Below, piece by piece: positions 1 to 64,000 of a DNA stretch of 64,000 nucleotides. Position 1 is the first letter of the stretch; each line of letters begins with the position of its first letter. The stretch is from Streptomyces humi (GTDB taxonomy: Bacteria > Actinomycetota > Actinomycetes > Streptomycetales > Streptomycetaceae): positions 124,001 through 188,000 of the forward strand of contig NZ_LBMU02000040.1 in the NCBI RefSeq assembly GCF_001005085.2. The letters are read 5' to 3'. The translations under genes were made by a program, and so were the position numbers. The notes under the pieces are model-generated. The model was not told the DNA's origin, did not search any database, and was given only the letters and a program-made list of their open reading frames with translations.

Positions 1-1019
1 AGCGAGAAGGCCAGGTTGGCCAGCGCCCCCTTGTAGTTGTCGGTCGACTCCACCAGCACCGTGTTGACGCCGGCCTTCTCCGTGTACACCTGTGCCTGCC
101 GGGCGTTGGCCTCCAGCCAGTCGCCGAAGGCGGTGGACCCGGTGTAGTCGATGATCTTGATGTCGGGGTGGGTGGCGAGCGTCTTCGCGATGCCCTCGCC
201 GGGGCGCTCGGCGGTCAGGGCGACCAGGTTCGGGTCGAAGCCGGCCTCGGCCAGGACCTGCCGGGCCACCCGCACGGTGAGGGCCAGCGGCAGCACCGCG
301 CGCGGGTGGGGCTTGACCAGGACCGCGTTGCCGGTGGCGAGGGACGCGAACAGACCGGGGTAGCCGTTCCACGTCGGGAACGTGTTGCAGCCGATGACCA
401 GGGCCGTCCCGCGCGGGACCGGCTTGAACGTCTTCGTCAGCGCGAGCGGGTCGCGCTTGCCCTGCGGCTTGCTCCACTCGGCCGTGTCAGGGGTGCGGAC
501 CTGCTCCGCGTACGCGTAGGCCACCGCCTCCAGGCCGCGGTCCTGGGCGTGCGGGCCGCCCGCCTGGAACGCCATCATGAACGCCTGGCCGCTGGTGTGC
601 ATGACGGCGTGCGCGAACTCATGGGTGCGGTCGCTGATCCGCTTGAGGATCTCCAGGCACACCACGGCGCGCGCCTCCGCGCCCGCGTCACGCCACGCGC
701 GCTGCCCGGCCCGCATGGCCGGCAGCAGTGTGTCGACGTCGGCGTGCGGGTAGGTCACGCCCAGCTCGATGCCGTAGGGGGAGACCTCGCCGCCCACCCA
801 GTCGTCGGTGCCGGGCTGGCCGAGGTCGACGCGGTTGCCGAGGAGGGCGTCGAAGGCGGCCTTGCCGGCCGCCGCGTCCAGGCTGCCGTGCTCGCCGTAG
901 GCCTTGGGGTGCTCGGGGTGCGGGGACCAGTAGGCGCGCGTGCGGATCGCCTCCAGTGCCTGGTCAAGCGTGGGCCGGTGCTTGGCGATCAGCTCGTGCA
1001 CGGTGAGTTCGGCGGTCAT
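1..1019 (-). CDS. paaN: Phenylacetic acid degradation protein PaaN (aldehyde dehydrogenase family), truncated by window edge
   Basis: Only about the first 340 residues are inside the window; the C-terminus lies off the left edge. The protein begins MTAELTVHELIAKHRPTL and shows an aldehyde dehydrogenase Rossmann region with a GTALVIGCNTFPTWNG motif, then TGNAVLVKPHPRA. The sequence ends near a stretch reading AGVNTVLVESTDNYKG, so the catalytic cysteine would lie just outside. PaaN proteins are NADP-dependent aldehyde dehydrogenase-like enzymes linked to phenylacetate ring cleavage, but in Streptomyces the paralogue is often away from the main paa cluster. It is divergent from a 3-hydroxyacyl-CoA dehydrogenase/TetR pair and shares its promoter region with a TetR-type palindrome at 1099-1112. 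Exact substrate is not shown by the sequence. Confidence 0.85.
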   Translation of the reverse strand, partial: MTAELTVHELIAKHRPTLDQALEAIRTRAYWSPHPEHPKAYGEHGSLDAAAGKAAFDALLGNRVDLGQPGTDDWVGGEVSPYGIELGVTYPHADVDTLLPAMRAGQRAWRDAGAEARAVVCLEILKRISDRTHEFAHAVMHTSGQAFMMAFQAGGPHAQDRGLEAVAYAYAEQVRTPDTAEWSKPQGKRDPLALTKTFKPVPRGTALVIGCNTFPTWNGYPGLFASLATGNAVLVKPHPRAVLPLALTVRVARQVLAEAGFDPNLVALTAERPGEGIAKTLATHPDIKIIDYTGSTAFGDWLEANARQAQVYTEKAGVNTVLVESTDNYKGALANLAFS

Positions 1020-1098
1020 GCGGGACCAACTCCTCGTTCGGGTGAGCTCCCCTTCGAGCTCATGACCTGGGCAGAAACAGCCGGACAGGGTTAGAGTA

Positions 1099-1112
1099 AC
1101 CGAACGATCGGT
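1099..1112. promoter_or_regulatory. Probable TetR (PaaR-like) operator in the paaN/hydroxyacyl-CoA dehydrogenase promoter
   Basis: The sequence ACCGAACGATCGGT is a palindrome (ACCG-NN-CG-NN-CGGT) between two divergent genes. As I recall it, the PaaR motif of Corynebacterium contains ACCGNNCGNNCGGT, which this matches exactly. A near copy lies at 3901-3914. The TetR gene at 2680 is the natural candidate regulator; binding is inferred. Confidence 0.65.
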
Positions 1113-1168
1113 CGGGACAAGGGGGCCTGCCGCATCTGTGGAAAACCCCGTGCGGGAGGATCGCGCAC

Positions 1169-2683
1169 ATGACAGCACTCGACCTCAGCAGCACCGTGGG
1201 CGTCGTCGGCAGCGGCACCATGGGCCAGGGCATCGCCCAGGTCGCACTCGTCGCGGGCCATCCCGTCCGGCTGTACGACACCGTCCCCGGGCGGGCCGCC
1301 GAGGCGGCCGCGGCGATCGGCGCCCGCCTCGACCGGCTCGTCGAGCGGGACCGGATGACGGCCGGTGACCGGGACGCGGCCCGCGCCCGGCTGCTGCCCG
1401 CCGAGCGGCTCACCGAGTTCGCCGACTGCGCCCTGGTCGTGGAGGCCGTCCTGGAGCGGCTGGAGGCCAAGCAGGAGCTGTTCCGGGACCTGGAGGACAT
1501 CGTCGCCGACGACTGTCTGCTCGCCACCAACACCTCCTCGCTGTCGGTGACGGCGATCGGTGGCGGCCTGCGCAGCGCCTCCCGGCTGGTGGGCCTGCAC
1601 TTCTTCAACCCGGCCCCGCTGCTGCCGCTGGTCGAGGTGGTCTCCGGGTTCGCCACCGACGTCACGTCGGCCACGCGCGCGTACGAGACCGCCCGTTCCT
1701 GGGGCAAGACGCCGGTCGCCTGTGCGGACACCCCCGGCTTCATCGTCAACCGGATCGCCCGGCCCTTCTACGCCGAGGCGTTCGCGGTGTACGAGGCGCA
1801 GGCCGCCGACCCGGCCACGATCGACGCGGTGCTGCGCGAGAGCGGCGGCTTCCGGATGGGCGCCTTCGAACTCACCGACCTGATCGGCCAGGACGTCAAC
1901 GAGTCCGTCACGCACTCCGTGTGGCAGGCCTTCTTCCAGGACGTCCGCTTCACGCCCTCGCTGGCCCAGCGCCGGCTCGTCGAGTCCGGCCGGCTCGGCC
2001 GCAAGACGGGACACGGCTGGTACGACTACGAGGACGGCGCGGAACGCCCCGAACCGCACACCGCCGAACCGGCCGAGCCACCCGCGTACGTCGTCGCCGA
2101 GGGCACCCTGGGCCCGGCCGCCGAGCTGCTCGCGATGATCCGCGAGACCGGCATCCAGGTCCGCGAGGAGGACGAGGACCACGGCACCCGCCTGGTGCTG
2201 CCCAGCGGCGGCCAGCTGGTCCTCGCCGACGGCCAGACCTCGGTGGAGTTCCGGGACGTCGTCTACTTCGACCTCGCCCTGGACTACCGCCGCGCCACCC
2301 GGATCGCCCTGTCCGCCGGGCACGACACGCTGCCCCGGACGCTCACCGAGGCCGTGGGCCTCTTCCAGGCGCTCGGCAAGCAGGTCAGCGTCATCGGAGA
2401 CGTCCCCGGCATGATCGTGGCCCGCACGGTCGCCCGGATCGTCGACCTCGCGCACGACGCCGTCGCCAAGGGAGTCGCCACCGAGGAGGACATCGACACC
2501 GCGATGCGCCTGGGCGTCAACTACCCGCTCGGCCCCTTCGAGTGGAGCCGCCGTCTGGGCCGCGACTTCGCCTACGACCTCCTCGACGACCTGCACCTGC
2601 GCGACCCGAGCGGCCGCTACGCGCCCTCCCTCGCGCTCTACCGGCACGCCTACGCCACCGAGAAGCGGGAGGGCGCCTCATGA
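1169..2683 (+). CDS. 3-hydroxyacyl-CoA dehydrogenase (PaaH/PaaC-like, two C-terminal domains)
   Basis: 504 residues. It oxidises a 3-hydroxyacyl-CoA with NAD, as in phenylacetate or fatty-acid beta-oxidation. The N-terminal Rossmann fold has VGVVGSGTMGQGIAQVA near residue 10, and the catalytic His lies in GLHFFNPAPLLPLVEV near 145. A first 3HCDH C-terminal domain (GFIVNRIARPFYAEAF) follows, then a poorly conserved middle segment of about 100 residues, then a second 3HCDH C-terminal domain (GMIVARTVARIVDLAHDAV through VNYPLGPFEW). The double C-terminal layout fits the PaaH type rather than the 280-residue FadB2 type. The start is chosen at ATG 1169, behind GGGAGGA. Its stop overlaps the start of the TetR gene (ATGA at 2680), so the two are translationally coupled. 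Confidence 0.9.
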   Translation: MTALDLSSTVGVVGSGTMGQGIAQVALVAGHPVRLYDTVPGRAAEAAAAIGARLDRLVERDRMTAGDRDAARARLLPAERLTEFADCALVVEAVLERLEAKQELFRDLEDIVADDCLLATNTSSLSVTAIGGGLRSASRLVGLHFFNPAPLLPLVEVVSGFATDVTSATRAYETARSWGKTPVACADTPGFIVNRIARPFYAEAFAVYEAQAADPATIDAVLRESGGFRMGAFELTDLIGQDVNESVTHSVWQAFFQDVRFTPSLAQRRLVESGRLGRKTGHGWYDYEDGAERPEPHTAEPAEPPAYVVAEGTLGPAAELLAMIRETGIQVREEDEDHGTRLVLPSGGQLVLADGQTSVEFRDVVYFDLALDYRRATRIALSAGHDTLPRTLTEAVGLFQALGKQVSVIGDVPGMIVARTVARIVDLAHDAVAKGVATEEDIDTAMRLGVNYPLGPFEWSRRLGRDFAYDLLDDLHLRDPSGRYAPSLALYRHAYATEKREGAS

Positions 2684-3267
2684 CCACCGCCAAGCGCGAC
2701 ACCTACACCCCCGAGACGCTGCTCTCGGTGGCCGTCCAGGTGTTCAACGAGCGCGGCTACGACGGCACCTCCATGGAGCACCTCTCCAAGGCGGCCGGCA
2801 TCTCCAAGTCCTCGATCTACCACCACGTCTCGGGCAAGGAGGAACTGCTGCGCCGCGCGGTCAGCCGGGCCCTGGACGGTCTGTTCGCGATCCTCGACGA
2901 GGAGGCCGCGCGCGTGGGCGGTGCCGCCGACCGCCTGGAGCACGTCGTGCGCCGCATGGTCGAGGTGCTGATCACCGAACTGCCGTACGTGACGCTGCTG
3001 CTGCGGGTGCGGGGCAACACCGACACCGAGCGGTGGGCGCTGGAGCGGCGCCGGGACTTCGACCACCGGGTGGCCGACCTGCTGAAGGCGGCCGCCGCCG
3101 AGGGCGACGTGCGCGGCGACATCGAGGTGCGGCTGGCGACCCGGCTGGTGTTCGGCATGGTCAACTCGATCGTGGAGTGGTACCGGCCGGACGGGCACGG
3201 CGCGAGCGAGCGCGAGGTCGCCGACGCGGTCGTGCGGCTGGCCTTCACCGGCCTGCGCGCCCACTGA
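2680..3267 (+). CDS. TetR/AcrR family transcriptional regulator (PaaR-like)
   Basis: 195 residues. The N-terminal TetR helix-turn-helix spans roughly residues 12-58 (LLSVAVQVFNERGYDGTSME, then KAAGISKSSIYHHVSGKEEL). The all-helical C-terminal ligand domain fits the TetR_C family seen in acyl-CoA-sensing regulators. It starts inside the stop of the upstream dehydrogenase (ATGA), so it is made from the same transcript and is probably autoregulated. The palindromes at 1099-1112 and 3901-3914 are the likely operators; the effector, possibly phenylacetyl-CoA or a branched acyl-CoA, is inferred from neighbours only. It converges on the Lrp gene, leaving about 28 bp between stops. Confidence 0.88.
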   Translation: MTTAKRDTYTPETLLSVAVQVFNERGYDGTSMEHLSKAAGISKSSIYHHVSGKEELLRRAVSRALDGLFAILDEEAARVGGAADRLEHVVRRMVEVLITELPYVTLLLRVRGNTDTERWALERRRDFDHRVADLLKAAAAEGDVRGDIEVRLATRLVFGMVNSIVEWYRPDGHGASEREVADAVVRLAFTGLRAH

Positions 3268-3269
3268 CG

Positions 3270-3295
3270 GCGCCCCCGGCCGCCGTCGGCGGGGG
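3270..3295. terminator. Short hairpin between convergent tetR and lrp genes
   Basis: CCCCCGGCCG and CGGCGGGGG face each other across a four-base loop with one bulged G. It lies between two convergent stops. There is no T-tract, as is common for terminators in this GC range. Weak call. Confidence 0.35.
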
Positions 3296-3799
3296 TCAGC
3301 CGTTGTCCAGGTCCAGGTCCTCCTCCTCGAACACCAGCAGCGTGCGGGTGCTGAGCACCTCGGGGATGGCCTGGAGCCGGGTCAGCACCAGCTCGCGCAA
3401 CGCCCGGTTGTCGGGCGTGTGCACCAGCAGCAGTACGTCGAAGTCCCCGCCCACCAGGGCGATGTGGGAGGCGCCGGGCAGCTCCCGCAACCGCTCGCGG
3501 ACCGTGCGCCAGCTGTTCTGGACGATCTTCAGCGTGATGTACGCCGAGGTGCCCTGGCCGGCCCGCTCGTGGTCCACCCGGGCGCCGAAACCACGGATCA
3601 CCCCGTCCTCGACGAGACGGTTGATACGCGCGTAGGCGTTGGCGCGCGAGACGTGGACGCGTTCGGCGACCGCTCGTATCGAGGCGCGGCCGTCCGCCTG
3701 GAGGATTTGCAGGATGTCCTGGTCGATGGCGTCCAGCGGCCGGGCGGGCGGCAGCGCGGCACGGTCCTGCGGGCCTTCGGCCATTTGTTCAGGTGCCAT
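3296..3799 (-). CDS. bkdR: Lrp/AsnC family transcriptional regulator (BkdR-like)
   Basis: 167 residues. The reading frame stays open far upstream, but the real start is ATG at 3797-3799, giving MAPEQMAEGPQDRAALPPA ahead of the AsnC winged helix (LDAIDQDILQILQADGRASIRAVAERVHVSRANAYARI). The RAM effector domain follows (HIALVGGDFDVLLLVHTPD, PEVLSTRTLLVFEEEDL). It is divergent from the branched-chain 2-oxoacid dehydrogenase operon. Lrp proteins in this position (BkdR) control bkd genes in Pseudomonas, and homologues are known in Streptomyces. The effector is probably a branched-chain amino acid or its keto acid; this is inferred from context. Confidence 0.87.
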   Translation of the reverse strand: MAPEQMAEGPQDRAALPPARPLDAIDQDILQILQADGRASIRAVAERVHVSRANAYARINRLVEDGVIRGFGARVDHERAGQGTSAYITLKIVQNSWRTVRERLRELPGASHIALVGGDFDVLLLVHTPDNRALRELVLTRLQAIPEVLSTRTLLVFEEEDLDLDNG

Positions 3800-3900
3800 G
3801 TCCCCCCGCCTCCCTGTCATGGACGTACTGCGTTCATTCCAGGTTGTGGAGAACCGTTTGTCCACAGCCTCGGGGCGCCTGTAGCCAAAATGTGTCGGCG

Positions 3901-3914
3901 ACCGAACAATCGGT
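3901..3914. promoter_or_regulatory. Second copy of the TetR-type palindrome, in the lrp/bkd promoter
   Basis: ACCGAACAATCGGT differs at one base from the palindrome at 1099-1112. It lies in the divergent promoter between the Lrp regulator and the E1-alpha gene, about 57 bp upstream of the E1-alpha start. It suggests that the adjacent TetR protein also controls the bkd operon. Confidence 0.6.
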
Positions 3915-3970
3915 AGGTGGGACGGGTCACAGGCGATCCGTCTCCCGTACCCCCACGAGGAGGTGCCGTC

Positions 3971-5119
3971 ATGACGGTCATGGAGCAGCGCGACGCCTAC
4001 CGTCCGTCGCCGCCGCCCGCCTGGCAGCCCCGGACGGACCCCGCGCCGCTGCTGCCCGACGAGCGTCCGTACCGCGTCCTGGGCACGGCGGCGGCCGCCA
4101 AGGCCGACCCGGAGCTGCTGCGCCGGCTGTACACCCAGCTCGTCCGCGGCCGCCGCTACAACGCACAGGCCACCGCCCTCACCAAACAGGGCCGGCTCGC
4201 CGTCTACCCCTCCAGCACCGGCCAGGAGGCCTGCGAGGTCGCCGCCGCGCTCGCCCTCCAGGAGCGCGACTGGCTCTTCCCCAGCTACCGCGACACCCTC
4301 GCCGTGGTCGCCCGGGGCGTGGACCCGGTCGAGGCGCTCACCCTGCTGCGCGGCGACTGGCACACCGGCTACGATCCCGGCGCCCACCGCGTGGCCCCGC
4401 TCTCCACCCCGCTCGCCACCCAGCTCCCGCACGCCGTCGGCCTGGCCCACGCGGCCCGCCTCAAGGGCGACGACGTGGTGGCGCTGGCCATGGTCGGCGA
4501 CGGCGGCACCAGCGAGGGCGACTTCCACGAGGCGCTGAACTTCGCCGCCGTCTGGCAGGCGCCGGTCGTCTTCCTGGTCCAGAACAACGGCTTCGCCATC
4601 TCCGTGCCGCTCGACAAGCAGACCGCCGCGCCCTCCCTGGCCCACAAGGCCGTCGGCTACGGCATGCCGGGCCGCCTGGTCGACGGCAACGACGCGGCCG
4701 CCGTGCACGAGGTCCTCTCCGACGCCGTGCGGCACGCGCGCGAGGGAGGCGGCCCCACCCTGGTCGAGGCGGTCACCTACCGGATCGACGCCCACACCAA
4801 CGCCGACGACGCCACCCGCTACCGCGGCGACTCCGAGGTCGACGCCTGGCGCGACCACGACCCGATCCTGCTCCTGGAGCGCGAGTTGACCGACCGCGGA
4901 CTGCTCGACGAGGACTTCGCGCGCCACGCACGCGAGGACTCCGAGACCATGGCCGCCGACCTGCGCGAGCGCATGAACCGCGACCCGGAACTCGACCCCA
5001 TGGACCTCTTCGACCACGTCTACGCCGAGACCACCACGCAGCTGCGCGAGCAGCGCGCGCTGCTGCGGGCCGAGCTGGAGGCCGAGCAGGACGACCACCC
5101 GGAAGGCGGCCCGCGATGA
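3971..5119 (+). CDS. bkdA: Branched-chain 2-oxoacid dehydrogenase E1 component, alpha subunit (cluster 1)
   Basis: 382 residues. This is the thiamine-diphosphate-dependent decarboxylase half of the complex that turns branched 2-oxoacids from Val, Leu and Ile into acyl-CoA primers. The ThDP-binding motif runs from about residue 176 (GDGGTSEGDFHEALNFAAVW) to the closing VQNN. An earlier segment, VYPSSTGQEACEVAAALAL, and the FPSYRDT motif are typical of E1-alpha. The start is ATG 3971 behind GAGGAGGTG. The stop overlaps the E1-beta start (ATGA), so three genes form one tight operon. The first 50 residues are a Pro/Ala-rich tail. These acyl-CoAs also prime branched fatty acids and, in streptomycetes, polyketides. 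Confidence 0.92.
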   Translation: MTVMEQRDAYRPSPPPAWQPRTDPAPLLPDERPYRVLGTAAAAKADPELLRRLYTQLVRGRRYNAQATALTKQGRLAVYPSSTGQEACEVAAALALQERDWLFPSYRDTLAVVARGVDPVEALTLLRGDWHTGYDPGAHRVAPLSTPLATQLPHAVGLAHAARLKGDDVVALAMVGDGGTSEGDFHEALNFAAVWQAPVVFLVQNNGFAISVPLDKQTAAPSLAHKAVGYGMPGRLVDGNDAAAVHEVLSDAVRHAREGGGPTLVEAVTYRIDAHTNADDATRYRGDSEVDAWRDHDPILLLERELTDRGLLDEDFARHAREDSETMAADLRERMNRDPELDPMDLFDHVYAETTTQLREQRALLRAELEAEQDDHPEGGPR

Positions 5120-6120
5120 CGACCGTCGCCGTCAAACCGGCCACCATGGCCCAGGCGCTCACCCGCGCGCTGCGCGACGCGCTCGCCGCCGACCCGTCCG
5201 TGCACGTCATGGGCGAGGACGTCGGCACCCTCGGCGGGGTCTTCCGGGTCACCGACGGCCTCGCCAAGGAGTTCGGCGAGACCCGCTGCACCGACACCCC
5301 CCTCGCGGAGGCCGGCATCCTCGGCACCGCCGTCGGCATGGCCATGTACGGGCTGCGCCCGGTCGTGGAGATGCAGTTCGACGCCTTCGCCTACCCGGCG
5401 TTCGAGCAACTGATCAGCCACGTCTCCAGGATGCGCAACCGCACCCGGGGCCGGATGCCGCTCCCGATCACCGTCCGCATCCCCTACGGCGGCGGCATCG
5501 GCGGCGTCGAGCACCACAGCGACTCCTCCGAGGCCTACTACATGGCCACCCCCGGTCTGCACGTCGTCACCCCGGCCACCGTCGCCGACGCCTACGGCCT
5601 CCTCCGGCAGGCCATCGCCTCCGACGACCCGGTCGTCTTCCTCGAACCCAAGCGGCTGTACTGGTCCAAGGACTCGTGGAACCCCGAGCACCCGGCGGAC
5701 GTTGAACCCATCGGCCGCGCGGTGGTGCGCCGTACCGGGCGCAGCGCCACGCTCATCACCTACGGCCCGTCCGTACCGGTCTGCCTCGAAGCCGCCGAGG
5801 CCGCCCAGGCGGAGGGCTGGGACCTGGAAGTCGTCGACCTGCGCACCCTGGTGCCGTTCGACGACGAGACGGTCTGCGCCTCCGTACGGCGCACCGGGCG
5901 TGCGGTCGTCGTGCACGAGTCGGGCGGGTTCGGCGGCCCGGGTGGAGAGATCGCGGCACGCGTGACCGAGCGCTGCTTCCACCACCTGGAGGCGCCGGTG
6001 CTGCGCGTGGCCGGGTTCGACATCCCGTATCCGCCGCCGATGCTGGAGCGTCACCACCTGCCCGGTGTGGACCGCATCCTGGACGCGGTGGCGCGTCTGC
6101 AATGGGAGGCCGAGGGCTGA
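5116..6120 (+). CDS. bkdB: Branched-chain 2-oxoacid dehydrogenase E1 component, beta subunit (cluster 1)
   Basis: 334 residues, usual length. It pairs with E1-alpha in an alpha2beta2 heterotetramer. The pyrimidine-binding domain includes VHVMGEDVGTLGGVFRVTDG near residue 30 and DTPLAEAGILGTAVGMA near 60. IPYGGGIGGVEHHSDSSEAY is the phosphorylation-loop-type segment of this family. The C-terminal transketolase domain covers about residues 205-325 (VVDLRTLVPFDDETV, VVHESGGFGGPGGEIAA). The gene overlaps its neighbours at both ends: ATGA with E1-alpha, and its TGA shares an A with the ATG of E2. Confidence 0.92.
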   Translation: MTTVAVKPATMAQALTRALRDALAADPSVHVMGEDVGTLGGVFRVTDGLAKEFGETRCTDTPLAEAGILGTAVGMAMYGLRPVVEMQFDAFAYPAFEQLISHVSRMRNRTRGRMPLPITVRIPYGGGIGGVEHHSDSSEAYYMATPGLHVVTPATVADAYGLLRQAIASDDPVVFLEPKRLYWSKDSWNPEHPADVEPIGRAVVRRTGRSATLITYGPSVPVCLEAAEAAQAEGWDLEVVDLRTLVPFDDETVCASVRRTGRAVVVHESGGFGGPGGEIAARVTERCFHHLEAPVLRVAGFDIPYPPPMLERHHLPGVDRILDAVARLQWEAEG

Positions 6121-7556
6121 TGGCACAGGTGCTGGAGTTCAAACTGCCCGACCTCGGGGAGGGGCTCACCGAGGCGGTGATCGTCACCTGGCTGGTCCAG
6201 GTCGGCGAGGTCGTCGCGATCGACCAGCCGGTCGTCGAGGTCGAGACGGCCAAGGCGATGGTCGAGGTGCCCTGCCCCTACGGCGGTGTGGTCACCGCGC
6301 GCTTCGGCGAGGAGGGCACCGAACTGCCCGTCGGTTCTCCCCTGCTGACGGTCGCCGTCGGCGAAACCGCCAGCGTCCCCGAGGCGGAGGGCTCCGGCAA
6401 CGTCCTGGTGGGCTACGGCACGGGTACGCCCCCGGCACGCCGCCGACGGGTGCGCGCCGCCGTCCCCGAGCGGCCCGACGGCACGGCCGACACACGTGTG
6501 CCTACACCGCCGGTCCAGGTCACCCAGTCCCCGGTCACCCAGACCAGGGTCGCCCAGACTCAGGCCACCCGGGCGCCGGTCGCCCAGACCCAGGCCACCC
6601 AGGCCCCGGTCGCCGAGACCCGGGTCGCCCAGGTTCCGGTCGCCCAGACCCCGGTTGCCGAGACCCTGCTCACCGAGGCCCCTGTCGCCGAGGGGCCCGT
6701 CCCGGTGATCTCGCCGCTGGTCCGCCGTCTCGCCCGGGACAACGATCTGGATCTGCGCCGGCTGTCCGGATCGGGTCCCGACGGACTCATCCTGCGCGCC
6801 GACGTCGAGGACGCCCTGCGGGTCAACGCGGCCCGTGCCGCCGTCAAGGCCGCACCGCCGAAGCCCGCGGGTACCCGCACGCCCCTCAAGGGGATCCGGG
6901 GCGCGGTCGCCGACAAGCTCTCCCGCAGCCGCCGGGAGATCCCCGACGCGACCTGCTGGGTGGACGCCGACGCGACCGAGCTGATGCGCGCGCGGACCGT
7001 GATGAACGCGGCAGCCGGTCCGAGGATCTCCCTTCTCGCGCTGCTCGCCCGGATCTGCACGGCGGCCCTCGCCCGCCACCCCGAGCTGAACGCCTACGTC
7101 GACACCGAGGCCCGCGAGATCGTCCAACTCGACCACGTCCACCTGGGGTTCGCCGCCCAGACGGACCGGGGCCTGGTCGTGCCGGTGGTCCGGGACGCCC
7201 ACACCCGCGACGCCGAGTCCCTGACGGCCGAGTTCGCCCGCCTCACCGAGTCCGCCCACGCCGGCACCCTGACCCCCGGGGAACTCACGGGCGGCACCTT
7301 CACGTTGAACAACTACGGCGTCTTCGGCGTCGACGGCTCCACCCCGATCATCAACCACCCGGAGGCGGCGATGCTGGGCGTGGGCCGCATCGTCCCCAAA
7401 CCGTGGGTGCACGAGGGGGAGTTGGCGGTCCGCCAGGTGGTCCAGCTGTCCCTCACCTTCGACCACCGGGTCTGCGACGGCGGCACGGCAGGAGGGTTCC
7501 TGCGCTACGTGGCCGACTGCGTGGAGAACCCGGCGGTACTTCTCAGAACGCTCTAG
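6120..7556 (+). CDS. bkdC: Branched-chain 2-oxoacid dehydrogenase E2, dihydrolipoamide acyltransferase (cluster 1)
   Basis: 478 residues. One N-terminal lipoyl domain (residues 1-80) carries the lipoyl lysine in VEVETAKAMVEV. The peripheral subunit-binding domain lies near residues 197-233 (VSPLVRRLARDNDLDLRRLSG region). The catalytic acyltransferase core fills the rest, with DHRVCDG near the end (the His and Asp of HxxxDG). The start is ATG 6120, overlapping the E1-beta stop; another in-frame ATG at 6102 would add six residues. The linker at about residues 130-197 is unusual: instead of the normal Ala/Pro/Glu mixture it repeats a five-residue pattern such as PVAQT, PVAET and QATQA, with matching repeats in the DNA. 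A hairpin at 7575-7603 ends the operon. Confidence 0.92.
   Translation: MAQVLEFKLPDLGEGLTEAVIVTWLVQVGEVVAIDQPVVEVETAKAMVEVPCPYGGVVTARFGEEGTELPVGSPLLTVAVGETASVPEAEGSGNVLVGYGTGTPPARRRRVRAAVPERPDGTADTRVPTPPVQVTQSPVTQTRVAQTQATRAPVAQTQATQAPVAETRVAQVPVAQTPVAETLLTEAPVAEGPVPVISPLVRRLARDNDLDLRRLSGSGPDGLILRADVEDALRVNAARAAVKAAPPKPAGTRTPLKGIRGAVADKLSRSRREIPDATCWVDADATELMRARTVMNAAAGPRISLLALLARICTAALARHPELNAYVDTEAREIVQLDHVHLGFAAQTDRGLVVPVVRDAHTRDAESLTAEFARLTESAHAGTLTPGELTGGTFTLNNYGVFGVDGSTPIINHPEAAMLGVGRIVPKPWVHEGELAVRQVVQLSLTFDHRVCDGGTAGGFLRYVADCVENPAVLLRTL
6510..6708 (+). repeat. 15-bp-period coding repeats in the E2 linker
   Basis: In-frame degenerate repeats such as gtcgcccagacc and gccacccaggcc encode a five-residue pattern, (V/A)(A/T)(Q/E)(T/A)x, about a dozen times. 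The matching E2 of cluster 2 has a normal Ala/Pro/Glu linker without this pattern. Confidence 0.75.
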
Positions 7557-7574
7557 GCCCCGCCCACCGAGAGG

Positions 7575-7603
7575 CACGGGGAACCGACCGCCTGTTCCCC
7601 GTG
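7575..7603 (+). terminator. Hairpin after the first bkd operon
   Basis: Perfect 10-bp stem CACGGGGAAC/GTTCCCCGTG with a nine-base loop, 19 bp after the E2 stop. There is no T-run. Confidence 0.6.
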
Positions 7604-7629
7604 ATCAGAACGCACCCCATACTCGAAAG

Positions 7630-8586
7630 GTGACCGCCACCGACCCACCCCTCTACGACGCGATCGTGCTGGCCGGCGGCGCCGCCCGGCGCCTCGGCGG
7701 AGCCGACAAGCCCGCCGTCCGGGTGGGCGGCCGCCCGCTGCTCGACCGGGTCCTCGCGGCCTGCGCCGGTGCCGAACAGACCGTCGTCGTGGCGGACCCC
7801 CGCCCCACCTCCCGCCCGGTCCGCTGGACCCGCGAGGACCCCCCGGGCGGCGGCCCGGTCGCCGCCCTCGGCGCAGGTCTGCGCCACAGCACCGCCGCCT
7901 ACGCGGTCGTGCTCTCGGCCGACCTTCCGTTCCTCGAAGAGGCCACGGTGCGGCGGCTGTTGACGGTCCTCGCCGCCTCCGGCGCCGACGCCGCGCTGCT
8001 CACCGACGTCGACGGCAGGGACCAGCCCCTGGTGGCGGCCTACCGCACGGCCGCGCTACGGCAGGCCCTCTCGGCTCTCGTCGTGGGCGACCAGGGCCTC
8101 ACCGGCCTTCCCCTGCGGCGCCTCACCGCCGCGCTGAACCTCACCCGCGTCCCGGACCCCCTCGCGTCCTTCGACTGCGACACCTGGGACGACATCGCCG
8201 ACGCCAGGGCACGTATCAGGGAGCATGGTCACGTGTTGGATGAATGGATCTCCGCAGTCAAGGACGAGCTGGGCATCGACCTGGACGTCGACTTCCGCCT
8301 GCTGCTCGACGTGGCCCGGGACGCCGCGCACGGGGTGGCCCGCCCGGCCGCCCCGCTGACCACGTTCCTGGTCGGCTACGCGGCCGCCCAGGGCAAGGGC
8401 GGCCCGGAGGCGGTCGCCGAGGCCGCGCACAAGGCCGCCGCGCTGGCGCTGCGCTGGGCGGAGGAGACGAAGGCCGCGGACAGCCCGGCCGCCGCCGACA
8501 GCCCGGCCGTGGACAGTCCGGCAGCCGGCGACCCGGCAGCCGGCGACCCGGGTTCCGAACCCCCCGCCCCCGGGCCCGGCCGGTGA
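7630..8586 (+). CDS. MobA-like NTP transferase fused to a DUF6457-type domain
   Basis: 318 residues from GTG 7630. The N-terminal 190 residues are a molybdenum cofactor guanylyltransferase-type fold: LAGGAARRLGGADKP near residue 14 binds the nucleotide, and DPPGGGPVAALGAGLR and LSADLPFLE follow. Residues from about 200 to 270 form a second, helical domain (LDEWISAVKDELGIDLDVDFRLLLDVARDAAHGVARPAAPLTTFLVGYAA, read as family DUF6457). The last 45 residues are a low-complexity Ala/Asp/Ser/Pro tail with repeats of DSPAA and AAGDP. It overlaps the moeA start (GTGA at 8583), so both proteins are probably made together. It may link GMP or CMP to molybdopterin; the exact nucleotide is not shown. Confidence 0.8.
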   Translation: MTATDPPLYDAIVLAGGAARRLGGADKPAVRVGGRPLLDRVLAACAGAEQTVVVADPRPTSRPVRWTREDPPGGGPVAALGAGLRHSTAAYAVVLSADLPFLEEATVRRLLTVLAASGADAALLTDVDGRDQPLVAAYRTAALRQALSALVVGDQGLTGLPLRRLTAALNLTRVPDPLASFDCDTWDDIADARARIREHGHVLDEWISAVKDELGIDLDVDFRLLLDVARDAAHGVARPAAPLTTFLVGYAAAQGKGGPEAVAEAAHKAAALALRWAEETKAADSPAAADSPAVDSPAAGDPAAGDPGSEPPAPGPGR

Positions 8587-10010
8587 CCGCCCCAGGCGTC
8601 CGGACCGGCGCGCCCGCCGGGGACACCGACGACGAGCTCGACGTCGAGGAGGCGCTCGCCCTCGTGAGAGAGCCCCGAGAGCCCACGGAGTCCGGAGAGT
8701 CCAGGGACCCCCGGGACTCCCGAGGTCCCCGAGGGGACGCGGCCCCCGCTCCCCACGGCGAGCACCCGCACGACCGGCCCGCCCACGGCGACCCCGCGGC
8801 CCACCGCCACCGCGCCACCCCCTGGCCCCAGGCCCGCGAGATCGCCGCCCGCGCCGCCCGGGCCGGTGCCCGCCGCGCCCCCCTCTCCGTCCCGCTGGCC
8901 GACGCCCTCGGCCTGGCCCTGGCCGCCCCGCTGGACGCACTGACCGACCTGCCCTCCTTCGACACCTCCGCGATGGACGGCTGGGCGGTGGCCGGTCCCG
9001 GCCCCTGGGACGTCCGGGAGGAGCGTGTGCTCGCCGGACACACCCAGCCGGAGCCGCTCACCGACGGCGAGGCGGTCCGCATCGCCACCGGTGCCCGGGT
9101 CCCGGCGGACAGCACCGCGGTGCTGCGCAGCGAGCACGGCCGTACCGACGCCCAGGGCCGGCTGCACGCCACCCGCGAGACCGCGCACGGCCAGGACATC
9201 CGCCCGCGCGGCCAGGAGTGCCGGAGCGGCGACCAGCTGCTGCCCGTCGGCACCCTGGTCACCCCGGCCGTCCTGGGTCTCGCCGCGGCGGCCGGCTACG
9301 ACACCGTCACCGTCGTCCCCCGTCCTCGCGCCGAAGTCCTGATCCTGGGCGACGAGTTGCTCACCGAGGGGCTGCCGAGCGAAGGGCACATCCGGGACGC
9401 GCTCGGCCCGATGCTGCCGCCCTGGCTGCGCGCACTCGGCGCCGAGGTCACCGCCGTCCGCCGGCTCGGCGACGATGCCAGGGCCCTGCGCAAGGCGATC
9501 ACCTCCTCGACGGCCGACCTGATCGTCACCACCGGCGGCACCGCCTCAGGCCCGGTCGACCACGTCCACCCCACCCTGGAACGCCTCGGGGCCGAACTGC
9601 TCGTCGACGGCGTCAAGGTGCGCCCGGGCCACCCGATGCTGCTCGCCCGCACCAAGGAGGGCCAGCACCTCGTCGGCCTCCCCGGCAACCCCCTGGCCGC
9701 CGTCTCCGGCCTGCTCACCCTCGCCGAACCGCTGCTGCGCACCCTCGCCGCCCACCCGGCGCCCGAGCCGTACGCGCTGTCACTGGCGGAAACGGCGCAC
9801 GGGCACCCGTACGACACCCGGCTCATCCCGGTCGTGCTGCGCGGGGACAGCGCGATCCCCCTGCACTACAACGGCCCGGCCATGCTGCGCGGGGTCGCCG
9901 CGGCCGACGCGCTCGCGGTCGTACCGCCGGGCGGAGCGCAGCGGGGTGCGGAGACGGAGCTTCTCGACCTGCCGTGGGCGGCCGCGGGCATCGGAGTGTG
10001 TTTCACGTGA
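8583..10010 (+). CDS. moeA: Molybdopterin molybdenumtransferase MoeA
   Basis: 475 residues from GTG 8583, overlapping the upstream stop. MoeA inserts molybdate into adenylylated molybdopterin. The first 85 residues are a disordered Glu/Arg/His/Pro extension that standard MoeA proteins of about 400 residues lack. The core starts with WPQAREIAARAARAG and shows FDTSAMDGWAV, the MoCF-binding domain TTGGTASGPVDHVHPTLERL, VRPGHPML and LPGNPLAAVSG, then domain IV. The last codons (VCFT-stop) lie inside a perfect parS site (10000-10013), which also contains the GTG start of the K+ channel gene. Confidence 0.9.
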   Translation: MTAPGVRTGAPAGDTDDELDVEEALALVREPREPTESGESRDPRDSRGPRGDAAPAPHGEHPHDRPAHGDPAAHRHRATPWPQAREIAARAARAGARRAPLSVPLADALGLALAAPLDALTDLPSFDTSAMDGWAVAGPGPWDVREERVLAGHTQPEPLTDGEAVRIATGARVPADSTAVLRSEHGRTDAQGRLHATRETAHGQDIRPRGQECRSGDQLLPVGTLVTPAVLGLAAAAGYDTVTVVPRPRAEVLILGDELLTEGLPSEGHIRDALGPMLPPWLRALGAEVTAVRRLGDDARALRKAITSSTADLIVTTGGTASGPVDHVHPTLERLGAELLVDGVKVRPGHPMLLARTKEGQHLVGLPGNPLAAVSGLLTLAEPLLRTLAAHPAPEPYALSLAETAHGHPYDTRLIPVVLRGDSAIPLHYNGPAMLRGVAAADALAVVPPGGAQRGAETELLDLPWAAAGIGVCFT

Positions 10011-10013
10011 AAC
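10000..10013. other. parS: parS, ParB-binding centromere site
   Basis: GTTTCACGTGAAAC is a perfect 14-bp palindrome identical to the published Streptomyces parS consensus. It spans the end of moeA and the start codon of the channel gene. In S. coelicolor most parS copies cluster around oriC. A second identical copy is at 44662-44675. Confidence 0.9.
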
Positions 10014-11104
10014 TTCCCGGCCATGACGCCATAGCCCGCCAGGCGGACGAACACCTGGTGCCCCATCGGGTGAAACTGCCGAGGAAGGTGGTGGAGCGCC
10101 CGATCCGCCAGGTCGCCAAGCGGCTGATCATGGCCCTGCTGGTGCTCGTCGCCACCGCGTTGATCGTCTACGCCGACCGTGACGGTTACAACGACACCTC
10201 GGACAGCTCGATCGACCTGCTCGACGCCTTCTACTACGCGACCGTCACCCTCTCCACGACCGGCTACGGCGACATCACCCCGGTCAGCGACGGCGCCCGG
10301 CTCATCAACATCTTCGTCATCACGCCCCTGCGCGTGCTGTTCCTGATCATCCTGGTCGGCACCACGCTGGAAGTCCTCACCGAACGCACCCGGGAGGAGT
10401 GGCGGCAGAACCGCTGGAGGTCCACCTTGCGCGATCACACCGTCGTCGTCGGCTTCGGCACGAAGGGACGCTCGGCGATCCAGACCGTCTGCGCGACCGG
10501 GCTGAAGGCCGAACAGGTCGTGGTGGTCGATCCCAGCTCCAAGGTGATCGAGGCGGCCACCGCCGAGGGATACGCGGGGGTCATCGGGGACGCGACCCGC
10601 AGCGAGGTGCTGAAGCGCGCCGAGGTGCAGCGGGCCCGGCAGATCATCATCGCCACCCAGCGCGACGACACCGCGGTCCTGGTCACCCTGACCGCCCGGC
10701 AGCTCAACAAGGGCGCGAAGATCGTGGCGGCGGTCCGCGAGGAGGAGAACGCGCCGCTGCTCAAGCAGTCCGGCGCCGACGCCGTCATCACCAGCGCCAG
10801 CGCGGCCGGCCGGCTGCTGGGTCTTTCCGTGCTCAGCCCCGCCGCCGGCATGGTCATGGAGGACCTCATCCAGCAGGGCAGCGGCCTGGACCTGGTGGAG
10901 CGCCCGGCGGTCAAGTCCGAGGTCGGCAGGACCCCGCGCGAGACGACCGACCTGGTGGTCAGCGTCCTGCGCGGACACCGGGTGCTCGGTTACGACGACC
11001 CGGCCGTCGGCACCATCCAGCTGACCGACCGCCTGATCACCATCGTCCGCGCCTCCCCGGGCGCCCAGGTCGCGCCGGACATACGGCCGCTGCCCCGCGC
11101 CTGA
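10007..11104 (+). CDS. Potassium channel with RCK/TrkA-N regulatory domain
   Basis: 365 residues from GTG 10007, overlapping the moeA stop (GTGA). Two membrane helices (about residues 40-57 and 100-124) flank a pore loop with the selectivity filter STTGYGDITP. After the membrane part comes an RCK domain starting HTVVVGFGTKGRSAIQTV, a Rossmann fold that normally binds NAD(H) or nucleotides, and a C-terminal TrkA-C-like region. This is the architecture of the MthK/Kch class of ligand-gated K+ channels. The first 40 residues are basic and cytosolic. The start codon is part of the parS palindrome, so ParB bound there could affect transcription passing through. GTG 10007 is the best start because the frame upstream overlaps moeA entirely. 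Confidence 0.88.
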   Translation: MKLPGHDAIARQADEHLVPHRVKLPRKVVERPIRQVAKRLIMALLVLVATALIVYADRDGYNDTSDSSIDLLDAFYYATVTLSTTGYGDITPVSDGARLINIFVITPLRVLFLIILVGTTLEVLTERTREEWRQNRWRSTLRDHTVVVGFGTKGRSAIQTVCATGLKAEQVVVVDPSSKVIEAATAEGYAGVIGDATRSEVLKRAEVQRARQIIIATQRDDTAVLVTLTARQLNKGAKIVAAVREEENAPLLKQSGADAVITSASAAGRLLGLSVLSPAAGMVMEDLIQQGSGLDLVERPAVKSEVGRTPRETTDLVVSVLRGHRVLGYDDPAVGTIQLTDRLITIVRASPGAQVAPDIRPLPRA

Positions 11105-11167
11105 CCGGGCGAGCGGCCGGTCCTGCCACCGTCGGGGCCGGACCGGGTGGGGAGTAGCGTCGCCGGC

Positions 11168-12148
11168 ATGCATGCGATCACGATTCCCGAACCCGGAGGA
11201 CCCGAGGCGCTGGTGTGGGACGAGGTCCCCGACCCGGTGCCCGGCGAAGGCGAAGTGCTGGTCGAGGTGGCGGCCAGCGCCGTCAACCGCGCCGACATCA
11301 TGCAACGACAGGGCTTCTACGACCCGCCGCCGGGCGCGTCCGTGTATCCCGGTCTCGAGTGCTCAGGGCGGATCACCGCGATCGGCGCCGGAGTCTCCGG
11401 CTGGTCGGTCGGCGACGAGGTGTGCGCGCTGCTCGCGGGCGGCGGCTACGCCGAGCAGGTCGCCGTCCCGGCCGGGCAGCTGCTGCCGGTCCCCGACGGA
11501 GTGGACCTCCGGCAGGCCGCCGCACTGCCCGAGGTGGCCTGCACGGTCTGGTCGAACGTCTTCATGATCTCCCACCTGCGCCCCGGCGAGACGCTGCTCG
11601 TGCACGGCGGTTCCAGCGGCATCGGCACCATGGCGATCCAGTTGGGCAAGGCGGTCGGCGCCAAGGTCGCGGTCACCGCGGGCACCAAGGAGAAGCTGGA
11701 CTTCTGTGCCGAACTAGGTGCGGACATCCTCGTCAACTACCGCGAGCAGGACTTCGTCGAAGAGGTGAAGGCGGCCACCGACGGCGCCGGCGCCGACGTC
11801 ATCCTCGACAACATGGGCGCCAAGTACCTGGACCGGAACGTGCAGGCCCTCGCGGTCAACGGACGGCTGGCGATCATCGGTATGCAGGGTGGCGTCAAGG
11901 GCGAGCTGAACATCGGCGCGCTGCTCGGCAAGCGGGCCGCGATCAGCGCGACCTCGCTGCGGGCCCGACCGCTCGCCGAGAAGGCGGCGATCGTCGCGGC
12001 GGTACGGGAGCATGTGTGGCCGCTGATCACCCAGGGTCATGTCCGTGCGATCGTCGACCAGGAGCTGCCGATGGCCGAGGCCGCCCAGGCACACCGGGTG
12101 GTGGAGGCCAGCACGCACATCGGCAAGGTCCTGCTGACCGTCGGCTAG
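11168..12148 (+). CDS. NADPH:quinone oxidoreductase (zinc-free MDR family, PIG3-like)
   Basis: 326 residues from ATG 11168, with GGGGAG upstream; a GTG at 11147 would add seven residues. The GroES-like N-terminal domain contains AVNRADIMQRQGFYDPPPGASVYPGLECSG. The Rossmann domain has VHGGSSGIGTMAIQLGKAVGAKV near residue 141. No zinc-binding cysteine pattern is visible, which fits quinone oxidoreductases rather than alcohol dehydrogenases. It likely reduces quinones or reactive carbonyls in the cytoplasm. It is transcribed in the same direction as the channel gene but separated by about 60 bp, and converges on the surface-protein gene. Confidence 0.88.
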   Translation: MHAITIPEPGGPEALVWDEVPDPVPGEGEVLVEVAASAVNRADIMQRQGFYDPPPGASVYPGLECSGRITAIGAGVSGWSVGDEVCALLAGGGYAEQVAVPAGQLLPVPDGVDLRQAAALPEVACTVWSNVFMISHLRPGETLLVHGGSSGIGTMAIQLGKAVGAKVAVTAGTKEKLDFCAELGADILVNYREQDFVEEVKAATDGAGADVILDNMGAKYLDRNVQALAVNGRLAIIGMQGGVKGELNIGALLGKRAAISATSLRARPLAEKAAIVAAVREHVWPLITQGHVRAIVDQELPMAEAAQAHRVVEASTHIGKVLLTVG

Positions 12149-12160
12149 CGGGCTCCCGGG

Positions 12161-12206
12161 CCGGGCTCCCGGCTCCCGGGCCGCGGTGGTCGGTCCGGGA
12201 GCCCGG
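12161..12206. terminator. Bidirectional hairpin between convergent genes
   Basis: Perfect 12-bp arms CCGGGCTCCCGG and CCGGGAGCCCGG separated by 22 bases, lying between the stops of the quinone oxidoreductase and the surface-protein gene. Confidence 0.55.
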
Positions 12207-12215
12207 ACAGCACAC

Positions 12216-12809
12216 CTAGCTCCGCCGCACCCGCAGTCCTATGAAGGCGAGGCCGAGTCCGAGGCCGACCAGGACCAGGCCGCTGCCGAGCGGCAGGATG
12301 TCCAGCACGGGCTCGGTGCCGTCGTCCTGGCCGGGGGCGATGGCCTGGTGGACGGGCGGCGGCTGCGGCGAGGCGGGGACCAGGACGGCGTCCCCGGGCG
12401 GCTGCGCGGCGGTGGCGGACGGTCTCCCGGCGTCGTTCCCCGCGGGCTCCGACGCCGTCGTCCCGTCCGGGTCGTCGTCCGGTACGGCGCCCGGGTCGTC
12501 GGCCTGGTCGGCGCCCGGGTCATCGGCCTGGCCGTCGTCCGGTGCCGCGTCCGGGTCGTCGTCACCCGCCACCGCCACCGCCGGTCCCAGGGGCCGCCCC
12601 GGTCGCAGCCGGCCCTCACCGGCCACGGTTCCGGCCAGGGACGGCTCGGGGGAGGCCGGGGAGCCGGTGGAGTCCGAAGGCCCGGGCCTGGGTCCGGGCT
12701 CGTGGGCGGTGGCCGTGCCGCAGGGCAGCAGGGCCGTCGCGAGCACGAGCAGCAGGCGGGCCGGCGTGAGCCGTATACCGCCGAGGGTGGTTCGCAGCCT
12801 TGGAGTCAC
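12216..12809 (-). CDS. Secreted, membrane-anchored Asp/Pro-rich surface protein with LPLGSG tail
   Basis: 197 residues from GTG 12807-12809, chosen because AGGAGG lies eight bases upstream and because a signal peptide follows at once (LLLVLATALLPCGTATAHE). The middle is a disordered stalk rich in Asp, Pro and Ala with repeats such as QADDPGA and PDDDPDG. The C-terminus ends in LPLGSG, a membrane helix (LVLVGLGLGLAFIGL) and RVRRS. That order (motif, helix, basic tail) is the plan of a sortase sorting signal, although LPLGS is not canonical LPxTG or LAxTG. No enzymatic domain is visible. Function is unknown; a cell-envelope stalk is an inference. Confidence 0.7.
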   Translation of the reverse strand: MTPRLRTTLGGIRLTPARLLLVLATALLPCGTATAHEPGPRPGPSDSTGSPASPEPSLAGTVAGEGRLRPGRPLGPAVAVAGDDDPDAAPDDGQADDPGADQADDPGAVPDDDPDGTTASEPAGNDAGRPSATAAQPPGDAVLVPASPQPPPVHQAIAPGQDDGTEPVLDILPLGSGLVLVGLGLGLAFIGLRVRRS

Positions 12810-12998
12810 GTCGGTGACCTCCTGGAGCACGGTCGAACGTCGGGGCCGACGCTCCTCAGACTCACATGTGCCGGCATACCCGGCATTTCTGGTTCGGCCG
12901 ATGGGTCTACGGGCGGTCCTGGGCCCGTGGGAACGGTGGATCAGTCCCGATGGGGGGCGCCACGGTGGTGAGGTGTACGGGTGCGAGAGAATGGCGGC

Positions 12999-13538
12999 AT
13001 GGAGATGCCGAGGAACGAACGGTCGCCCGAGAACCCGCAGATCCTGGTCGTGGGCCAGGACGGAATGGCTCTCGGCGGCGGCAACGGGGACGAGGACTCC
13101 CGCGAGATCCCGGTGACGGAGATGGTGGAGCAGCCCGCCAAGGTCATGCGGATCGGCAGCATGATCAAGCAGCTGCTGGAGGAGGTGCGGGCGGCTCCCC
13201 TGGACGAGGCCAGCCGGGTCCGGCTCAAGGAGATCCACGCCAGCTCCGTGAAGGAGCTGGAGGACGGGCTGGCGCCGGAGCTGGTGGAGGAACTGGAGCG
13301 GCTCTCGCTGCCGTTCACCGAGAACTCGACCCCCTCCGACGCGGAACTGCGCATCGCGCAGGCTCAGTTGGTGGGATGGCTGGAGGGGCTCTTCCACGGT
13401 ATCCAGACGACCCTGTTCGCCCAGCAGATGGCTGCCCGCGCCCAGCTGGAGCAGATGCGCCGCGCGCTGCCGCCGGGCGTCGGTCACGACGGCGAGGAGC
13501 ACGGCCAGGCCGGCCGCACCGGCGGGCCGTACCTCTAG
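12999..13538 (+). CDS. bpa: Bacterial proteasome activator, Bpa/PafE family
   Basis: 179 residues from ATG 12999 (MEMPRNERSPENPQILVVGQDG); an in-frame GTG at 12981 is possible. The helical core spans about residues 45-155 (VMRIGSMIKQLLEEVRAAPLDEASRVRLKEIH, ELRIAQAQLVGWLEGLFHGIQTTLFAQQMAARAQLEQM) and matches Bpa/PafE, the ATP-independent ring that opens the 20S proteasome in actinobacteria. The last residues, GGPYL, fit the hydrophobic-Tyr-X type tail used to dock into the alpha ring; the mycobacterial tail is GQYL. The gene stands alone, between the surface-protein gene and a kinase. Family assignment is strong; activity is inferred. Confidence 0.82.
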   Translation: MEMPRNERSPENPQILVVGQDGMALGGGNGDEDSREIPVTEMVEQPAKVMRIGSMIKQLLEEVRAAPLDEASRVRLKEIHASSVKELEDGLAPELVEELERLSLPFTENSTPSDAELRIAQAQLVGWLEGLFHGIQTTLFAQQMAARAQLEQMRRALPPGVGHDGEEHGQAGRTGGPYL

Positions 13539-13588
13539 CAGGACCTCGTAGCAGGACCTCGTAGCAGCACCCCACAGCAGGACCTCGT
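13537..13588. repeat. Four tandem 13-bp repeats after bpa
   Basis: AGCAGGACCTCGT occurs at 13537, 13550 and 13576 with a degenerate copy at 13563, an exact 13-bp period. The first copy overlaps the bpa stop codon. The repeats lie just before a terminator hairpin. Confidence 0.85.
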
Positions 13589-13597
13589 AGCAGGCGA

Positions 13598-13627
13598 AAG
13601 GGCCCGGCGCGCCACCGCCGGGCCCTT
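13598..13627. terminator. Hairpin between bpa and the minus-strand kinase
   Basis: Perfect 11-bp stem AAGGGCCCGGC/GCCGGGCCCTT with an eight-base loop, between two convergent genes; likely bidirectional. Confidence 0.7.
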
Positions 13628-13681
13628 CCTATGTCCTCGTGCCTTTCTTACGCCCCCGTACCCCTCTTGTGTCCTCGTGCC

Positions 13682-15334
13682 TCAGCCGGTGGCCGGGTTG
13701 CCCGTGGACACCTTGAGCTCGATGGTCGGCACGTCCTTCGGGTCGACGTCCGTACCGGAGGACGGGAACTGGTCCATGATCGTGCCGTCGCCGTACGTGT
13801 TCTCGTCCACCGGGGTGACCTTCATCTTCCAGCCCGCGGCCTGGAAGCACGCCTTGACCGACTTGATGTACTTGAACTTGAAGTCCGGGACCCGCACCTT
13901 CTTGGGGTCGTTGTAGGACTCCTCGGGCTCGGTGCACTCGGTCGTCTCGATCGTCTTGGCGGTGTCGGGCCCGCGGTAGCCCGAGGCGTGGGAGGCCGAG
14001 GCGCTCGCGGTGCCGCTGCCGCCTGCGTCGTCCGAGCCGCCGCCGTCGCCGTTGTCGTTCAGCGTCAGGGCCACGACCAGGCCGATCACCGCGATCAGCG
14101 AGACCGCGATCGACCCGATGACCACCGGCCGGTTGCCCTTCCCGCCGCCACCGCCCCCCGCACCGGTGGAAACCGTCTGCGGGGTCATGTTGTACGGCGG
14201 CGGGGTCGACGGCGTCGGCTGGGCGTACCCGGCCGGGGTCGGGTAGCCCGCCTGCTGCGGATAGCCGTAGGCGGGTGACGGGGCCGGTGCCGGGGTGCCG
14301 TACGGATTCGGGCCGGGGGCCGGCTGGTACGGCGTCTGCACCGGCCCGGGAGGCGCCGGGGTGGCCTGGTCGACGGGCGGGAACACCGCGGAGCCGACCC
14401 CGGAGCCGCTCTGGGTCCGCGGGACGCCCGGCACGATGCTGGGCGCGGCCGGCTGGAGCGAGGCGGCCACCCGCAGGCACTCGTCGCGCATGGACTCGGC
14501 GGTCGGGAAGCGCTCGTTCGGGTTCTTCTTCAGGGCGCGGGCGATCAGCGCGTCCACGGCCGGGGGCAGGGAGCTGTTGATCGAGGAGGCGACGGCCGGC
14601 TCCTCCTGGACATGCGCGTACGCGATCGCCAGCGGCGAGTCCGCGTCGAACGGCAGCCGTCCCGTGACCAGCTGGAACAGCATGATGCCGACCGAGTACA
14701 GGTCGGAACGGGCGTCCACGCCCCGGCCGAGGGCCTGCTCCGGGGAGAGGTACTGCGGGGTGCCGACGACCATGCCGGTCTGGGTCATCGAGGTGACCCC
14801 GGACTGCATGGCACGGGCGATGCCGAAGTCCATCACCTTGACGACCCCGCGCTTGGTCATCATCACGTTGCCGGGCTTGATGTCGCGGTGGACCAGGCCC
14901 ATCTCGTGGCTGATCTCCAGCGCGGCCAGCACATCGGCGGTGATCTTCAGCGCCTTGTCGGCGGGCATCGCGCCGTGCTGCCGTACGTCCTCGTCCAGCA
15001 CCGAGCCGAGCGGGCGGCCCTCGACGTACTCCATGACGATGTACGGCATCGTGGCGCCGTCGAGCGCGTCCTCGCCGGTGTCGAAGACGGAGACGATGTT
15101 GGTGTGCGTGAGCTTGGCCACGGCCTGGGCCTCGCGGCGGAAACGCTCGCGGAAGGCCTGCTCCCGGCCGAGTTCGGTGTGCAGGGTCTTGATCGCGACC
15201 TGCCGGTCCAGGACCGAGTCGTACGCCAGGTGCACGGAGGCCATGCCGCCCTCGCCGAGCAGGTCGCGCAGCTGGTAGCGGCCGCCGGCCAGAGCCCGCC
15301 CCGTGTAACGGCCATGTGTGCCGTCCTGGCTCAT
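13682..15334 (-). CDS. Ser/Thr protein kinase with one C-terminal PASTA-like domain
   Basis: 550 residues. The cytoplasmic PknB-type kinase domain covers about residues 18-280: glycine loop LLGEGGMASV, catalytic HRDIKPGN, DFGIA, and activation loop TSMTQTGMVVGTPQYLSPEQA. A Pro/Tyr/Gln-rich juxtamembrane linker (about 300-405) leads to one membrane helix (PVVIGSIAVSLIAVIGLVVALTL). The extracellular part of about 130 residues has a single PASTA-like segment (VRVPDFKFKYIKSVKACFQAAGWKMKV through IELKVSTG). PknB proteins of mycobacteria carry four PASTA repeats, so this is a reduced sensor. It is divergent from a second kinase of similar sequence; the pair probably arose by duplication. The external ligand may be peptidoglycan fragments by family analogy. 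Confidence 0.9.
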   Translation of the reverse strand: MSQDGTHGRYTGRALAGGRYQLRDLLGEGGMASVHLAYDSVLDRQVAIKTLHTELGREQAFRERFRREAQAVAKLTHTNIVSVFDTGEDALDGATMPYIVMEYVEGRPLGSVLDEDVRQHGAMPADKALKITADVLAALEISHEMGLVHRDIKPGNVMMTKRGVVKVMDFGIARAMQSGVTSMTQTGMVVGTPQYLSPEQALGRGVDARSDLYSVGIMLFQLVTGRLPFDADSPLAIAYAHVQEEPAVASSINSSLPPAVDALIARALKKNPNERFPTAESMRDECLRVAASLQPAAPSIVPGVPRTQSGSGVGSAVFPPVDQATPAPPGPVQTPYQPAPGPNPYGTPAPAPSPAYGYPQQAGYPTPAGYAQPTPSTPPPYNMTPQTVSTGAGGGGGGKGNRPVVIGSIAVSLIAVIGLVVALTLNDNGDGGGSDDAGGSGTASASASHASGYRGPDTAKTIETTECTEPEESYNDPKKVRVPDFKFKYIKSVKACFQAAGWKMKVTPVDENTYGDGTIMDQFPSSGTDVDPKDVPTIELKVSTGNPATG

Positions 15335-15653
15335 TTTCCCCGTCCCCCGCCCGGCAACTCAGGCACCCTTGTTGATCGAATGTCTCATTCCCGCCCAAGT
15401 CTGCCCCAGGGCACTGACACGTCAAGCGCGGTGCCCGTTCCGTGACCGTACGCGAAAGAAGAGTCGCGGAAGCGTTACAGCGGGCGTACGCCCGGTACAC
15501 AGAATTTGCACGACGGCGAGTGGTAGGGGTTTGATGACCGGTCCGTCCACGGGCCGGATCCCGGACCTGCGGGTTGCGCGGAGGCTGTAGCGTGGCCGAC
15601 GGAGACCGTGACAACACCGCGCGCACCGCGGGCAGAAACGACGGCGAGGACCG
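15335..15653. promoter_or_regulatory. Divergent promoter region of the two kinases
   Basis: 319 bp between two divergent kinase starts. I see no clear hairpin, RNA gene or well-formed sigma-70-type promoter pair. It must contain promoters for both kinases. Confidence 0.45.
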
Positions 15654-17234
<1,581 letters not shown>

Positions 17235-17259
17235 AGGACACCCACACCCTTCGGTCACT

Positions 17260-17297
17260 GAGAAGGTGCCCTCCGGCGATCCGGGGGGCACCTTCTC
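17260..17297 (+). terminator. Hairpin after the second kinase gene
   Basis: Perfect 11-bp stem GAGAAGGTGCC/GGCACCTTCTC with a 16-base loop, 25 bp after the stop and before a convergent gene. Confidence 0.7.
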
Positions 17298-17313
17298 GTG
17301 CGACGGGCCGGCG

Positions 17314-18360
17314 TCACGCCACGAACGCGTCGCACACCGCGTCGTACTCCCCGGTCCACCACACGGCGAGGGCCGAGGCGGCCGGGAACTGCGGGTCGGC
17401 GCGGGTGTCGCCGCGCTCGTAGTGCCAGCGCAGCATCCAGAAGTCGTTGAGCCGCTCCCACCACACCCGGTGCACGGCCGCCGCCAGTTCCGAGGGCGTG
17501 GCGCCGGCCGCGCGCCGGTACGCGCGCGCGTACGCGCGCACCTTGCGCAGGTCCAGCGCGCCCGCCGGGCGGACGAAGAAGATCACGGCGGCGCGTACCG
17601 CCTCCTCCGCGCGGGGCTGCACCCCGAGCCGGTCCCAGTCGACGATCGCGGCGGGGGCGTCGTCGTCCTTGTAGAGCAGGTTGAACGGGTGGAAGTCGCC
17701 GTGCACCCAGCCCACCGAACCACCGCGCGGCGGGCGCCGGCCGGCGTGCTGTTCCAGGAGCGCCCGGCGTTCGAGGAGCCGGTGGCGGGCGAGTTCGTCG
17801 AAGGCGTCGGCGGGGCGGTGGCGGCTGACCTGGGTGAGCAGGTCGTCGATGAGCGCGAAGGTGTCGGCGGGGTCGGCGCTCTCCACGGGATGAGGGCTGG
17901 TGGCCGGTCGGGTGCGCCCCTTGGGCGGCATCACGCGCTCCAGACAGGCGTGCACGGCGCCCAGGAGCGCACCGAGCCGTACGCACTCCCCGCGCGTGAG
18001 CTGTCCGCCGTGCCGGTGCCTGCCGTCGATCCAGGGGTGCAGCGCGTAGGCGTGCCCGCCGACCACCGCGACCGTACGGCCCTCGCGGTGGGCCAGCGGC
18101 GGGGCGACCGGGACGCCGAGGGCGGCGAGGCGCTGGGTGGCCAGATGACGGCGCTCGATGGCCGCCGGGTCGGCCGTGTCCGGGTCGAAGTGGTGTTTGA
18201 GGAAGTAGCGGCCGCGGGTGGTGCAGAGGCGGTAGCCGCGGTTGAGCAGGCCCTGTTCGACGGGCTCGCAGGCGAGCGCGGAACCGGCGGCGTACAGCCG
18301 GAGCAGGGCGCCCAGAGGGGGCGCGTGGGGCACGAGGGGTGGTACGGATAAGCGCGGCAC
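17314..18360 (-). CDS. Aminoglycoside phosphotransferase (APH)/choline-kinase fold protein
   Basis: About 348 residues if GTG 18358-18360 is used; an upstream GTG at 18409 would add 17 residues. Neither has a good ribosome site, so the start is uncertain. The kinase-like fold shows GYRLCTTRGRYFLKHHF (the ATP-lysine strand), the catalytic loop HGDFHPFNLLY and the metal-binding VDWDRLG. These are the Brenner-type motifs of APH/choline kinases. A C-terminal helical segment (YARAYRRAAGATPSEL, WERLNDFWMLRWHYE) is typical of the family. It probably phosphorylates a small alcohol or sugar, not necessarily an antibiotic. It converges on the kinase gene. Confidence 0.78.
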   Translation of the reverse strand: MPRLSVPPLVPHAPPLGALLRLYAAGSALACEPVEQGLLNRGYRLCTTRGRYFLKHHFDPDTADPAAIERRHLATQRLAALGVPVAPPLAHREGRTVAVVGGHAYALHPWIDGRHRHGGQLTRGECVRLGALLGAVHACLERVMPPKGRTRPATSPHPVESADPADTFALIDDLLTQVSRHRPADAFDELARHRLLERRALLEQHAGRRPPRGGSVGWVHGDFHPFNLLYKDDDAPAAIVDWDRLGVQPRAEEAVRAAVIFFVRPAGALDLRKVRAYARAYRRAAGATPSELAAAVHRVWWERLNDFWMLRWHYERGDTRADPQFPAASALAVWWTGEYDAVCDAFVA

Positions 18361-18846
18361 GCGGGAGATGCTAGGGCACGTATTCCAGCCGTGACCTGGG
18401 GATTGTTGCACACAGTCGCTGATGGTCGCTTTCGGTCACAGCATGGACCGTGACGAACTCGGGTGCGACGGATTCGCGCTCGGGCGCGCCGACGCGGCGG
18501 GGCCGGTTACTCACTGGGACTCTTCCCGTCACCTGGTCCCGCGGGATAACGTGCCGTTGCTCCGGCGTCCTGCAAGGCTCTGACCAGCTAGCTTCCGGCC
18601 CGCGTCGCTCCACTGGGGAACCCAAGCGGAAAGTACTTGGATTTCCAAGCAAAAACGCAGGTCAGGAGGGGTTTCACAGAAATGTGGAGCACTGGGTAAC
18701 GTGCATGTTGCAGGGCGCTCGCCGGGGCACCTGTCACGCCTGTTCCCGGCCGAGTGGCACACACCCCGTGCCACGGGTGTCGGAAGCAGGTGAGCCGCAC
18801 TGGTTCACCCGGCAACCCCGGGGGCCGGACCGACGGAGGAGCACAC
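18361..18846. promoter_or_regulatory. Long leader upstream of the second bkd operon
   Basis: 486 bp without a convincing gene. Its middle is less GC-rich than the surroundings (aaagtacttggatttccaag) and contains a perfect inverted repeat CTTGG-ATTT-CCAAG at 18636-18649. No TetR-type palindrome like those at 1099 and 3901 is present. It should hold the promoter and operator of the operon; an RNA leader element is possible but I could not recognise a known riboswitch. Confidence 0.5.
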
Positions 18847-20073
18847 GTGAGCGTGGACAGCAGTGCCGCGGGCACACCGCGACGCAGCGCCGCAGGCAAG
18901 GCCGGTACCACCGGCAGCAAGACCGGCACCAAGCGCACCACCAGCCGCACCACCAGCCGCACCACCACTCGTACCACGGCCAAGAAGAGCACCGATCCCG
19001 AGCTCGTACAGCTGCTGACCCCCGAGGGCAAGCGGGTCAAGAACGCCGAGTACGACGCCTATGTCGCCGGGATCACCCCCGACGAACTGCGCGGCCTGTA
19101 CCGCGACATGGTGCTCACCCGCCGTTTCGACGCCGAGGCCACCGCCCTCCAGCGCCAGGGCGAACTGGGCCTGTGGGCCTCCCTGCTCGGCCAGGAGGCC
19201 GCGCAGATCGGCTCCGGACGCGCCACCCGCGAGGACGACTACGTCTTCCCGACCTACCGCGAGCACGGCGTCGCCTGGTGCCGCGGGGTCGACCCGACCA
19301 ACCTGCTGGGCATGTTCCGCGGCGTCAACCACGGCGGCTGGGACCCCAACAGCAACAACTTCCACCTCTACACGATCGTCATCGGCTCCCAGACGCTGCA
19401 CGCCACCGGCTACGCGATGGGCGTCGCCAAGGACGGCGCGGACAGCGCGGTGATCGCCTACTTCGGCGACGGCGCGTCCAGCCAGGGCGACGTCGCCGAA
19501 TCGTTCACCTTCTCCGCGGTCTACAACGCGCCGGTGGTGTTCTTCTGCCAGAACAACCAGTGGGCGATCTCCGAGCCGACCGAGAAGCAGACCCGCGTCC
19601 CGCTCTACCAGCGTGCCCGGGGCTTCGGCTTCCCCGGTGTCCGCGTCGACGGCAACGACGTGCTGGCCTGCCTCGCGGTCACCAAGTGGGCGCTGGAGCG
19701 GGCCCGCAACGGCGAGGGCCCGACGCTGGTCGAGGCGTACACCTACCGGATGGGCGCCCACACCACGTCCGACGACCCGACCAAGTACCGGGCCGACGAG
19801 GAGCGCGAGGCCTGGGAGGCGAAGGACCCGATCCTGCGCCTGCGCCGGTACCTGGAGGCCGCAAACCACGCGGACGAGGGATTCTTCGCGGAACTCGAGA
19901 CCGAGTCCGAGGCGTTGGGCAGGCGAGTGCGCGAAGCGGTACGGGCCATGCCGGACCCGGACAACTTCGCCGTCTTCGAGAACGTGTACGCGGACGGGCA
20001 TGCGCTCGTCGACGAGGAACGAGCCCAGTTCGCCGCCTACCAGGCGTCGTTCGCGGACGTCGAGGGGGTCTGA
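18847..20073 (+). CDS. 2-oxoacid dehydrogenase E1 component, alpha subunit (cluster 2)
   Basis: 408 residues from GTG 18847 behind GGAGGA. Paralogue of the gene at 3971. The ThDP motif lies near residue 206 (GDGASSQGDVAESFTFSAVY, closing QNNQ), and the VFPTYREHG segment is present. The first 50 residues are an odd basic tail with RTTS repeated (residues about 30-44), rich in Thr, Arg, Lys and Gly, probably disordered. It could be read as pyruvate or branched-chain E1-alpha; pairing with E1-beta and a single-lipoyl E2 and similarity to cluster 1 favour a branched-chain (Bkd-type) complex. No dedicated Lrp regulator adjoins. Two bases separate its stop from the next start. Confidence 0.88.
   Translation: MSVDSSAAGTPRRSAAGKAGTTGSKTGTKRTTSRTTSRTTTRTTAKKSTDPELVQLLTPEGKRVKNAEYDAYVAGITPDELRGLYRDMVLTRRFDAEATALQRQGELGLWASLLGQEAAQIGSGRATREDDYVFPTYREHGVAWCRGVDPTNLLGMFRGVNHGGWDPNSNNFHLYTIVIGSQTLHATGYAMGVAKDGADSAVIAYFGDGASSQGDVAESFTFSAVYNAPVVFFCQNNQWAISEPTEKQTRVPLYQRARGFGFPGVRVDGNDVLACLAVTKWALERARNGEGPTLVEAYTYRMGAHTTSDDPTKYRADEEREAWEAKDPILRLRRYLEAANHADEGFFAELETESEALGRRVREAVRAMPDPDNFAVFENVYADGHALVDEERAQFAAYQASFADVEGV
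18934..18977 (+). repeat. 12-bp coding repeats giving the RTTS tail of E1-alpha
   Basis: CGCACCACCAGC occurs in tandem at 18934, 18946 and, with one change, 18958, followed by a partial copy. It encodes Arg-Thr-Thr-Ser/Thr near the N-terminus. Confidence 0.85.
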
Positions 20074-20075
20074 TC

Positions 20076-21053
20076 ATGGCGGAGAAGATGGCTCTGGCCA
20101 AGGCGATCAACGAGTCGCTGCGCCGCGCCCTGGAAACGGACCCGAAGGTCCTCGTCATGGGCGAGGACGTCGGCAAGCTCGGTGGCGTCTTCCGGGTCAC
20201 CGACGGCCTTCAGAAGGACTTCGGCGAGAGCCGTGTCATCGACACCCCGCTCGCCGAGTCCGGCATCGTGGGCACCGCGATCGGCCTCGCCCTGCGCGGC
20301 TACCGCCCGGTGGTGGAGATCCAGTTCGACGGCTTCGTCTTCCCGGCCTACGACCAGATCGTCACCCAGCTCGCGAAGATGCACGCCCGCTCGCTGGGCA
20401 AGGTCAAGATGCCGGTCGTGGTCCGGATCCCCTACGGCGGCGGCATCGGCGCGGTGGAGCACCACTCCGAGTCCCCGGAGGCGCTGTTCGCGCACGTGGC
20501 CGGCTTGAAGATCGTCTCCCCGGCCAACCCCTCGGACGCCTACTGGATGATGCAGCAGGCCATCCAGAGCGACGACCCGGTGATCTTCTTCGAGCCCAAG
20601 CGCCGCTACTGGGACAAGGGCGAGGTCGACACGGAGGCCATCCCCGGCCCGCTGCACAAGGCCCGCGTGGTCCGCGAGGGCACCGACCTGACGCTCGCCG
20701 CCTACGGCCCGATGGTGAAGCTCTGCCAGGAGGTCGCCGACGCGGCCGCCGAGGAGGGCAAGTCCCTGGAGGTCCTTGACCTCAGGTCCGTCTCCCCGCT
20801 GGACTTCGACGCCGTCCAGGCCTCGGTCGAGAAGACCCGCAGGCTCGTCGTGGTCCACGAGGCACCGGTGTTCTTCGGCTCCGGCGCGGAGATCGCCGCC
20901 CGCATCACCGAGCGCTGCTTCTACCACCTGGAGGCCCCGGTGCTCCGGGTCGGCGGCTACCACGCGCCGTACCCGCCGGCCCGCCTGGAGGAGGAGTACC
21001 TACCGGGTCTGGACCGGGTGCTCGACACCGTCGACCGTGCCCTGGCGTACTGA
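20076..21053 (+). CDS. 2-oxoacid dehydrogenase E1 component, beta subunit (cluster 2)
   Basis: 325 residues from ATG 20076, two bases after the E1-alpha stop. Motifs match the cluster-1 partner: VLVMGEDVGKLGGVFRVTDG, DTPLAESGIVGTAIGLAL, IPYGGGIGAVEHHSESPEAL, and the C-terminal VVHEAPVFFGSGAEIAARITERCF. It is slightly shorter than the 334-residue cluster-1 protein. It would form the E1 heterotetramer with the gene before it. Ten bases separate it from the E2 gene. Confidence 0.9.
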   Translation: MAEKMALAKAINESLRRALETDPKVLVMGEDVGKLGGVFRVTDGLQKDFGESRVIDTPLAESGIVGTAIGLALRGYRPVVEIQFDGFVFPAYDQIVTQLAKMHARSLGKVKMPVVVRIPYGGGIGAVEHHSESPEALFAHVAGLKIVSPANPSDAYWMMQQAIQSDDPVIFFEPKRRYWDKGEVDTEAIPGPLHKARVVREGTDLTLAAYGPMVKLCQEVADAAAEEGKSLEVLDLRSVSPLDFDAVQASVEKTRRLVVVHEAPVFFGSGAEIAARITERCFYHLEAPVLRVGGYHAPYPPARLEEEYLPGLDRVLDTVDRALAY

Positions 21054-21063
21054 GGAGAGGGTC

Positions 21064-22476
21064 GTGACGACGATGACGGAAGCGTCCGTACGCGAGTTCA
21101 AGATGCCGGACGTGGGCGAGGGGCTCACCGAGGCCGAGATCCTCAAGTGGTACGTCCAGCCCGGCGACACGGTCACCGACGGCCAGGTCGTGTGCGAGGT
21201 CGAGACCGCCAAGGCGGCCGTCGAACTGCCCATCCCCTACGACGGGGTGGTGCGCGAGCTGCGCTTCGCCGAGGGCACCACGGTGGACGTGGGCACCGCG
21301 ATCATCGCGGTCGACGTGGCGGGCGGGGCCCCCGCCGAGGCCGCGGCGGAGGAGCCCGCCGCCGCGGCGCCGGAGGCGGAGCCGAAGCCGGAGGGCCGCC
21401 AGCCGGTCCTCGTCGGCTACGGCGTCGCCGCCTCCTCCACGAAGCGGCGCCCGCGCAAGGGTCCGGAGCCGACGGCCGCCGAGGCCGCGGTCCAGGCGGC
21501 GGTCCAGGGCGAACTGAACGGGCACACCCACGAGCCCGCCGCCGCCCTCGCCCCGCAGGAGCGCCCGCGGCCGCTTGCCAAGCCGCCGGTGCGCAAGCTG
21601 GCGAAGGACCTCGGGGTGGACCTGGCCACGGTGACCCCGTCGGGTCCGGACGGCGTCATCACGCGCGAGGACGTGCACGCGGCGGTGGCGGCCGTGCCCA
21701 CGGAAGCCCCTCAGCCGGCGGCCGTCCCGGCGGCCTCTGCCGCTCCCGCGGCCCCCGTCGCCGCGTACGACACGGCCCGCGAGACCCGCGTCCCCGTCAA
21801 GGGCGTCCGCAAGGCCACTGCGGCGGCGATGGTCGGCTCGGCGTTCACGGCGCCGCACGTCACGGAGTTCGTGACGGTGGACGTGACGCGCACGATGAAG
21901 CTCGTCGAGGAGCTGAAGCAGGACAAGGAGATGCAGGGCCTGCGGGTCAACCCGCTGCTCCTCATCGCCAAGGCCCTGCTGGTCGCCATCAAGCGCAATC
22001 CGGACATCAACGCGTCCTGGGACGAGGCGAACCAGGAGATCGTGCTCAAGCACTACGTCAACCTGGGCATCGCCGCGGCCACCCCGCGGGGGCTGATCGT
22101 CCCGAACATCAAGGACGCCCACGCGAAGACGCTGCCGCAGCTGGCCGGGTCGCTGGGTGAACTGGTCACGACCGCCCGGGACGGCAAGACGTCGCCGGCC
22201 GCGATGCAGGGCGGCACGGTCACCATCACCAACGTCGGCGTCTTCGGCATCGACACGGGCACCCCGATCCTCAACCCGGGCGAGGCGGCGATCCTGGCGG
22301 TCGGCGCGATCAGGCTCCAGCCGTGGGTCCACAAGGGCAAGGTCAAGCCCCGTCAGGTCACCACGCTGGCGCTCAGCTTCGACCACCGCTTGGTGGACGG
22401 CGAACTGGGCTCGAAGGTCCTGGCGGACGTCGCGGCCATCCTGGAACAGCCGAAGCGGCTGATCACCTGGGGCTGA
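21064..22476 (+). CDS. 2-oxoacid dehydrogenase E2, dihydrolipoamide acyltransferase (cluster 2)
   Basis: 470 residues from GTG 21064 behind GAGGAGAGG; an ATG three codons in is an alternative. One lipoyl domain (residues 10-85) carries the lysine in VEVETAKAAVEL. An Ala/Glu/Pro linker with a basic patch (STKRRPRKG) leads to the subunit-binding domain (PVRKLAKDLGVDLATVTPSGPDGVITREDV, about 175-210). The catalytic core ends with DHRLVDGELG. No E3 (dihydrolipoamide dehydrogenase) gene is in the window, so the complex must borrow one. A strong terminator follows at 22497-22535. Confidence 0.9.
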   Translation: MTTMTEASVREFKMPDVGEGLTEAEILKWYVQPGDTVTDGQVVCEVETAKAAVELPIPYDGVVRELRFAEGTTVDVGTAIIAVDVAGGAPAEAAAEEPAAAAPEAEPKPEGRQPVLVGYGVAASSTKRRPRKGPEPTAAEAAVQAAVQGELNGHTHEPAAALAPQERPRPLAKPPVRKLAKDLGVDLATVTPSGPDGVITREDVHAAVAAVPTEAPQPAAVPAASAAPAAPVAAYDTARETRVPVKGVRKATAAAMVGSAFTAPHVTEFVTVDVTRTMKLVEELKQDKEMQGLRVNPLLLIAKALLVAIKRNPDINASWDEANQEIVLKHYVNLGIAAATPRGLIVPNIKDAHAKTLPQLAGSLGELVTTARDGKTSPAAMQGGTVTITNVGVFGIDTGTPILNPGEAAILAVGAIRLQPWVHKGKVKPRQVTTLALSFDHRLVDGELGSKVLADVAAILEQPKRLITWG

Positions 22477-22496
22477 CCGTCTGCGAGAAGTGAGAG

Positions 22497-22535
22497 AAGG
22501 GCGGGACCGTGACTTCCAGTCACGGTCCCGCCCTT
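22497..22535 (+). terminator. Strong terminator of the second bkd operon
   Basis: Perfect 17-bp stem, arm AAGGGCGGGACCGTGAC, loop of five bases, then a CTT-rich tail. It ends the bkd transcript. Confidence 0.85.
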
Positions 22536-22557
22536 CTTCGAGCTGTCCCGGTATGCC

Positions 22558-22590
22558 GAAGGCCCGCCGCGCAAGTCGCGGCGGGCCTTC
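22558..22590 (-). terminator. Terminator of the DD-peptidase gene
   Basis: Perfect 14-bp stem GAAGGCCCGCCGCG/CGCGGCGGGCCTTC with a five-base loop, just beyond the stop of the minus-strand gene. Confidence 0.75.
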
Positions 22591-22602
22591 GGGAGGAGCG
22601 GG

Positions 22603-23502
22603 TCAGATCGTCGCGAAGCCGTAGTTCAGGAGCTTCGTGGCGTCCGTGGCGCGCTGGGTGATCGACGAGGAGGCGAGGACGGTGCCGATGACCGTCTTGC
22701 CGTTGCGGGTGGCGGCGAACACCAGGCAGTACTTGGCCTCGGGGCCGGAGCCGGTCTTGATGCCGATCGCACCGCTGTAGCTGCTGAGTAGCGTGTTGGT
22801 GTTGGTCCACGCCGACATGGTGCGGGTGGAACCGGTCTTGGTGATCGTCTTCGCCGTGTACTTCTTCGTCTTGACGACCGTGCGGAAGGTGGAGTTCTTC
22901 ATCGCGCTGCTGGCGATCTTCGTCAGGTCGCGCGGCGTCGAGTAGTTGTTGCCGTTGCCGATGCCGTCGAAGGAGTCGAAGTGGGTGTGCGTCAGACCCA
23001 GGTTCTTCGCGGCGGTGTTCATCTTGCCGATGAAGTTGGAGACGCGCTTGGCTCGCGTGGTGCCGGAGCCGTACTTGTCGGCGAGGGCGTAGGCCGCGTC
23101 GCAGCCGGAGGGCAGCATCAGCCCGTAGAGCAGCTGGCGGACGGTGACCTTGTCGCCGACGATGAGGTGCGCCTGGGAGGCGTTGTTGGCGACGACGTAG
23201 TCGCTGTAGGCCTTCTGGATGGTGACCTTGGCGTCCAGGTTCAGGTTGGACTGCGCGAGCACGACCTTGGCGGTCATGATCTTCGTGGTCGAGCCGGTGG
23301 ACAGCTTGGTGTCCGCCGCCTTCGTGTACAGCGTCTTCGCGTTGGCGTTGTTCATCACGTAGCCGCCCTTGGCCACGATCGAGGGCTTGGTGACGGCCTG
23401 CGCGGGCGCCGCGGTGAGGGCCCCGGTCGCCAGCATCGCGCCGGACGTGACGGCGACGGCGACGGCCTTGCGGAGGCGGGTGCCCTTAATACCGGTAATC
23501 AA
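22603..23502 (-). CDS. K15-type D-alanyl-D-alanine carboxypeptidase/transpeptidase, secreted
   Basis: 299 residues from TTG 23500-23502; an in-frame GTG at 23593 would add 31 residues in front of the signal peptide and is less likely. The signal peptide (TRLRKAVAVAVTSGAMLATG through APAQA) is followed by the mature enzyme. Serine-peptidase motifs: STTK (nucleophile Ser), SGC in LMLPSGCDAAYALAD in place of the usual SxN, and KTG in AIGIKTGSGPEAKY. The SGC motif is a known trait of the DD-transpeptidase of Streptomyces K15, and many other segments match that protein as I remember it. It trims or crosslinks peptidoglycan stem peptides and is a low-molecular-weight penicillin-binding protein. It has no membrane anchor helix at the C-terminus. 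Confidence 0.88.
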   Translation of the reverse strand: MITGIKGTRLRKAVAVAVTSGAMLATGALTAAPAQAVTKPSIVAKGGYVMNNANAKTLYTKAADTKLSTGSTTKIMTAKVVLAQSNLNLDAKVTIQKAYSDYVVANNASQAHLIVGDKVTVRQLLYGLMLPSGCDAAYALADKYGSGTTRAKRVSNFIGKMNTAAKNLGLTHTHFDSFDGIGNGNNYSTPRDLTKIASSAMKNSTFRTVVKTKKYTAKTITKTGSTRTMSAWTNTNTLLSSYSGAIGIKTGSGPEAKYCLVFAATRNGKTVIGTVLASSSITQRATDATKLLNYGFATI

Positions 23503-23699
23503 CTGAAATACCCCGAGTCGAGTCGAGTCGTAATGCCCCTGGCGTGCGGCCGAGTTGGGGGTGCCGAAGCGAGTGGGGCCGCATGTGTGTGACACGTAAG
23601 TAGCACAGATGGTTGTGCGGCCGCTGAGAGCGATTTACGTCACGTCCGGATGGTGGACGAAGGGGCCGCTTGCGTACGTGTTGTATCTATGCTGTAGGC

Positions 23700-24350
23700 A
23701 TGCCTCTGGCCGTCAAACAGCCCCCTGCCGCCGACCGTGTCTACTCCCATGTCAAACAAGCAGTCCTGGACCGCCGTTACGAAGGCGGCACGCTGCTCAC
23801 CGAGGGCGAGCTGGCCGAGGCCGTCGGGGTGTCCCGCACCCCGGTCCGCGAGGCGCTGCTCCGCCTCGAGGTCGAGGGTCTGATCAGGCTCTACCCGAAG
23901 AAGGGCGCCATGGTGCTGCCCGTCTCCGCGCAGGAGATCGCGGACGTGGTGGAGACCCGGATGCTGGTCGAGGAACATGCGGTGCGCAAGGCCGTACCGG
24001 CCTCGCCGACGCTGGTGGCCCGCCTCGGGGAACTGCTGGAGCGGCAGAAGACCGAGGCCGCCGCGGGTGACCTGGCCGCCGCGGCCGTCACCGACCGCTG
24101 CTTCCACGCCGAGATCGTCCGCGACGGCGGCAACGAGATCCTCTCCCGCCTCTACGACCAACTGCGCGACCGTCAGCTGCGGATGGGGGTCGCGATCATG
24201 CACGCCCACCCCGACCGGATCGCCAAGTCCCTGACCGAGCACGAGGAGATCCTGGACGCGCTGCGGGCCGGGGACGCCGACCGCGCCGTCGAGCTGGTGC
24301 ACCGGCACGTCGACTGGTTCTCGCACCTGGCGCGGGGTGAGGTCCGATGA
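23700..24350 (+). CDS. GntR family transcriptional regulator (FadR/FCD subfamily)
   Basis: 216 residues from ATG 23700. The winged helix lies in the first 75 residues (LTEGELAEAVGVSRTPVREALLRLEVEGLIRLYPKKGA). The rest is an all-helical FCD domain with metal-type histidines (CFHAEIV, HAHPDRIAKSLTEHEEILDAL, VHRHVDW), which usually binds small organic acids. It overlaps the MFS transporter start by four bases, so the regulator probably controls the transporter and itself. No ribosome site precedes the ATG, and the region just upstream (TTGTATCTATGCT) looks like a promoter element, so a leaderless message is possible. Confidence 0.85.
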   Translation: MPLAVKQPPAADRVYSHVKQAVLDRRYEGGTLLTEGELAEAVGVSRTPVREALLRLEVEGLIRLYPKKGAMVLPVSAQEIADVVETRMLVEEHAVRKAVPASPTLVARLGELLERQKTEAAAGDLAAAAVTDRCFHAEIVRDGGNEILSRLYDQLRDRQLRMGVAIMHAHPDRIAKSLTEHEEILDALRAGDADRAVELVHRHVDWFSHLARGEVR

Positions 24351-25648
24351 GCCGCAGCGGTACGACGCTGCCCGACGACCCTCCGGGCGGCCGCCGGGCC
24401 GCCGCCGTCTGGGGCATAGGCGTCTCGGTCTACTTCGTCGCCGTCATCTTCCGTACGTCCCTCGGGGTCGCCGGCCTCGACGCGGCCGACCGCTTCCACG
24501 TCGGCGCCTCGGCGCTGTCCACCTTCTCCATCCTCCAGCTGCTGGTCTACGCCGGCATGCAGATACCCGTCGGCCTGCTGGTCGACCGCCTCGGCACGAA
24601 GAAGGTGCTGTCCATCGGCGCGGTGCTGTACACCGCCGGACAACTGGGCTTCGCGTTCTCGCCCTCGTACGGCACCGCGCTCGCCTCCCGCGCGCTGCTC
24701 GGCTGCGGTGACGCGATGACGTTCATCAGCGTGCTGCGGCTCGGCACCCGCTGGTTCCCGGTGCGCCGCGGGCCGATGATCGCCCAGTTCGCCGGCCTCG
24801 TCGGCATGGCGGGCAACCTCGTCTCCACCCTGGTCCTGGCCCGGCTGCTGCACGGCATCGGCTGGACCCCGGCGTTCGCGGGCAGCGCGCTGGCCGGTGT
24901 GGTGGTGCTGGTCCTCGTGCTGTGCTTCCTCAAGGACCACCCCGAGGGGTACGAGCCGGAGCCCTTCCCGCACCAGGGAGCGGCCTACGTACGGAAGCAG
25001 ATCGCCGAGTCCTGGCGGGAGCCGGGGACCCGGCTCGGCCTGTGGGTGCACTTCACCACCCAGTTCCCGGCGATGGTGTTCCTGCTGCTGTGGGGGCTGC
25101 CGTTCCTGGTGCAGGCGCAGGGGCTGTCCCGTGCCACGGCCGGGGAACTGCTGACCCTGGTGGTGCTGTCCAACATGGCCGTCGGACTGGTCTACGGCCA
25201 GATCGTCGCCCGGCACCACACGGCCCGGCTGCCGCTGGCGCTGGGCACGGTGGCGGCGACCGCGGCGGTCTGGGCGGCGACGCTGGGGTATCCCGGCGAC
25301 CACGCCCCGATGTGGCTGCTGGTCGTGCTGTGCACGGTGCTCGGCGCGTGCGGGCCGGCGTCGATGATCGGCTTCGACTTCGCGCGGCCCGCCAACCCGC
25401 CCGAGCGACAGGGGACCGCGTCCGGGATCACCAACATGGGTGGTTTCGTGGCCTCGATGACGACGTTGTTCGTGGTCGGCGTGCTGCTGGACGCGACCGG
25501 TGACAACTACACCGTGGCGTTCTCCTGCGTGTTCGTGCTCCAGGCGCTGGGCGTGAGCCAGATCCTGCGGCTGCGGGCGCGGGCGGTCCGGCGGGAACGG
25601 GAGCGGTTGGTGGCGAGCCGGGTGGAGACGGTGCACGTACCCGCGTAG
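24347..25648 (+). CDS. MFS transporter (nitrate/organic anion type), 12 TM
   Basis: 433 residues from ATG 24347, overlapping the GntR stop. About 12 membrane helices are visible. The loop 2-3 motif LVDRLGTKKVLSIGAVLYTAGQ is the MFS signature GxxxDRxGxKK. A cytosolic loop in the middle (HPEGYEPEPFPHQGAAY) separates the two six-helix halves. The gene pairing with an FCD-type regulator suggests an organic-acid or similar nutrient substrate, which the sequence does not identify. The last 40 residues are a basic cytosolic tail. A run of tandem repeats follows its stop (25661-25759). Confidence 0.85.
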   Translation: MSRSGTTLPDDPPGGRRAAAVWGIGVSVYFVAVIFRTSLGVAGLDAADRFHVGASALSTFSILQLLVYAGMQIPVGLLVDRLGTKKVLSIGAVLYTAGQLGFAFSPSYGTALASRALLGCGDAMTFISVLRLGTRWFPVRRGPMIAQFAGLVGMAGNLVSTLVLARLLHGIGWTPAFAGSALAGVVVLVLVLCFLKDHPEGYEPEPFPHQGAAYVRKQIAESWREPGTRLGLWVHFTTQFPAMVFLLLWGLPFLVQAQGLSRATAGELLTLVVLSNMAVGLVYGQIVARHHTARLPLALGTVAATAAVWAATLGYPGDHAPMWLLVVLCTVLGACGPASMIGFDFARPANPPERQGTASGITNMGGFVASMTTLFVVGVLLDATGDNYTVAFSCVFVLQALGVSQILRLRARAVRRERERLVASRVETVHVPA

Positions 25649-25660
25649 GCCTTCTCCCGC

Positions 25661-25759
25661 GGGCGATCGGCGGGCGATCGGCGGGCGATCGGCGGGCGAG
25701 CCGTGAGGGATCGGCGGGCGAGCCGTGAGCGGTCCGTGGGCGAGCCGTGAGCGGTCCGT
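25661..25759. repeat. Compound tandem repeat, 11-bp then 22-bp units
   Basis: Three copies of GGGCGATCGGC (25661-25693) are followed directly by three 22-bp units beginning GGGCGAGCCGTGAG (25694, 25716, 25738). The 22-bp unit looks like a doubled and diverged 11-bp unit. They lie between convergent stops of the MFS and methyltransferase genes. Confidence 0.88.
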
Positions 25760-25787
25760 GGGCGACCCGCTGGCCGCCGTGACGCGC

Positions 25788-26552
25788 TCAGGCGGTCGTC
25801 GGTACGAGCGTGAGGTAGGCGATGCCCAGGACGCCCCGGTACGTCAGCCAGGCCGCTCGGTGGCTGTCGAGGCGTTCACGGGTCTCCCGCGCCAGGGGAT
25901 GGGCGGGGTTGGCCGCCAGCCAGACCTCCGTGTCCGCCTGGTAGCCGGACTCGAACTCCTCCCACTCGTCGGGGTTCGCCGTCTCGGTCCACTCGGGGCG
26001 GAAGCCCGCGGCCACCGCCAGGTCGACCAGCGCCGGGAGCCCGTGGTGGTCGTCGGCCGAGGCACCGGGCCACATCCGGGAGAGCTCCGCGTCCGTCGGG
26101 ACGCGCTGCCAGAAACCCTCGCCCAGCAGGACCCGCCCGCCGTCGGCGACCAGGCGGCGCAGCTCCCGCAGGGCGGTCACCGGATCGTCGCCCAGCGCCT
26201 GGCTCGCGCCCAGGCACAGCACCACGTCGGCCGGTCCGCGCCCGGTCCCGGTAGCGGACTCCTCGGCGAACTCCACCCGGTCCGCCAGCCCCCGCGCCTC
26301 GGCGGCCCGGCGCCCCCGCTCCAGGTCCGCCGCGTTCAGATCCACCCCGACGCCTCGCGCGCCCGGTACGGCGGCCAGCAGCCGGAGCAGCAACTCGCCC
26401 CAGCCGCAGCCGATGTCGAGCACGGTGGCCGGACGGGTCGCGGCGAGGCGCCGCACCATCGCGGTCGCGCGGGTCTCGGAGAGCGGGCCGTGGAAGGTGA
26501 GGCGGGTGAGACGGGGCGGCAGGTCTTCGCGTGGCGTGGTGGCAGCGGTCAT
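25788..26552 (-). CDS. SAM-dependent methyltransferase, class I
   Basis: 254 residues from ATG 26550-26552. Rossmann motif I is VLDIGCGWGELLLRLLAAVPGARGVGVDLN (near residue 45). Motif II-type acidic and ADVVLCLGASQALGDD follow, with the substrate side in LLGEGFWQRVPTDAELSRM. The central WPGASADDHHGLPALVDLAVAAGFRP is common in uncharacterised actinobacterial methyltransferases of the Methyltransf_25 type. Substrate unknown. It converges on the MFS gene across the repeats and stands apart from the next minus-strand gene, about 70 bp away. Confidence 0.85.
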   Translation of the reverse strand: MTAATTPREDLPPRLTRLTFHGPLSETRATAMVRRLAATRPATVLDIGCGWGELLLRLLAAVPGARGVGVDLNAADLERGRRAAEARGLADRVEFAEESATGTGRGPADVVLCLGASQALGDDPVTALRELRRLVADGGRVLLGEGFWQRVPTDAELSRMWPGASADDHHGLPALVDLAVAAGFRPEWTETANPDEWEEFESGYQADTEVWLAANPAHPLARETRERLDSHRAAWLTYRGVLGIAYLTLVPTTA

Positions 26553-26620
26553 GCCGGGCAAGGTAGGCCGCGACGCCCGCTGGGGGACAGCGAATTACCG
26601 GCGCGCGCCGTGCGGTCGCC

Positions 26621-27445
26621 CTACTGCGTGACCGCGAAGTGCCGCAGGATCGCCGCGGTCAGTTCCGGGTCGCCCTCCGCCTTCACCCGGTCCGCGACCG
26701 CCTCCGGGGTGGTGCGGCCGCAGGCCAGCCGGACGTAGGTCTCCCAGTCCAGGGTGAAGATGGCGGCCGGCCCGAGTGCCGGAGTGGCCTCCAGGGTGCC
26801 GCGGCCCTGGATGTCGATCCGGATCGTGCGCAGGAACTCCACCGGCCCGTGCACGTCGAAGATGACGGACGAACTGCGGGGCGCGTCCGCCTCGGTGGCC
26901 ACCACCCGGGGCAGCTCGCCGAGCAGTACGTCCCGGGCGACCTGGGCGCCCGGCGAGTCCAGGTTGCCGGGCCGGCCGAGGGCCGCCCGCAGGTCCTGCT
27001 CGTGCACCCACACGTTGAACGCGTGGTTGCGCATGGCCTCTTCGAGGGGGATCTCCTTGCCCATCGGCCCGCGCACGAGGTGCCCCGGCTCCCGCGACTC
27101 GTTGCGCAGCTGGCGGTTGCGGCGGATGACCGTGTACTCCAGCTCGGAGGTCATCTCCGGCGCCGTGTGGTGGCGTCGTACGTCGACCTGCATCTCCGTG
27201 TACCGCTGGTGCTCGTTCGTGACGTGGTAGAGGTCGCGCGGCAGGGTGTGGATGGGGCGCGGGTCGCCGAGCATCTCGGAGTCCATGCCGATGACATGGG
27301 AGACGACATCGCGCACCGACCACCCCGGGCACGGCGTCCGCCGGTTCCACTCGCCCTCGACGAGGGGCGTCACCAGCTCGGATATCGCTTCGATGGAGTG
27401 GGTCCAGGCGTCGGCGTAGGGCTGGAGGGTGGGATGCAGACTCAC
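26621..27445 (-). CDS. Maleylpyruvate isomerase/mycothiol-dependent (DinB-fold) family protein
   Basis: 274 residues from GTG 27443-27445; the frame stays open further upstream but overlaps the divergent nitrilase gene. The N-terminal half is a four-helix DinB/MDMPI fold: YADAWTHSIEAISELVTPL, then WSVRDVVSHVIGMDSEML carries a metal-binding His, and AMRNHAFNVWVHEQDLRAALG carries the second and third. These three His places are typical of the family that uses mycothiol. The C-terminal part is a separate SCP2-like domain (SSSVIFDVHGPVEFLRTIRI, TLDWETYVRLACGR). Actual reaction unknown; mycothiol use is inferred from actinobacterial relatives. Confidence 0.82.
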   Translation of the reverse strand: MSLHPTLQPYADAWTHSIEAISELVTPLVEGEWNRRTPCPGWSVRDVVSHVIGMDSEMLGDPRPIHTLPRDLYHVTNEHQRYTEMQVDVRRHHTAPEMTSELEYTVIRRNRQLRNESREPGHLVRGPMGKEIPLEEAMRNHAFNVWVHEQDLRAALGRPGNLDSPGAQVARDVLLGELPRVVATEADAPRSSSVIFDVHGPVEFLRTIRIDIQGRGTLEATPALGPAAIFTLDWETYVRLACGRTTPEAVADRVKAEGDPELTAAILRHFAVTQ

Positions 27446-27629
27446 GGAAACGGGACCCCTCGGCGGTCGGTACTCGGGCAGGTTGTGGCGGCGCTGCCAG
27501 CTGGAGGTGGGCTGCTGTCGGCGGGTGTCTTGAGACGCTAAGTTACGCTGCTGTGAGGCACCCCGGCAGTGCTTTCGTGTGACGATCGTAGGCCCGTGTG
27601 GACGACTCGAATGCCAGGACGGTGGTAGT

Positions 27630-28427
27630 GTGCGCGCCTCGCTCATCCAGATCGATGTAAACGAGGGTGAATCGGTCGAATCTCGTCGGCAGCGCGTGAC
27701 CGCACTGGTGCGCGAGCAGGCCGGGGCCGATCTGGTGGTGCTGCCCGAGCTGTGGACGACGGGCGCGTTCGCCTACGAGCAGTTCACCACGGAGGCCGAG
27801 CCGCTCGAGGGCCCGACCTACGAGGCCATGGCGAAGGCGGCGAGCGACGCGGGCGTCTGGCTGCACGCCGGTTCGATCCCGGAACGGGACCCTGACGGCC
27901 CCCTCTACAACACGGCTCTCGTCTTCTCCCCCTCCGGTGAGCTGGCCGCGGCGTACCGCAAGATCCACCGCTTCGGCTTCGACAAGGGTGAGGCGGTACT
28001 GATGGGCGCCGGGCAGGAACTGGTGACCGTCCGGCTCCCCGAGACCACCCTTGGCGTGACCACCTGCTACGACCTCCGGTTCCCCGAGCTCTTCCGCGGA
28101 CTCGTCGACGCCGGCGCCGAGACCATGGTGGTCTCCGCGGGCTGGCCCGAGCGGCGACGCGGGCACTGGACGCTGCTGGCCCAGGCACGGGCGGTCGAGA
28201 ACCAGGCGTTCGTGCTCGCTTGTGGAACGGCCGGCACGCATGCCGGAGTTCCGCAGGCGGGTCACTCGATCGTGGTCGATCCGTGGGGCGAGGTGCTGGC
28301 CGAGGCGGGCGCCGGCGAGGAGGTCCTCACCGTCGACCTCGACCCGGCCAGGGTCGCCGCGACCCGCGAACAGTTCCCGGCCCTCAAGGACCGCCTGCTC
28401 GGCCTGGACCCGCCCCGCCGCCGCTAG
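27630..28427 (+). CDS. Carbon-nitrogen hydrolase (nitrilase superfamily amidase)
   Basis: 265 residues from GTG 27630. The catalytic triad is visible: Glu40 in VVLPELWTTGAF, Lys near 111 in YRKIHRFGFDKGE, and Cys near 146 in TTCYDLRFPELFRGL. Length and order match the omega-amidase/Nit branch. SAGWPERRRGHWTLLAQARAVENQAFVLACG is also typical. It probably hydrolyses a small amide such as a deaminated glutamine or asparagine derivative, or repairs a metabolite. It is divergent from the mycothiol-type gene over 184 bp and convergent with the LOR gene. Confidence 0.88.
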   Translation: MRASLIQIDVNEGESVESRRQRVTALVREQAGADLVVLPELWTTGAFAYEQFTTEAEPLEGPTYEAMAKAASDAGVWLHAGSIPERDPDGPLYNTALVFSPSGELAAAYRKIHRFGFDKGEAVLMGAGQELVTVRLPETTLGVTTCYDLRFPELFRGLVDAGAETMVVSAGWPERRRGHWTLLAQARAVENQAFVLACGTAGTHAGVPQAGHSIVVDPWGEVLAEAGAGEEVLTVDLDPARVAATREQFPALKDRLLGLDPPRRR

Positions 28428-28451
28428 CCCCTCCCGCCGGCCGACGCCCCG

Positions 28452-28946
28452 TCAGTCCTCGTCCCGCTCCTTGTCGGCGAGGTGGATCACGCACACCGCG
28501 ACGGCGATCAGCAGCGCCGGGTCCGCGTCGTCCCGTACGACGTCGACGCCGTAGGTCTCCCGTACGTGCAGCCAGCGCCGGGAGATCACGGCGAGCAGCT
28601 CACCGTCGTACTCGACGGCGAACTCGCGGTCGAGGATCTTGCCGCTGACGTCCAGTTCGGTGCCCTCGGCCAGCCGGACCCGGTAGTGGTTGCGCAGCAG
28701 CGAGAGCCGCTTGCGCCTGATGGTGGCCAGCGGCTCGCCCTCGCGCTCGATCACCATCGTGTCGCGCAGGGCGAACATCTTCTGGTGGAAGTCGACGAGG
28801 ACCCGCCCGTGCCGGTCCTTCAGCTCGAAGGTGTCCCGCAGCCGCATGGCCTTGCCGTCGACGAGGAACACCTTGTCGCCGTGCTCGTCCTCGATCCAGT
28901 AGTCCTCGCCGAAGCCGAGGAGCCGGTCGCGCACCTGGAATCTCAT
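28452..28946 (-). CDS. LURP-one-related (LOR/DUF567) family protein
   Basis: 164 residues. The Tubby-like beta fold of LOR proteins is visible as alternating short strands: MRFQVRDRLLGFGEDYWIEDEHGDKVF, DTFELKDRHGRVLVDF, MVIEREGEPLATIRR, FAVEYDGELLAVISRRWL and a hydrophobic final helix (ALLIAVAVCVIHLAD). Members are small, widespread and of unknown function, possibly phospholipid-related scaffolds by analogy to Tubby. Its start overlaps the stop of the upstream GlxA gene by four bases (28943-28946), so the two are co-translated. Confidence 0.85.
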   Translation of the reverse strand: MRFQVRDRLLGFGEDYWIEDEHGDKVFLVDGKAMRLRDTFELKDRHGRVLVDFHQKMFALRDTMVIEREGEPLATIRRKRLSLLRNHYRVRLAEGTELDVSGKILDREFAVEYDGELLAVISRRWLHVRETYGVDVVRDDADPALLIAVAVCVIHLADKERDED

Positions 28947-29950
28947 GTCCGTACCCCTTCCCGGCCGACCGGCCCGAAACGCCGACGGTAGCCCGACGGG
29001 CTGAGCCCCGTCTCGCGCCGCAGCCGGGCGCGCAGGTTGGCGGCCGTACCGAGACCGCTGCGGGCCGCCACCACGTCCAGCCGTTCCTCCCCGCGCTCGA
29101 TCAGACGGCAGGCCAGGGCCACCCGTTCGGCCGTCAGCCAGGCCAGCGGGGTGACGCCGAGCTGGGCGCGGAACCGTCGGTGCAGGGTGGCGGGGGAGAC
29201 GGCCGCCCGCGCGGCCAGGTCCGCCACGGTCAGCGGTTCGCCCAGCCGTTCCTGCGCCCAGGCCAGCAGCGGGCCGAGCGACTCGGCCGGCACGTCGGGC
29301 ACCGGCCGCTCCACGAACTGCCGCTGGCCGCCGTCGCGGTGCGAGGCGAACACCAGCCGCCGGGAGACCGCGTTGGCGACCTCGGCGCCGTGGTCCTGCC
29401 GCCAGATGTGCAGCCCCAGGTCGAGCGCGGCCGCGCTGCCGGAGGCGGTGAGCAGGTCGCCGTCGTCGACGAAGAGCACGTCCGGCCGGAGCAGCACCCG
29501 GGGGTGCAGTTCCCGGAACGCGTCCGCCCAGCGCCAGTGCGTGGTGGCCGGCCGGCCGTCCAGCAGACCGGCCTCGGCCAGCGCGAAGGTCCCGGTGCAG
29601 AAGCTCACCACCCGCGCCCCGCGCGCGTGCGCGCGCCGGACGGCGTCGAGGACGTCGGCACCGCGCGGGACGACGTTGTCGGGCCGTCCCGGTACGAGGA
29701 CCGTGTCCGCCTCGTCCACGGCCGTCAGCCCCGCCACTCCGCTGAGCGTGAAGAAGCCGTGGTTCATGCGCACCTCGCGGGTGGGCGCGCAGAGCGTCAC
29801 CTCGTACGGCGGCACGGGCAGCCCCAGCTCGGGCCGCGGCAGCCCGAACAGCTCGGTGGCCACGCCGACCTCGAAGGGATTGGTGCCCGCGTCGACGATC
29901 ACGGCGACCCGATGGCTCGACCGCGCCGACTGAGAGGATCCTTGCGACAT
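28943..29950 (-). CDS. GlxA family transcriptional regulator (DJ-1/PfpI domain plus AraC HTH)
   Basis: 335 residues. The N-terminal 190 residues form a class-I-glutamine-amidotransferase-like DJ-1 domain (HRVAVIVDAGTNPFEVGVATELF, VLVPGRPDN, VVSFCTGTFALAEAGLLDGRPATTHWRW). The C-terminal AraC double helix-turn-helix starts near residue 235 (LTVADLAARAAVSPATLHRRFRAQLGVTPLAWL). The nucleophile-elbow Cys is kept (SFCTG), although most GlxA regulators are not enzymes. In other actinobacteria such regulators control amide or polyamine use. It is divergent from a cupin gene with about 50 bp between starts, which is a likely target. Confidence 0.87.
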   Translation of the reverse strand: MSQGSSQSARSSHRVAVIVDAGTNPFEVGVATELFGLPRPELGLPVPPYEVTLCAPTREVRMNHGFFTLSGVAGLTAVDEADTVLVPGRPDNVVPRGADVLDAVRRAHARGARVVSFCTGTFALAEAGLLDGRPATTHWRWADAFRELHPRVLLRPDVLFVDDGDLLTASGSAAALDLGLHIWRQDHGAEVANAVSRRLVFASHRDGGQRQFVERPVPDVPAESLGPLLAWAQERLGEPLTVADLAARAAVSPATLHRRFRAQLGVTPLAWLTAERVALACRLIERGEERLDVVAARSGLGTAANLRARLRRETGLSPSGYRRRFGPVGREGVRT

Positions 29951-30003
29951 GTGCGATTTCTAGCACTCACGCGGGTGCCGGCCGAGGCTCCAGGATGATC
30001 GCC

Positions 30004-30396
30004 ATGACCAGCCAACCCGTCTCCCTCGCCCACGCCCTCGCCTCCTTCGAGGACCTGTGGAGCCCGCGCATCGTCACCGCCGTGAACGACTACGACGTCC
30101 GCGTCGCCAAGGTCGAGGGCGAGCACCTCTGGCACGTCCACGACCACACCGACGAGTTCTTCCTGGTCCTGGCGGGCGAGCTGCGCATCGCCCTGCGGGA
30201 GCCGGCCGGTGAGCGCACGGTCGTCCTCCCGAAGGGCTCGGTCTTCACCGTCCCCCGTGGCACGGAGCACAAGCCGGCCGCCCCGGCCGGAGCGTCGATC
30301 CTCCTCTTCGAACCGACCGGCACCTCCACGGTCGGCGACCGCCACGACGACGTCCCGGACCACGTGGATGCCACGACGGGTCACGCACTGCCCTGA
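30004..30396 (+). CDS. Small cupin-domain protein
   Basis: 130 residues from ATG 30004, with AGGA nine bases upstream; an ATG at 29995 overlaps that ribosome site and is less likely. Cupin motif 1 is HVHDHTDEFFLVLAGELRI (two His and Glu). Motif 2 is PRGTEHKPAAPAGASILLFE with the third His. A single-domain cupin usually binds a divalent metal and acts as isomerase, dioxygenase or sugar-binding protein; the sequence does not show which. It is divergent from the GlxA regulator. Confidence 0.82.
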   Translation: MTSQPVSLAHALASFEDLWSPRIVTAVNDYDVRVAKVEGEHLWHVHDHTDEFFLVLAGELRIALREPAGERTVVLPKGSVFTVPRGTEHKPAAPAGASILLFEPTGTSTVGDRHDDVPDHVDATTGHALP

Positions 30397-30461
30397 CCAG
30401 CGAAGATCCCGGTTGTCCACAGGCTGGACCGCTTGTCGGCGGTGAGTGGCACCCTTGATCC

Positions 30462-32297
30462 ATGAGCGACACATCCCCGGCCCCCACCCCGCGCCGCGTT
30501 CGCGTCCGTGCCCCCGAGCTGATCGGCAAGGGCGGCTGGCTGAACACAGGTGGCAAGCAGTACACCCTCGCGGACCTGCGAGGGCGCATCGTCGTCCTCG
30601 ACTTCTGGACTTTCTGTTGCGTGAACTGCCTGCACGTCCTCGACGAGCTGCGTGAGTTGGAGGAGCGGCATCGGGACACGGTGGTGGTCGTCGGGGTGCA
30701 TTCGCCGAAGTTCGTGCACGAGGCGGAGCACCGGGCCGTCGTGGACGCCGTGGAGCGGTACGGCGTGGCGCACCCGGTGCTCGACGACCCGGAGCTGGCC
30801 ACCTGGAAGCAGTACGCGGTCCGGGCCTGGCCGACGCTGGTGGTGATCGACCCCGAGGGATACGTGGTCGCGCAGCACGCCGGTGAGGGGCACGCGCACG
30901 CGATCGCGCGGCTGGTGGAGGAGCTGGAGGCGGAACACGGGGCGAAGGGCACCCTGCGGCGCGGCGACGGCCCGTACGTGGCGCCGGAGCCGGAGCCGAC
31001 CGCGCTGCGTTTCCCCGGCAAGGCGCTGCTGCTTCCCTCTGGGAACTTCCTGGTCAGTGACACCACCCGGCACCGGCTGGTGGAGCTGGCGGAGGACGCG
31101 GAGACCGTCGTGCGGCGGATCGGCTCCGGGACGCGCGGCTTCGCGGACGGCACGGCGGCCGAGGCCTCCTTCAGTGAGCCGCAGGGGCTGGCGCTCCTCG
31201 ACGACGGTTCGGTGGTCGTCGCCGACACCGTCAACCACGCGCTACGGCGCCTGGACCTGACCACCGGTGAGGTCACCACCCTCGCCGGCACCGGACGCCA
31301 GTGGTGGCAGGGCTCCCCGACCGCGGGGGCGGCCCGCGAGATCGACCTGTCCTCCCCCTGGGACGTGGCGGTCTTCGGCGGAAAGGTGTGGATCGCCATG
31401 GCGGGCGTGCACCAGCTGTGGACGTACGACCCGCGGGCGGGGACGGTGGCGGTGGCCGCGGGCACCACCAACGAGGGGCTGGTGGACGGTCCGGCCGGTG
31501 AGGCCTGGTTCGCCCAGCCGTCCGGTCTCGCGGCCACCGAGGACCGGCTGTGGCTCGCGGACTCCGAGACGAGCGCCCTGCGCTGGGTCGACCTGGAGGG
31601 CCACGTCCACACCGCGGTGGGGACGGGGCTGTTCGACTTCGGGCACCGCGACGGCGCGGCCGGGCAGGCCCTGTTCCAGCATCCGCTGGGGGTGACCGTC
31701 CTTCCCGACGGTTCGGTGGCGGTGTCCGACACCTACAACCACGCGCTGCGCCGCTACGACCCGGCGACCGGTGAGGTCAGCACGCTGGCGACGGACCTGC
31801 GGGAGCCGAGCGGCGCGGTGCTGGCCGGCGACGACATCGTGGTGGTGGAGTCGGCCCGGCACCGGCTGACCCGGCTGCGCCTGCCCGAGGAGGCGGTCCG
31901 GGTGGCGTCGGTGGCCCACCGCACCCAGCGGGCGGCCACCGAGGTCGCTCCGGGCGAGCTCCGCCTGGACGTGATCTTCCAGGCTCCGGCGGGCCAGAAG
32001 CTGGACACGAGGTACGGCCCGTCGACGCGGCTCCTCGTGTCGTCGACCCCGCCGGAACTGCTCGCCGAGGGCGAGGGCGCCGACACCGGCCTGTCCAGAG
32101 CCCTGACGCTGAACCCGGCGGTCCAGGAAGGGGTCCTGCACGTCTCGGCCATGGCCGCCTCCTGTGACGACGACCCGGCGAACCAGTACCCGGCCTGCCA
32201 TGTGCACCAGCAGGACTGGGGGGTGCCGGTGCGGATCACGGAGGGTGGGGCGAGCCGGCTGCCCCTTGTCCTGGCCGGGATGGATCAGGACACCTGA
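30462..32297 (+). CDS. Thioredoxin-like domain fused to NHL beta-propeller (NHLRC2-like)
   Basis: 611 residues. The N-terminal thioredoxin/TlpA-like domain (about 1-150) has WTFCCVNCLHVLDEL with a CVNC redox pair near residue 53 and the cis-Pro loop AWPTLVVID. A NHL-type propeller follows (about 185-480), with repeated units such as RFPGKALLLPSGNFLVSDTTRHRLVEL, GLALLDDGSVVVADTVNHALRRLDL and HPLGVTVLPDGSVAVSDTYNHALRRYD. The C-terminal 130 residues form a separate beta domain with MAASCDDDPANQYPACHVHQ. This layout equals human NHLRC2. No signal peptide is seen, so it acts in the cytoplasm. The target is unknown. Confidence 0.9.
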   Translation: MSDTSPAPTPRRVRVRAPELIGKGGWLNTGGKQYTLADLRGRIVVLDFWTFCCVNCLHVLDELRELEERHRDTVVVVGVHSPKFVHEAEHRAVVDAVERYGVAHPVLDDPELATWKQYAVRAWPTLVVIDPEGYVVAQHAGEGHAHAIARLVEELEAEHGAKGTLRRGDGPYVAPEPEPTALRFPGKALLLPSGNFLVSDTTRHRLVELAEDAETVVRRIGSGTRGFADGTAAEASFSEPQGLALLDDGSVVVADTVNHALRRLDLTTGEVTTLAGTGRQWWQGSPTAGAAREIDLSSPWDVAVFGGKVWIAMAGVHQLWTYDPRAGTVAVAAGTTNEGLVDGPAGEAWFAQPSGLAATEDRLWLADSETSALRWVDLEGHVHTAVGTGLFDFGHRDGAAGQALFQHPLGVTVLPDGSVAVSDTYNHALRRYDPATGEVSTLATDLREPSGAVLAGDDIVVVESARHRLTRLRLPEEAVRVASVAHRTQRAATEVAPGELRLDVIFQAPAGQKLDTRYGPSTRLLVSSTPPELLAEGEGADTGLSRALTLNPAVQEGVLHVSAMAASCDDDPANQYPACHVHQQDWGVPVRITEGGASRLPLVLAGMDQDT

Positions 32298-32302
32298 GGG
32301 CG

Positions 32303-32320
32303 GCGCCCCGGCAGGGGCGC
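32303..32320. terminator. Short hairpin between convergent genes
   Basis: GCGCCCC-ggca-GGGGCGC, six bases after the NHL gene stop and ahead of the stop of the 52-residue minus-strand gene. Confidence 0.5.
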
Positions 32321-32341
32321 GGGGGCGGTGCCGATCTGCGG

Positions 32342-32500
32342 CTACCGCCGTCGCGGGGCCAGCTTGAACAGGGCCACCCCGGCCGCCACCAGCGTCGTGG
32401 CCGCCACCACCATCGCCATGCTGTTGATCCACAGCCCGGTGGCGGCCAGGGTCGCACCTCCGGCGCCGGTCGTGCCCGCGCCGATCACTCTGCCGTACAT
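32342..32500 (-). CDS. 52-residue membrane microprotein with LAATG-TM-RRR tail, linked to a GT2 gene
   Basis: ATG 32498-32500 has an AGGAG ribosome site seven bases upstream, which supports translation of this short frame. The protein starts MYGRVIGAGTTGAGGATL. LAATG at residues 18-22 is followed by one hydrophobic helix (about 23-45) and ends in LAPRRR. Motif, helix and basic tail look like the sorting signal of a class E sortase (LAxTG), but here it forms nearly the whole protein and there is no N-terminal signal peptide. The gene lies 30 bp downstream of a membrane glycosyltransferase on the same strand, so they are probably one operon. It could be a small GT subunit, a peptide acceptor for glycan, or a plain membrane peptide. 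Confidence 0.72.
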   Translation of the reverse strand: MYGRVIGAGTTGAGGATLAATGLWINSMAMVVAATTLVAAGVALFKLAPRRR

Positions 32501-32530
32501 CGCTTTTCTCCTATGCGAATTGAAGGGGTC

Positions 32531-33637
32531 TCACGTCGCCACCCACTTCTCCTCGCTGCGGCGGACCAGCCCCCACAGCGAGGTGAAGTAGACGGCGTGC
32601 TGGAAGAGGTCGTAGAGCATCTCCGGGACCATCAGCGCGGCGACCAGGACGGCCTTGGGCCCCGCCCGCCGTACGGAGACGGTCTTCTCGACCACGAAGA
32701 TCAGGCCGATCGCCGTCCAGAACGGCGAGAAGCCGGGCCAGCCGTACAGCGCGGTGTAAGTGGCCATGTAGGTCAGGTAGATCAGGAAGGAGAGCGCGCC
32801 GAAACCCATCAGGAACTGCTGCATGAAGTAACGGGCGGTGACCCGGGTCCAGCCGTAGTCGCGGAGGTTCTCCAGCGCGCCGCGCTGCCAGCGCAGCCGC
32901 TGGTGCCACAGTTTCGGCAGGGTCGGCATGACCTCGGTGGTGACCGAGCAGCCGGCCGGGGACATGGCCCGGTAGCCGAGGGTCTTGACCGCCTTGGTCA
33001 TCTCGTCGTCCTCGGTGAGCGAGGCGAGGCTGTAGTAGCTGGTGCCGCCGCCGAGTTCGCCGGCCCGCCGGGCCGCGCGGACCTCGCGCAGCACCCGGGC
33101 GCGGAACATCGTGCCGGTGCCGGTGAGGACCTGGGCCTTGCCGCCGGTGCGTTCCAGCTCCCAGGCGTAGCGGTGGAACTCCATGCGCTGGAGCAGGCCG
33201 AGGAAGCCGCCGCCGTCCTCGCCGTAGAAGACGCCGCCGACCGCGCCGACCTTGCGGTTGAAGGTGGCGATGGCGGTCTCGGCGAACCAGGGGTTGAGGA
33301 CGGTGTCGGCGTCCTGGACGAGGACCAGGTCGCGGTCGTCCAGGTGCGGCAGTGCCCAGGAGATGGCCTGGTTGAGGGCGCCGGCCTTCTTGTGGGTGTT
33401 GCCCTGGGTCTGGAAGACCTGGGCGCCGTGCGCGGCGGCGATGACGGCGGTGTCGTCGGTGCAGTTGTCGGCGACGACCACGATCAGGTCGGGGCGCCGG
33501 GTCTGCTCCCAGAGGCCGTCGATCGCGGCGAAGATACGTTCCTGCTCGTTGTGGGCCGGGATCAGGACGACGAGTCTCGGCCGGTCGGCGGGCTCCTCCG
33601 GGGCGGCGTGGGCGCGGCGCGCGGCATGACGGCGCAC
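32531..33637 (-). CDS. Membrane glycosyltransferase family 2 (processive-type)
   Basis: 368 residues from GTG 33635-33637 behind a run of G. The cytosolic GT-A domain has RLVVLIPAHNEQERI at the start, VVVADNCTDDT, LVQDADTVLNPWF (the DxD metal site), and TEDDEMTKAVKTLGY. QRLRW (in LWHQRLRWQRGAL) is the Q(Q/R)xRW motif of processive synthases such as hyaluronan, cellulose and PNAG enzymes. Three or four C-terminal membrane helices follow (FLMGFGALSFLIYLTYMATYTALYG and others). It lacks the N-terminal membrane helices of cellulose synthases. Product unknown. A 52-residue membrane peptide follows in the operon. Confidence 0.88.
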   Translation of the reverse strand: MRRHAARRAHAAPEEPADRPRLVVLIPAHNEQERIFAAIDGLWEQTRRPDLIVVVADNCTDDTAVIAAAHGAQVFQTQGNTHKKAGALNQAISWALPHLDDRDLVLVQDADTVLNPWFAETAIATFNRKVGAVGGVFYGEDGGGFLGLLQRMEFHRYAWELERTGGKAQVLTGTGTMFRARVLREVRAARRAGELGGGTSYYSLASLTEDDEMTKAVKTLGYRAMSPAGCSVTTEVMPTLPKLWHQRLRWQRGALENLRDYGWTRVTARYFMQQFLMGFGALSFLIYLTYMATYTALYGWPGFSPFWTAIGLIFVVEKTVSVRRAGPKAVLVAALMVPEMLYDLFQHAVYFTSLWGLVRRSEEKWVAT

Positions 33638-33669
33638 GGCTCGTACCCCCCGTCGTGAAAAGCCGTGGT

Positions 33670-33696
33670 GGGCCCGGAAGGCGATATTCCGGACCC
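33670..33696. promoter_or_regulatory. Hairpin in the GT2 upstream region
   Basis: GGGCCCGGAA and TTCCGGACCC pair with one mismatch and a seven-base loop, about 33 bp upstream of the GT2 start. It could be a leader element or operator, or a terminator for the gene further upstream (33804-34055) on the same strand. Confidence 0.4.
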
Positions 33697-33803
33697 GTCA
33701 GTGATCCACAGTCTTCACCAAACCCCTACAACTCCGGTAGTTGAACCCTGTAACGGATTGCTCACGGTTGCCTGTGATGGCCCTGTGAGTACGGCCTTGT
33801 CCG

Positions 33804-34055
33804 TTACACGCCATACCCGTCCGTGTATCCGTCACGGTGGTGATGGTGCCGTTCCTCCTCGACGACCGTCGCGGCGGGCGGCACCATGACCCGCCGACGG
33901 CGGGCGATGCTGCTGAACGTGGCGACGCCGATGATGCCGACGGCCATCAGGATCAGGCCCACGACGTCGAGGTTGACGCCCTGCATGTGCCAGTCGGTCG
34001 CGAACGTGAGGATGGCCCCCACGGCGATGAGGATGATGCACCCGCCGAGCCCCAT
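33804..34055 (-). CDS. Small two-TM membrane protein (DUF6458-like)
   Basis: 83 residues from ATG 34053-34055 behind GGGGAGG. Two membrane helices (GLGGCIILIAVGAILTFAT and VNLDVVGLILMAVGIIGVATF) surround a short loop containing DWHMQGVNLD. A basic patch RRRR and a His-rich tail (EEERHHHHRDGYTDGYGV) follow. Such two-helix proteins are common in Streptomyces with no known role. It is on the same strand as the GT2 gene, with 167 bp between. Confidence 0.8.
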   Translation of the reverse strand: MGLGGCIILIAVGAILTFATDWHMQGVNLDVVGLILMAVGIIGVATFSSIARRRRVMVPPAATVVEEERHHHHRDGYTDGYGV

Positions 34056-34142
34056 GAGCGTTGCCTCCCCTTCAGGTTCGGTGGTGGTTCCGGTGCACTC
34101 CGGGTACCCAGGGGCGGGCGGGCCATGTCAACTCCCCTGCCG

Positions 34143-35429
34143 CTACCCCTCCAGGAACGCCACCAGAGCGTTCGCCAGCAGGAACGGGTCGTCGGCGCCG
34201 CAGAGTTCGCGGGCGCTGTGCATGGAGAGGATCGCCGCGCCGATGTCGACGGTCCGGATGCCGTGGCGGGCCGCGGTGATCGGGCCGATCGTGGTGCCGC
34301 ACGGCATGGAGTTGTTGGAGACGAAGGTCTGGAAGGGCACCCCGGCCCGCTCGCAGGCGGCGGCGAAGACCGCGCGGCCCGTGCCGTCCGTCGCATAGCG
34401 GTTGTTGACGTTGACCTTGAGGATCGGACCGCCGTTGACCCGGGGGTGGTGCGTCGGGTCGTGCCGCTCCGCGTAGTTGGGGTGGACGGCGTGACCGGTG
34501 TCGGAGGACAGGCAGACGGTGCCCGCGAAGGCCCGGGCCCGGTCCTCGTACGAACCGCCGCGCGCCAGCACCGAGCGCTCCAGGACGTTGCCGAGCAGCG
34601 GTCCGTCCGCGCCGGTGTCCGACTGGGAGCCGGTCTCCTCGTGGTCGAAGGCGGCCAGCACGGGGATGTACGGCGGTTCCGCGGCGCCGGTCGCCACGGC
34701 CGCCAGCGCCGCCGTTCCGGCGTGCACGGAGAGCAGGTTGTCCATCCGGGGACCGGCCAGCAGTTCCTCGGAGCGGCCCAGGTAGGCCGGCGGCTCGACG
34801 GCGTAGGTCATCAGGTCCCAGCCGGTGACCGAGCCGGGCGCCAGGTCCGCCTCCTGCTCCAGGAAGGCGATCAGGTCGCCGTCGCGGATGTCGTCGCCGA
34901 GGCCCCAGATCGGCTGGAGGTGGCGCTGCTTGTCCAGCTTGAGCCCGTCACTGCTGACCGTCCGGTCCAGGTGGATGGCGAGCTGCGGCACCCGCAGCAG
35001 CGGCCGGTGCACGTCGACCAGGCGGGTGGAGCCGTCCCGCAGGCTGAGCCGGCCCGCCAGCCCCAGGTCGCGGTCGAGCCAGGAGTTCATCAGCGGGCCG
35101 CCGTAGATCTCCACGGCGACCTGGCGGAAGCCGTGCGCCCCGGTGTCCGGGCGGGGCTTGACCCGCAGGTTCGGGGAGTCGGTGTGCGCGCCGACGATCC
35201 GGAACGGCGTGTGCGGCGCGGCCCCCTCCGGGACGTACCAGGCGATGAGCGCCCCACCGCGCAGGACGTACCGGCCGCCGCTCGCCCCCTCCCACGCATC
35301 CGTCTCGGCGACCTGCCGGAAACCGGCCTTCTCCAGCCGCTCGGCGGCGTTCGCCACCGCGTGGTAGGGCGTCGGACTGGCCGCGAGGAAGGACATCAGG
35401 TCGTCGGTGTGGCCGCGATCGAAACTCAT
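34143..35429 (-). CDS. M18 family aminopeptidase (aspartyl-type)
   Basis: 428 residues from ATG 35427-35429 with AAGGTG six bases upstream. Metal-ligand segments of the M18 fold are visible: FRIVGAHTDSPNLRVK (first His), AAFDHEETGSQSDTGADG (Asp and Glu-Glu), and ILSMHSARELCGADD (last His). The butterfly-like dimer domain lies in the middle (LKLDKQRHLQPIWGLGDD). It cleaves N-terminal acidic or other residues from peptides with two zinc ions, in the cytosol. It follows the acyl-CoA dehydrogenase gene after a terminator, so it has its own promoter. Confidence 0.9.
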   Translation of the reverse strand: MSFDRGHTDDLMSFLAASPTPYHAVANAAERLEKAGFRQVAETDAWEGASGGRYVLRGGALIAWYVPEGAAPHTPFRIVGAHTDSPNLRVKPRPDTGAHGFRQVAVEIYGGPLMNSWLDRDLGLAGRLSLRDGSTRLVDVHRPLLRVPQLAIHLDRTVSSDGLKLDKQRHLQPIWGLGDDIRDGDLIAFLEQEADLAPGSVTGWDLMTYAVEPPAYLGRSEELLAGPRMDNLLSVHAGTAALAAVATGAAEPPYIPVLAAFDHEETGSQSDTGADGPLLGNVLERSVLARGGSYEDRARAFAGTVCLSSDTGHAVHPNYAERHDPTHHPRVNGGPILKVNVNNRYATDGTGRAVFAAACERAGVPFQTFVSNNSMPCGTTIGPITAARHGIRTVDIGAAILSMHSARELCGADDPFLLANALVAFLEG

Positions 35430-35450
35430 GTGCTTCACCTTAACGACGTA

Positions 35451-35486
35451 CGGAGGCCCGCTCCCCTCAAGGGGAACGGGCCTCCG
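35451..35486 (-). terminator. Terminator of the acyl-CoA dehydrogenase gene
   Basis: Perfect 10-bp arms CGGAGGCCCG and CGGGCCTCCG enclose a smaller inner hairpin (tcccctcaagggga), 17 bases beyond the stop. Confidence 0.75.
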
Positions 35487-35502
35487 GGAACGGACCGGTG
35501 GA

Positions 35503-37329
35503 TCAGAAGGCGGCCTCGTCCAGCTCCATCAGGTCGAGGTCGACGTCGGCCGCGATCCTGCGGGCCAGGGTGACGCTCGGCAGCACGTTGGCCGCGAAGA
35601 ACTTCGCCGCCGCGATCTTGCCGGTGTAGAACGCCTTGTCCTTGCTGGAGGCCGTCTCGAGCTTCTCGGCGGCGATCGCGGCACCCTTGAGGAGCAGGTA
35701 GCCGACGATCACGTCACCGGAGGCGAGCAGCAGGCGGGAGGTGTTCAGGCCCACCTTGTAGATGTTCTTGACGTCCTGCTCGGTGGCCGCGAGGTCGGTC
35801 AGCATCAGGCCGACGATCGCCTCCAGCTCGACGGCCGCCTTCGCGAGGTGCTCGCGGGCGCCCGCCAGCTCCTCGCCGCCGGTGCCGAGCGCGAGGAACT
35901 TCTTGATGTCCTCGGCGAGCGAGTTCAGGGCCGCGCCCTGGTTGCGGACGATCTTCCGGAAGAAGAAGTCCTGGCCCTGGATGGCGGTGGTGCCCTCGTA
36001 CAGGGTGTCGATCTTGGCGTCCCGGATGTACTGCTCGATCGGGTACTCCTGGAGGAAGCCGGAGCCGCCGAAGGTCTGAAGCGACTGGGCGAGCTGCTCG
36101 TAGCCCTTCTCGGAGCCGTAGCCCTTGACGATCGGCAGGAGCAGGTCGTTGAGCGCGTGCTCGGCCTTGGCGTCCTCGCCGTCCGCCTCCTTGACCGCGA
36201 TCGCGTCCTGGATCGAGGCGGTGTAGAGGACGAGGGCGCGCATGCCCTCGGCGTACGCCTTCTGCGTGATCAGCGAGCGGCGCACGTCGGGGTGGTGGGT
36301 GATGGTGACCTTGGGCGCGGTCTTGTCCATGAAGTTCGCGAGGTCCGGACCCTGGACGCGCTCCTTGGCGTACTCCAGCGCGTTGAGGTAGCCGGTCGAC
36401 AGCGTCGAGATGGCCTTCGTGCCGACCATCATCCGGGCGAACTCGATGATCCGGAACATCTGGCGGATGCCCTCGTGCCTGTCGCCGATCAGCCAGCCCT
36501 TGGCCGGGTGCCGGTCGCCGAAGGTCATCTCGCAGGTGTTGGAGGCCTTCAGGCCCATCTTGTGCTCGACGTTCGTGGCGTAGACGCCGTTGCGCTCGCC
36601 CAGCTCGCCGGTCTCGAAGTCGAAGAGGTACTTCGGGACGAGGAAGAGGGACAGGCCCTTGGTGCCGGGGCCGGCCCCCTCGGGACGGGCCAGCACGTAG
36701 TGGAGGATGTTCTCCTCCATGTCGTGCTCACCCGAGGTGATGAAGCGCTTCACGCCCTCGATGTGCCAGGAGCCGTCCTCCTGCTGGACCGCCTTGGTAC
36801 GGCCGGCGCCCACGTCCGAACCCGCGTCGGGCTCGGTGAGGACCATGGTCGAACCCCAGGTCCGGTCCACGGCGAGCTGCGCCCACTTCTTCTGCTCCTC
36901 GGTGCCCTCCTCGAAGAGGATGCGGGCGAACGCCGGGCCGGAGGAGTACATCCACACGGCCGGGTTGGCGCCGAGGACCAGCTCCGCGTACGCCCAGATC
37001 AGCGACGGGGGTGCGGTGGTGCCGCCGATCTCCTCGGGCAGGCCGAGGCGCCAGTACTCGGAGTCCATGAAGGCCTTGTAGCTCTTCTTGAAGGACGCCG
37101 GGACCGGCGCGGTGTTGGTCTCCGGGTCGAAGACCGGCGGGTTGCGGTCGGCGTCGGCGAAGGACTCCGCCAGCTCGTTCTCGGCGAGCCGGGTCAGCTC
37201 CTCCAGGACGCTCTTGGCGGTGTCGGTGTCCATCTCGCCGAACGGGCCGGTGCCGTACAGCTTGTCGCGACCGAGCACTTCGAACAGGTTGAATTCGATG
37301 TCGCGGAGGTTGGACTTGTAGTGCCCCAT
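35503..37329 (-). CDS. Long acyl-CoA dehydrogenase (AcdB-like)
   Basis: 608 residues from ATG 37327-37329. Acyl-CoA dehydrogenase domains occur in order: N-terminal helical ([23 protein letters not shown]), beta-domain ([23 protein letters not shown]) and C-terminal helical with the flavin signature [36 protein letters not shown]. Catalytic Glu lies in LYEGTTAIQ. At about 610 residues it is longer than the 380-residue medium-chain enzymes and ends in an extra helical domain (about 480-608), as in the FadE5/very-long-chain class. A pirin gene is nearby (40255); in S. ambofaciens PirA was reported to modulate such an enzyme, AcdB. An inverted repeat at 37412-37423 lies in its promoter region. 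Confidence 0.9.
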
Positions 37330-37411
37330 GGTGACGGCTCCGTATCCGGATCGGCGAGGCACTGAATCCTCGCGCAAGCGTTCACATACCAACGAGTGGC
37401 TCCGATGATGC

Positions 37412-37423
37412 TACCCGTCGGTA
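37412..37423. promoter_or_regulatory. Candidate operator of the acyl-CoA dehydrogenase gene
   Basis: TACCCGTCGGTA is a 4-4-4 inverted repeat (TACC/GGTA) 82-93 bp upstream of the start. It resembles TetR-type fatty-acid-degradation operators in actinobacteria in style, but no exact match is claimed. Confidence 0.45.
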
Positions 37424-37505
37424 ATAAGATGCAACCCCGATCGGCTGAAGTGTGAGAAGGGTCTACCTTCTCGTACGCACCGCGTGTCTCGGTAGGCTTG
37501 CGCGC

Positions 37506-37988
37506 ATGTATGGATACGGCCAGCCCATGGACGGTGGGGCCGCGCAGCAGCAGTACGCCCAGCCGCAGCAGCAGATGCCGGGCGACCTCGGCGGCTACGG
37601 CCAGCAGGCGCCGCTCTATCCCGAGCCGTCCCCGCCGTCCCTCGCGGACGCGGTCCGTGCCTTCACCACCGGCCAGGTGACCGCCGAGGACTTCCAGCAG
37701 GTCTTCGCCACGTCCAAGGTGTACTGCCCGCGCGGCGACAACCCCGGGTTCCTCGCGCTGCACAACACCCAGCAGCCGGTGATCCCGATGTTCACCTCGC
37801 TGAAGGAACTGCGCCGGTACGCGGGCAAGGAGTCCAAGTACTTCGTCATCACCGGCGCCGAGGTCATCGACCTCCTGCCGACCGGCTACGGCTTCGTCCT
37901 CGACATGGAGGGCGAGCACCGGATGGTCTTCGACGCCAAGGCGGTCGAGCAGATGGTGGAGTTCGCGATGCGGCGGATGTATGGCTAG
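37506..37988 (+). CDS. SseB-like domain protein
   Basis: 160 residues from ATG 37506. The first 45 residues are a Gly/Gln/Tyr/Pro-rich disordered tail (MYGYGQPMDGGAAQQQYAQ and so on). The rest is an SseB N-terminal-like domain: DAVRAFTTGQVTAEDFQQVFATSKVYCPRG, PVIPMFTSLKELRRYAGKES, and VIDLLPTGYGFVLDMEGEHRMVFD. Such proteins occur widely in streptomycetes; some have enzyme-binding or SAM-related roles, but function here is unknown. No Shine-Dalgarno is seen. TAGGCT eight bases before the ATG could be a -10 box, which would make the message leaderless. Divergent from the acyl-CoA dehydrogenase gene. Confidence 0.78.
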   Translation: MYGYGQPMDGGAAQQQYAQPQQQMPGDLGGYGQQAPLYPEPSPPSLADAVRAFTTGQVTAEDFQQVFATSKVYCPRGDNPGFLALHNTQQPVIPMFTSLKELRRYAGKESKYFVITGAEVIDLLPTGYGFVLDMEGEHRMVFDAKAVEQMVEFAMRRMYG

Positions 37989-38187
37989 ACGCCATTGCTC
38001 CGCGGACGGCTAGACACCGGATCCGGACGGCCCTCCGGAAGTCACCCCCTCTTTGTCACAGGCATGCCATAGGCTGCCCGGGCAGCCGCGCCCCGCGCGC
38101 AACCGCTCCTCCGCGGTCGCGTCCGGGTGCTGCGCGGCGCTCTCATCCACCCGGCGAACCCGGGTTCTCACTGGGGGTTGCATCACT

Positions 38188-40143
38188 GTGCGCATGCGCA
38201 GCACTTCGATCGCGACGGCGCTCGCGGTCGTCCTCGGCTCGGCGGCGCTGAGCGTCGGGGCGGCGGGGACCGCATCGGCGGTCCCCGTCACCATAGGTTC
38301 CAACGCGGGCATCGTCGTGGACGCGGCCCTGGGGCGGGTGTTCGTCGGCAACGACACCGACGACAGCGTCGTGGCCGCCGACTACAACGGCAACCGCGTC
38401 GACTCGGTGAGCGGCATCGACGGCGTCTTCGATCTCGCGCTGTCCGACGACGGTGCCACCCTGTACGCCGCCGCGCGGGTCAGCCACGAGATCGTGGCGC
38501 TCGACGCGGCCACCCTCGAGGTCAAGGCGCGGTACCCGGTGACCACGAGCATCGGGCCGCTCTACCTCGAGGTCGCCGCCGGGAAGGTCTGGTTCACCTA
38601 CCAGAACGGCGACGGCAAGGCCGACCTGGGCTCGGTCGACCCGGCCCTGGATCCGGCCGGCGGCGACCCGGTGGCGCTCGGACTGTTCCCGCAGGACCAG
38701 GACCATTCCCTGATCGCGGGCGCGGCCCGGCTCGACACCGATCCGTCCGAGCCCGGACTGCTGGCCTTCGGCGCGAGCGACTACTACTCCGGCGACGGCA
38801 TCAAGGACCTCATGGCCGTCCTCGACGTCTCCGGCGCCGCGCCGCGGCTGACCGCCTGGCGCGGCGACGACCATCCGATGTACCACGTCAACGACATCGA
38901 CCTGGTGCCGGGCACCGCACAGGTCCTGGTGGACGGCACCGAACGGCACGCCCACGCGGACGGCGGGTTCAGCGCGGCGGGCTCCTACCCCTCCGGGCGG
39001 AGCGCCGACATCGCTCCGAACGGCCTGGTCGCCCAGTGGGACGAGGAGAAGGTCGCCGTCTACCGGCCGGACACGACCGTGCCGGTGCGCACGTACGCCG
39101 GTTACGTGGCCGACGCCGCCTGGGCGCCGGACTCCTCCCGGCTCTTCGCCCTGGTGTCCGCGCCCGCCGGCTACCAGCTCAGGGTGCTCACCGACCCCGC
39201 GCTCAGTGTCCCGGCCCTCACGGTCGCCGCGCCGGCGTCCGCGCCCCGCGCCAAGAGGCTCACCGTCACCGGAAAGCTCACGGCCAGCGTCCCGTTCCCG
39301 GCGGGCACGCGGCTCGCGGTCACCCGGACCGACCTGGAGTCCCCGAACGGCAAGGCGCTCGCCGCCGTCACGGTCGGGGCGGACGGCACCTACTCCTTCG
39401 CCGACACCCCGCCGGCCGGCGGCACGGTCACGTACAAGGTGAGCTTCGCGGGCGACGCCGGCCACACCGCGGCGACCGGCTCCGACAAGGTCGCGGTCTC
39501 CCGTGCGGCGACGGGCCTGAGCCTGAACAACAACGGCAAGCTGTACGACTACGGCACCGACGTCAAGTTCACCGCCCATCTCGGGACGACGTACAAGAAC
39601 CGTTCGGTGAGGCTCTACGCGGACCCCTTCGGCGCCGACAAGCCGAAGAAGCTCGTCAAGACCGGCAAGGTGGACTCCCACGGGAACATCGCCGCCTGGG
39701 TGGACATGGCCCGGGACACGGCCGTCACCGCGGTCTTCGACGGGGACGCCCGCTACTCGCCGAAGACCGTGAAGGCCACGGCGTACGCGCGGGTCAGGGT
39801 CTCCACCGCCGTCTCCAAGCACTACCGGACGGCGAAGATCGGCTCGACGTCGTACTACTGGTTCCACAAGAACACCGACCCGGTGCTCACCACGTCCATG
39901 ACCTACTACCAGGGCCGCAAGTACCGCCTCGACCTACAGGTCTACTACCAGGGCAGGTGGTACACGACGGACGCCGAGTACTTCGCGCTCGGCTCGAACG
40001 GCAGGTCGGCCGTACGGCTCGGGGCGCCGGGTGAGTCCGGGATCCGGGCGCGGATGCGGTCGGTGTACGTCAACGGCTCGTCCGGCGACACGGTGAACTC
40101 CACGACGTACGGCGCCTGGAAGTACCTGTACTTCAGCAACTGA
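38188..40143 (+). CDS. Secreted beta-propeller/Ig-like protein with a new C-terminal domain
   Basis: 651 residues from GTG 38188 behind GGGGG; an ATG two codons in is an alternative. A signal peptide (STSIATALAVVLGSAALSVGAAGTASA) is followed by a YncE/NHL-like propeller over about residues 30-340 (GIVVDAALGRVFVGNDTDDSVVAADYNG, GVFDLALSDDGATLYAAARVSHEIVALD). Then comes an Ig/CNA-B-like domain (LTVTGKLTASVPFPAGTRLAV) and a second (LSLNNNGKLYDYGTDVKFTAHLGTTYKNRSV). The C-terminal 120 residues contain YYWFHKNTDPVLTTSMTYYQG and end SSGDTVNSTTYGAWKYLYFSN. That last part recurs almost unchanged in the gene at the right edge (63212). Probably extracellular and carbohydrate- or surface-binding; unproven. 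Confidence 0.8.
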   Translation: MRMRSTSIATALAVVLGSAALSVGAAGTASAVPVTIGSNAGIVVDAALGRVFVGNDTDDSVVAADYNGNRVDSVSGIDGVFDLALSDDGATLYAAARVSHEIVALDAATLEVKARYPVTTSIGPLYLEVAAGKVWFTYQNGDGKADLGSVDPALDPAGGDPVALGLFPQDQDHSLIAGAARLDTDPSEPGLLAFGASDYYSGDGIKDLMAVLDVSGAAPRLTAWRGDDHPMYHVNDIDLVPGTAQVLVDGTERHAHADGGFSAAGSYPSGRSADIAPNGLVAQWDEEKVAVYRPDTTVPVRTYAGYVADAAWAPDSSRLFALVSAPAGYQLRVLTDPALSVPALTVAAPASAPRAKRLTVTGKLTASVPFPAGTRLAVTRTDLESPNGKALAAVTVGADGTYSFADTPPAGGTVTYKVSFAGDAGHTAATGSDKVAVSRAATGLSLNNNGKLYDYGTDVKFTAHLGTTYKNRSVRLYADPFGADKPKKLVKTGKVDSHGNIAAWVDMARDTAVTAVFDGDARYSPKTVKATAYARVRVSTAVSKHYRTAKIGSTSYYWFHKNTDPVLTTSMTYYQGRKYRLDLQVYYQGRWYTTDAEYFALGSNGRSAVRLGAPGESGIRARMRSVYVNGSSGDTVNSTTYGAWKYLYFSN

Positions 40144-40162
40144 TCCCCCGGTCGGGGGGTGG

Positions 40163-40190
40163 GAGCCCGGAGGGAATGTCCTCCGGGCTC
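40163..40190 (+). terminator. Terminator of the secreted protein gene
   Basis: Perfect 10-bp stem GAGCCCGGAG/CTCCGGGCTC with an eight-base loop, then CTTCCCGTT. Confidence 0.7.
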
Positions 40191-40211
40191 TTCCCGTTGA
40201 GGGTGGCAGAA

Positions 40212-40227
40212 AGTTCAATGCTCAACT
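40212..40227. promoter_or_regulatory. Candidate operator in the pirin promoter
   Basis: AGTTCAATGCTCAACT is an inverted repeat with one mismatch (AGTTCA/TCAACT) in a conspicuously AT-rich patch, 28-43 bases before the pirin start. The shape suits a MarR-type site. Weak but worth noting because the surroundings are very GC-rich. Confidence 0.4.
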
Positions 40228-40254
40228 AAACTGGGCGCACAAGGAGGAGCCAAC

Positions 40255-41232
40255 ATGCCAGCAGTGACTGTCGAGAACCCGTTGACCCTGCCCCGGGTGG
40301 CCGCGTCGGCCGACGCCGTGGCCCGTCCCGTGCTCGCGGTCACGACCGCGCCGAGCGGTTTCGAGGGTGAGGGCTTCCCGGTGCGCCGGGCGTTCGCCGG
40401 GATCAACTACCGCCATCTCGACCCGTTCATCATGATGGACCAGATGGGCGAGGTGGAGTACGCGCCCGGAGAGCCCAAGGGCACCCCGTGGCACCCGCAC
40501 CGCGGCTTCGAGACCGTGACCTACATCATCGACGGCGTCTTCGACCACCAGGACAGCAACGGCGGCGGTGGCACCATCACCAACGGTGACACCCAGTGGA
40601 TGACGGCGGGCGCCGGTCTCCTCCACATCGAGGCCCCGCCGGAGTCCCTGGTGGTGTCCGGCGGGCTCTTCCACGGGCTCCAGCTCTGGGTGAACCTCCC
40701 CGCCAAGGACAAGATGATGGCGCCGAGGTACCAGGACATCCGCGGTGGCCAGGTCCAGCTGCTGACGTCCCCGGACGGCGGTGCGCTGCTCCGTGTCATC
40801 GCCGGTGAGCTCGACGGCCACGCCGGTCCCGGTGTCACGCACACCCCGATCACCATGATCCACGCGACGCTCGCCCCGGGCGCCGAGATCACGCTGCCCT
40901 GGCGCGAGGACTTCAACGGCCTGGCGTACGTCATGGCCGGCAAGGGCTCGGTGGGCGCCGAGCACCGGCCGATCCACCTCGGCCAGACCGCGGTCTTCGG
41001 CGCCGGTTCGGCCCTGACGGTCCGCGCCGACGAGAAGCAGGACGCGCACACGCCGGACCTGGAGGTCGTCCTCCTCGGCGGACAGCCGATCCGCGAGCCG
41101 ATGGCCCACTACGGCCCGTTCGTCATGAACACCAAGGACGAGCTGATGCAGGCCTTCGAGGACTTCCAGAAGGGCCGCCTGGGCACCGTCCCGGCCGTCC
41201 ACGGCATGACGGAGACCGGCCCGCAGGCCTGA
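40255..41232 (+). CDS. Pirin family protein (PirA-like)
   Basis: 325 residues from ATG 40255 behind a perfect AAGGAGGAG. Bicupin pirin fold: metal ligands in the N-terminal cupin are in GTPWHPHRGFETVTYIIDG (His, His) and WMTAGAGLLHIEAP (His, Glu). GLQLWVNLPAKDKMMAPRYQDI is the family's second signature. The C-terminal pirin domain (HATLAPGAEITLPW, LEVVLLGGQPIREPMAHYGPFVMNT) is complete. Pirins bind iron and either act as redox-sensitive modulators or as quercetinase. In S. ambofaciens PirA was reported to modulate beta-oxidation through AcdB, and an AcdB-like gene is about 3 kb away here. Terminators on both sides make it a single-gene unit. Confidence 0.9.
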   Translation: MPAVTVENPLTLPRVAASADAVARPVLAVTTAPSGFEGEGFPVRRAFAGINYRHLDPFIMMDQMGEVEYAPGEPKGTPWHPHRGFETVTYIIDGVFDHQDSNGGGGTITNGDTQWMTAGAGLLHIEAPPESLVVSGGLFHGLQLWVNLPAKDKMMAPRYQDIRGGQVQLLTSPDGGALLRVIAGELDGHAGPGVTHTPITMIHATLAPGAEITLPWREDFNGLAYVMAGKGSVGAEHRPIHLGQTAVFGAGSALTVRADEKQDAHTPDLEVVLLGGQPIREPMAHYGPFVMNTKDELMQAFEDFQKGRLGTVPAVHGMTETGPQA

Positions 41233-41246
41233 CCGAGCCGACCGGA

Positions 41247-41277
41247 GAGGCCTGACGCATCCCCTGCGTCGGGCCTC
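41247..41277 (+). terminator. Terminator of the pirin gene
   Basis: Arms GAGGCCTGACGCA and TGCGTCGGGCCTC pair with one G-T wobble around a five-base loop, followed by TTCC. Confidence 0.7.
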
Positions 41278-41353
41278 TTCCCGGCTGTGCCCGTTCACCC
41301 GGGAGGGGGCGCAGCGCAGGGCGTCGACGCGGTGCGCGTGGTGCGCTGGACGC

Positions 41354-42430
41354 GTGTCCCTGCTGCCCGAGCCCGTGCGCCGGTTCGCCGCCTGGTGCGT
41401 GGTGATCCTGCTGGCGGCCGGCGTCGGCTACGTCGGGATCCGGCTCTGCTCGGAGTTCCGCACCGCGGTCACCCCCGTGCTGCTCGCCCTCCTCGGCACC
41501 GCGCTGCTCGGCCCCCTGTACCGGCGGCTGGTGCGGGTCGGGGTGCAGCGGTCCCTCGCCGCCGGGCTCACCTGTGTCGCGGTCGTCGCGGTCGTCGGGG
41601 GTGCCGTCTACATCGTGGTCGCCGCGCTCATCGACACCGGTGACCAGATCATCGCCTCGCTCAGGTCCGCGGCGATCTCGCTCGCCCGGCACTTCGGGGC
41701 CGCCGGCACCTCGATCGGCGACCTGGCCGGCAACGCCAGGAAGCTGCTCGGCGAGTTCGGCGGCACCGCGGCCTCCAACGTCATCAGCGGGGTGAGCGTG
41801 GTCGGCGAGAGCATCGCCCTGGCCGTGCTCGCCCTGCTGCTCGTCTTCTTCTTCCTGCGTGACTCGGACCGGGTCGTCGCCACCGTCCGGGCCCTCGCGC
41901 CCGGCTCCAGCGCCGACATGACCGAGGCCATGGCCCGCCGTGCCTTCGAGGGCATCGAGGGGTTCATGCGCGGCACCACCCTCATCGCCCTCATCGACGC
42001 CGTCTGCATCACCGTCGGCCTGCTGATCCTCCGGGTGCCGGGCGCCGTGGGCCTCGGCGCGCTCGTCTTCGTCGGCGCCTACATCCCCTACCTCGGCGCG
42101 TTCATCTCCGGTGCCGTCGCCGTCCTGGTCGCCCTCGCCGACCGCGGCTTCGTGATCGCGCTGTGGGCCCTGGGCGTCGTGCTCGCCGTGCAGGTGCTGG
42201 AGGGGCACGTGCTCCAGCCGGTCATCCAGAGCAGGACCGTGCAGATGCACCCGGCGGTGGTCATGCTGGCCATCACGGCGGGCGCCTCCGTCGCCGGGAT
42301 CCTCGGCATGCTGCTGGCCGTACCCCTCACCGCGGCCGCCTTCGGCGTCGTACACGAACTGCGTGCCCGGTACGCGGCCCCGCGACCGCCCGGCAACGAC
42401 GACGGGCCCCTGGGGCGCAACACGCCCTAG
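41354..42430 (+). CDS. AI-2E family (YdiK/PerM-like) transporter
   Basis: 358 residues from GTG 41354; no clear Shine-Dalgarno is visible, so the start is uncertain. About eight membrane helices. The N-terminal pair of helices (AAWCVVILLAAGVGYVGIRL and VLLALLGTALLGPLYRRL), a central soluble stretch (IIASLRSAAISLARHFGAAGTSIGDLAGN), and the conserved C-terminal LGALVFVGAYIPYLGAFISGAVAVLVAL with GHVLQPVIQSRTVQMHPAVVMLAI are family hallmarks. Despite the name, few members transport AI-2; many appear to be ion or small-molecule exporters. The gene converges on the SpoIIE phosphatase, leaving the stops overlapping by four bases. Confidence 0.88.
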   Translation: MSLLPEPVRRFAAWCVVILLAAGVGYVGIRLCSEFRTAVTPVLLALLGTALLGPLYRRLVRVGVQRSLAAGLTCVAVVAVVGGAVYIVVAALIDTGDQIIASLRSAAISLARHFGAAGTSIGDLAGNARKLLGEFGGTAASNVISGVSVVGESIALAVLALLLVFFFLRDSDRVVATVRALAPGSSADMTEAMARRAFEGIEGFMRGTTLIALIDAVCITVGLLILRVPGAVGLGALVFVGAYIPYLGAFISGAVAVLVALADRGFVIALWALGVVLAVQVLEGHVLQPVIQSRTVQMHPAVVMLAITAGASVAGILGMLLAVPLTAAAFGVVHELRARYAAPRPPGNDDGPLGRNTP

Positions 42431-44565
42431 GACTCGGGAAGGTCGCCGTCGCCCTCGTGCAGCTCGAACCAGATGCTCTTGCCCTCGCCGCGCGGGTCGA
42501 CGCCCCAGGCGTCCGCCAGGAGTTCGATCAGCATCAGGCCGCGCCCGGAGGAGGCCAGTTCACCGGGGCGGCGCTTGTGCGGGAGGTCGTCGCCACCGTC
42601 GGTGACCTCCACGCGCAGGCGCCGCTCGGGGGCCTGGCCGGCGACCTCGGCGAGCAGCAGGGCGTCCGCGTCGGTGTGCACCAGCACGTTCGTGAGCATC
42701 TCGGAGACCAGCAGGACAGCCGAGTCGACCTGGTCGGGCGAGCCCCAGTCGTGCAGCAGCTCGCGCAGCTGCTGGCGGGCCTCGGCGATCCGCTCGGGTT
42801 CGTCCTGGGCCACCGACAGGAGCGTGCGGCGGATCCGCGGCCGTACCGCGAGGGGCCCGGCGCCGGGGCGGGAGAGCAGCAGCACCGCGATGTCGTCCTC
42901 GCGGCGGTCGGCCAGCGGCCCGGTGGTGTGGTGCGAGGACGGCCCGTGCACGGCCTGGACCAGGGCGTCGGCCAGTTTCTCCAGGTCGCCGTCGTGCTCC
43001 TCCAGGATCGCCCGGATCCGCTGCCAGCCGCTCTCGATGTCGTGGCCGCCGGTCTCGATCAGACCGTCGGTGCAGATCATCATGGTCTCGCCGGCCTCCA
43101 GGGCGAACCGTGTCGTCGGGTAGTCGGCGTCGGGGTCGATGCCGAGCGGCAGGCCGCCCGCCGTCGGCCGCCGCAGCACCGTGCCGTCGGCCATCCGGAT
43201 CGTCGGGTCGAGATGCCCCGCGCGGGCGATCTCCAGCACGCCGGTCGCCGGGTCCGCCTCGGCGTACAGGCAGGTCGCGAAACGCGGGTCGGACAGCTCC
43301 TCGTCGGCGGTGATCCCGTGCAGGAAGCGGGAGGCCCGGGAGAGCACCGCGTCCGGGCGGTGTCCCTCGGAGGCGTAGGCGCGCAGCGCTATCCGCAGCT
43401 GGCCCATCAGGCCCGCCGCGCGGACGTCATGGCCCTGGACGTCGCCGATGACCAGGGCGTACCGGCCGCCGCCCGCGGACTTCGCCCGGGAGGTACCGCC
43501 GGGCAGCGGGATGATGTCGTACCAGTCGCCGCCGACCTGGAGGCCGCCGCCGGTCGGTATGTAGCGGGCCGCCGCCTCCATGCCGGGGATCTCGGGGCCC
43601 AGCGTCGGCAGCATGGAGCGCTGGAGGCCGTCCGTCAGCTCCCGCTCGGAGTCGGCGATCCCGGCCCGGGACAGGGCCTGCGCCAGCATCCGGGCCACCG
43701 TGGTGAGCACGGAACGTTCGTCGGGGGTGAACGACACCGGGTAGGCGAAGCCGGCCATCCAGGCGCCCATGGTCCGTCCGGCCACCGTCAGGGGCAGGAA
43801 GGCCCAGGACTTGCGGGCGAAACGCTCGGCGAGCGGCCAGGTCACCGGGTAGCGGGACTTGTACTGCTCCGGGGAGGAGAGGTAGACGGCCCGGCCGGTT
43901 CGTACCACCTCCGCCGCCGGGTAGTCCGTCTCCAGCGGCATGCTGGTGAACGGGCTCTCCTCGTCGATCTGCTGACCGTGGTGGCCGATCATCGTCAGCC
44001 GGTCGCCCTTGGCCCCGAAGACGGCCAGTCCGTCCGGGGAGAAGCCGGGCATCGACAGGCCCCCCGCGACCCGCAGCACCTCCTCGGTGGACCGCGCCTC
44101 CGCCAGTGCGCGGCCCGCGTCCAGCAGGAACGCCTCGCGGGAGCGCCGCCAGTCCCCGGTGACCGGATGCCGGGCCGCGGAGCCGGGAGCGGGCTCGGAG
44201 ACCTCCTGGATGGTGCCGGTGACCCGGTAGACGCGCTCGTCGGTGTCGTACACCGGTCGGAAACGGCTGCGGACGGTCCGGATCAGCCGGCCCCGCTCGT
44301 CCATGACCCGCAGCCGGACCTCGGCGACGGTTCCCTCGACGGCGGCCAGCCGGGTGATGCTGGTGTTCTCGTTCCAGTCGACGGGGTGGAAACGGGACCG
44401 GACCAGGGCCTCGGACAGGACGGAGGCCTCCGCGGGCAGCCCGATCAGCCGTGCCGCCTCCGCATCCGTGGTGACCAGCCCGGTGGCGGTGTCCCAGTGC
44501 CAGAGCCCGGTCGCGAGGGCGGCGAGGACGTCCTCCACGGCGGGCAGGGGCTCGCCAGTTCGCAT
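42427..44565 (-). CDS. SpoIIE-type protein phosphatase with PAS, GAF and HATPase anti-sigma domains
   Basis: 712 residues from ATG 44563-44565. Domains in order: PAS (about 10-125, VEDVLAALATGLWHWDTATGLVTTDAEA), GAF (about 150-310, ERFARKSWAFLPLTVAGRTMGAW), PP2C/SpoIIE phosphatase (about 330-545; metal-binding GGDWYDIIPL, VIGDVQGHDVRAAGLMGQLR, and MMICTDGLIETGG), and a C-terminal RsbW-like HATPase (about 580-705; LLVSEMLTNVLVHTDADAL, VTDGGDDLPHKR, GRGLMLIELLAD). It can thus both phosphorylate and dephosphorylate anti-sigma-factor antagonists, a design common in Streptomyces for linking a signal to a sigma factor. The signals bound by PAS and GAF are unknown. It is divergent from aspS with a parS between. 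Confidence 0.92.
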   Translation of the reverse strand: MRTGEPLPAVEDVLAALATGLWHWDTATGLVTTDAEAARLIGLPAEASVLSEALVRSRFHPVDWNENTSITRLAAVEGTVAEVRLRVMDERGRLIRTVRSRFRPVYDTDERVYRVTGTIQEVSEPAPGSAARHPVTGDWRRSREAFLLDAGRALAEARSTEEVLRVAGGLSMPGFSPDGLAVFGAKGDRLTMIGHHGQQIDEESPFTSMPLETDYPAAEVVRTGRAVYLSSPEQYKSRYPVTWPLAERFARKSWAFLPLTVAGRTMGAWMAGFAYPVSFTPDERSVLTTVARMLAQALSRAGIADSERELTDGLQRSMLPTLGPEIPGMEAAARYIPTGGGLQVGGDWYDIIPLPGGTSRAKSAGGGRYALVIGDVQGHDVRAAGLMGQLRIALRAYASEGHRPDAVLSRASRFLHGITADEELSDPRFATCLYAEADPATGVLEIARAGHLDPTIRMADGTVLRRPTAGGLPLGIDPDADYPTTRFALEAGETMMICTDGLIETGGHDIESGWQRIRAILEEHDGDLEKLADALVQAVHGPSSHHTTGPLADRREDDIAVLLLSRPGAGPLAVRPRIRRTLLSVAQDEPERIAEARQQLRELLHDWGSPDQVDSAVLLVSEMLTNVLVHTDADALLLAEVAGQAPERRLRVEVTDGGDDLPHKRRPGELASSGRGLMLIELLADAWGVDPRGEGKSIWFELHEGDGDLPES

Positions 44566-44661
44566 TGCCCCACTTTAAGAAGAGCCGATCAAAAAATGCT
44601 ACTGATCACCGACCCCGTAATGGGGGGAGGGGGCCTTGGGGCGCCCGGTACGCTGGGTGGT

Positions 44662-44675
44662 GTTTCACGTGAAAC
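44662..44675. other. parS: parS, ParB-binding centromere site
   Basis: GTTTCACGTGAAAC, identical to the site at 10000-10013 and to the Streptomyces consensus. It lies between the SpoIIE phosphatase and aspS, 48 bp before the aspS start, so ParB binding there could affect aspS expression. Confidence 0.9.
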
Positions 44676-44722
44676 GTCAGGCTGGCAACACACCCCGATC
44701 CGCGAAGGCTGGATGAACCACG

Positions 44723-46486
44723 ATGCATCGGTACAGGTCCCACACCTGCGGCGAGCTCCGCTCCTCTGACGTCGGCACCGACGTCCGGCTGAGTGGCTGG
44801 CTGCACAATCGGCGCGACCTGGGCGGCATCCTCTTCATCGATCTGCGCGATCACTACGGAATCACCCAGCTCGTCGCCCGTCCGGGTACCGCCGCCTACG
44901 AGGCCCTGGACAAGCTCAGCAAGGAGTCGACCGTACGGGTCGACGGCAAGGTCGTCTCCCGTGGCGCCGAGAACATCAACGCCGACCTGCCCACCGGCGA
45001 GGTCGAGGTCGAGGTCGGCGAGGTCGAGCTGCTCGGTGCGGCCGCCCCGCTGCCGTTCACGATCAACGCCGAGGACGGGGTCAACGAGGAGCGGCGCCTG
45101 GAGTACCGCTTCCTGGACCTGCGCCGCGAGCGCATGCACCGCAACATCATGCTGCGCACGGCCGTGATCTCGGCCATCCGCCACAAGATGGTCGCCCTCG
45201 GCTTCAACGAGATGGCCACCCCGATCCTCACCGCGACCTCCCCCGAGGGCGCCCGTGACTTCGTGGTGCCCTCCCGTCTGAACCCGGGCAAGTTCTACGC
45301 GCTGCCGCAGGCCCCGCAGCAGTTCAAGCAGCTGCTGATGATCTCCGGCTTCGACCGCTACTTCCAGATCGCGCCCTGCTTCCGCGACGAGGACGCCCGC
45401 GCCGACCGCTCGCCGGGCGAGTTCTACCAGCTCGACGTCGAGATGAGCTTCGTCGAGCAGGAGGACGTCTTCCAGCCCATCGAGCGGCTGATGACCGAGC
45501 TGTTCACGGAGTTCGGCGGCGGCCGCGAGGTCACCTCGCCGTTCCCGCGGATCCCGTTCCGCGAGGCGATGCTGAAGTACGGCTCCGACAAGCCGGACCT
45601 GCGCGCCCGGCTGGAGCTCGTCGACATCACCGACATCTTCGAGGGCTCCGAGTTCAAGGCCTTCGCCGGCAAGCACGTGCGTGCCCTCCCGGTGCCGGAC
45701 GTCTCCGCGCAGCCCCGGAAGTTCTTCGACCAGCTCGGTGACTTCGCCGTCTCGCAGGGCGCCAAGGGCCTGGCCTGGGTGCGCGTCGCGGAGGACGGTT
45801 CGCTGTCCGGTCCGATCGCCAAGTTCCTCACCGAGGAGAACGTGGCCGAGCTGACCAAGCGGCTCCAGCTGGCCGCCGGTCACGCCGTGTTCTTCGGCGC
45901 GGGCGAGTTCGACGAGGTCTCCAAGATCATGGGTGCGGTGCGCGTCGAGGCCGCCCAGCGCGCCGGGCACTTCGAGGAGAACGTCTTCCGGTTCTGCTGG
46001 ATCGTCGACTTCCCGATGTTCGAGAAGGACGAGGACACCGGGAAGATCGACTTCTCGCACAACCCGTTCTCGATGCCGCAGGGTGGCATGGAGGCCCTGG
46101 AGACCCAGGACCCGCTGGACATCCTCGCCTGGCAGTACGACATCGTCTGCAACGGCGTCGAGCTGTCCTCCGGCGCCATCCGGAACCACGAGCCCGACAT
46201 CATGCTCAAGGCCTTCGGTATCGCCGGCTACGAGGCGGAGACCGTCGAGCGCGAGTTCGCCGGCATGCTGCGCGCGCTCCGCTTCGGCGCCCCGCCGCAC
46301 GGTGGCATCGCCCCGGGTGTGGACCGCATCGTGATGCTCCTCGCCGACGAGCCGAACATCCGCGAGACCATCGCCTTCCCGCTCAACGGCAACGCCCAGG
46401 ACCTGATGATGGGCGCGCCGACCGAGCTGGAGGAGGCCCGCCTGCGCGAGCTGCACCTCTCCATCCGGAAGCCGCAGCCGAAGTAA
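44723..46486 (+). CDS. aspS: Aspartyl-tRNA synthetase
   Basis: 587 residues, normal for the bacterial type. The OB-fold anticodon domain ([34 protein letters not shown]) opens the protein. The class II core has motif 2 ([24 protein letters not shown]) and motif 3 ([15 protein letters not shown]). The GAD insertion domain typical of bacterial AspRS lies in the middle (roughly residues 290-420). It charges tRNA-Asp with aspartate, and in organisms that lack AsnRS also tRNA-Asn for later amidation. It is followed by a good terminator. The parS at 44662 lies in its promoter region. Confidence 0.95.
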
Positions 46487-46499
46487 CCCCGGGCGTCAC

Positions 46500-46535
46500 G
46501 AAAGGCTCGAAACCGGCGTCGGTTTCGAGCCTTTC
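46500..46535 (+). terminator. Terminator of aspS
   Basis: Perfect 15-bp stem, arm GAAAGGCTCGAAACC, with a six-base loop, then CCCAT. Confidence 0.82.
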
Positions 46536-46605
46536 CCATGCGCACGCCGATTCACAGCTCTCTCCGATGTTCCCACAGGCCAGGCCTTGTCTACGGTCCC
46601 TGACC

Positions 46606-47532
46606 ATGACAGACACCCACACCCCCGCAGACGAACAATCGCTCGAAGAGAAAAGGAAGTTGGCCCGCCGTACCGTGCTCGCGGCCGGCAGCGTGGCCGT
46701 GACCGCGGTGGGCGTCGGCAGCGCCTTCGCCGCGAGCGACGGAACGGCCGTGGAGCAGGGCACCGAAGCGGCGGCCGCCTCGGCCTCGGAGGGCGCCTGC
46801 TACACGCTCACCTCCGAACTGGTCGAGGGCCCCTACTACATCGACGCCGACAAGCTCCGCCAGGACGTCACCGAGGACCAGGAAGGCATCCCGCTGTTCC
46901 TCACCCTCAAGGTGATCGACGCGGACACCTGCAAGCCGCTGAGGAACGCGGCCGTGGACATCTGGCACTGCAACGCCTCCGGCATCTACTCGGGGTACGA
47001 GGAGATGGGCAGCGGCGGAGGCGGTGGCGGCACCCCGCCGACCGACGCGCCCACCGGGTCGCCCACCGCCACCCCGACCGACCTGCCCTCCGGGCCCCCG
47101 CCCGGCGGTGGCGGCGGTCACCAGGAGCCCACCGACGACACCCGCTACCTGCGCGGCACGTGGCACACGGACCGGCACGGGCACGTCGGCTTCAAGACCG
47201 TCTTCCCCGGCTGGTACCAGGGCCGGTGCGTCCACATCCACGTCAAGGTGCACGTGGACGGCGAGTGGACGGACGCCGGGTACGAGGGCGGTCACACCTG
47301 CCACACCGGCCAGCTGTTCTTCGACGAGAAGTCGGTGCTGCTGTCCGCGGAGGTGGAGCCGTACGCGAGCAACACCACCACCCGCACCACCCTCGACGAG
47401 GACACGATCTACCCGGACAACGGGCACGCGGGCGGCCTGCTCTACCTCAGGTACGACCGCCACCACATCGCCCGCGGCGTACACGCCCGCCTGACCCTGG
47501 GCGTCGAGCCGGACGACACGGACAACGGCTGA
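46606..47532 (+). CDS. Secreted intradiol ring-cleavage dioxygenase with a disordered insertion
   Basis: 308 residues from ATG 46606. A twin-arginine-like signal (KRKLARRTVLAAGSVAVTAVGVGSAFA) suggests Tat export of the folded metalloenzyme. Fe(III) ligands of the intradiol family are visible: Tyr in ELVEGPYYID, Tyr in FPGWYQGRCVHIHVKVHV together with both His. The DIWHCNASGIYSGYEE motif is also typical. Unusual is a 40-residue Gly/Pro/Thr-rich insertion between that motif and TDDTRYLRGTWHTDRHG, an area that normally is a short loop. It oxidises catechol-type compounds outside the cell, perhaps from lignin or soil phenolics. A dedicated substrate is not shown. Confidence 0.88.
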   Translation: MTDTHTPADEQSLEEKRKLARRTVLAAGSVAVTAVGVGSAFAASDGTAVEQGTEAAAASASEGACYTLTSELVEGPYYIDADKLRQDVTEDQEGIPLFLTLKVIDADTCKPLRNAAVDIWHCNASGIYSGYEEMGSGGGGGGTPPTDAPTGSPTATPTDLPSGPPPGGGGGHQEPTDDTRYLRGTWHTDRHGHVGFKTVFPGWYQGRCVHIHVKVHVDGEWTDAGYEGGHTCHTGQLFFDEKSVLLSAEVEPYASNTTTRTTLDEDTIYPDNGHAGGLLYLRYDRHHIARGVHARLTLGVEPDDTDNG

Positions 47533-47559
47533 GCCGGTGGCTTCGGGGCGGCCGGTGCC

Positions 47560-48036
47560 TCAGGTGTCGTACCGGCCGTCCCAGGGCTCGCCGAAGCCCA
47601 GGTGGTCCGGGTAGAGCTCGGCCCAGGGACCGTCGTCGTCCTCCTTGGCGACCAGTCCGAAGAAGACGCCGTCCACCGTGAGCTGGAACGGGCGGATCGC
47701 GATGTCCGTGTAGGTGCGCCGCGGCAGGCTGCGCAGCATCGTCGCGAGGTGGGCGCGGGCCCGGGACAGCACCGAGCCGGCGCCCTCCGGGTCGCGCTGC
47801 TGCTCGGCCCAGCTGCCCGCGCACCAGATCTGGGAGTCCCGGTACCGGCCCTCGGCGTCGAACAGGTGGACCACCGAGTAGAGCCGTTTCTGCTCCTCCC
47901 AGCCCTCGTCGAGCCGGAACCCCTCGGGGAACGCGTAGGTGACCGACGCGAGGAACTGTCCGTCGGCGTAACGACCGATCGCGTCGGTACGGCCGTGCGG
48001 CTCGTAGGCGATCGGGATGAGCTCAGGGGGTGCCAT
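47560..48036 (-). CDS. Uncharacterised actinobacterial protein of about 160 residues
   Basis: 158 residues from ATG 48034-48036 (MAPPELIPIAYEPHG); an ATG at 48064 adds ten residues. Neither has a good ribosome site. The sequence is a mixed alpha/beta pattern with FLASVTYAFPEGFRLDEGWEEQKRLYSVVHLFDAEGRYRDSQIWCAGSW, then a regular DGVFFGLVAKEDDDGPWAELYPDHLGFGEPWDG. I recognise no family. No signal peptide or membrane helix. It converges on the dioxygenase gene and diverges from the pectate lyase. Confidence 0.6.
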   Translation of the reverse strand: MAPPELIPIAYEPHGRTDAIGRYADGQFLASVTYAFPEGFRLDEGWEEQKRLYSVVHLFDAEGRYRDSQIWCAGSWAEQQRDPEGAGSVLSRARAHLATMLRSLPRRTYTDIAIRPFQLTVDGVFFGLVAKEDDDGPWAELYPDHLGFGEPWDGRYDT

Positions 48037-48269
48037 GGCGAAACCATACGGATGTGTCGTGGACATGCGGGTATTGGGGTGGGCCGGTGACCGCCGGTCC
48101 GTCCGGCCGGAAAACGGCTGCCCGGGTCAACTTTCGCTGCCCGTACTCGAAAAGGCCGCCGTATCGCACAAAAAAAACACGGCAACCTTTTCGATCTCCA
48201 CAACCACAGAGGAGTGAAGCCCGCCGACGCGGGCCCCCAAGCACTCCGGAAGTACGTAAGGACTCCTCT

Positions 48270-49619
48270 GTGGCCACTGCCTCTCATCGCCGGTCCCTCC
48301 GCACGCGCCGTACCCTCGTCGTCTCCGCCGCCGTCGTGGCCGCCGGTGTCGGTGCCGGCGCGCTCGTGCTGACCGCGAACGCCTCCGGTACGGACGTCTA
48401 CCACCAGACCCTTGCGGCCAAGGACGGCTGGGCGTCGTCCGGTTCCGGTACGACCGGTGGCGCGAAGGCCGACTCCGCGCACACCTTCACCGTCTCCACC
48501 CGCGCCCAGCTGGTGAAGGCGCTCGGTTCGGTGAGCGACACCACGCCCCGCATCATCAAGGTCAAGGGCACCATCGACGCCAACACCGACGACTCCGGCA
48601 AGAAGCTGACCTGCGCCGACTACGCGGCGGGCACGGGGTACTCGCTGAGCGCCTACCTGAAGGCGTTCGACCCGTCGACGTACGGCCGCTCCAAGCTGCC
48701 CTCCGGCACCCAGGAGTCGGCCCGCGCCGCCGCGCAGAAGAAGCAGGCCGCGAACATCGTCTTCAAGGTGCCCGCCAACACCACGATCGTCGGCGTCCCC
48801 GGCACCAAGGCCGGCATCACCGGCGGCATGCTCCAGATCCAGAAGGTCGACAACGTCATCGTCCGCAACCTGACGTTCTCCGACACCGAGGACTGCTTCC
48901 CGCAGTGGGACCCGACCGACGGCGACAGCGGCAACTGGAACTCCGAGTACGACGCGGTCACCCTGCGCGGCGCCACGCACGTCTGGGCCGACCACAACAC
49001 GTTCACCGACGCCGGGCACTTCGACAGCCTCAACCCGAAGTACTACGGCCGCGAGTACCAGGTCCACGACGGCGAACTCGACATCACCAAGAGCTCGGAC
49101 CTGGTCACCGTCGAGCAGAACCTGTTCACCAGCCACGACAAGACGATGCTGATCGGCAGCAGCGACAGCGAGCCGAGCGGCAAGCTGCGCGTCACCCTCC
49201 ACCACAACGTCTGGAAGGGCGTCGTCCAGCGCGCCCCGCTGACCCGCGTCGGCCAGGTGCACCTGTACAACAACGTCTACGACGTGACGCCCCTGAACGG
49301 CTACAGCTTGCAGTACAGCATCAACTCGCGCGCCAAGGCCCAGGTGGTGGCCCAGAACAACTTCTGGACCGTGCCCAGCTCCGTCAAGGTCTCCAAGCTG
49401 CTCAGCGGCGACGGCACCGGCTCGGTCGCGGGCAGCGGCAACCTCGTCAACGGCACGACGACCGACCTGGTCGCCGCCTACAACGCCTCGAACTCCAAGA
49501 AGATCAAGACGACGGTGAACTGGACCCCGGCCCTGACCGCGGGCCTGGAGTCCAGCGCCAAGAACCTGCCGGCGGAACTGGCGAAGACGGCCGGGGCGGG
49601 CGTACTGACGGCGAACTGA
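48270..49619 (+). CDS. Secreted pectate lyase (PL1 family)
   Basis: 449 residues from GTG 48270 behind TAAGGA. The signal peptide (RRTLVVSAAVVAAGVGAGALVLTANASG) precedes a right-handed beta-helix. Signature motifs of PL1 are VWADHNTFTDAGHFDSL, DLVTVEQNLFTSHDKTMLIG and VQRAPLTRVGQVHLYNNVYD (the PxR catalytic-arginine region). It cleaves polygalacturonate by beta-elimination and usually needs calcium. The upstream region (48037-48269) contains an A-rich run (aaaaaaa) unusual for this GC-rich genome, which marks the probable promoter. No other pectin genes are adjacent. Confidence 0.92.
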   Translation: MATASHRRSLRTRRTLVVSAAVVAAGVGAGALVLTANASGTDVYHQTLAAKDGWASSGSGTTGGAKADSAHTFTVSTRAQLVKALGSVSDTTPRIIKVKGTIDANTDDSGKKLTCADYAAGTGYSLSAYLKAFDPSTYGRSKLPSGTQESARAAAQKKQAANIVFKVPANTTIVGVPGTKAGITGGMLQIQKVDNVIVRNLTFSDTEDCFPQWDPTDGDSGNWNSEYDAVTLRGATHVWADHNTFTDAGHFDSLNPKYYGREYQVHDGELDITKSSDLVTVEQNLFTSHDKTMLIGSSDSEPSGKLRVTLHHNVWKGVVQRAPLTRVGQVHLYNNVYDVTPLNGYSLQYSINSRAKAQVVAQNNFWTVPSSVKVSKLLSGDGTGSVAGSGNLVNGTTTDLVAAYNASNSKKIKTTVNWTPALTAGLESSAKNLPAELAKTAGAGVLTAN

Positions 49620-49693
49620 GCCGGGCCGTCACACATGCGGAGGCGGGCGCGTCAGTGAGGTGTCCGATGCCCTGTCGTGAGGGGAGCCCCCTG

Positions 49694-50041
49694 ATGCGTA
49701 CCGCCTACGTCGTCGTCACCGTTCTCGCCGCCCTGTCGGCCGGGTTCTCCGGAACCGTGCTGCTGCTGCGGGCCGAGTGGATCGTCAAGGCGCTCACCGA
49801 CTACCGGGTGCCGCGAGCCTGGTGGACGCCGCTCGGAGTGGCCAAGGCCGCCGGGGCGGCGGGGCTGCTGGCCGGGCTGTTCGTGCCGGTCGTGGGGGTG
49901 CTGGCGGGAGTGGGGCTGCTGCTCTACTTCACCGGGGCCGTGATCACGGTGGCGCGGGCGAGGTGGTACTCGCACATTCCGTTCCCGCTGGTGTACGCGG
50001 CTCCGGTGGCGGGAGCGCTGGTACTGGGCCTGCTCAGCTGA
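49694..50041 (+). CDS. DoxX family membrane protein
   Basis: 115 residues from ATG 49694 behind GAGGGGAG. Four membrane helices are visible (MRTAYVVVTVLAALSAGFSGTVL, VAKAAGAAGLLAGLF, VLAGVGLLLYFTGAVITV, FPLVYAAPVAGALVLGLLS), the usual DoxX-like plan. Members sit in redox-related membrane complexes, but most small stand-alone copies have no assigned role. A strong terminator follows. Confidence 0.82.
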   Translation: MRTAYVVVTVLAALSAGFSGTVLLLRAEWIVKALTDYRVPRAWWTPLGVAKAAGAAGLLAGLFVPVVGVLAGVGLLLYFTGAVITVARARWYSHIPFPLVYAAPVAGALVLGLLS

Positions 50042-50055
50042 GTGCCGTCTCGTGC

Positions 50056-50093
50056 GCCGGCCCCCGGATCCGTCTGTGGATCCGGGGGCCGGC
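50056..50093. terminator. Terminator between doxX and metG
   Basis: Perfect 16-bp stem, arm GCCGGCCCCCGGATCC, with a six-base loop, between convergent genes. Confidence 0.82.
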
Positions 50094-50116
50094 GGATGCG
50101 CGGGGGCGTACGGCCG

Positions 50117-51832
50117 TCAGGCCTCCGTGCCGCCGAAGCGCTCCTTGTACGTCTCCAGGTCCTCGTCCGTCAGCTTGGCGAACAGGACCGGGGGAACCGT
50201 GAAGGAGGTGCCGGCCGGGACGGCGGTCAGCGACCTCGCCTCGTCGGCGGTGACCCAGGTGGCGGTGTCGTCGGCGAGGGCGAACGCCTCGCGCATCGTC
50301 TTCGCCGTCGCCGGGATGAAGGGCTCCGAGACCACCGAGTACAGGTGGATCAGGTTCATCGCCGTGCGCAGGGTCAGCGCCGCGCCGTCCTTGTCGGTCT
50401 TGATCTCCAGCCAGGGGGCCTTCTCCTCCAGGTAGGAGTTGCCGGCCGACCACAGGGCGCGCAGGGCGGCGGCCGCCTTGCGGAACTGGAGGGTCTCCAT
50501 GTGCTCCTCGTACTCCGCGAGGAGGCGGGCGATCTCGTTGCCGAGGCGGGTCTCCGCGTCGCCCGGCTCGCCGCCCGCCGGTACGTCGTCGCCGAAGCGC
50601 TTGCGGGAGAACGACAGCACGCGGTTGACGAAGTTGCCGAGGGTGTCGGCCAGGTCCTTGTTCACCGTGGCCGTGAAGTGCTCCCAGGTGAAGGAGGAGT
50701 CGTCGGACTCGGGGGCGTTGGCGATCAGGAAGTAGCGCCAGTAGTCCGCCGGGAGGATGTCCAGGGCCTGGTCGGTGAAGACACCGCGCTTCTGGGACGT
50801 GGAGAACTTGCCGCCGTAGTACGTCAGCCAGTTGAAGGCCTTGACGTAGTCGACCTTCTTCCACGGCTCGCGCACGCCGAGCTCGGTGGCCGGGAACATC
50901 ACCGTGTGGAACGGGACGTTGTCCTTCGCCATGAACTCCGTGTAGCGGACGGTGGTGTCCACGTCGTACCACCAGGACTTCCAGTCGCGGGTCGACGGGT
51001 CCTGGTCCGCCCACTCCTTCGTCGCGCCGATGTACTCGATCGGGGCGTCGAACCAGACGTAGAAGACCTTGCCCTCCGCCGCCAGCTCCGGCCAGGTGTC
51101 GGCCGGCACCGGGACGCCCCAGTCCAGGTCACGGGTGATCGCGCGGTCGTGCAGGCCCTCGTTCAGCCACTTGCGGGCGATGGACGAGGCCAGCTGAGGC
51201 CAGTCGTCCTCGTGCCGGGAGACCCACTCCTCGACCTCGTGCTGGAGCTTGGACTGGAGCAGGAAGAGGTGCTTCGTCTCGCGGATCTCCAGGTCGGTGG
51301 AGCCGGAGATCGCGGACCGCGGGTTGATCAGGTCGGTCGGGTCCAGCACGCGCGTGCAGTTCTCGCACTGGTCGCCGCGGGCCTTGTCGTAGCCGCAGTG
51401 CGGGCAGGTGCCCTCGACGTAGCGGTCGGGGAGGAAGCGGCCGTCGACCGGGCTGTACACCTGGCGGATCGAGCGCTCCTCGATGAAGCCGTTCTCGTTC
51501 AGGCGGCGGGCGAAGTGCTGGGTGATCTCGCGGTTCTCCGGAGAGGAACTCCGGCCGAAGTAGTCGAACGCGAGTGCGAAGCCGTCGTAGACCGCCTTCT
51601 GCGCGTCGTGTGCCTGGGCGCAGAACTCGTCGACCGGGATGCCCTGCTCCTTCGCGGCCAGCTCGGCGGGGGTGCCGTGCTCGTCGGTCGCGCAGATGTA
51701 CAGGACGTCGTGGCCGCGCTGGCGGAGGTACCGGGAGTACACGTCCGCCGGGAGCATGGACCCCACCATGTTGCCCAGGTGCTTGATCCCGTTGATGTAC
51801 GGAAGGGCGCTGGTGATGAGGTGTCGAGCCAT
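50117..51832 (-). CDS. metG: Methionyl-tRNA synthetase
   Basis: 571 residues from ATG 51830-51832. The Rossmann class I core starts [18 protein letters not shown] (HIGH-type). A zinc knuckle [17 protein letters not shown] sits at about residues 145-161. The KMSKS loop reads [13 protein letters not shown], a variant with KFSTS; this form occurs in several actinobacterial MetRS as far as I recall. The C-terminal anticodon-binding helices end at FGGTEA, with no appended tRNA-binding domain. It charges initiator and elongator tRNA-Met. Confidence 0.93.
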
Positions 51833-51899
51833 CGGGGGCTGCTCCCAGGTCGGTGTGTTGCTGTTATTGCGAACCTTGAAATCGTAGCCGACATGTGTA

Positions 51900-51941
51900 T
51901 GCCGCCCGCTTCCCGTTTTATTGGGTGAGAAGCGGGCGGCA
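51900..51941 (-). terminator. Terminator of the VWA gene
   Basis: Perfect 13-bp stem TGCCGCCCGCTTC/GAAGCGGGCGGCA with a 16-base loop, beyond the stop of the minus-strand VWA gene and before metG. Confidence 0.7.
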
Positions 51942-51960
51942 CGGGGTGTGCGGGTGGGGC

Positions 51961-53916
51961 TTACGGGCGCCAGTCGATCAGGAGGCCGTCGTACAGCTCC
52001 GCGTCCGTGAGCTCCAGGGGGGTCGGGCCCGCGTGGAAGAAGGCCGTGTTGCCGGTCTTCAGCTTGCGGAGGTAGTCGAAGGCCTTGTTCTCGTGCTCGC
52101 CGAACGCGACGAAGGAGAAGAAGACCGAGGGGTGGGACTTCGCGGCGTCCGTGAGGGACTGGGTGGCCGGGGTCTTCGCGTCCGGGGCGCCGTCCGTCTG
52201 GAAGACGACGAGGGCGGGGGTGCCGGGGGTGGTGTTCGCGTCGTAGTGGGCGAGTACGGCTTCCACGGCCGCGTGGTAGCTGGTACGGCCCATCCGGCCG
52301 AGGCCGGCGTGCGCCTCGTCGATGGCGTTCTCGGGGGAGGCCTGGGTGAGGTCCGTGGTGCCGTCGACCTCGGTGGAGAAGAAGACGACGTGCACGGTGG
52401 GGGTGTCACCGGGCGGGGTGAGGTGGGTGGCGAGGGCGAGGGTCTGGTCGGCGAGGGCCTGCGCGGAGCCGTCCTTGTAGTACGACCGCATGCTCGCGGA
52501 GCGGTCGAGGACGAGGTAGGTGACGGCGTCGGCGGTGGAGAGGCCGGCCTTGGTGAGGGCGAGGCGGGCGGCGTCGTCGCCACCGGCCTCGGCTTCGCCT
52601 TCGGCCCCCTCGTCCCCACCCGCACCACCCGTGACGGTTTCGTCGTCGGCCGCGGGTGGCCCCTGCGGGGCGGACTCGCCGTCGGCGGCTGCGGCGGGGG
52701 CCGCCTCATCCGTACCGGCCGAGAAGACATCAGGCTCCGGCGTCAGCCGAATAACAGCCTCGACGTCCCCCTGGGCCGCGGGTGCGGATTCACCGGCGAC
52801 CGCGGTGGCGGGTTCGGCGGCGGCTGTGGTGACGGGGTCGCCGGTGGCTGTGGGCTCGCCGGTGGCCGCGGCTGCGGGTTCGGTGGTGGCCGCGGTGGTG
52901 GATTCGGTGGTCACAGCGGGTTCGGCCTCGGACGCCTCCACCGGCTCCGCCGTGACTCCGGCTTCCGGCTCGGACGCCTTCACCGGCTCCGCCGTGACTC
53001 CGGCTTCCGGCTCGGACGCCTTCACCGGCTCCGCCGTGACTTCGGCTTCCGGCTCGGACGCCTTCACCGGCTCCGCCGTGGCTTCGGCCTTCGGCTCGGG
53101 CTCGGCCACCGGCTCCGCCGTGGCTTCGGCCTTCGGCTCGGGCTCGGCCACCGGCTCCGCCGTGGCTTCGGCCTTCGGCTCGCCCGTGGCTTCGGGCTGC
53201 GCCTCGGGCACCGGTGCGGCCTCGGCTTCGGCGGTGGTCGGCTCCGCCGACGTCTCCGCATCGGCCTCGGGCTCGGCGGCCGGCTCGGCCGCCGCCTCGG
53301 CCTTGGTCTCCGCCTCGGCAGGGGTCGGCTCCGCCGTGGTGTCGGCGTCGGCTTCCGGCTCCGCCGTGGGCTCGGCCGTCGCTTCGGTGGTGGCCTCGGG
53401 CTCCGGTGCGGGTTCGGTCTCGGCGGTGGTCGGCTCTGCCGTCACCTCGGCCGAGGCCTCCGCCTCGGCAGGGGTCGGCTGCGCCGTGGTGTCGGCGTCG
53501 GCTTCCGGCTCCGCCGATGTCTCCGCGCCGGCCTCGGGCTCGGCTGTGGCGTCCGCCTCGGGCTCGGCGGTCGGCTCTGCCGTCACCTCGGCCGCGGCCT
53601 CCGCCTCCGCCTCGGCCGTCGGCTCGGGCTCCGGCTTGGGGGTCGGCTCTGCCGTCGGCTCGGGGGTCGGGGGCAGTTCTGGTTCGATCGTGCGGGATGC
53701 CTGCTTCGGCACCGTCACGTTGTCGAACGCCGCCGAGACGAGGTCGTGCTCGTCGTTCTCCGCCGGGCGGGGTTCCGGAACCGCCGTCGGTGTCTGAGCT
53801 TCCGCTTCTTGTGCCGATGTCGACTGCGAAGGGAGCTGGTCCGCACCCTCTGCTTCGGCGGGGCGCGGCTTTCGCGACCTGCCGAATGCGTTCCGCAGGA
53901 GAGTGAGAATGCCCAT
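51961..53916 (-). CDS. VWA-domain protein with a very long acidic repeat linker
   Basis: 651 residues from ATG 53914-53916. The N-terminus is a short basic segment ([19 protein letters not shown]). About residues 60-450 are disordered and acidic, made of Ala/Glu/Pro/Thr with 14-residue repeats such as [14 protein letters not shown] and [14 protein letters not shown]. The C-terminal 200 residues are a von Willebrand A domain: [17 protein letters not shown] carries the DxSxS metal site. [48 protein letters not shown] and [18 protein letters not shown] follow. No signal peptide or helix that must span a membrane, so it is probably cytosolic. Role unknown; VWA proteins of this type often accompany tellurium-resistance or stress systems. 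Confidence 0.85.
52934..53190 (-). repeat. 42-bp coding repeats of the VWA linker
   Basis: At least six in-frame 42-bp units (14 residues) occur in tandem from 52934. One type reads gcctTcaccggctccgcc, another gccaccggctccgccgtg; neighbouring units are nearly identical, which implies recent duplication. Confidence 0.85.
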
Positions 53917-54093
53917 GTGCGCAACCCTTCGCGTGAGTTGATACCCGTCAATCGCTGGCCAGGACGGACACGTAAGGTTAGCGGCCCCAGGTTGCGATCT
54001 TGGGGAGGGTCGATGACTCCTGTCCGGCGTCCGGCGGTCGAGTCCGGGCGCGGCCGTCAACTTCCCCTCGGTTACTCGCGGTTCACCTTCCGT

Positions 54094-56058
54094 TCAGTGC
54101 GGGGAGGCGATCGCCCTGGCCGCCGCCACCTCCTGGCGGAGCGGTTCGAGAACGCTGTCCGGCGGGCCCGTGAGATCCGTGCGGACCGAGATCAGGGTCT
54201 CGGACTCACGGACGCCCGTCGCCAGCTCGCGCAGTTGCAGGGCGACCTGGTCCACCTCGGCCCGGGACGGCGGAGGCGCCCCGTGCCGTACCCGTACCCG
54301 GGCCGCCGTCGTCGCGTCGACGATCCGTTCCACGGCCACCACCAGCGGCCACCAGGCCGCCGCCCGGCGACCCGTGGGCGGCGGCTCTGTCAGGGCGCGC
54401 TGGAACTCGGTGCGGATGGTGGACAGGTCGCGGTAGAGGCGGCGGCGCATCCGCGCGCGGCCGGCGGCATCGGGGCCGTCGGCGCCGTCGGAGCCGTCCT
54501 TGAAGGCCAGCTCGACATAGGCCGCCGTGTCCGCCACCGCGTCGGCGAGACGGTCGCCGACCCGGGTGCGCCAGCTCTCCGGCCACAGCAGGTACCCGGC
54601 GACCAGGGCGATCGCGCAGCCCATCAGGGAGTCCAGGAGGCGGGGCAGGAGCAGCGCCGTGCCCTGGTGGTTCAGCACGTCGGAGAGGAGGAGGATCACC
54701 GGCGTGATGGCCGCCGTCTGGAAGCCGTACCCACGCGGGGTGAGAGCCGGGATCAGGGGGGCCAAAACCATCATCACCGGTACGTCCCACCAGCCGCGCG
54801 GCACCAGGGTGAGGACGGTCGCCGCCACCACCAGGCCCGCCACGGTGCCCAGCGCGCGCAGCAGGGCGCGGGAGAAGACCGAGCCGAAGTCCGGCTTGAG
54901 GACGAACGTGATGGTGAGGGCGACCCAGTAGGAACGGGGGACGGGGACGAGGGAGACCAGGGCCTGCGCGATGCCGATGCACAGGGCGAGGCGGATGCCG
55001 TAGCGCCAGGAGTTGGCGGAGAGCACGACGTTGCGGGCGGCGCGGGCGGTGCGGATGCCGAGCGCGGCCGGGCGGCCGAGGCGGTCGTCGATGCCCCGCG
55101 GGTCGACGTCGGGGCTGGTGGCGACCTCGGCGACGTGCCGCAGGGCATGGTCGACGGCCCGGCCGGTCTCGTTGACCGGTTCGGGCAGGTGGAGCCCGGT
55201 CGGGCCGGTGTAGCCGGTCTCGATGGCGTCGGCGAGGTGCCGGACCGCCGCCGGGACCTCGGGCGGCAGCGGTCGCGCCGCCAGCCGGACCGCGGGGGCG
55301 GCTTCCACCACCGGGGTGATCGCGTTCAACTGGGCGAGCATCCGGGTGAGTTCGCGGTTGCGGCCCCGGTAGCGGGCCCGCCGGGCCAGGATCAGGTCGT
55401 ACGACTGGTTCAGTGACTGGGTGACGGTGTGCCGGGCGCGGTCGTACGCCTCGCCGTCGCCGGTGTCGCTCACGGTCAGCAGGTCGGCGACGGTGCGGTA
55501 GGAGGCGGCGACCGCCGAGCGTTCCGGTACGCCCGAGCGCAGCGGCCAGGCCAGCAGGGCGAGCAGGAGGACGAGCAGGCCGCCGCCGGTCATCAGGACG
55601 GGGGTCAGCCACCAGGCGCCGGGCAGCGGCAGACCGGCACCGATGACGGAGTTGAGCAGGAGGAGGAGGCCGGAGACGGAGGACACCGCGCCGATCGTCG
55701 AGATCATCCCGGAGAGCAGCGCGACGACGGTGACGACGGCGACCGTCAGCCAGCCCTGGCCGTAGACCAGGGAGCCCAGGGTGACGCCGACGGCGCCGAA
55801 GAGCTGGGGGACCGCGATGTTGAGGATCCGCATGCGGTAGGCGTCGGCGGTGTCGCCGATGACCCCGGACAGGGCGCCCATCGAGGCGAGCGCGCCGTAC
55901 GCGGGCTGTCCGGCCGCGAGCCCCACGGCGAGCGGCAGGGCCATGCCGAGCGCGGCGCGGGCGAGGGCGGGCCAGTTGAGAGGCGCTGCCTGCTGGGGCC
56001 GGAGGTTCCTCACCAGCCAGTCGGGGGGTGTGAGGCCGATGGGGAACTCGCGGGACAT
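54094..56058 (-). CDS. FUSC-family membrane protein (aromatic acid exporter-like)
   Basis: 654 residues from ATG 56056-56058. Two groups of about six membrane helices are separated by a cytosolic region: the first in residues 30-190 (LARAALGMALPLAVGLAAG, ILNIAVPQLFGAVGVTLGSLV) and the second in 350-510 (LCIGIAQALVSLVPVPRSYWVALTITFVLKPDFGSVFSRALLRALGTVAGLVV). The motif PRSYWVALTITFVLKPDFG is a FUSC/YccC signature. The cytosolic tail ends in helical segments (RRLYRDLSTIRTEFQRALTE). It probably exports aromatic or other organic acids, but the family is broad. It lies between the VWA gene and an alpha/beta hydrolase on the same strand, 29 bp from the latter. Confidence 0.87.
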   Translation of the reverse strand: MSREFPIGLTPPDWLVRNLRPQQAAPLNWPALARAALGMALPLAVGLAAGQPAYGALASMGALSGVIGDTADAYRMRILNIAVPQLFGAVGVTLGSLVYGQGWLTVAVVTVVALLSGMISTIGAVSSVSGLLLLLNSVIGAGLPLPGAWWLTPVLMTGGGLLVLLLALLAWPLRSGVPERSAVAASYRTVADLLTVSDTGDGEAYDRARHTVTQSLNQSYDLILARRARYRGRNRELTRMLAQLNAITPVVEAAPAVRLAARPLPPEVPAAVRHLADAIETGYTGPTGLHLPEPVNETGRAVDHALRHVAEVATSPDVDPRGIDDRLGRPAALGIRTARAARNVVLSANSWRYGIRLALCIGIAQALVSLVPVPRSYWVALTITFVLKPDFGSVFSRALLRALGTVAGLVVAATVLTLVPRGWWDVPVMMVLAPLIPALTPRGYGFQTAAITPVILLLSDVLNHQGTALLLPRLLDSLMGCAIALVAGYLLWPESWRTRVGDRLADAVADTAAYVELAFKDGSDGADGPDAAGRARMRRRLYRDLSTIRTEFQRALTEPPPTGRRAAAWWPLVVAVERIVDATTAARVRVRHGAPPPSRAEVDQVALQLRELATGVRESETLISVRTDLTGPPDSVLEPLRQEVAAARAIASPH

Positions 56059-56087
56059 GTGCCCATTATCGGGGTACGTGCTCGGGC

Positions 56088-56879
56088 TTACGGTGCTCGG
56101 TCCACGCGCGCCAGGAACTCCCCCAGCACCCGGTTGAACTCCGCCGGGCGTTCCAGGTTCGGCATGTGGGCCGAGCCGTCGATCACCCGGAGGGCCGCGT
56201 CGGGGAGGAGGGCGTGCATGGCCTCGGCGTCGGAGACGGGGGTGAACTCGTCGTCCGCGCCGACCACCACCAGGGCCGGGACGGTGACCCTCGTCAGCAG
56301 GGGACGGTAGTCGGGGCGTTCGGCCCGGCCGCGCAGGGCGGCCGCCGCGCCCTCGGGGTCCGTCGCCGTCATCATGCCGTGGACGTGGGCCCGCACGGCC
56401 GGGGCGGCGTCGGGGGCGACCATCTTCGCCAGCACCTCGTCGGCGTAGCCCCGCATGCCCTCGCGCAGGAGCCGGTCGGCCGTCGCGTTGCGGGCCCGCC
56501 TGCCCTCCGGGGTCTCGGGGGCGGGGAAGGTGTCCGCCAGGACCAGGCCGCGGACGCGGGCGGGGCCGAGGCGGTCGTAGCACTCCATCGCGATCTGGCC
56601 GCCCATGGAGAGGCCCGCGACGACACAGGCCGGTACGCCCAGTGCGTCGAGCAGGTCCTCGAGGTCGGCGGCGAAGCGGGAGAGCGGGGTGATGCCGGGA
56701 GTGACCGGGGAGGCGCCGTAGCCGCGCAGGTCGGGGGCGATGACGCGGCGGCCGGCGGAGAAGGCCGTCAGCTGGGGGCGCCACATCGTGCGGTCGAACG
56801 GGTGGCCGTGGATCAGGAGGAGGGGGGTGGGTGTGGCGGAACATGGACCTTTGTCGTCATATGCGAGGCAGGGGGGCAT
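56088..56879 (-). CDS. Alpha/beta hydrolase
   Basis: 263 residues from ATG 56877-56879. The fold is clear: oxyanion region LLLIHGHPFDRTMW, nucleophile elbow VVAGLSMGGQIAME with Ser, acid residue in VVVGADDEFTPVSDAEA, and catalytic His in DGSAHMPNLERP. Loops do not reveal a substrate; 3-oxoadipate enol-lactonase and bromoperoxidase types are similar. It diverges from a MocR gene, and both share the 72-bp promoter region that contains the direct-repeat operator, so it may be the MocR target. Transcription may continue into the FUSC gene's upstream side, since the FUSC start lies just 29 bp beyond its stop. Confidence 0.86.
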   Translation of the reverse strand: MPPCLAYDDKGPCSATPTPLLLIHGHPFDRTMWRPQLTAFSAGRRVIAPDLRGYGASPVTPGITPLSRFAADLEDLLDALGVPACVVAGLSMGGQIAMECYDRLGPARVRGLVLADTFPAPETPEGRRARNATADRLLREGMRGYADEVLAKMVAPDAAPAVRAHVHGMMTATDPEGAAAALRGRAERPDYRPLLTRVTVPALVVVGADDEFTPVSDAEAMHALLPDAALRVIDGSAHMPNLERPAEFNRVLGEFLARVDRAP

Positions 56880-56905
56880 GTGATCGACCCTAGGTTCCGG
56901 TAACT

Positions 56906-56940
56906 CCTCGGTGCAATAAGATCTTTGCCCTCGGTGCAAT
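56906..56940. promoter_or_regulatory. Direct-repeat operator of MocR type
   Basis: CCTCGGTGCAAT appears twice in the same orientation (56906-56917 and 56929-56940), 23 bp start-to-start. TAAGAT at 56917-56922, between the copies, could be a -10 box. MocR proteins (such as GabR and PdxR) often bind direct repeats in the promoter shared with their target. Confidence 0.7.
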
Positions 56941-56951
56941 GTGGAGGGGTC

Positions 56952-58385
56952 ATGGACGACTTCCGGGGGATCGCCGACCGGATCGCTCTGGACATCGCGC
57001 GGGGGCGGCTGCGGGCGGGGCAACGGCTGCCCCCGCAGCGGGCGTTCGCGCGGCGGCACGGGATCGCCGCCTCGACGGCCGGGCGGGTGTACGCCGAACT
57101 CGTGCGGCGTGGGCTGGTGGTGGGCGAGGTCGGACGCGGCACCTTCGTCCGGGCCACGGCGGACCTGCCGCGGAGCTGGGCGCTCGTCGAGGACAGGAAC
57201 GGCGACCGGAACGGGGGCAGGGGCAGGGACGGGGGCAGGGACGAGAACAGGAACGGGGGCAGGGACGGGGACGGGGACGAGGGGCCGGGCGGGGGCGGTG
57301 GAGGTGCCGGGCGCGTCAACCTGGAGCTCAACTACCCCGTGGTGGCCGGGCAGGCGGAGCTGCTGGCGCCGGCCCTCGCTCCCCTGCTCCGGGCCGACGC
57401 GCTCACCGTCGCCCTGCGGCCCGCACCCGCCGACGGCACCCCGGACGCCCGGGAGGCCGTCGCCGCGCTGCTGGCCACCGGCGGCTGGCGACCCGACCCG
57501 GGCCGTGTCCTCTTCACCGGCAACGCCCGGCAGGCCATCGCCGCCACCCTGGCCTCCCTGGTACCGCCGGGCGGCCGGGTCGGGGTGGAGCCGCTGACGT
57601 ATCCGCTGGTCAAGGAGGTCGCCGGGCGGCTCTCCGTCACTCTCGTGCCGGTGGCCACGGACGACGAGGGGCCGGTCGTGGAGTCGGTGCTCGCCGCGCA
57701 CCGGTCGGGGCCGCTCTCCGCCCTCTACCTCCAGCCGACCCTGCACAACCCGACGTCCCTGACCGTGCCGGCCGGGCGGCGGGAGCATCTCGCGCGTGCC
57801 GTCCGCGACCTGGGGCTGCCGGTCGTGGAGGACCGGATCTGGTCCTTCCTGCACGGCGGTGCCGAGCCGCCGCTGGCCGCCCTCGCCCCGGAGCAGGTCC
57901 ACCTCGTGGACGGGCTCTCCAAGCGGGTCGCGCCCGGACTCACCGTCGGGTTCGCCGTCGTACCGCGGGACCGGGTGGCGGCGGTGGCGGACGCCGTGCG
58001 CTCCGGGGGGTGGGGCGCGGGGGCGTTCGCGCTGGAGGCGGCCGTGCGGTGGCTCGGGGACGGGACCGTGGCGCGGCTCGCCGAGGCCAAGCGGGCACAG
58101 GCCCGGCGCCGTCAGGGGATCCTCCGCGAGGCGCTCGACGGGTTCGCCGTACGGGCCGATCCCGGCGGGTACTTCGCCTGGTGGGAGCTGCCGGCGCCGT
58201 GGCGGGCCGACGAGTTCACGGCGGTCGCGGCGGCGCACGGGATCGCGATCACGCCCGGCACCGCCTTCCGTGTCGACCCGAGGCGGACACCGGACGCGGT
58301 ACGCCTCGGGCTCGCGTCGACGGAGGAACCGGAACTGGCGGGCGCGCTGTGCACCCTGGCCCGCCTCGCGGCCCGACACCCCTGA
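56952..58385 (+). CDS. MocR/GabR-type regulator (GntR HTH fused to aminotransferase fold)
   Basis: 477 residues from ATG 56952 behind GGAGGGG. The winged helix covers about residues 1-75 (IADRIALDIARGRLRAGQRLPPQRAFARRHGIAASTAGRVYAELVRRGLV). A linker with repeated Gly/Arg/Asp/Asn units (GDRNGGRGRDGGRDENRNGG) connects it to a fold type I aminotransferase domain, with the PLP lysine in LVDGLSKRVAPGLTVGFAV. Such regulators sense PLP-linked amines. The linker is longer and more repetitive than usual. The substrate is unknown; the divergent alpha/beta hydrolase is the best candidate target. Confidence 0.88.
   Translation: MDDFRGIADRIALDIARGRLRAGQRLPPQRAFARRHGIAASTAGRVYAELVRRGLVVGEVGRGTFVRATADLPRSWALVEDRNGDRNGGRGRDGGRDENRNGGRDGDGDEGPGGGGGGAGRVNLELNYPVVAGQAELLAPALAPLLRADALTVALRPAPADGTPDAREAVAALLATGGWRPDPGRVLFTGNARQAIAATLASLVPPGGRVGVEPLTYPLVKEVAGRLSVTLVPVATDDEGPVVESVLAAHRSGPLSALYLQPTLHNPTSLTVPAGRREHLARAVRDLGLPVVEDRIWSFLHGGAEPPLAALAPEQVHLVDGLSKRVAPGLTVGFAVVPRDRVAAVADAVRSGGWGAGAFALEAAVRWLGDGTVARLAEAKRAQARRRQGILREALDGFAVRADPGGYFAWWELPAPWRADEFTAVAAAHGIAITPGTAFRVDPRRTPDAVRLGLASTEEPELAGALCTLARLAARHP
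57183..57305 (+). repeat. Repeats in the MocR linker
   Basis: Tandem degenerate units around ggggcagggacggg encode Gly/Arg/Asp/Asn repeats between the DNA-binding and aminotransferase domains. Confidence 0.7.
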
Positions 58386-58411
58386 CGAGGGCTCCGACGC
58401 GGGCCGGCCGG

Positions 58412-59479
58412 TCACGTGACGGGCATGTTCTGGTCCGAGGACGGTGTGTCCGTCCTCAGCGAGCCGGGATCGGCCGTGCCGGTGTCCGGTTCCCGGAGCG
58501 CCGCCGGGCGGCGGCGGGCGTAGCGGCTGAGCCAGGCCAGCAGGGCGACCGTCAGGCCGAGGGCGAGGAGCAGCCAGGAGACCGTGCGGAGGGTGGCCGT
58601 CAGGGCGTCGTAGACGGCGGCCGCGGCCGGGTGCGGGACGTCGGACGGCAGGCCGGCCAGGGTGAGGGCGCGGCCGGCCGACAGGGCGAGGCCGAGCAGG
58701 GCGCCGCCCAGCGCCGTGCCCAGCGCGGTCGCGGTGACGGCGCGGCGGCGGCGGACGGCGAGGGCGATACCGCCGGCCGCGAAGACGACGGCGGCGACGG
58801 GCAGCCAGAACCCGGCGACTTCGAGCACGTGGAACCCCTTCCGGAGCCGGTCCAGTTCGGCGGCCGGGAGGACGGCGACCGCCGTGTGCTGGACCGGGAT
58901 ACGGGCCGCGAGCGGCACATGGTCGTGGGCGAGCTGGTCCCTGACCTGTGCGGTGACCGGGGCGAGGTCGACGGTCACGGCCTCCTCGCGCTCGTCCTGG
59001 AGGGCGCGCAGCACGGCGTCATGGGTGGCCCGGTTGCCGGCGTCCCAGGCCAGCCGGAAGGCCCGGGTCTGGGTGAAGGAGCGGACCGCCTCGTGGACGA
59101 ACGGAGCCACCGTGCCCTGCATGGGCGGGCCGACGTCCACCTCGCGCATGATGCCGTCGCCGACGGTGTCCGCCACCGCGTCCCGGACGTCCGGGTCCTC
59201 GGCCAGCGGTGCCATCGTGGTGACGTACTGTCCGGTGTCCGCCAGCCCGTACGCCGCCCAGGCCGACAGCGCCCCGAACGGCAGGAGCAGACCCGACAGC
59301 GTGATCAGCAGGGCCGACAGGGCGTGCCGGAACCGGGGGCGCCGGGCGGTCCACGCCGGCCGCGCGCCACGGGCGGGCCGGAGGGCGCCGGCCGCCGCGC
59401 GCCGGGTGGTCCGTGTGGGCCACGGGGTCCGTGCGGCCCGTGCGCGGCCCGGCGGCCGCCGTACGGGCCCGGGGAGCAC
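58412..59479 (-). CDS. Multi-TM membrane protein of unknown function
   Basis: 355 residues from GTG 59477-59479, which has GGAGG ten bases upstream; the frame stays open a little further. The first 50 residues are a basic Pro/Arg/Ala-rich cytosolic tail. One membrane helix (ALSALLITLSGLLLPFGALSAWAAYGLAD) leads to a soluble extracellular domain of about 140 residues (VTTMAPLAEDPDVRDAVADTVGDGIMREVDV), and three more helices follow (FWLPVAAVVFAAGGIALAV, ATALGTALGGALLGLALSAG, TVSWLLLALGLTVALLAWL). The shape is one seen in actinobacterial integral membrane proteins with no known role. It converges on the MocR gene. Confidence 0.75.
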   Translation of the reverse strand: MLPGPVRRPPGRARAARTPWPTRTTRRAAAGALRPARGARPAWTARRPRFRHALSALLITLSGLLLPFGALSAWAAYGLADTGQYVTTMAPLAEDPDVRDAVADTVGDGIMREVDVGPPMQGTVAPFVHEAVRSFTQTRAFRLAWDAGNRATHDAVLRALQDEREEAVTVDLAPVTAQVRDQLAHDHVPLAARIPVQHTAVAVLPAAELDRLRKGFHVLEVAGFWLPVAAVVFAAGGIALAVRRRRAVTATALGTALGGALLGLALSAGRALTLAGLPSDVPHPAAAAVYDALTATLRTVSWLLLALGLTVALLAWLSRYARRRPAALREPDTGTADPGSLRTDTPSSDQNMPVT

Positions 59480-59852
59480 TGAGGGCACGCCTCCAGGCAA
59501 TCCGCTGAGGGCCGGTCAGGCGAGCGGTACGACTGCATTCGGGGGTATCGCGGACACCGGCCGGGCCGAACGGGCGACACGGCGGCCGTCCGCGCCGGAA
59601 ACCCCTGGCGCGCCGCGCTCCGGTGGAGGGCTGGGCCGAACGGGTGTTTCCTGGATCCGGGTGCGGCTTCCGGTCTTCCGGAGCCGGAGAGCCGGAGCCC
59701 CGCCGGGATGTCGCCGGGTGCCCGCATCGGCCCCGGTGACCGGTGAGGGAAAAAGGGGAACGCGTGGGCCCCGGCCGTGACGGCGGGGCCCACGCGTGTG
59801 CGGCGGAACGGCTCGTGTGCCGTGGAACGGCCGCGGGAGCCGCCCGCGGTGG
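59480..59852. other. Intergenic region with a minus-strand terminator
   Basis: About 370 bp without a gene I can support. It holds the terminator at 59760-59797 and otherwise no repeat or RNA that I recognise. Confidence 0.5.
59760..59797 (-). terminator. Intrinsic terminator of the 146-residue membrane protein gene
   Basis: Perfect 13-bp stem ACGCGTGGGCCCC/GGGGCCCACGCGT with a 12-base loop. On the minus strand it is followed by TTCCCCTTTTT, a real T-tract, which is rare in this GC-rich genome. Confidence 0.85.
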
Positions 59853-60293
59853 CTATCGGATGCGGTGTCCGGCCGCGTCCTCGTGGGTGTAGAACCGGTA
59901 GAACATCAGGATCAGGGTGACGAAGGCGACGGTCAGGGCCATGCCGATGGACCGCAGGATCGCGTCGCCGGACGAGCTGTACAGGAAACCGAACGCGATG
60001 CCGGCGAACGCCGCCCACACCGCCGCGTGCAGTTCCCGGGGCAGCCGGGGGGCGTAGGTCATGACCGCCCACAACACGACCGCGAACACGATGGCGCTCA
60101 CGAAGCCGGTCAGCAGGTTCCAGCCGGTGATCGGCCCGCCGGCCCGGCGGTTCGCCGCGACCCAGTCGCCGTAGATCAGCCCGGTCACGACGGAGATGGC
60201 GATCCGGGCCCGGGTGTGGGTCCGGGCGCTGAAGATGTCGGGAGTACGACCACCCCGGGTCATGCCCCCGGTCGTCGGTGCCGCTTGAGCCAT
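59853..60293 (-). CDS. Small membrane protein, about four TM
   Basis: 146 residues from ATG 60291-60293 behind GAGGAG. The N-terminus is hydrophilic (MAQAAPTTGGMTRGGRTPDIFSART). Helices follow: ARIAISVVTGLIYGDWVAA, GWNLLTGFVSAIVFAVVLWAVM, AAVWAAFAGIAFGFLYSS and ILRSIGMALTVAFVTLILMFYRFYT. No family is recognised. It is divergent from the PP2C phosphatase across 257 bp that contain 33-bp repeats. Confidence 0.75.
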   Translation of the reverse strand: MAQAAPTTGGMTRGGRTPDIFSARTHTRARIAISVVTGLIYGDWVAANRRAGGPITGWNLLTGFVSAIVFAVVLWAVMTYAPRLPRELHAAVWAAFAGIAFGFLYSSSGDAILRSIGMALTVAFVTLILMFYRFYTHEDAAGHRIR

Positions 60294-60439
60294 GCGAGCG
60301 CTCCTCTCTCCTCGTCCCCACCTTCCAGGGCACACCTGCGGGTACCCCCTGGCAAGTCGGCCGCACCACATTTGTCACGCGGTTCCGGACGAGCCCCGAC
60401 GGGCCGACGAGCCGTCCGGCGCACGACGCCCGTGCGACG

Positions 60440-60517
60440 GCGGTACGACGCCGGTGACGGGTGCTACGACGTGCGGTACGACGGCGGTGACCGGTGCTAC
60501 GACGTGCGGTACGACGT
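60440..60517. repeat. 33-bp tandem repeats upstream of the PP2C gene
   Basis: Two units of 33 bp start at 60440 and 60473 (gcggtacgacg ... gggtgctacgacgt) and a partial third begins at 60506. They end 34 bases before the phosphatase GTG start. Confidence 0.85.
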
Positions 60518-60550
60518 GCGGCCCGTCCACGCCCGTGTTTCCCTGACTTC

Positions 60551-61666
60551 GTGACCGACCACCAGGCCCTGCGGCGGCGGCAGGACCTGCCGCGGGCCCG
60601 GGGCAGAGGCTTCGCCTGGGTGGCACCGCTCCTGCTGCTGGCCGGGATCACGGCGGTCGACCTCAACACCACGGAGCGGTTCCGGATCATCTCCTGGATC
60701 GTCCTGGTCCCGGGGATCGCGGCGGCGATCTGCGGGGTCTGGACGACGGCGGTCTTCTCGGTGCTGGCCGTCACCGTCTACGTCCTCGTGGACCACGCCT
60801 GGCCCAAGCAGTACCAGGCCGGGCTGCCCGACTTCATCCTGGTCGCCTTCGCGGGTGTGCTGGCCGTGCTCGCCTGTGCGGTCCGGCTGAAGAGCGAGCG
60901 CCGGATGCTGCACATGCGGGACATCGCCGAGACGACCCTGCGTACGGTGCTGCGTCCGCTGCCGCCGGGGTGGGCCGGGCTGGAGCACGCGGCGGTGTAT
61001 CTCGCCGCCGACACGGAGGCCCGGGTGGGCGGCGACTTCTACGACATCCAGCCCGGCCCGCACGGGACCCGGGTGCTGGTGGGGGACGTGCAGGGCAAGG
61101 GGCTCGGGGCGGTCGAGACGGCGGCGGCGCTGCTGGGCACGTTCCGGGAGGCCGGGTACCACGAGACGGACCTGGCGACGGTGGCGGACCGGCTGGAGAC
61201 GCGGATGCTCCGGCACCGGGGCCATACGGTGGCCCTCGGCCGCGGCGACGGCGACCGTTTCGCCACGGGGCTGCTGCTCGGTTTCCCGCCGGGCCGGACC
61301 GACGTGGTGGAGCTGGTCAACTTCGGCCACGAGCCGCCGCTGGCGGTCGGCCCGAGGGGCGTCCGTGCCCTGCCGCCGGACCACGGACTGCCGTTGGGGA
61401 TGGGTGAGTTGCAGACGGGTGGCGGGCCGCCGCCGACCCTCACGGTGGCCCTCGACCCGGAGGAGACCCTGCTCATCACCACCGACGGCGTGACCGAGGC
61501 GCGCGACGGGGACGGCGAGTTCTTCGAGCTGACGGCCGAGGTCTCCCGGGCGAGCACGACCGACCCGGCCGCCCTGGTCGCCCACGTCCGCGACGGCGTA
61601 CTGCGCCACAGCCGGGGCCGGGTCTCCGACGACACCACGATCTTCGCAGTACGCCGAACCCCTTAG
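60551..61666 (+). CDS. Membrane-tethered PP2C/SpoIIE phosphatase
   Basis: 371 residues from GTG 60551; no ribosome site precedes it, so the start is uncertain. Three membrane helices (FAWVAPLLLLAGITAVDL, IISWIVLVPGIAAAICG, AVFSVLAVTVYVLVDH) and possibly a fourth lie in the first 120 residues. The phosphatase domain (about 150-371) contains ARVGGDFYDIQPG, LVGDVQGKGLGAVETAAALLG, FGHEPPLAVG, LLITTDGVTEARDG and VSDDTTIFAV, all metal-binding or core motifs of the SpoIIE/RsbU branch. Such proteins dephosphorylate anti-sigma antagonists in response to a membrane signal. It has no PAS or GAF domain, unlike the SpoIIE protein at 42427. Confidence 0.87.
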   Translation: MTDHQALRRRQDLPRARGRGFAWVAPLLLLAGITAVDLNTTERFRIISWIVLVPGIAAAICGVWTTAVFSVLAVTVYVLVDHAWPKQYQAGLPDFILVAFAGVLAVLACAVRLKSERRMLHMRDIAETTLRTVLRPLPPGWAGLEHAAVYLAADTEARVGGDFYDIQPGPHGTRVLVGDVQGKGLGAVETAAALLGTFREAGYHETDLATVADRLETRMLRHRGHTVALGRGDGDRFATGLLLGFPPGRTDVVELVNFGHEPPLAVGPRGVRALPPDHGLPLGMGELQTGGGPPPTLTVALDPEETLLITTDGVTEARDGDGEFFELTAEVSRASTTDPAALVAHVRDGVLRHSRGRVSDDTTIFAVRRTP

Positions 61667-61682
61667 CCCACCCCGACCGACC

Positions 61683-62036
61683 GGACAGAGGGGCCGGGCG
61701 AGGTGGAGAGAGTGGTCAGGCGGGGGTGGAGGAGATGGGGAGTGCGCCAGGCGGGGGGATGGGAGGGACCGGTGGTGGGTGGGGCCACGGGCAGGTCGGG
61801 CACCGCCGGGCTGCGCCGCCGCGGCTGAGCGCCGTCGCGGCGGACAGAGGGGGGAGGGCAGATGGGGAGCGTGGTCAGGCCGGGGTGGGAGAGATGGGGA
61901 GGGCGCCAGGCGGGGGGATGGGAAGGGCCTGTGGTGGGTGGAGTCATGGGTGGGTCGGGCACCGCCGGGCCCCGCCGCCGCGGCTGAGCGCCGTCGCGGC
62001 GGACAAAAAGGGGGAGGGGAGATGGGGAGGGTGGGG
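61683..62036. repeat. 159-bp tandem repeat
   Basis: Two near-full units (61683-61841 and 61842-62000) and a partial third (62001-62036) have an exact 159-bp period. Each unit begins ggacagagg or ggaca and carries a GCCGCCGCGG...CCGTCGCGGCGG imperfect hairpin near its end. It fills most of the 474-bp gap between the phosphatase and the gene at 62141. 159 is a multiple of three, and one minus-strand frame across it is open (Pro/Arg-rich), but coding is not supported otherwise. Confidence 0.9.
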
Positions 62037-62140
62037 GAAGTGGCTGATCTTGGAGCAAAGGGCTCTTCGGGCGCACGCTTTGCAGGCGCAGCGGTTACCG
62101 TGCTGACGTAAGTGGACCTGGGGAACAAGGGGGAGGGCCG

Positions 62141-63196
62141 ATGCCCGGAACCGTGCTGCTGCTCGCGGCCTCGCCGACGGGCAAAGGGCGACTGGTGGAC
62201 GCGGCCTCCGTGCTCCCCGTGCTCGCGGCCGTGCCCCCGGCGATACTCTCCGGCACCGACACCGCCAACGTCGTCGAACTCGCCGACCCCCTGGAGCCGC
62301 AGGCGGTGCTGACCCGGCTGCGGGCCGCCGCGGCCGCCCCCGGACCGCTGACCCTGTTCGTCACGGGCCAGCTGCACCTGGACCGCAGGCAGCGGCTGCC
62401 GCATCTGGCCCTGGCGCGGACCACACCCGCGACGGTGCGGTACACCGCGCTGCCCTGGCACTGGATCCGGGAGGAGCTGCGGCTGCGCCCGCCCGGGGCG
62501 ACGTCGCTGGTGCTCGACCTGCACGCGGACCACGAGACCTGGGCGCACCTGCGCACCGCTCCCCTGGACTCCGGGCGGAACAACGCCGTGCACGGGCGTA
62601 TCGCGCCGCCGCCCGCCCGGCGGGAGGTCGCCGTGCCGTCGTACATGAAGGCCGTTGCGACGGTGCTCAGGAGCGGGCACCGGCCGGCGCTGGAGCAGCT
62701 GCACCAGCAGGTGCTCGTGCGGCTCGGTGCGGAGACCGCCACCGACATGCTGCTCAGCACGTACGGCCCGGACGGCGGCGATCCGCACGACGCCATCAGC
62801 TCGGCCGTACGGGACGGGCGGTACGCGGACGCGGACGGACTCGCCGCCCGCTGGGAGGAGGCCGCCGCGCGAGCGCACGGGCCGGCCTCCGAGGACGCGC
62901 TGCACTGGTCGGAGGTACGGGCCGACCTCGCGATGTTCGCCGGGGACGCGGTGCGCAGCTGCCGGACCTGGCTGACCGTGGCCACCACGCGGCTGGCCGC
63001 CGGGGAGCCCGCCGACACCCCTGCCGTGGAGGCGGCCGTGGACCGGGCCCACCACCAGTGGGGGGCCATCAAGGACGCGGCGCGGGCCCGTGAACTCGGG
63101 CCCGCGCTCGCGGAGTTGAGACTCAGGGTGCCGGGCCGCCGGGAAGGTGCCCTGGACCACGTCCAGCAGCACCTCCGGCAGCTTCAGACCAACTGA
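62141..63196 (+). CDS. Protein of unknown function with a faint caspase-like N-terminal pattern
   Basis: 351 residues from ATG 62141 behind GGGAGGG. The N-terminal 130 residues alternate strands and helices: MPGTVLLLAASPTGKGRLVDAAS, then LTLFVTGQLHLDRRQRLPHLALARTT, VRYTALPWHWIREELRLRPPGATSLVLDLHADHETW. This order resembles a caspase-like fold, in which a GHG loop is followed by a strand ending in a catalytic Cys. Here the GHG site reads TGQ and the Cys site reads DLHAD, so it would be inactive. The C-terminal 190 residues are helical, TPR-like (ALHWSEVRADLAMFAGDAVRSC and so on). The link to caspases is a hypothesis only. No neighbouring gene explains it. Confidence 0.5.
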   Translation: MPGTVLLLAASPTGKGRLVDAASVLPVLAAVPPAILSGTDTANVVELADPLEPQAVLTRLRAAAAAPGPLTLFVTGQLHLDRRQRLPHLALARTTPATVRYTALPWHWIREELRLRPPGATSLVLDLHADHETWAHLRTAPLDSGRNNAVHGRIAPPPARREVAVPSYMKAVATVLRSGHRPALEQLHQQVLVRLGAETATDMLLSTYGPDGGDPHDAISSAVRDGRYADADGLAARWEEAAARAHGPASEDALHWSEVRADLAMFAGDAVRSCRTWLTVATTRLAAGEPADTPAVEAAVDRAHHQWGAIKDAARARELGPALAELRLRVPGRREGALDHVQQHLRQLQTN

Positions 63197-63211
63197 CCGG
63201 GAGCCGGCCGG

Positions 63212-64000
63212 CTAGCTCGTGAAGGTGAAGTACTTCCAGGCGCCGTACGTCGTCGAGTTGACGGTGTCGCCGGACGAGCCGTTGATGTAGTCGGAGCGGA
63301 CCCGGAAGCGCCAGCCGACGTCCTCCTTGTGGTTGCCGCCGAACTCGACCTTCGAGATCCCGCTGGTGGCCAGGGCGAAGTACTGGGAGGTGTCCGAGTA
63401 CCAGCGGCCCTGGTAGTAGACCTGGAAGTCGAAGCGCTGGGCACGGCCGTCGTAGTACGGCATCTTGGTCGTGAACAGCGGGTTCTTGGTCTTGTGGAAG
63501 TAGTAGTAGGTCTGGCCCCAGGCCTTCTTCGACTTGTACTGGCGGCTGACCGACATGGAGACGCTGACCTTCGCGCCCACCGTGCTGGACACCGAGCGCG
63601 GCTGCCAGCGGGCGTCGCCCGAGAACTTCGCGGTGACCTTGGTGTCGCGCTTGAGGTCGAGGACGACGGACAGGTTGCCGTGCGAGTCGACCTTGCCGGA
63701 CTTCACCAGCTTGTTGGGCTTGTCGGAGCCGAACGGGTCGGCCCAGATCTCCACCGAGCGGTTCTTGTACGTGGTCCCGAGGTGGGCCGTGAACTTCACG
63801 TCCTTCCCGTACGCGTACACCTTGCCGTTGTTGTTCAGCGTCAGCGTCGGCTTGGCGCGGGAGACGTCCACGGTGTCCTTGGCGGTGGCGCCCGTGTGCT
63901 CGGCGTCGCCCGCGTAGGTGACCTGGTACGTCACCTTGCCGCCGGCCGGCGGGGTGTCGGTGAACGAGTAGGTGCCGTCCGCCTTGACCGTGACCGCGGG
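63212..64000 (-). CDS. Secreted Ig-like protein, paralogue of the 38-kb gene; truncated by window edge
   Basis: About 262 residues of the C-terminus; the start lies beyond the right edge. Visible are the end of one Ig-like domain (TPPAGGKVTYQVTYAGDAEHTGATAKDTV), a second (PTLTLNNNGKVYAYGKDVKFTAHLGTTYKNRSVEI), and a C-terminal region with YYYFHKTKNPLFTTKMPYYDG, FQVYYQGRWYSDTSQYFAL and a final SSGDTVNSTTYGAWKYFTFTS. All of this aligns with the gene at 38188 with few changes, including the last 20 residues nearly letter for letter. The two probably arose by duplication. Role unknown; extracellular by analogy with its partner, whose signal peptide is visible. Confidence 0.8.
   Translation of the reverse strand, partial: PAVTVKADGTYSFTDTPPAGGKVTYQVTYAGDAEHTGATAKDTVDVSRAKPTLTLNNNGKVYAYGKDVKFTAHLGTTYKNRSVEIWADPFGSDKPNKLVKSGKVDSHGNLSVVLDLKRDTKVTAKFSGDARWQPRSVSSTVGAKVSVSMSVSRQYKSKKAWGQTYYYFHKTKNPLFTTKMPYYDGRAQRFDFQVYYQGRWYSDTSQYFALATSGISKVEFGGNHKEDVGWRFRVRSDYINGSSGDTVNSTTYGAWKYFTFTS

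Follow-up and report, generated by a model that had tools for sequence, protein, structure and literature searches.

A processive-type GT2 glycosyltransferase gene paired with the gene of a small LAATG membrane protein in Streptomyces, related bacteria and phages: a candidate synthase cassette with a sortase-tagged partner

In Gram-positive walls, glycopolymers are fixed by LCP enzymes and proteins by sortases, and chloroviruses hold a hyaluronan synthase gene that is accompanied by a UDP-glucose dehydrogenase gene. No route known to us pairs a polysaccharide synthase with a sortase substrate that is dedicated to it and carries no protein cargo. To our knowledge, hyaluronan synthase (HAS)-like enzymes need no protein primer, and PgaD and IcaD carry no sortase motif. 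Among described systems, the synthase PgaC depends on PgaD, a small membrane protein, and on c-di-GMP (PMC8461298). The class E sortase of S. coelicolor recognises LAXTG (PMC5148588), and in Actinomyces oris GspA, glycosylated by LcpA, is sortase-anchored (PMC6381275).

The window (the whole stretch of Streptomyces humi DNA that was analysed, 64 kb) holds on its minus strand a GT2 gene (33637-32531, 368 aa) whose stop is followed, after a gap of 30 bp, by a 52-codon gene (32500-32342). Both frames of the original prediction were recovered on that strand and at those coordinates. The product of the small gene (MYGRVIGAGTTGAGGATLAATGLWINSMAMVVAATTLVAAGVALFKLAPRRR, 52 aa) carries LAATG, one helix and RRR, and the peptide matched no family in Pfam. 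The features of the pair were as follows:

32531..33637, minus strand: processive-type GT2 synthase of 368 aa with a GTG start (sequence, Pfam, AlphaFold2 model, fold search)
33305..33313, minus strand: GT2 motif DAD (DxD), for metal and nucleotide sugar (sequence; invariant in alignment A2)
33002..33016, minus strand: TEDDE catalytic-base motif of the GT2 (sequence; TED.E invariant in alignment A2)
32888..32902, minus strand: QRLRW, the QxxRW of processive GT2 enzymes (sequence; Q, R, R and W invariant in alignment A2)
32508..32512, minus strand: Shine-Dalgarno AGGAG of the small gene (kept across related loci)
32342..32500, minus strand: small partner gene, 52 aa, TAG stop within the coordinates (codon-level purifying selection; linkage to GT2 in 76/78 non-redundant loci)
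32495..32497, minus strand: Tyr2 codon, sole tyrosine of the predicted exported tail (Tyr position count over 67 partners)
32435..32449, minus strand: LAATG, class E sortase-type motif, expected cut between T and G (pN/pS; varied X in distant relatives)
32363..32434, minus strand: single predicted membrane helix, about residues 23-46, then KLAPRRR (read-through model of low confidence; charge distribution)

A separate gene lies upstream of the GT2 (33804-34055, minus strand) and encodes an 83-aa membrane protein with DUF6458 and a His-rich stretch near its end.

Given that GC-rich DNA often holds short frames, the 52-codon gene could have been a chance or non-functional frame; this explanation is now given a negligible probability. 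Across 46 distinct gene sequences pN/pS was 0.19 for the whole gene and, by part, 0.09 (tail), 0.002 (LAATG) and 0.31 (helix), so that the peptide is under strong purifying selection and LAATG is its most constrained part. The strong ribosome site that had been proposed was borne out by an AGGAG 7 bases 5' of the ATG, kept in related loci. No other small frame of the type L[AP]xTG-helix-basic end was present in the 64 kb, 10 Markov shuffles yielded none, and none was found near the 22 other GT2 (PF13641) loci of the same genome. Selection, the conserved ribosome site, the genome-wide pairing with GT2 and these controls led us to reject the chance frame, which conservation refutes; phage annotators have also called the small frame a gene.

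The pairing was followed in named genomes (54 GT2 relatives, mostly from Streptomyces, Actinacidiphila and Streptacidiphilus), where a MY..LAATG..helix frame was present 21-155 bp downstream in 48/54; four of the others had a homologous frame lacking the motif and two were truncated or unclear. Nearly all of the MY..LAATG frames were preceded by an AGGAG-like site. S. canus DSM 40017 and S. antibioticus DSM 40234 are among the Streptomyces strains with the pair. When 297 genomes of the class were searched with a profile of the peptide alone, 11 matches were obtained at E <= 2.5e-4, and all 11 lay directly downstream of a GT2 of the same family, down to about 45% identity. Searches in the opposite direction, starting from GT2 at the levels of class, family and phylum, gathered 78 enzymes (90%-non-redundant), and a homologous small membrane partner adjoined the GT2 in 76 of these loci, often with a spacing of 2-10 bp or with the partner start overlapping the GT2 stop. 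Conservation of the short frame with GT2 genes, on which the original prediction had staked itself, held well outside Streptomyces. The pairing was shown by sequence comparison, in which the GT2 and the small gene appeared as one cassette. One orphan mini-protein (MYQGTTIGSGGALAMTG..RRRR; L124:1501-1677) was seen with no GT2 of the family within 1.5 kb, in a genome (G706) that also holds a complete GT2-LAATG pair (L170). For a GT2 of a Streptococcus satellite phage (35% identity), the next frame encodes an unrelated soluble protein and not the partner.

Pfam matches of the GT2 were PF13641 (E 9e-18) and PF00535, and its motifs QDADT, LTEDDE and QRLRW supply the DxD, TED and QxxRW of processive GT2 enzymes (HAS/BcsA/NodC-like). 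In an AlphaFold2 model (pLDDT 80.8) a GT-A domain was followed by three membrane helices on its C-terminal side, and there was no N-terminal membrane helix. Among the folds listed, the nearest solved ones were hyaluronan synthases (Z 22-23, rmsd 3.6, 312 residues aligned), followed by chitin and cellulose synthases; the overall fold of processive GT2 enzymes, including the interface and C-terminal membrane helices, was thus recovered. Residues 15-357 of the model corresponded to chain 77-449 of the Chlorella virus hyaluronan synthase (Z 23), and since the match begins at chain 77, the first 76 residues of the viral enzyme, its N-terminal membrane segment, have no counterpart. The best explanation of these predictions is that the GT2 is a hyaluronan synthase-like polysaccharide synthase with a polymer as its predicted product, and the cassette reading as a whole is given about an even chance. 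A glycan context was seen at several loci, with a CE4 deacetylase gene after the partner in L205 and L215 and GH26 genes close by in L177, L178 and L221. Long open frames that resembled natural GT2-peptide fusions were discarded as stop-to-stop artefacts of GC-rich DNA.

The cassette was also found in phages. Microbacterium phages Merry, Tyrumbra and Count encode a GT2 that is 44-49% identical to that of the window, and for Sunny, RobsFeet and Fireman a GT2 was deduced from hits matching those of the first three. In those phages whose region was read, the GT2 was followed within 10-13 bp by a LAATG protein of 50-51 aa that is annotated as hypothetical. More distant pairs were found in phages TinyMiny, SilentRX and Cantare (GT2 of 29-34% identity, then a MYG..LAxTG protein) and on two low-GC viral contigs (24-32% GC; GT2 of 26-28% identity), where the GT2 was followed by MYNKTVLPQTG... 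and MYNNSGMVLPQTG..., respectively. The phage and viral pairs were positioned as follows:

Merry, L253:2495-3701: GT2 and LAATG protein
Tyrumbra, L254:2486-3694: GT2 and LAATG protein
Count, L255:2495-3706: GT2 and LAATG protein
Low-GC viral contig, L274:3001-4200: GT2 and MYN..LPQTG mini-protein, 6-8 residues before the motif
Low-GC viral contig, L275:3001-4250: GT2 and MYN..LPQTG mini-protein, 6-8 residues before the motif

The low-GC contigs are probably from phages that infect low-GC Gram-positive bacteria. Merry and Tyrumbra also have a gene for UDP-glucose dehydrogenase, about 2 kb beyond the pair. Phages of cluster EC are described as lytic, and the retention of both genes in compact lytic genomes argues well for a pair that functions as a unit. 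Judged from these sequences, the cassette is not confined to bacteria and is carried by phages.

The mini-protein has the L-A-X-T-G motif, hydrophobic helix and basic end of a class E sortase substrate. Neither an N-terminal export signal nor an exported domain was found: only 6-22 residues precede the motif, Gly/Ala/Thr-rich and nearly uncharged, and there is no second hydrophobic segment, so that export would depend on the single helix being inserted N-out. By the charge rule we infer an N-out/C-in topology. About 50 of the 78 non-redundant loci showed L[AP]xTG with many different X residues, eight of them having P for A (one doubtful motif, LAPTG of L200, was excluded from the motif counts). 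Distant relatives had LAMTG, LASTG, LADTG, LAFTG, LAQTG, LPDTG, LPVTG, LPETG and LPQTG, of which LPETG was found in another class of the phylum. The varied X and the A/P alternation are a kind of degeneracy that a sorting signal would show and helix packing would not. By analogy, a class E sortase would be expected to cleave LAATG between T and G. All 67 motif-bearing partners (50 bacterial and 17 phage or viral) had a tyrosine among residues 1-4 (residue 2 in 61 of them), and the remaining 834 tail residues contained none. The literature searched gave no explanation for this conserved N-terminal tyrosine; hypothetically, it could be explained by a role as glycan acceptor or by a contact with the synthase.

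GT2, L[AP]xTG protein and sortase were consecutive in four genomes of two lineages, with LAMTG in G541 (where the last two genes overlap by ATGA) and LPITG or LPVTG in G182, G329 and G372. Two of the operon sortases were compared with NCBIfam models, and the class E model was best for both, with the G329 enzyme above the cut-off and the G541 enzyme below. A sortase was present in 64/66 genomes with a GT2 of the family, including all of the motif-bearing genomes searched, and the two sortase-free genomes carry motif-less partners fused to GGDEF. The genome of the window had 11 PF04203 (sortase) matches, a count at family level by which a class E sortase was scored as present; no sortase gene adjoins the window pair, and the closest sortase cluster lies on the same contig at a distance of about 56 kb. 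In three genomes of one family (loci L222, L223 and L224), a same-strand sortase gene lies 6.3-7.7 kb after the GT2; this may be ordinary neighbourhood and not part of the system.

The motif was not universal. In the GT2 tree (a quick tree with some long branches, in which fine placement is unsure), the motif-bearing state required five changes. At least three losses of the motif fell within otherwise motif-bearing lineages (e.g., LAARR, LTAPF and LTYAG), with the N-terminal MY and the helix kept, and in one clade of 15 enzymes (C/G types) the partner has a helix and neither MY nor motif. Four of this clade have a partner that continues into a GGDEF domain (PF00990, E 5e-19), whose active site looked mostly degenerate on inspection, and three C/G-clade loci have separate GGDEF or GGDEF-EAL genes nearby. 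Downstream of the GT2 in L142, L227, L156, L158 and L134, the partner helix was seen fused to a multi-helix GGDEF protein. A GGDEF-fused partner could possibly be a c-di-GMP-sensing subunit of the polysaccharide synthase. Given that the helix is kept where the motif is lost, it must serve the GT2 in some way of its own, and anchoring by sortase cannot explain everything; the losses, together with the C/G clade that lacks both motif and tyrosine, indicate that the partner can work without sortase. All partners thus have the predicted helix as their core, to which one half of the family would add a sorting signal and the other half c-di-GMP control. The original reading of the short peptide as a sortase signal therefore stood in part: the unconstrained X, the exchange of A and P, the occurrence of LPxTG in other classes and the class E sortases in the operon speak for it, whereas the motif losses with a retained helix and the clade that never shows the motif limit it to a portion of the family.

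We propose, at about even odds, that the cassette is a polysaccharide synthase with a dedicated, sortase-processed membrane partner that ties the glycan to the wall. The mini-protein would insert beside the GT2, its arginines on the inner side and its short tail, rich in Gly, Ala and Thr, on the outer side, and its helix would sit next to an enzyme that is without the N-terminal membrane helices of other synthases. The class E sortase of the host (in some genomes the enzyme of the same operon) would then cut LAAT|G and link the tail to a peptidoglycan precursor, leaving the tail peptide MYGRVIGAGTTGAGGATLAAT as the one expected on the cross-bridge after this step. Given that the tail carries only one N-terminal tyrosine, the purpose would most likely be to tie the product of the synthase to the wall and not to display a protein.

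A glycan on the tail or on the tyrosine is put forward as a hypothesis, with the tyrosine as the likeliest point of contact or attachment. Its most specific form is judged rather unlikely: the tyrosine would prime or accept the GT2 polymer, the growing chain, reducing end first, would draw the small, uncharged tail out through the synthase, and sortase would cut L[AP]xT|G and fix the Tyr-glycan to lipid II, so that the glycan became covalently wall-bound and phages could coat infected cells, e.g., against superinfection. The working of HAS-like synthases without a protein primer counts against the tyrosine or tail as glycan acceptor. An extracellular tyrosine is also out of reach of a cytosolic active site unless there is a further step, which speaks against the tail as acceptor.

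Several of the same observations would suit an accessory subunit like PgaD or IcaD, on which the activity or stability of the GT2 would depend, with sortase only removing or parking that subunit (turnover, shut-off or localisation at the growing wall) and no glycan attached. The helix is common to all partner types, including the motif-less ones, and would complete a synthase that has no N-terminal helices of the HAS/BcsA kind; the GGDEF fusions and nearby GGDEF/EAL genes of the C/G clade are as expected of a regulatory subunit, and the dependence of PgaC on PgaD and c-di-GMP offers a precedent (PMC8461298). This account leaves unexplained why constraint in Streptomyces is greatest on LAATG, why exactly one tyrosine stands at the start of the tail every time, and why there are sortase operons; we consider it the main rival, possible but unlikely. 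In a co-fold of a related in-frame locus, obtained by reading through the GT2 stop, the helix formed (pLDDT about 50-60, low confidence), and the model, which did not set it against the GT2, gave no confident position for it.

It is improbable that the mini-protein is a minimal sortase substrate with a surface role of its own (e.g., as a hydrophobic or structural wall peptide), to which the GT2 only adds short sugars before anchoring. The Thr-rich tails and the glycosylated, sortase-anchored GspA (PMC6381275) would fit such a role, but QxxRW marks the GT2 as of the processive type, its membrane part resembles that of HAS, phage tails of only 6-8 residues leave little for a structural function, and the motif-less variants retain the GT2. 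Of the three roles first suggested for the peptide, those of a GT subunit and of a sortase-anchored peptide acceptor may each apply; the observations had no bearing on the third, a lid on glycan export.

If the cassette works as we propose, in tying a glycan to the wall through the sortase-processed partner, it would be a third route of wall attachment, testable in ordinary Streptomyces strains, and would account for a class of tiny LAXTG proteins largely missed by annotation. The pair in strictly lytic phages would offer a model system that is small and easily handled, and suggests that the cell surface is remodelled in the course of infection.

In the open-access literature searched, beyond which further papers could exist, no account was found of a GT2 that has a sortase-tagged mini-protein as its partner. 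The closest family of small proteins is NCBIfam NF058583 ('LAXTG motif-containing small protein', LAXTG_small_WW), which has the same size, motif and helix and was matched over its full length by the peptides of L193 (E 1.3e-9) and L068 (E 3.4e-7), both adjoining a GT2 of the family; its name, by contrast, shows no link to a glycosyltransferase. It evidently belongs to the same superfamily as the mini-protein, though the window peptide (10.4 bits, E 0.4) and all tested relatives (best 37.6 bits) score below its cut-off of 65 bits. Class E sortase substrates (chaplins and the LAXTG proteins of Streptomyces, PMC5148588) share LAXTG, a hydrophobic helix and a basic C-terminus with the mini-protein, which differs in having no signal peptide or exported domain and in its fixed partnership with a GT2 gene. 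LcpA and GspA of Actinomyces oris (PMC6381275) link a glycan to a sortase-anchored surface protein, but LcpA is an LCP phosphotransferase, another class of enzyme, and GspA is a large substrate protein. Hyaluronan synthases resemble the GT2 in predicted fold (Z 23), and the lytic Microbacterium phages, like chloroviruses, hold the synthase gene near one for UDP-glucose dehydrogenase, whereas the GT2 described here has 13-15% identity to hyaluronan synthase, no N-terminal membrane helices and an additional sortase-tagged partner. PgaC/PgaD and IcaA/IcaD also combine a processive-type GT2 with a small membrane protein in one operon, and the c-di-GMP link recurs in one clade here; in contrast to theirs, the partner in this family has one helix and a predicted N-out tail with L[AP]xTG. 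The best NCBIfam match of the GT2 was PgaC_IcaA (E 1.4e-15), at 57.1 bits against an equivalog cut-off of 422; PgaCD/IcaAD is the nearest functional analogue, and the GT2 falls outside that family. We rate the GT2 with its sortase-tagged mini-protein as a system of a new kind, with the function proposed above.
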